Part shown: one piece after another, positions 1-13,366 of the stretch
How the letters are laid out: the number at the start of each line of letters is the position of its first letter
Position numbering within the stretch: position 1 is the stretch's first letter
NCBI GenBank assembly: GCA_947178045.1
Contig: CAMWWR010000011.1
Span: forward strand, 1-13,366
Direction of reading: 5' to 3'
Source: an uncultured Clostridia bacterium
GTDB taxonomy: Bacteria; Bacillota; Clostridia; Lachnospirales; Lachnospiraceae
Length of the DNA stretch: 13,366 bases
Program-made: the position numbers and the translations under genes
Notes under the pieces: model-generated
The model's database searches: none
The model's input: only the letters and a program-made list of their open reading frames with translations
What the model was told of the DNA's origin: nothing

Positions 1-79
1 GTTGATGCAGACAATGCAGTGCGGGCATGAAAGCCAGAAGGAGAATGTTCGCACAGGAAGCCGGACAGGAGGAGGGAAA

Positions 80-583
80 TTGGTAACAGAAATTTTTGAC
101 GCACAGAGAAAAAAGCAGATCGCAGAAAAGATACTGCACTGTCTTCCGGACTGGTTCGGACTGCCCGAGAGCACAAAAAGGTATATCGAGGAGAGTGCCG
201 GGATGCCGTTCTGGGCGTGGTGTGAGGACGAAAAAGACGGAGGAAAAGCAGAGAAAGCAGCCGAAACAGAGGACAAAGCTTCAGGCTTTCTTGCGCTGAA
301 GGAAACGAGTCCGCACACAGCCGAAATTTATGTGATGGGCGTTGTGCCGGAGCGGCACCACAGGGGAATCGGCAGGGAGCTCTGCCTTGCGTTCGAGCGT
401 TATGCCGCGCAGAAGGGCTATTCCTTCCTGCAGGTGAAAACCGTGCAGAGCGGGCATTACGAGGAGTACGACCGCACGAACGCATTTTATCGGGCGATGG
501 GCTTTAAGGAGCTGGAATGTCTGCCGTCGCTGTGGGATGAGCAGAATCCGTGCCAGATCTATGTGAAATACATCGGGGTCTGA
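80..583 (+). CDS. GNAT family N-acetyltransferase
   Basis: A 167-aa protein that probably transfers an acetyl group from acetyl-CoA to a small molecule or protein amine in the cytoplasm; the substrate is unknown. The acetyl-CoA loop is visible as R95-G96-I-G98 after the beta strand AEIYVMGVVPE, followed by the helix that normally carries the pyrophosphate contact. The C-terminal part (KTVQSGHYEEYDRTNAFYRAMGF, residues about 120-142) is the typical GNAT helix and strand ending. I chose the TTG at 80 because a strong GGAGGAGGG (about 68-76) precedes it. The frame stays open upstream to position 2, but the extra residues look non-coding. A lysine/glutamate-rich stretch at about residues 50-65 interrupts the position where homologues have a short turn, so it looks like an insertion. 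It is followed by hairpins rather than by a close gene, so it is probably the last gene of its transcript. Family assignment is firm, substrate open. Confidence 0.88.
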   Translation: MVTEIFDAQRKKQIAEKILHCLPDWFGLPESTKRYIEESAGMPFWAWCEDEKDGGKAEKAAETEDKASGFLALKETSPHTAEIYVMGVVPERHHRGIGRELCLAFERYAAQKGYSFLQVKTVQSGHYEEYDRTNAFYRAMGFKELECLPSLWDEQNPCQIYVKYIGV

Positions 584-611
584 CGGTGCAATTATATTGA
601 TAACTGCTGCA

Positions 612-654
612 AATTTGCCTGTATGCGAATCGATACGGGCAGGTTCGGCAAATT
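612..654 (+). terminator. nested, mutually exclusive hairpins between GNAT and M48 genes
   Basis: AATTTGCC (612-619) pairs perfectly with GGCAAATT (647-654) and is followed by ATTTTA, like an intrinsic terminator. The inner TGCCTGTAT (616-624) can instead pair with ATACGGGCA (633-641) with one G-U. The two pairings share bases 616-619, so only one can form fully. It may terminate the GNAT transcript or attenuate the protease gene, whose ribosome binding site begins about 10 nt later. Pairing is seen; function is inferred. Confidence 0.4.
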
Positions 655-673
655 ATTTTAGTGGAGGCTGACA

Positions 674-1906
674 ATGAACTATAAGCTTGTAGCGCTGATT
701 GCCGTGGCGATCGCATTTCTTTTTGACACTTACATGGAATGGCTGAAAATGAAGTCCGCCGGGCGTGAAATTCCGGACAATGTGAAGGATATTTATGATG
801 AGGAATCCTATCGCAAATGGCTGGCATATTACCGGGAAAAAATGAAGGTGTCCTTCATACGGCATATTGTAATGTATCTGGTCACGTTTGTGATTATCGG
901 CTTAGATGTATACGCCAATATTATTAAGCAGCTTTCCCTGACGGGGGATTATCTGGCGGCCATCGGCGTGCTGGTTGCGGATATGCTGATCAGCCTGCTT
1001 TATTCCGTGCCGTGTGAGTACGCGGATTCCATGGTGGTGGAGCAGAAATACGGTTTTAACCGTATGACAAAGAAGACCTTCTTCACGGATCAGATCAAGG
1101 ATGTGATCATTGGTCTGGCTCTTACCTGCGGAATCTGCTGCCTGTTCATTCTGATCCATCATGCGCTCGGCGTCTGGCTTCTGCCTGTTTTTACGGGGGT
1201 TATGCTGCTCCTTGTGCTGCTGCTTGTCTTTCTGTCGCCCGCAATCGGGAAAATACATAATAAATTTGAGCCGCTGCCGGAGGGGGAGCTGAGGGAGCGC
1301 CTCACCCGTCTTCTCTCGGAGAACGGCTGCACGGTCAAGGCGATTAATGTGATGGATGGTTCGAAGCGCTCCTCCAAGGCGAATGCCTATTTTTCCGGCT
1401 TTGGCAGATCGAAGACCATCGTGCTGTACGACACGCTGCTGGAGCAGATGTCGGACGATGAGATCGTCGCGGTTTTCGCACATGAGATGGGGCATAATAA
1501 GCATAAAGACACACTGAAAATGTATGGCATGAATATTTTGAATATTGTTGTATATGTTCTTCTGGCGTGGGCACTTGTCTCTATGCCGGAGATTTACCGG
1601 GATTTCGGGTTTGACGGAGTGAACTACGGCTTTGCGTTTTTCCTGCTCAGCGCGGTCTGCCTGTCTCTTTTGTCGCCGCTCCTCGGTCTGTTTTCGAGCG
1701 CGTTTTCGAGGCGGTTCGAGTACGCCGCAGACCGCTTTGCCGCAGAAAACGGATATGGGGAGGCGCTTGCCTCGGCGCTCAAGGTGCTGTCGAAGAATTC
1801 TTTCTCGTGCCTGACGCCACATCCGCTGCTCGTCGCGCTGACGAGCTCGCATCCGACAGTCAGTCAGAGGATCGCGGCGCTGGAGAAGGAATCCAGTGCT
1901 TTGTGA
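674..1906 (+). CDS. M48 family (Ste24-type) integral membrane zinc metalloprotease
   Basis: A 410-aa membrane protease of the Ste24/CAAX-protease type, which cleaves membrane-associated or misfolded substrates at the inner face of the membrane. The zinc motif H270-E271-M-G-H274 is visible, with the third ligand E349 in FEYAADRFA about 75 residues later and D353 after it, as in M48. The stretch VMDGSKRSSKANAYFSGFG (about residues 224-242) is a hallmark of the Ste24 subgroup. Hydrophobic segments lie near residues 4-22, 62-84, 95-112, 138-195, 290-308 and 317-342. Length is close to the family norm. The ATG is preceded by GTGGAGG at 660-666. Upstream is a switchable hairpin and downstream a gap of 135 nt, so it is probably transcribed alone. 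The natural substrate of bacterial members is generally unknown. Confidence 0.93.
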   Translation: MNYKLVALIAVAIAFLFDTYMEWLKMKSAGREIPDNVKDIYDEESYRKWLAYYREKMKVSFIRHIVMYLVTFVIIGLDVYANIIKQLSLTGDYLAAIGVLVADMLISLLYSVPCEYADSMVVEQKYGFNRMTKKTFFTDQIKDVIIGLALTCGICCLFILIHHALGVWLLPVFTGVMLLLVLLLVFLSPAIGKIHNKFEPLPEGELRERLTRLLSENGCTVKAINVMDGSKRSSKANAYFSGFGRSKTIVLYDTLLEQMSDDEIVAVFAHEMGHNKHKDTLKMYGMNILNIVVYVLLAWALVSMPEIYRDFGFDGVNYGFAFFLLSAVCLSLLSPLLGLFSSAFSRRFEYAADRFAAENGYGEALASALKVLSKNSFSCLTPHPLLVALTSSHPTVSQRIAALEKESSAL

Positions 1907-1917
1907 GAACTTTATGG

Positions 1918-1956
1918 GCAAAATGTGTTTTTTACGATTTTTGTACATCATTTTGC
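1918..1956 (+). terminator. possible weak terminator hairpin after the M48 gene
   Basis: GCAAAATG (1918-1925) pairs perfectly with CATTTTGC (1949-1956) across a T-rich loop. There is no clean U-tract behind the stem, so termination is uncertain; an AT-rich palindrome without function is equally possible. Confidence 0.25.
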
Positions 1957-1979
1957 AGCAATAAAGTCGAAGGCTGAGC

Positions 1980-1988
1980 TGTGATAAT
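1980..1988 (+). promoter_or_regulatory. candidate extended -10 promoter of the kinase gene
   Basis: TGTGATAAT fits an extended -10 element (TG-N-GATAAT), 53 nt before the kinase ATG. No good -35 lies at the right spacing, which extended -10 promoters tolerate. Confidence 0.3.
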
Positions 1989-2041
1989 TTTTGAGCAATA
2001 CTTCCGGCAGTGTTCATTTGCTTTCTCGAAAGGAGAATTTT

Positions 2042-2827
2042 ATGTTTGAGATATGCCCGAAATGTGGAAATTACGAGTGGAATAAGGAGGTTTCTGTGGA
2101 TAAGCGGTCGGCCCGCTGCCCGAAATGCGGCGCTTCGTGGGAGAACCGCGCGTTTCCCCTGTTTATCCTGACCGGATGCAGCGGCGTCGGAAAGACGACG
2201 ACTGCTCGGAGGCTGATGGAGCGGCAGCAGGATTATGCCGTGCTCGACGGGGATATTCTGTTTACCGCCGACGAGGGGGAGTATATGGGCTGGGTCGAGC
2301 GCATCGAAGGGCTGGCGCGCGATTTTATGCAGTGCGGAAAGCCGGTGCTCTGGACGATGGCCGGTAATCTTGACAAGCTTAAAAAAGCCTGCAACGAGCG
2401 GTTTTTTGCGGATATTTACTGCCTTGCACTGGTGTGCGGGGAGGCTGAGCTGCGCCGGCGGATGACGGAGGGCAGGGGCATTTCGGATGACGGCTGGATC
2501 AGGGATTCGGTGAGCTACAACAACTATTTTCTGGAGCATGACCGAATGGATGATATCGTGATCGAGCGGCTGGACATTACCGTGCTTGATCCGGATCAGG
2601 CCGCGCAGCAGGTGGAGCGCTGGATGCGGTCGAAGCTTGCTGCGTGGAGAGCCGGAGGGACGACTGCGGCGGCCTCTGTGGAAACGGTGCGGATGTCAGG
2701 AACGGCGCAGATGCTGGGGAGAATGCCGGAAACGGGAAATGCACAGAGAGCAGGGGGAAACTTTGCGGAAGGAACAGCATGGAGGCCGAACAGAGAGCTT
2801 GGAGAAAAAACGGCAGGAGGATCATAG
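2042..2827 (+). CDS. zinc-ribbon P-loop kinase (AAA/NMP-kinase-like) with repeat-derived tail
   Basis: A 261-aa protein. Residues 5-29 hold two CPKC knuckles (C5/C8 and C26/C29), a zinc ribbon. G45-C-S-G-V-G-K51-T52 is a Walker A motif, and the following VLDGDILF resembles the substrate-binding strand of nucleotide and small-molecule kinases. This suggests ATP-dependent phosphorylation of a small substrate that I cannot name; a nucleic-acid or protein-linked role via the ribbon is also possible. I chose the ATG at 2042 because AAAGGAG lies just upstream and the ribbon starts immediately; the frame is open back to 1991. The recognisable fold seems to end near residue 200 (WMRSKLAAW). The last 60 residues are low-complexity and overlap the 36-bp repeat tract, so they probably arose by repeat growth through an older stop codon. 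The frame ends at 2827, inside the tract. Confidence 0.8.
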   Translation: MFEICPKCGNYEWNKEVSVDKRSARCPKCGASWENRAFPLFILTGCSGVGKTTTARRLMERQQDYAVLDGDILFTADEGEYMGWVERIEGLARDFMQCGKPVLWTMAGNLDKLKKACNERFFADIYCLALVCGEAELRRRMTEGRGISDDGWIRDSVSYNNYFLEHDRMDDIVIERLDITVLDPDQAAQQVERWMRSKLAAWRAGGTTAAASVETVRMSGTAQMLGRMPETGNAQRAGGNFAEGTAWRPNRELGEKTAGGS

Positions 2828-3275
2828 AAGGGATTGGGCGGGGAGATGTCATGGGGACTGGAGCAGACGCAGGCTCGCGGGAAAAAAGCGTCATGGGGGC
2901 TGGAGCAGGGACAGACTTCCGGTGAAAAAGCACCATGGGGAATAGGAGCAGGCTCGCCGCGGGAAAAGGGTATGCGAACAGGAGTCGGTCTGCCGCAGGA
3001 AAACAGTATGCGTACCAAGGCTGGCTTCGGAAGAGAAAGCTTCATGGAGGGCAGAGCGGGCTTGACGCAGGAAAGCATTATGCGAGCAGAAGTCAGCTTC
3101 CATCAGCAAAGCGTCATGGGAGGCAGAGTGAATTTACAACAGGGAAACGGCACAGGGCAGGAGCCGGTTCATGCCGGAAAAGCGGCACAAAGTCCGGCGC
3201 AGGCTCTTGGGATAGAAGCGGCATGGACGCCGAATCAGCTTCCGGAGAAGGAAATGATTCCGAAGAAGGAAACAA
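2690..3275. repeat. degenerate minisatellite, core period 36 bp, about 16 units
   Basis: ATG-led units recur at 2779, 2851, 2893, 2935, 2972, 3008, 3044, 3080, 3116 and 3223. The spacings are 72, 42, 42, 37, then four of exactly 36, then 107. The unit is roughly ATGSGRRCRGRGY followed by a CT-rich patch and GCAGGAAAR. The clearest block is 2851-3151; 2690-2850 and 3152-3275 are more decayed. The tract is strongly purine-rich on the + strand, so several frames are open by composition alone. It forms the kinase C-terminus and the stretch in front of the rhamnosidase. Units abut with no unique spacers, so this is not a CRISPR. Confidence 0.8.
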
Positions 3276-5380
3276 TGCTGGAGCCAGAGAAAACGGCGGG
3301 CAGGTGGATATGGTATTACGGCGATTTTGAGATATATCACAGTCTGAAGCTCCATGCAAGGCGCGACGAGTTCGAGCACAATTTTCCTCCGTTCTGGCGG
3401 CTTGACGACTGCCGTCACAATGTGAGATTCCGAAAAGAGGTGACGCTCAAGGCACCGGAGATGATTACGGTATATGCCCGCGGAGTGGGCAATGTGGAGA
3501 TCGACGGAAAGCGCCGGGCGTTTGAAAAGCCGGTTTACCTGGCCGGGGGAAAGCACACGATCCTGGTGTCCGTTCTGAATCGGGACGGATTGCCGTGCAT
3601 ATATGTTGAGGGAAAAACGATCGCAAGCGACGAGAGCTGGCTTGTGAGCTGCTATGGCCGGGAGTGGGAAAATGCGGGCAGCAGTGAGATGTATACGTCG
3701 AAAACGGATGAGCCGCAGGTATTCAAATTTTGCTATGAGGAGATCGAGCCGGTCGAAAAGAGGGAGATGAACGGAGGTATCCTCTATGATTTTGGCAGGG
3801 AGACCTTCGCAAAGCTGCATGTCGGCGTACAGGGCGGAGATATTGATATTTTTTACGGGGAGACGCAGGAGGAGGCGCTGGATACCGAGAATTCCTATCT
3901 GCGGGCACATGTCCACGCACAGGGGGGAGCGCGGCCTCAGCAGGAAAATTCAGCACCAGTGCAGTCGTATCAGCAGGGGGAGATTGCGACTCATCCGCAT
4001 TTGCAGGAGGAGTCCGGGACTTTGACTCAGCCGCAGGAGGAGCCGTATTCACAGGAAATCCCGGCCCGGGCATTTCGTTTTTTGTACATCCGCGCGGCGT
4101 CGGAGGAGGATTACCGGCTGAGCGTATACCATGAGTACCTGCCGCTGCAGGTCAGAGGCAGTTTTCGCTGTTCGGACGAGCGGCTGGATCGAATTTGGGA
4201 CACGGCGGCGTATACCTTCGGGCTGAACAGCAGGGAATTCTTCCTCGACGGCATAAAGCGCGACCGCTGGGTGTGGTCGGGCGACGCGTACCAGAGCTAT
4301 CTGATCAACCGCTACCTTTTTTTTGATGAAGATATCTGCAGGAGGACCATCCTTGCCCTGCGCGGTCTGGATCCGGTTGAAAAGCATATCAATACGATCA
4401 TGGACTATTCCTTCTACTGGCTCATAAGCATTTACGACTACTATGAGATGTCGGGCGACAGGGAATTTGTACGGCGGATTTATCCGAGGATGCGGTCGCT
4501 GATGGAGTTCTGCATGTCAAGGCTGGACGCGGACGGCTTTGCCGCACAGGTGGAGGATGACTGGATTTTTATCGACTGGGCGGATATGGACAAGACGGGG
4601 GCGGTCTGCGCGGAGCAGCTGCTCCTGGCCCGAAGCCTTGAGGCGATCGCGGAGTGCGGGCAGGTGCTCGGCGAGGACTGTGCCGGCTGGCGCGCCGCCT
4701 TTGCGGAGCTGAGGGAAAAAATCGACCGCTTTTTCTGGGACGAGGAGAAAGGAGCGTTCATCGACAGCTTTGCTTCGGGGCGGCGAAATGTCACGCGGCA
4801 CGCAAATATTTTCGCGCTGCTGTTCGGATATGCGAATGAGGCGCAGAGGGAGCAGATCGTGAAAAACGTTTTGCAAAACGACGCGGTTCCGCAGATCCGG
4901 ACGCCGTATTTTAAGCTCTACGAGCTGGAAGCCCTGTGCCGGGCCGGAAGGCAGGAGGAGGTGACGGAGCGGATTCGAGCCTATTGGGGAGCGATGCTCG
5001 ATGCCGGGGCAACGAGCTTCTGGGAGGAATATATGCCGGAGCTGCCGTGGGATGAGCAGCTTGGAATGTACGGGGATAAATACGGAAAGAGCCTGTGCCA
5101 TGCGTGGGGCGCAAGTCCGGTCTATCTGGCCGGCAGGTATTACCTTGGTGTGCGTCCGACGTCGCCGGGCTATAAAACCTTTGAGGTGGCTCCGAATCCG
5201 GGCGGGCTGGACTGGTTTGAGGGAACGGTTCCGGTCGGCGCAGGCCAGGCAGCAGTTCGTTTCCGGGATGGGGTGCTGGAGGTCTGCACGGACGCGGACG
5301 GCGGCGTACTGGTGTGGAAAAACGAGCGGTATCCGCTGGAGAAAGGAGAGGTGAAGCGGTTGTCCTGTAATCAGCGGTAG
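3254..5380 (+). CDS. GH78-like alpha-L-rhamnosidase (cytoplasmic)
   Basis: A glycoside hydrolase of the alpha-L-rhamnosidase group, expected to release rhamnose from imported oligosaccharides or glycosides. There is no signal peptide or membrane segment. An N-terminal beta-sandwich begins at RWIWYYGDFEIYHSL. The (alpha/alpha)6 catalytic domain carries DGIKRDRWVWSGDA (D332 onward, counting from 3254), SFWEE (E591) and SLCHAWGASPVYL, then a C-terminal beta domain. Family norms place the N-terminus near RWIWYY, so I prefer the ATG at 3254 (GGAGAAGG before it, 708 aa) or the one at 3275 (AAGAAGGA). The frame is open to a TTG at 2834 (848 aa), but that extension is the minisatellite. A glutamine-rich insert sits at about residues 222-269. 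The acid-residue motif differs from classic GH78 (see findings), so the exact substrate is uncertain. Start choice is the weakest point. Confidence 0.85.
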   Translation: MIPKKETMLEPEKTAGRWIWYYGDFEIYHSLKLHARRDEFEHNFPPFWRLDDCRHNVRFRKEVTLKAPEMITVYARGVGNVEIDGKRRAFEKPVYLAGGKHTILVSVLNRDGLPCIYVEGKTIASDESWLVSCYGREWENAGSSEMYTSKTDEPQVFKFCYEEIEPVEKREMNGGILYDFGRETFAKLHVGVQGGDIDIFYGETQEEALDTENSYLRAHVHAQGGARPQQENSAPVQSYQQGEIATHPHLQEESGTLTQPQEEPYSQEIPARAFRFLYIRAASEEDYRLSVYHEYLPLQVRGSFRCSDERLDRIWDTAAYTFGLNSREFFLDGIKRDRWVWSGDAYQSYLINRYLFFDEDICRRTILALRGLDPVEKHINTIMDYSFYWLISIYDYYEMSGDREFVRRIYPRMRSLMEFCMSRLDADGFAAQVEDDWIFIDWADMDKTGAVCAEQLLLARSLEAIAECGQVLGEDCAGWRAAFAELREKIDRFFWDEEKGAFIDSFASGRRNVTRHANIFALLFGYANEAQREQIVKNVLQNDAVPQIRTPYFKLYELEALCRAGRQEEVTERIRAYWGAMLDAGATSFWEEYMPELPWDEQLGMYGDKYGKSLCHAWGASPVYLAGRYYLGVRPTSPGYKTFEVAPNPGGLDWFEGTVPVGAGQAAVRFRDGVLEVCTDADGGVLVWKNERYPLEKGEVKRLSCNQR
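3917..4062. repeat. 30-bp in-frame repeat insert inside the rhamnosidase gene
   Basis: GCAGG-G/AGG cores recur at 3973, 4003 and 4033, exactly 30 bp apart, with a looser copy at 3940. The encoded 10-residue units are variants of QQGEIATHP, LQEESGTLT and PQEEPYSQE. They form a Q/E-rich loop between ENSYLRAHV and RAFRFLYIRA, where relatives have a short turn. This is probably a flexible surface loop. Confidence 0.65.
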
Positions 5381-5400
5381 ATGAACGGTTCCCCCGGCGC

Positions 5401-5430
5401 TTTACAATAAGAGGAGGAATGTGGTAAAAT
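5401..5430 (+). promoter_or_regulatory. candidate sigma-A promoter of the 5591-7582 gene trio
   Basis: TTTACA (5401-5406), an 18-nt spacer, then TAAAAT (5425-5430) preceded by TGG, an extended -10. Both hexamers match consensus at five of six positions. It sits 160 nt before the TTG start of the next gene, giving a long leader. Confidence 0.5.
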
Positions 5431-5510
5431 CTAGGCAGGACTCCAGACGCAATTTCGTGAAAGCTTCAAACTCGAAGCGAGGAAGCGCATCCCAAAGACA
5501 TCGAATATAT

Positions 5511-5572
5511 GAAAACAGGGATAGGACACACGAAAGCAGGGAACGGAACACACAAAAACCGGGAGGGAGCGG
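5511..5572. repeat. three imperfect 21-22 bp tandem repeats in the leader
   Basis: GAAAACAGGGATAGGACACAC without its last base (5511-5530), a close copy starting at 5532 (GAAAGCAGGGAACGGAACAC) and a decayed third copy from 5554. They run up to the GGGAGGAGG ribosome binding site of the 5591 gene. Position 5431-5510 holds only a small stem (GCTTC 5463-5467 with GAAGC 5474-5478). Confidence 0.5.
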
Positions 5573-5590
5573 AAAGGGAGGAGGATTGCA

Positions 5591-6652
5591 TTGGTAAACA
5601 AAAGGCTTATCGATTTCCTGTGCGAGGAGACCGCGTGGGAGGATCTGGGAAATGAGAAGCTTCTGCACGAGCTGCCGGAGTTCGGCAGGGAGGTCGGGGC
5701 AGCGATCAACGGCGGCAGGCTGATTGAATGCACCGTGGAGCTGAGCGGGATGCTGGAAAATATGGATTTGTACAAGGCAAGCCTGCTGTCGAATTTTATA
5801 GGCTTTGCGTGCGAAAAGGAAGGGGATACCTCCGCGGGCCGGGGCATTATAAAATTATTTTCGCGTTCCTGCGCGAAGGTTTATGAAATGTTTAAAAGTC
5901 TGGAGGAGGACGGAGAATGCCGTCTGCCCGATGATATGAGGGCTGTCTATGAAGAGAATAAAGACTGGGTGAGGGCATACCTTGGATTTAACATTCTCTG
6001 TGTTTCGGCCATGGCGTTTCTCACGCGGGACGCTTCTTTAAGGGAGCTTTTGTTGGAGGATGAAATATCGAATCAGATCCAGTATCTCACCGAGGAGACG
6101 CCGGAAAGTCCGTATTTCAAATCGATTGGTTATGTTGACCGCATGCGGAGTACATGCAGTAAACAGAAGCTGGTTGTGCTGTTTCCGGCGAAAAAAACCG
6201 GCTTTTTTGCTGTGGCAAATGATCTGAGCAACTGCTTTCATTTGCTTTTTTTGCTGGAAGAGCAGATCTGTAAAAGGCTTGGCGCAGAATACGGCATGGA
6301 CAAATTTCATGCCAGTGACTCTCTCATCCGTCTTGCGCACGGGGATTATCCGGACGACTGCTGGGACGAGTCGTACAATACATATTTTATGGAGTGCAAT
6401 TACAGCGCGGCCCGGCACGAGAAATTCCATCAGGAGAATCTGATGTCGCTGATCTGGGGTGAGATGCCGCCGGAGGACATACCGGCAATCGACGGCCGCG
6501 GGGTGATCGTGCTTCTGGAAACCGGGCTCCACCGCGGCTTTTCGGCCTCGTTCCTCGCTGTTCCGCATGAGGCGCTCAATCCTTATGTGGAGATTGAGAG
6601 GGAGCTTACCGCTGAAGAATATGACGGTTGGATCAAGAGAATAAGAGAATAG
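5591..6652 (+). CDS. hypothetical protein, 353 aa, family not recognised
   Basis: I do not recognise this family. The product looks soluble, mixed alpha/beta and acidic, with no signal peptide or convincing transmembrane helix. The N-terminal half (to about residue 175) appears helical, and residues 190-345 look like a more structured domain containing LVVLFPAKKTGFFAV, HLLFLLEEQICKRLG and a tryptophan/aspartate-rich patch DDCWDESYNTYFMEC. The TTG at 5591 is supported by AAGGGAGGAGG at 5573-5583. The 48-aa gene follows after 30 nt and the HAD gene after a further 21 nt, so the three are probably cotranscribed from the promoter at 5401-5430. There are no obvious catalytic signatures. The fold could belong to an immunity-type or regulatory protein, but I see no motif that would justify either. 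Confidence 0.75.
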   Translation: MVNKRLIDFLCEETAWEDLGNEKLLHELPEFGREVGAAINGGRLIECTVELSGMLENMDLYKASLLSNFIGFACEKEGDTSAGRGIIKLFSRSCAKVYEMFKSLEEDGECRLPDDMRAVYEENKDWVRAYLGFNILCVSAMAFLTRDASLRELLLEDEISNQIQYLTEETPESPYFKSIGYVDRMRSTCSKQKLVVLFPAKKTGFFAVANDLSNCFHLLFLLEEQICKRLGAEYGMDKFHASDSLIRLAHGDYPDDCWDESYNTYFMECNYSAARHEKFHQENLMSLIWGEMPPEDIPAIDGRGVIVLLETGLHRGFSASFLAVPHEALNPYVEIERELTAEEYDGWIKRIRE

Positions 6653-6682
6653 GATTATGCCGTAAGGCAGGAGGTGTGATTT

Positions 6683-6829
6683 ATGGGTAAAAAGAAAAAA
6701 GAGCATGCTGTGTTTGACCAGATGGCAGCACAGAAAAAGAGCATTCCGTTTGGAAAGATGAACAGTAAGTATTCCGCGCAGGCAGCGCCGAAGAAGATGG
6801 TGCAGCAGCGCAGGATGGGCGCAAAGTAG
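6683..6829 (+). CDS. small basic protein, 48 aa
   Basis: A short reading frame beginning MGKKKKEHAVFDQMAAQKK and ending RRMGAK. It is rich in lysine, arginine, glutamine and methionine, has no cysteine and no hydrophobic segment. The coding case rests on an excellent ribosome binding site (AGGAGGT at 6667-6673, spacing 9), a clean ATG, and tight packing between two genes (30 nt before, 21 nt after). I do not recognise the family. The charge suggests binding to nucleic acid or ribosome, or a disordered tail peptide; this is inference. It lies about 950 nt upstream of a TldD/TldE pair, but nothing in it looks like a leader-core peptide. Confidence 0.65.
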   Translation: MGKKKKEHAVFDQMAAQKKSIPFGKMNSKYSAQAAPKKMVQQRRMGAK

Positions 6830-6850
6830 GAGTGCTTCAGGGAGGCAGCC

Positions 6851-7582
6851 ATGAAAAGACCGAGGATGATTTTGTTCGACTATGGACAGACTCTGATAAG
6901 CGAGGCAAAATTCGACGGTGTGCGCGGCACGCGAGCGGTTCTGGAATACGCTGTCGAAAACAGACATGGCCGGACGGCGGAGGAACTGCAGCGGGCGGCG
7001 GATGAGATGAACCACGAGCTCGGGCGTTTTGACCCGGCGAGGCGGCATTTGTTCCAGGTGGAGGTCCCGAACCACATGTTTAGCAGCTATTTGTACGAGT
7101 CGCAGGGAGTCCGGCTTTCAATCTCCGGCGCGGAGCGGGACCGGGTATTCTGGGATGCCGCTTCGCCCGGAGAGCCGACGCCGGGAATCCGGGATTTCCT
7201 GAAATTTTTGAAGGAGCAGGGGATCCGCACCGGGGTAATCAGCAATATTTCCTACTGCGGAGAAGCGGTGTGCGAGAGAATCAACCGGCTGCTGCCCGAC
7301 AATGAATTTGAATTTATTATCGCGACGAGCGAGTATCTCTACCGCAAGCCGAACCGGCGGATCTTTGAGCTGGCGCTGGAAAAGGCGGGGCTTGCGGCGC
7401 AGGACGTCTGGTATGTCGGGGATCAGTATGAATGCGACATCGTCGGCGCAAAGGGCGCGGGCCTGACACCGCTCTGGTATATCGGCGCGATCGATATGCC
7501 GTACACGAAAAGGGATGATGTGCTCACGGTGGAGAGCTGGGAGGAAGCAAGAGGGCTGTTCACGGGCTGCGGGGCAGGCTGA
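6851..7582 (+). CDS. HAD-superfamily hydrolase
   Basis: A 243-aa haloacid-dehalogenase-type protein, probably a small-metabolite phosphatase in the cytoplasm. Motif I is FDYGQT with nucleophile D10; motif II is S131 in GVISNIS; motif III is K166 in YRKPNRRIF; motif IV is G190-D191-x4-D196 (GDQYECD). A helical cap is inserted between motifs I and II (about residues 20-110). The second aspartate of the usual DxDxT is glycine (G12), which removes the classic general acid and may slow or change the chemistry; FDYGxT variants occur in related clostridial proteins as far as I recall. GGGAGG at 6840-6845 supports the ATG. It is the third gene of the trio starting at 5591. Substrate unknown. Confidence 0.88.
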   Translation: MKRPRMILFDYGQTLISEAKFDGVRGTRAVLEYAVENRHGRTAEELQRAADEMNHELGRFDPARRHLFQVEVPNHMFSSYLYESQGVRLSISGAERDRVFWDAASPGEPTPGIRDFLKFLKEQGIRTGVISNISYCGEAVCERINRLLPDNEFEFIIATSEYLYRKPNRRIFELALEKAGLAAQDVWYVGDQYECDIVGAKGAGLTPLWYIGAIDMPYTKRDDVLTVESWEEARGLFTGCGAG

Positions 7583-7602
7583 GGCGGAGCAGCAGGGATA
7601 TT

Positions 7603-7690
7603 CGCGGTGCGGCTTCCGGGAAAAACGGGGAGTGCAAAAGGAGGCTCGCGGTCGGCTTTCGGGGAGATTCCGGCTGCGCAAAAAGGAAAC
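7603..7690. repeat. imperfect 44-bp tandem duplication downstream of the HAD gene
   Basis: Copy A (7603-7646) and copy B (7647-7690) both start CGCGGT, continue as CGGCTT-Y-CGGG, and end in GCAAAAGG-like purines. Identity is partial. No gene is apparent in 7583-7730, and I see no clear terminator in it. Confidence 0.45.
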
Positions 7691-7730
7691 AGCCGTCCGG
7701 AAATCTGAGGATTCCGGGCGATGAATTGGA

Positions 7731-7765
7731 TGCCCGCAGAAGCGGGATGCCCGCCTTTGCGGGCA
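7731..7765 (+). promoter_or_regulatory. twin hairpin abutting the tldD ribosome binding site
   Basis: Two 17-bp near-copies each form a hairpin: CCCGC (7733-7737) with GCGGG (7742-7746), and TGCCCGC (7748-7754) with GCGGGCA (7759-7765) around the tetraloop CTTT. The last base of the second stem is the first base of AGGAGG (7765-7770). The stem may limit access to the ribosome binding site. Pairing is seen, effect inferred. Confidence 0.5.
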
Positions 7766-7777
7766 GGAGGTATGAGA

Positions 7778-9208
7778 ATGAAGGTAAAACAGAGTGAATA
7801 TTTGAAGGAGATCAAACCGGTGCTTGTGAAGCTGCGCGACCGGCTGCTTGAGGAATTCCCGTACGCGTCGCTGCTGGCGCAGGATTCCACAGCGAAAAAT
7901 TACAGCGTGTCGAAGACGAGCACGGGGATTCAGATGGACGGGCTGCTTGCCGGACGCGGCTTTGTGGCGAAGGTGTACGACGGGACGAGCTATGCGGAAT
8001 ATTCGTTCAACGAGCTGTCGGAGGAGAAGATCGAGGAGATTGTGACCGCTGTTAAGGGCGAGTTGATGCCGATGTCCGATCGTCTGCCGGAGGGCGTCAG
8101 GAAGAGCTGCTATGCGATGCTTGCGGACGACGTGCTCGTATTTGCGGACAGCACGGAGTATGAGCTTGATCCGGAGGAGTACGGCGACGAAAAGGTCATC
8201 GAACAGTTGACAAAGGTCAGCGAGGCGGGGCGCGCGTACAGCGACAAGGTGCTTGACTGCCGTGCGTTTGCCAGCTATCAGAAATGCAGCAAGCTCTTTC
8301 TCTCGAAAAACCGGGATATGGAGCAGAATGTGCTCTGGATGTGCGGCGGCGTTGTGGTGATGGCGACGAGGGGCGAGGAGGTCAAGGACAGCTACAGGGG
8401 CTTTTCCGTGCTCGGCGGGGCGGAGCTGCTGGAGGAAATCGGGAAAAATGTCGGAAAGGTGGCACAGAACGCGCTCGACCTGCTTGAGAGTGAGCCGATT
8501 CCGCCGGGTGAATATGAGTGTATCTGTGAGCCGGGCGTTACGGGCATGATCGTGCACGAGGCGTTCGGACACGGCGTGGAAATGGATATGTTTGTGAAGA
8601 ACCGCGCACTGGCGAAGCAGTATGTCGGAAAGCAGGTTGCTTCCGAACTTGTGAATATGCATGACGGCGCGGGCGCGGCCCGTGAGGTGGCATCGTACTT
8701 CTTTGACGATGAGGGAGTGCCGGCGCACGATACGCTGATTATTGACCACGGCATTTTAAAGGCGGGCATCAGCGACGCGCAGTCGGCCATGCATCTCGGC
8801 ACAGAGCCGACCGGCAACGGGCGGCGCGAGAACTACGAGAGGAAGGCGTACACCCGCATGACGAATACCTATTTTGAGCCGGGCAGTGACAAGGTCGAGG
8901 ATATGATCGCGTCCATCTCCTACGGCTTTTTGCTCGAGGATGCGTCGAGCGGCATGGAAGATCCGAAAAACTGGGGTATTCAGTGCATGGTGAACATTGC
9001 GAGGGAGATCAGGGACGGGAAGCTGACGGGAAAGGTCTATTCGCCGATCGTGCTGACGGGCTATGTCCCGGATCTGTTAAAATCCATCAGTATGATTTCG
9101 GATACCTCCGCGCTCTGCGGCAGCGGCTTCTGCGGCAAGGGCTACAAGGAATGGGTGAAGGTTTCGGACGGCGGCCCATATATTAAGGCGAAGATAAGGC
9201 TTGGCTGA
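7778..9208 (+). CDS. tldD: TldD-type metallopeptidase subunit
   Basis: The catalytic subunit of a TldD/TldE (PmbA) peptidase, a cytoplasmic heterodimer that clips unfolded peptides; in Escherichia coli it matures microcin B17 and degrades CcdA. The zinc motif HEAFGH (H260-E261-x3-H265) is present. Further family marks are GTEPTGNGRRENYERKAY, and the C-terminal CGKGYKEWVKVSDGGP. Length is 476 aa, normal for the family. I chose the ATG at 7778, seven bases after AGGAGG (7765-7770); an ATG at 7772 is too close and the open frame back to 7721 is only hairpin sequence. The partner gene follows after 45 nt. No dedicated peptide substrate is evident nearby, so a general proteolytic role is the safe reading. 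Confidence 0.93.
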   Translation: MKVKQSEYLKEIKPVLVKLRDRLLEEFPYASLLAQDSTAKNYSVSKTSTGIQMDGLLAGRGFVAKVYDGTSYAEYSFNELSEEKIEEIVTAVKGELMPMSDRLPEGVRKSCYAMLADDVLVFADSTEYELDPEEYGDEKVIEQLTKVSEAGRAYSDKVLDCRAFASYQKCSKLFLSKNRDMEQNVLWMCGGVVVMATRGEEVKDSYRGFSVLGGAELLEEIGKNVGKVAQNALDLLESEPIPPGEYECICEPGVTGMIVHEAFGHGVEMDMFVKNRALAKQYVGKQVASELVNMHDGAGAAREVASYFFDDEGVPAHDTLIIDHGILKAGISDAQSAMHLGTEPTGNGRRENYERKAYTRMTNTYFEPGSDKVEDMIASISYGFLLEDASSGMEDPKNWGIQCMVNIAREIRDGKLTGKVYSPIVLTGYVPDLLKSISMISDTSALCGSGFCGKGYKEWVKVSDGGPYIKAKIRLG

Positions 9209-9253
9209 GGCGTGAAAAGGACGGAGGCTTTTAAGAGAAAGGAAGGTTGTTTC

Positions 9254-10528
9254 ATGACAGATCGAATTTTGGCCGCGTTGAAGAAATGCGGGATCGAGGA
9301 TTATCTGCTCACTGTGACGGAGGAGGAATCCGCAGAGCTGTTTTTTATAAAAAAGGAGCTTGATATGCAGCGCCGCAAGAAGGTAAGGACGGCGAGCGTT
9401 GTGATCTACCGGGCATTTGAGGAAGGGGAACAGCGCTTCCGCGGCACGGCATCCGTAAAGGTGCAGGACAGCCAGACGGAGGCCGAGCTCTGCAGGCTTT
9501 TCGCGGATGCATATTATGCCGCCGGTTTTGTGAAGAACAAGTATTACGACCTGTATGAGGGAACGAAGGAGGAGCCGGTTGAGGTCGCGAGCACGCTCGC
9601 GGACCGGCCGCTCGCAGAGACGGCGCAGGGATTCGCGGAGGCGCTGTTTGCGGAGGATGTGCGCGAGGATGTATTTCTGAATTCGGCGGAAATCTTTGTG
9701 CGCCGCTATACCGTGCATATTTTAAATTCGCGCGGGGTGGACGTGGCCTACCGGAAAAACCGCGTGCAGGGCGAGTTTGTCGTTCAGTGCGTGGACGGGC
9801 AGGATGTGGAGACCTATCAGGATTTTGCGTACAATGACTGGAACACGGATGCGCTGCGGGAGAAGGTCCGCGATACCATCGAGCTGACCTGCGCGCGGGC
9901 GAAGGCAAAGAACGCTCCGGCAGCAGGCGAGTACCGCGTGATCCTGTCCGGCGGGTATGTGAATGAGTTTTTGTCATATTATGTCAGCCGCTCGGCGTCT
10001 TCGATGATTTACCCGAAATATTCCGCCTTTGCGGTCGGCTGCGACGTGCAGGGCGGCGAGCCGGAGGGGGATCGCATAAACCTGACCATGAAGGCGGTCG
10101 TTCCGTTCAGCGACGAGGGAATTCCGATGAAGGACCGCGAGCTCGTAAGGGACGGGAAGCTGCAGCTGATTCACGGAGGCAGCCGCTTTGCACAGTACCT
10201 CGGGATTGAGCCGACCGGAATTTTCGGCGGCTACAGGGCTCCGGCAGGGGAGGCTTCCCTTGCGGAATTAAAAGCACAGCCATATCTGGAGGTTGTGAAT
10301 TTCTCTGATTTTCAGATGGATTCGTTCACCGGACATTTCGGAGGAGAAATCCGTCTGGCGTTCCTGTACGACGGCGAGAAGGTGACGCCGGTAACAGGGG
10401 GCTCGATCAGCGGCAATATTTTCGAGGCGCAGAAGAGTCTGCGGTTTTCGAAGGAGCTGCAGGTCGAGAAGAATTTTGAAGGGCCGAAAGCAGTGTGCAT
10501 GGATAAGGTGAGCGTGGCGGGAGCCTGA
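9254..10528 (+). CDS. pmbA: TldE/PmbA-type peptidase partner subunit
   Basis: A 424-aa member of the TldD/PmbA family lacking the HExxxH zinc motif, as expected for the non-catalytic TldE half that shapes the active-site chamber. The family features seen are the central GEYRVILSGGYVNEFLSYYV segment, the strand-rich HGGSRFAQYLGIEPTG region and the C-terminal PVTGGSISGNIFE stretch. I chose the ATG at 9254 because AAAGGAAGG lies seven bases before it; a GTG at 9212 is in frame but has no ribosome binding site. It lies 45 nt after tldD and is closed by the strong terminator at 10657, so the two genes form an operon. Sequence divergence from the E. coli pair is large, so the symbol indicates family rather than proven equivalence. 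Confidence 0.85.
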   Translation: MTDRILAALKKCGIEDYLLTVTEEESAELFFIKKELDMQRRKKVRTASVVIYRAFEEGEQRFRGTASVKVQDSQTEAELCRLFADAYYAAGFVKNKYYDLYEGTKEEPVEVASTLADRPLAETAQGFAEALFAEDVREDVFLNSAEIFVRRYTVHILNSRGVDVAYRKNRVQGEFVVQCVDGQDVETYQDFAYNDWNTDALREKVRDTIELTCARAKAKNAPAAGEYRVILSGGYVNEFLSYYVSRSASSMIYPKYSAFAVGCDVQGGEPEGDRINLTMKAVVPFSDEGIPMKDRELVRDGKLQLIHGGSRFAQYLGIEPTGIFGGYRAPAGEASLAELKAQPYLEVVNFSDFQMDSFTGHFGGEIRLAFLYDGEKVTPVTGGSISGNIFEAQKSLRFSKELQVEKNFEGPKAVCMDKVSVAGA

Positions 10529-10558
10529 AGGAAATTCTGATGAAAGCGTTGCCGCACA

Positions 10559-10614
10559 GGATTTGCGCCGTGCAGCAGCATATTCCCCGGCAAATCCGAG
10601 ACCTCTGAAAGAGG
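10559..10614 (+). other. two small hairpins after tldE
   Basis: GGATTTGC (10559-10566) pairs with GCAAATCC (10590-10597), followed by CCTCT (10602-10606) with AGAGG (10610-10614). Both are perfect. They may stabilise the 3' end of the tldD-tldE mRNA ahead of the terminator. I see no gene in 10529-10656. Confidence 0.4.
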
Positions 10615-10656
10615 GTTTGCATTCACCGGAGGCTCTAAGGAAGCAGGAAGGATCTC

Positions 10657-10710
10657 AAAAAAGGAGGAGGTTAGGGGAAAATAAAATTTCCCCTAACCTC
10701 CTCCTTTTTT
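10657..10710 (+). terminator. 24-bp perfect bidirectional intrinsic terminator
   Basis: The arm 10657-10680 is exactly complementary to 10687-10710 with loop ATAAAA. It starts with six A and ends with six T, so it should terminate transcription from both sides. It closes the tldD-tldE operon and separates it from the sigma gene. Confidence 0.95.
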
Positions 10711-10726
10711 GCGGCACTATACAGGT

Positions 10727-10757
10727 GAACAGTCTGATTGATATCAGAGAACTGTTC
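10727..10757 (+). promoter_or_regulatory. inverted repeat upstream of the sigma gene, candidate operator or hairpin
   Basis: GAACAGT (10727-10733) and ACTGTTC (10751-10757) are perfect inverted copies, with an inner CTGAT/ATCAG stem (10734-10738 and 10743-10747). The right arm lies in the palindrome GAACTGTTC (10749-10757). It lies about 100 nt before the sigma ATG, just after the terminator. GAAC is also a common -35 core of ECF-type promoters, so autoregulation is possible. Confidence 0.4.
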
Positions 10758-10857
10758 GGCCGGGATGCGCATCCGGGAGGCAGGACATAATTTGTTCAGA
10801 AGTACAGGGGAGGCATTTGCATCTCACGCAAAATGATGTTGGAGAATGGAGGAAGCC

Positions 10858-12681
10858 ATGTCACAGAATACGGGCATGCCGCAGAGTGGGAAAACAGCCT
10901 CGGAAACAGAGGGCGTGCAGAGTACGGGAGAGGCGAAGAGTGTCAGAAAGACAACGGACGCCGGAAAGCTGTCGTACACAGACGGCTTCCGCGAGCTTTC
11001 CGAACAGATCGCGCGGGATTATTCCCTGCCGTTGCTGAACTGGGCGTACCACAAGCTCGGCGACCGTGTCAGGGCAGAAGACCTTGCGCAGGAGGCGCTG
11101 CTGCAGATATTTGCAGCGGTGAAGAGGGCCTGCAATGAGGGGAAACCGGTGGAGAATGCGGAGCGGCTTGTATGGAAAATCGCACACTATGTGTGGTGCC
11201 ATTATCTGAGGCAGAAGACGCATTCGGATAAGTTTATACTTATGGAAGCACCGGAGGCGGAGGATGAATCGGACTTTGTGCGGGAATTTGCGGATGCGCA
11301 GGAGCGCGCGGAACTGGAACGGAAGCTTCGGCAGCATATCGCAAGGCTGGATTTTCTGCAGCGGGAAATTATGATTTCCTTCTACATCGACCGTCGGCCG
11401 CAGCAGGAGATTGCAAAGCGGCTTGGTATTTCCGTGAGCGCGGTAAAATGGCATCTGTTCGAGACGAGGAAGAAATTGCGAAAGGAGCTGGAGATTATGA
11501 TGGAAACACGGGAAAATCAGGAGTATGTATACCGGCCGAAGCAGCTGTGCATCGGCATTTGCGGGCAGGCGGTGCCGCAGCTCGATACGGCTAAGATCAT
11601 GGAAAGCCTGACGAAGCAGAATATCTGCATCGCGTGCTATAGGGAGCCGAAAAATCTCGATGAGCTCGCAGGGGTGCTCGGGATTCCGAAGGCGTATCTG
11701 GAATTCGATTTGCGCTGGCTGGTGGAGAAAGAATTTGTTGCGGAGCGGGCAGGGTGCTATTCGACCAGCTTCCTGATTTCGACACGGGAGGAAAGGTTCG
11801 GATATTACGAGATTTATTACAAATACCGCCATGAACTGTTGAAACGGCTGGTTGACGGACTCTGCAATGCACAGGAGAAGCTGCGTGCAATCGGATTCCA
11901 CGGCAGTGAAGCGCCGGTGGAAAAGCTGCTCTGGCTGCTGATCTACCGGTTTGGCGACTATTTTGTTGAAGGGAAGTGGATGGGCACGAAAGCCCCGGTA
12001 CGTCCGGACGGCGGGCGATATTTTCCAATGGGATTCGTGCGTGAGGAGGGAGAGTGTGAGGCAGTTTTTCCGAGCTTTGTGCAGAGGTTAAAGGCATTTG
12101 GGGAGGAAGGTACGCCGGACCGCTTTGTGGAGGATGTATTTAACTGGAGCTATAATGGCAGTATACAAAATGACAATTTTTATTGGTTCGGTATGTATGA
12201 CTTTGGAACCTCCGACATTGAGAGCATGATGGATGCCTTTACGCCGGACTGGGAGCATTTACACGCCCTGCTTTGCTGTATTTTGCATTCGGATTTTGAT
12301 ACTTCATGGGTCGATGAGGAGCAGAAGCAACAGCTGGCGCAGCTTGTGGAAAAGGGCTTTGTAAGGCTGGACGGGAAAAGGGCGGTTCCGAATTTTGCGG
12401 TTTTCACGAAGGAACAGTATGAGCGGCTGACAAACGAGGTTTTCGAGCCACTTGTGCAGGAGTTCCGGCCCGTCTATGAAAGGCTGAGGACGGAGATCAA
12501 GGAATATTATGAAAACCGCATCCCGGAGCATCTGAAGGAGTACCGCGAGCTGCAGGTGGATGAAGCAATAAGTGATTTTACATGGCTGACGACGATTTTT
12601 GCATTTGAGGACGGCAGGCTCTTTATGCCGGAAACAAAACAAGAAAGAGAATTCCTGACAATGATGTATCTGCTTCGGTAG
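10858..12681 (+). CDS. sigma-70 family factor with a ~390-aa C-terminal extension
   Basis: A 607-aa protein. Residues 1-40 are a low-complexity leader. Region 2 spans about 45-125, with DRVRAEDLAQEALLQIF typical of the core-binding helix. Region 4 spans about 150-213 with the recognition helix QQEIAKRLGISVSAVKWHLF. Normal ECF factors stop near residue 190; this one continues. Residues about 246-300 (LDELAGVLGIPKAYLEFDLRWL) look like a second winged helix-turn-helix, and 300-607 are rich in aromatic residues with helical stretches I do not recognise. I chose the ATG at 10858 because GGAGG (10848-10852) precedes it by five bases; the ATG at 10846 is in frame but lacks such a site. No anti-sigma gene or sensor kinase is adjacent, so the extension may sense a signal or restrain the sigma part; this is inference. 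Confidence 0.85.
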   Translation: MSQNTGMPQSGKTASETEGVQSTGEAKSVRKTTDAGKLSYTDGFRELSEQIARDYSLPLLNWAYHKLGDRVRAEDLAQEALLQIFAAVKRACNEGKPVENAERLVWKIAHYVWCHYLRQKTHSDKFILMEAPEAEDESDFVREFADAQERAELERKLRQHIARLDFLQREIMISFYIDRRPQQEIAKRLGISVSAVKWHLFETRKKLRKELEIMMETRENQEYVYRPKQLCIGICGQAVPQLDTAKIMESLTKQNICIACYREPKNLDELAGVLGIPKAYLEFDLRWLVEKEFVAERAGCYSTSFLISTREERFGYYEIYYKYRHELLKRLVDGLCNAQEKLRAIGFHGSEAPVEKLLWLLIYRFGDYFVEGKWMGTKAPVRPDGGRYFPMGFVREEGECEAVFPSFVQRLKAFGEEGTPDRFVEDVFNWSYNGSIQNDNFYWFGMYDFGTSDIESMMDAFTPDWEHLHALLCCILHSDFDTSWVDEEQKQQLAQLVEKGFVRLDGKRAVPNFAVFTKEQYERLTNEVFEPLVQEFRPVYERLRTEIKEYYENRIPEHLKEYRELQVDEAISDFTWLTTIFAFEDGRLFMPETKQEREFLTMMYLLR

Positions 12682-12699
12682 TTGATTTTGCCCGCCTTT

Positions 12700-12843
12700 T
12701 GCGCCGCGTACTGTAAATTTTCCCGTCTGGTATGCCGATAAACAGAAGGGAGCCGCGGAAGGCAGGCTGACCGCAACAAACCCGAGAGCTAAGGATGGCG
12801 CTGTGATTTCCAGGATGGATAACGGAAAATCACAGCGCCTTTT
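12700..12843 (+). ncRNA. riboswitch-like structured RNA ending in a terminator (candidate)
   Basis: The 12742-12796 stretch holds a compact core, AGAAGGGAGCCGCGGAAGGC followed by AGGCTGACCGCAACAAACCC and GAGAGCTAAGG, and runs straight into a terminator stem. Small helices are possible (GCC-GCGGAA-GGC, GCGG with CCGC, distant GCCTT with AAGGC). GCTGACCGCAAC recalls the cobalamin-riboswitch core, but the rest does not fit, so I assign no ligand. It lies in the 359-nt gap between the sigma gene and the gene at 13041. Confidence 0.4.
12797..12843 (+). terminator. intrinsic terminator, 13-bp stem
   Basis: GGCGCTGTGATTT (12797-12809) pairs perfectly with AAATCACAGCGCC (12827-12839), followed by TTTT. 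It either ends the sigma-gene transcript or is the off-switch of the RNA just upstream. Confidence 0.85.
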
Positions 12844-12886
12844 ATGCGCACGGGCAAGCGCTGCTTTTCCGGCTTCGCCAGGGCAG

Positions 12887-12914
12887 GAAGTTTGAAAGTA
12901 AACTTTCAAACTTC
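12887..12914 (+). repeat. perfect 28-nt palindromic hairpin
   Basis: GAAGTTTGAAAGT (12887-12899) and ACTTTCAAACTTC (12902-12914) are exact inverted copies around AA. It is followed after 12 nt by another perfect hairpin. Confidence 0.8.
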
Positions 12915-12926
12915 TCATTGAAGCAG

Positions 12927-12948
12927 TATCGCGAGCAGGCTCGCGATA
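12927..12948 (+). repeat. perfect 22-nt palindromic hairpin
   Basis: TATCGCGAGC (12927-12936) and GCTCGCGATA (12939-12948) are exact inverted copies around AG. The GC-rich core contrasts with the AT-rich hairpin before it and the A-rich run GTATAAAAATAAAAAA after it. Confidence 0.8.
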
Positions 12949-12974
12949 TGCACGGGTATAAAAATAAAAAACAA

Positions 12975-13026
12975 CCACTTGGACCTTTCAGGGAAGTGGA
13001 GCAGTCCCGAACGACGGACGGACTGC
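12975..13026 (+). promoter_or_regulatory. two leader hairpins just upstream of the last gene
   Basis: CCACTT (12975-12980) pairs with AAGTGG (12994-12999), enclosing CCT/AGG, and GCAGTCC (13001-13007) pairs with GGACTGC (13020-13026). The second stem ends four bases before AAGGAG (13031-13035... see the gene), so it could affect translation. Confidence 0.45.
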
Positions 13027-13040
13027 AGGAAAGGAGAAAC

Positions 13041-13366
13041 ATGGCATTAGAAGCAGTAAAGGCCGGATACAGCGCGAACGCTTATCCGGAAAAAGCAAGG
13101 GCAGGAGAGGAGAAGAAGACCGATCATTATGCAGAATTCCTGCACAGTAAGATCGAGGAGCTTTCCGAAAAATTCCGGAAGGGCGAGACAAAGCCCTCCT
13201 ACCGGATCGGGGCGCAATCCTTTACGGAGAGGGAATGGGACGAGCTGCTCGCCAAATTTGACGCGCTGCAGGAAACGATACGTTCCGAGATGCGCGAGGA
13301 GCATACAAAGCGGGAATTGGTTCAGACAAAGCAGGCAGAGCAGGCCGAGAGGCTTTTGAATCAGAA
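13041..13366 (+). CDS. hypothetical protein, N-terminal 108 residues, cut by window end
   Basis: An open frame from the ATG at 13041 to the window edge with no stop. The ribosome binding site AAAGGAG lies at 13030-13036. The N-terminus has no signal peptide. Residues 30-50 form an amphipathic helix (HYAEFLHSKIEELSEKF); SYRIGAQSFTEREWDELLAKF (about residues 57-77, compact) is the most distinctive patch; residues 80-108 are highly charged and likely coiled coil (EMREEHTKRELVQTKQAEQ). I do not recognise a characterised function; proteins with a similar FTEREWDxLLxKFD patch occur, as I recall, among unnamed Lachnospiraceae proteins. Its long structured leader suggests tight regulation. Confidence 0.7.
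   Translation, partial: MALEAVKAGYSANAYPEKARAGEEKKTDHYAEFLHSKIEELSEKFRKGETKPSYRIGAQSFTEREWDELLAKFDALQETIRSEMREEHTKRELVQTKQAEQAERLLNQ

Follow-up and report, generated by a model that had tools for sequence, protein, structure and literature searches.

The stretch of DNA analysed here (13,366 nucleotides of an uncultured Clostridia bacterium, hereafter the window) carries a tract of ATG-led repeat units between a kinase-like and a rhamnosidase-like coding region. The question that this locus raises is whether a minisatellite has grown in the junction of two neighbouring genes and lengthened the protein on either side, as the original prediction held, or whether the tract belongs to one gene. 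We favor the latter possibility and put at roughly 0.8 the probability that the tract is the fast-turning, repeat-built inter-domain linker of a single fused kinase-rhamnosidase gene, split in this genome by a TAG codon. This reading rests on fused relatives, and it corrects a likely misreading in which one gene with a stop is taken for two genes with odd tails. The features of the locus are given in Table 1.

Table 1. Features of the kinase-rhamnosidase locus in window coordinates.
Feature	Position	Strand	Basis and detail
Zinc-ribbon and P-loop kinase-like domain, 203 aa	2042..2650	+	Pfam AAA_33, 30.2 bits; four Cys and Walker A
Inter-domain linker, 218 codons (204-421), purine-rich, repeat-built, holding the in-frame TAG	2651..3304	+	Borders from alignment with the fused G004 protein
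In-frame TAG splitting the ORF	2825..2827	+	261-aa kinase product on two contigs
Downstream half as an ORF of its own	2834..5380	+	848 aa from TTG, 844 aa from ATG 2846; P0004 = 844 aa
42-bp tandem array	2848-2951	+	TRF period 42, 2.5 copies, score 115; units read as (S/A/P)-W
+1 phase change	2935..2944	+	ATG spacing of 37 (2935-2972) instead of 36
36-bp TRF array	2940-3012	+	TRF period 36, 2.0 copies, score 88
36-bp degenerate array, units read from ATG (Met)	about 2944-3151	+	TRF, lag-36 test and phase analysis; one base off the phase of the 42-bp block
Stretch with compensating -1 phase change	3152..3223	+	ATG 3116 to 3223 = 107 = 3 x 36 - 1
Rhamnosidase-like glycoside hydrolase domains	3305..5380	+	PF21209, PF17389, PF17390; PDB 3cih (putative alpha-rhamnosidase), E 3.9e-181

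The idea of two neighbouring genes did not survive comparison with relatives. The kinase and rhamnosidase parts lie in the same reading frame with the TAG as the single stop between them, and a congener (G004) spans the locus with a single ORF of 1086 aa, whose protein belongs to a 90%-identity cluster (P0001) of 38 member sequences. Our search covered about 5.8 billion proteins and took 7994 scored candidates to 3086 relatives; the best 120 of these 3086 held two full two-part proteins (P0001 and P0002, the latter of 1068 aa), one partial one (P0003) and the window's own downstream half (P0004), the other 116 being 627-700 aa long. The fused set that we compared is only two complete sequences and one partial. 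P0003 (897 aa) combines the linker and the rhamnosidase with roughly the C-terminal 76 of 203 kinase residues; its first residues are unlike the kinase, and similarity to the family sets in within the domain, as would be seen if a frameshift had broken the kinase part. Unfused kinases stop right after the domain (P0122 at 207 aa, P0123 at 200 aa, G003 at 204 aa). The two parts form one ORF in some genomes (G004, P0002) and are separate in others (P0122, P0123, G003 and, for the rhamnosidase, P0005), as is expected of a gene fusion. That these are simply two ordinary genes, both lengthened by a repeat at their junction, is accordingly very improbable: the two ORFs of the window's genome and the unfused relatives of each half speak for it, but it is contradicted by the fusion in G004 and P0002, by the linker in P0003, and by the shared frame, which compensated phase changes (see below) keep single across the tract.

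The domains that flank the tract belong to known families. The kinase-like domain exceeds the AAA_33 cut-off of 27 bits and falls within the P-loop kinases; its Cys 5, 8, 26 and 29 and its Walker A residues are invariant columns among 37 aligned kinase sequences, and the sole solved sequence that it matched was 2bdt (E 8e-4). The downstream part scores over the cut-off for each of its three Pfam families (PF21209 at 102.2 bits, PF17389 at 94.2 and PF17390 at 27.9) and so has the N-terminal, six-hairpin and C-terminal domains of a bacterial alpha-L-rhamnosidase. It is predicted to be such an enzyme, one that we take to be of the GH78 type. The rhamnosidase contains a further low-complexity insert (window 3923-4051), enriched in Gln, Glu and Pro; compared by eye, it differs both in length and in sequence from its counterparts in G004, P0002 and the unfused P0005 and is missing from P0003 and P0006. 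In another lineage the kinase family also occurs as a fusion with a GNAT acetyltransferase (P0190, 368 aa), and a GNAT gene lies near the kinase in both the window and G004, which together may indicate a functional link.

Kinase relatives are present in 4 of the 6 genomes of the genus (E 1e-5) and in 10 of the 397 of the family (E 1e-10), the window's own genome counted. The rhamnosidase occurs in 2 of the 6 genomes of the genus and in 7 of 61 relatives in all (E 1e-20); with P0005 as query (E 1e-60), 13 of the 397 family genomes have it, the other 12 as open frames of 501-755 aa versus 850 here. In the trees, the four rhamnosidases group together with moderate support (88/84), beside the unfused P0005 and within a 100/100 clade, and the kinase of another genome, G001, belongs to a clade, unresolved internally, that also holds the fused kinases. 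No unfused kinase nearer than that of G001 was found in 395 genomes, no kinase lay beside distant rhamnosidases within the examined flanks of 12 loci (L016-L027), and among plasmid records 45 matched the fusion, none of them reaching 80% query cover. The downstream order u353, HAD, tldD, tldE is common to the window and G004. Upstream, a gene for an M48-family membrane peptidase (window 674-1906) separates the kinase from the GNAT gene; in G004 the GNAT and fused genes are immediate neighbours, and the stretch examined held no M48 match.

The repeat itself is real, and its array mixes 42-bp with 36-bp units. The predicted 36-bp period was borne out: in 2690-3275 the strongest lag is 36, with an identity of 0.455 versus 0.285 (sd 0.019) in dinucleotide shuffles, a level reached by none of 500 such shuffles and by none of 500 codon shuffles, and TRF finds a 36-bp array beside the 42-bp one. 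The ATGs at 2972, 3008, 3044, 3080 and 3116 are, as noticed at the outset, spaced exactly 36 bp apart. Pairs of 24-bp windows with at least 18 common bases number 16, against a codon-shuffle mean of 0.38 and a maximum of 3 (100 shuffles), so the tract, with head-to-tail units of 10-100 bp and a period above chance, classes as a minisatellite. Its supposed reach, from the 3' end of the kinase to the 5' end of the rhamnosidase, stands in part: fainter relatives of the units extend over 2767-3238, but in the 138-bp kinase tail alone lag 36, while best, is within chance across all lags (63 of 500 dinucleotide shuffles reach it). Purines make up 0.677 of the linker versus 0.565 of each flanking domain. 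The linker has no Pfam match and the window no Rfam match at gathering thresholds; on the latter ground we rejected an RNA element. A dispersed or mobile repeat was likewise ruled out, the tract having no second copy in the sampled part of the genome (five other DNA matches, of at most 32.8 bits). A separate 22-bp tandem repeat (2.5 copies, window 5511-5564) lies in the intergenic spacer that follows the rhamnosidase.

The genome at large is rich in such arrays. With periods of at least 12, TRF reported 63 arrays in 497 kb of the window's genome (G000, contigs C1-C41; 12.7 per 100 kb) and 42 in 915 kb of five congeners, a 2.8-fold higher density by rate ratio (P 3e-7) in samples that consisted of the longest contigs for the former and contig starts for the others. 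Two other family genomes gave 4.6 (G007) and 12.5 (G009) arrays per 100 kb, and given the second of these the density is not unique to the window's genome. Periods that are multiples of 3 were found in 39 of 48 arrays inside long ORFs versus 2 of 15 outside (Fisher P 3e-6), and the commonest periods were 18 and 36 bp (9 arrays each). Density and periods together make the tract one case of a genome-wide habit.

Evidence that the tract evolved within one open frame comes from a switch of reading phase inside it. We took as anchors the [CT]ATG[GC] motifs in 2651-3304, of which there are 11: five (2779, 2851, 2893, 2935 and 3223) read as xxA-TGG, i.e. tryptophan, the five evenly spaced ones are in frame as methionine, and one (3171) sits in the third phase. 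Six of the 17 ATGs of 2690-3275 fall outside this two-phase pattern. The same picture is obtained from kin pairs with at least 17 of 24 common bases (18 pairs; codon-shuffle mean 2.25, maximum 6). Specifically: (i) all 5 pairs that start left of 2942 and end in the 36-bp block have a lag of 1 mod 3; (ii) four further pairs of the same two blocks have a lag of 0 mod 3 and start at 2943-2956, past the phase change; and (iii) the pairs that join the left part to the last units have a lag of 0 mod 3 in 3 of 3. The 36-bp block is thus one base out of phase with the units on both sides of it, which means that two indels have cancelled, and this argues that the net frame mattered when the indels arose, the residues less. 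Which block changed is suggested by the tryptophans of the relatives, according to which it would be the methionine block. In the G004 linker, four CATG anchors split 2:2 over two phases, and only one of the four is at a tryptophan.

That the tract has turned over rapidly is seen in the contrast with its flanks. Compared with G004, the kinase of the window has an amino acid identity of 83% (dN/dS 0.105) and the rhamnosidase one of 78% (dN/dS 0.122), versus 24% over 181 aligned codons of the linker, where synonymous sites are saturated. Linker length is 218 residues in the window, 201 in G004, 194 in P0002 and 168 in P0003, so that between species the flanks are conserved and the tract varies in length (168-218 residues). 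The linker protein repeats most strongly at a lag of 12 residues in the window, of 14 in P0002 and of 26 in P0003 (each reached by 0 of 1000 shuffles), from which it follows that unit lengths of 12 and 14, and their sum, recur. The G004 linker has no significant protein period (its best lag is equalled in 87 of 1000 shuffles), and in its DNA the best lag is 42 bp, with 36 bp fourth. In P0003 two adjoining 26-aa units are alike at 25 of 26 residues and a third at 13 of 26; the near-identity of the first two indicates that part of the growth in P0003 is recent. The two outcomes that had been named as speaking against repeat growth, namely orthologues of equal length with protein-level conservation and the lack of a period, did not turn up.

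The linker draws on few residue types, and tryptophan follows A, S or P more often than in 5000 shuffles in the window (5 cases, P <0.0002), G004 (5, P 0.003) and P0003 (4, P 0.02); P0002, with 1, shows no excess (P 0.53). At lag 36 the three codon positions have identities of 0.49/0.41/0.45 across the linker as a whole, on the strength of which we set aside protein-level selection on the repeat. In the core (2972-3152) they are 0.61/0.54/0.44, third positions lowest, a mild hint of protein-level constraint that goes against full neutrality and still allows a weak constraint. The open frame is weak evidence in such purine-rich DNA: under a Markov model the linker frame has fewer stops than expected in the window (1, mean 5.2, P 0.032) and in G004 (0, mean 4.0, P 0.020), and another plus frame holds just 1 stop in each of these linkers.

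The scenario that we favor is the following. An N-terminal zinc-ribbon/P-loop kinase-like domain would be tethered to a C-terminal rhamnosidase-like glycoside hydrolase by an old array of kindred 36- and 42-bp units, which would grow, shrink and be overwritten separately in each lineage, presumably through replication slippage or unequal recombination. Selection would act on the net open frame and on a hydrophilic, flexible chain, and little on the residues. Most likely, then, the linker is a passive, flexible tether between two putative enzymes, remade by slippage. The original prediction, that coding sequence grew by repeat expansion, would in this way be kept as to growth (conserved flanks, variable linkers, differing periods) and lost as to place, two proteins not having been extended at a gene junction. 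A bolder version, to which we give only limited credence, is that the coding bridge joining the kinase gene to the rhamnosidase gene was created by a minisatellite at their boundary, and that this bridge was then constrained mainly to stay open. If true, this would entail frame changes of whole blocks, replacement of units and reversible fusion and splitting between species, and would show in detail, across several related bacteria, how repeat growth leads to new coding sequence and to new unions of domains.

It remains to place the stop. The kinase domain ends at residue 203 and its ORF at 261, a tail of 58 residues where about 60 had been foreseen. The rhamnosidase does have an extension, slightly over the 140 residues set as its upper limit (153 codons ahead of the domain from ATG 2846, 157 from TTG 2834). 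With the TAG in place, the product would be split into a 261-aa kinase with its tail and, if translation restarts, a rhamnosidase of 844 or 848 aa with a long leader. Probably, then, the halves are now separate proteins in the window's genome, the second restarted soon after the stop, or the second is not made. The latter case would be that of a decaying gene, the rhamnosidase half unmade and the locus heading for loss as in G001, where (L060 232-2638) an unfused kinase is followed directly by tldD/tldE, with nothing between kinase and tldD that matches the rhamnosidase, the 353-aa gene or the HAD gene. The truncated kinase of P0003 fits such decay. We nevertheless think it unlikely, if less so than the alternatives that follow, as neither domain has a further in-frame stop, dN/dS against G004 is low (though a recent event would leave no mark there) and G001 may never have had the fusion.

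Two further explanations, both of which we regard as doubtful, concern the stop itself. The first is that assembly or consensus calling introduced the TAG in error and that the window's genome, too, has an intact fused gene. The genome is metagenome-assembled (431 contigs, 69% complete), both halves still agree in frame, and tandem repeats are known to cause such errors, as stated in PMC6868369. Against this, the identical 261-aa product with the same stop is present on two contigs (the longest of 16094 bp), which is not decisive since the contigs may share reads. Furthermore, the linker as query matched P0004 only and no open version from the window's species, for which reason we infer the fused state in that species from relatives. 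Finally, when 379 G004 ORFs were compared with 41 sampled contigs of the window's genome, 17 matched and 3 of these had an internal stop; two of the three, antisense over another matched ORF, were dropped as shadows, leaving the kinase-rhamnosidase gene as the one stop-bearing ORF among the remaining 15. On balance the stop is probably real. The second explanation is that it is a working feature, with two coupled proteins for which the ATG-led units would serve as alternative starts, or with partial read-through that yields some fused protein. An AGGAGG lies just before the TAG (2815-2820), a TTG and an ATG follow 7 and 19 bases past its last base, and there are eight in-frame ATGs between stop and rhamnosidase domain. 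Yet 5 of the 11 in-frame linker ATGs have a Shine-Dalgarno-like match, no excess over codon shuffles (mean 3.5, P 0.25), and purine-rich DNA yields such sites by chance; we rejected a ladder of starts on these figures. General recoding of TAG is unlikely because TAG also terminates the rhamnosidase ORF.

The fusion of bacterial genes and the origin of long linkers are usually seen only once their traces have gone. Here four relatives have common flanks and a linker that differs in unit, in length and, within the window, even in phase, and unfused relatives exist as well. With these in hand, the order of fusion, repeat growth and splitting can be tested in related strains.

In the open-licence PMC literature we found nothing on point for a kinase-rhamnosidase fusion or for repeat-built fusion linkers; there are, however, three kinds of known system with which the locus can be compared. 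Composite ('Rosetta stone') proteins, treated for fusion/fission families in Archaea (PMC11237513), are similar in that the proteins are separate in relatives, one in a clade and split in one member; they differ in that the long linker here is a repeat array turning over between species. Variable intragenic tandem repeats and minisatellites of bacterial ORFs (PMC6868369) share with the tract the tandem units, a period divisible by 3 and a length that differs between relatives, whereas the array here is very degenerate, has two phases in one ORF and differs in length between species. Low-complexity inter-domain linkers are the third, from a study of low-complexity regions in prokaryotes whose reference list names Q-linkers (PMC6821194). 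Like them, the linker lies between folded domains and has a restricted composition (G, A, K, E, R, Q, S, T and P make up 76% of it), and unlike them it is about 200 residues long, has spaced tryptophans and is periodic at the DNA level.
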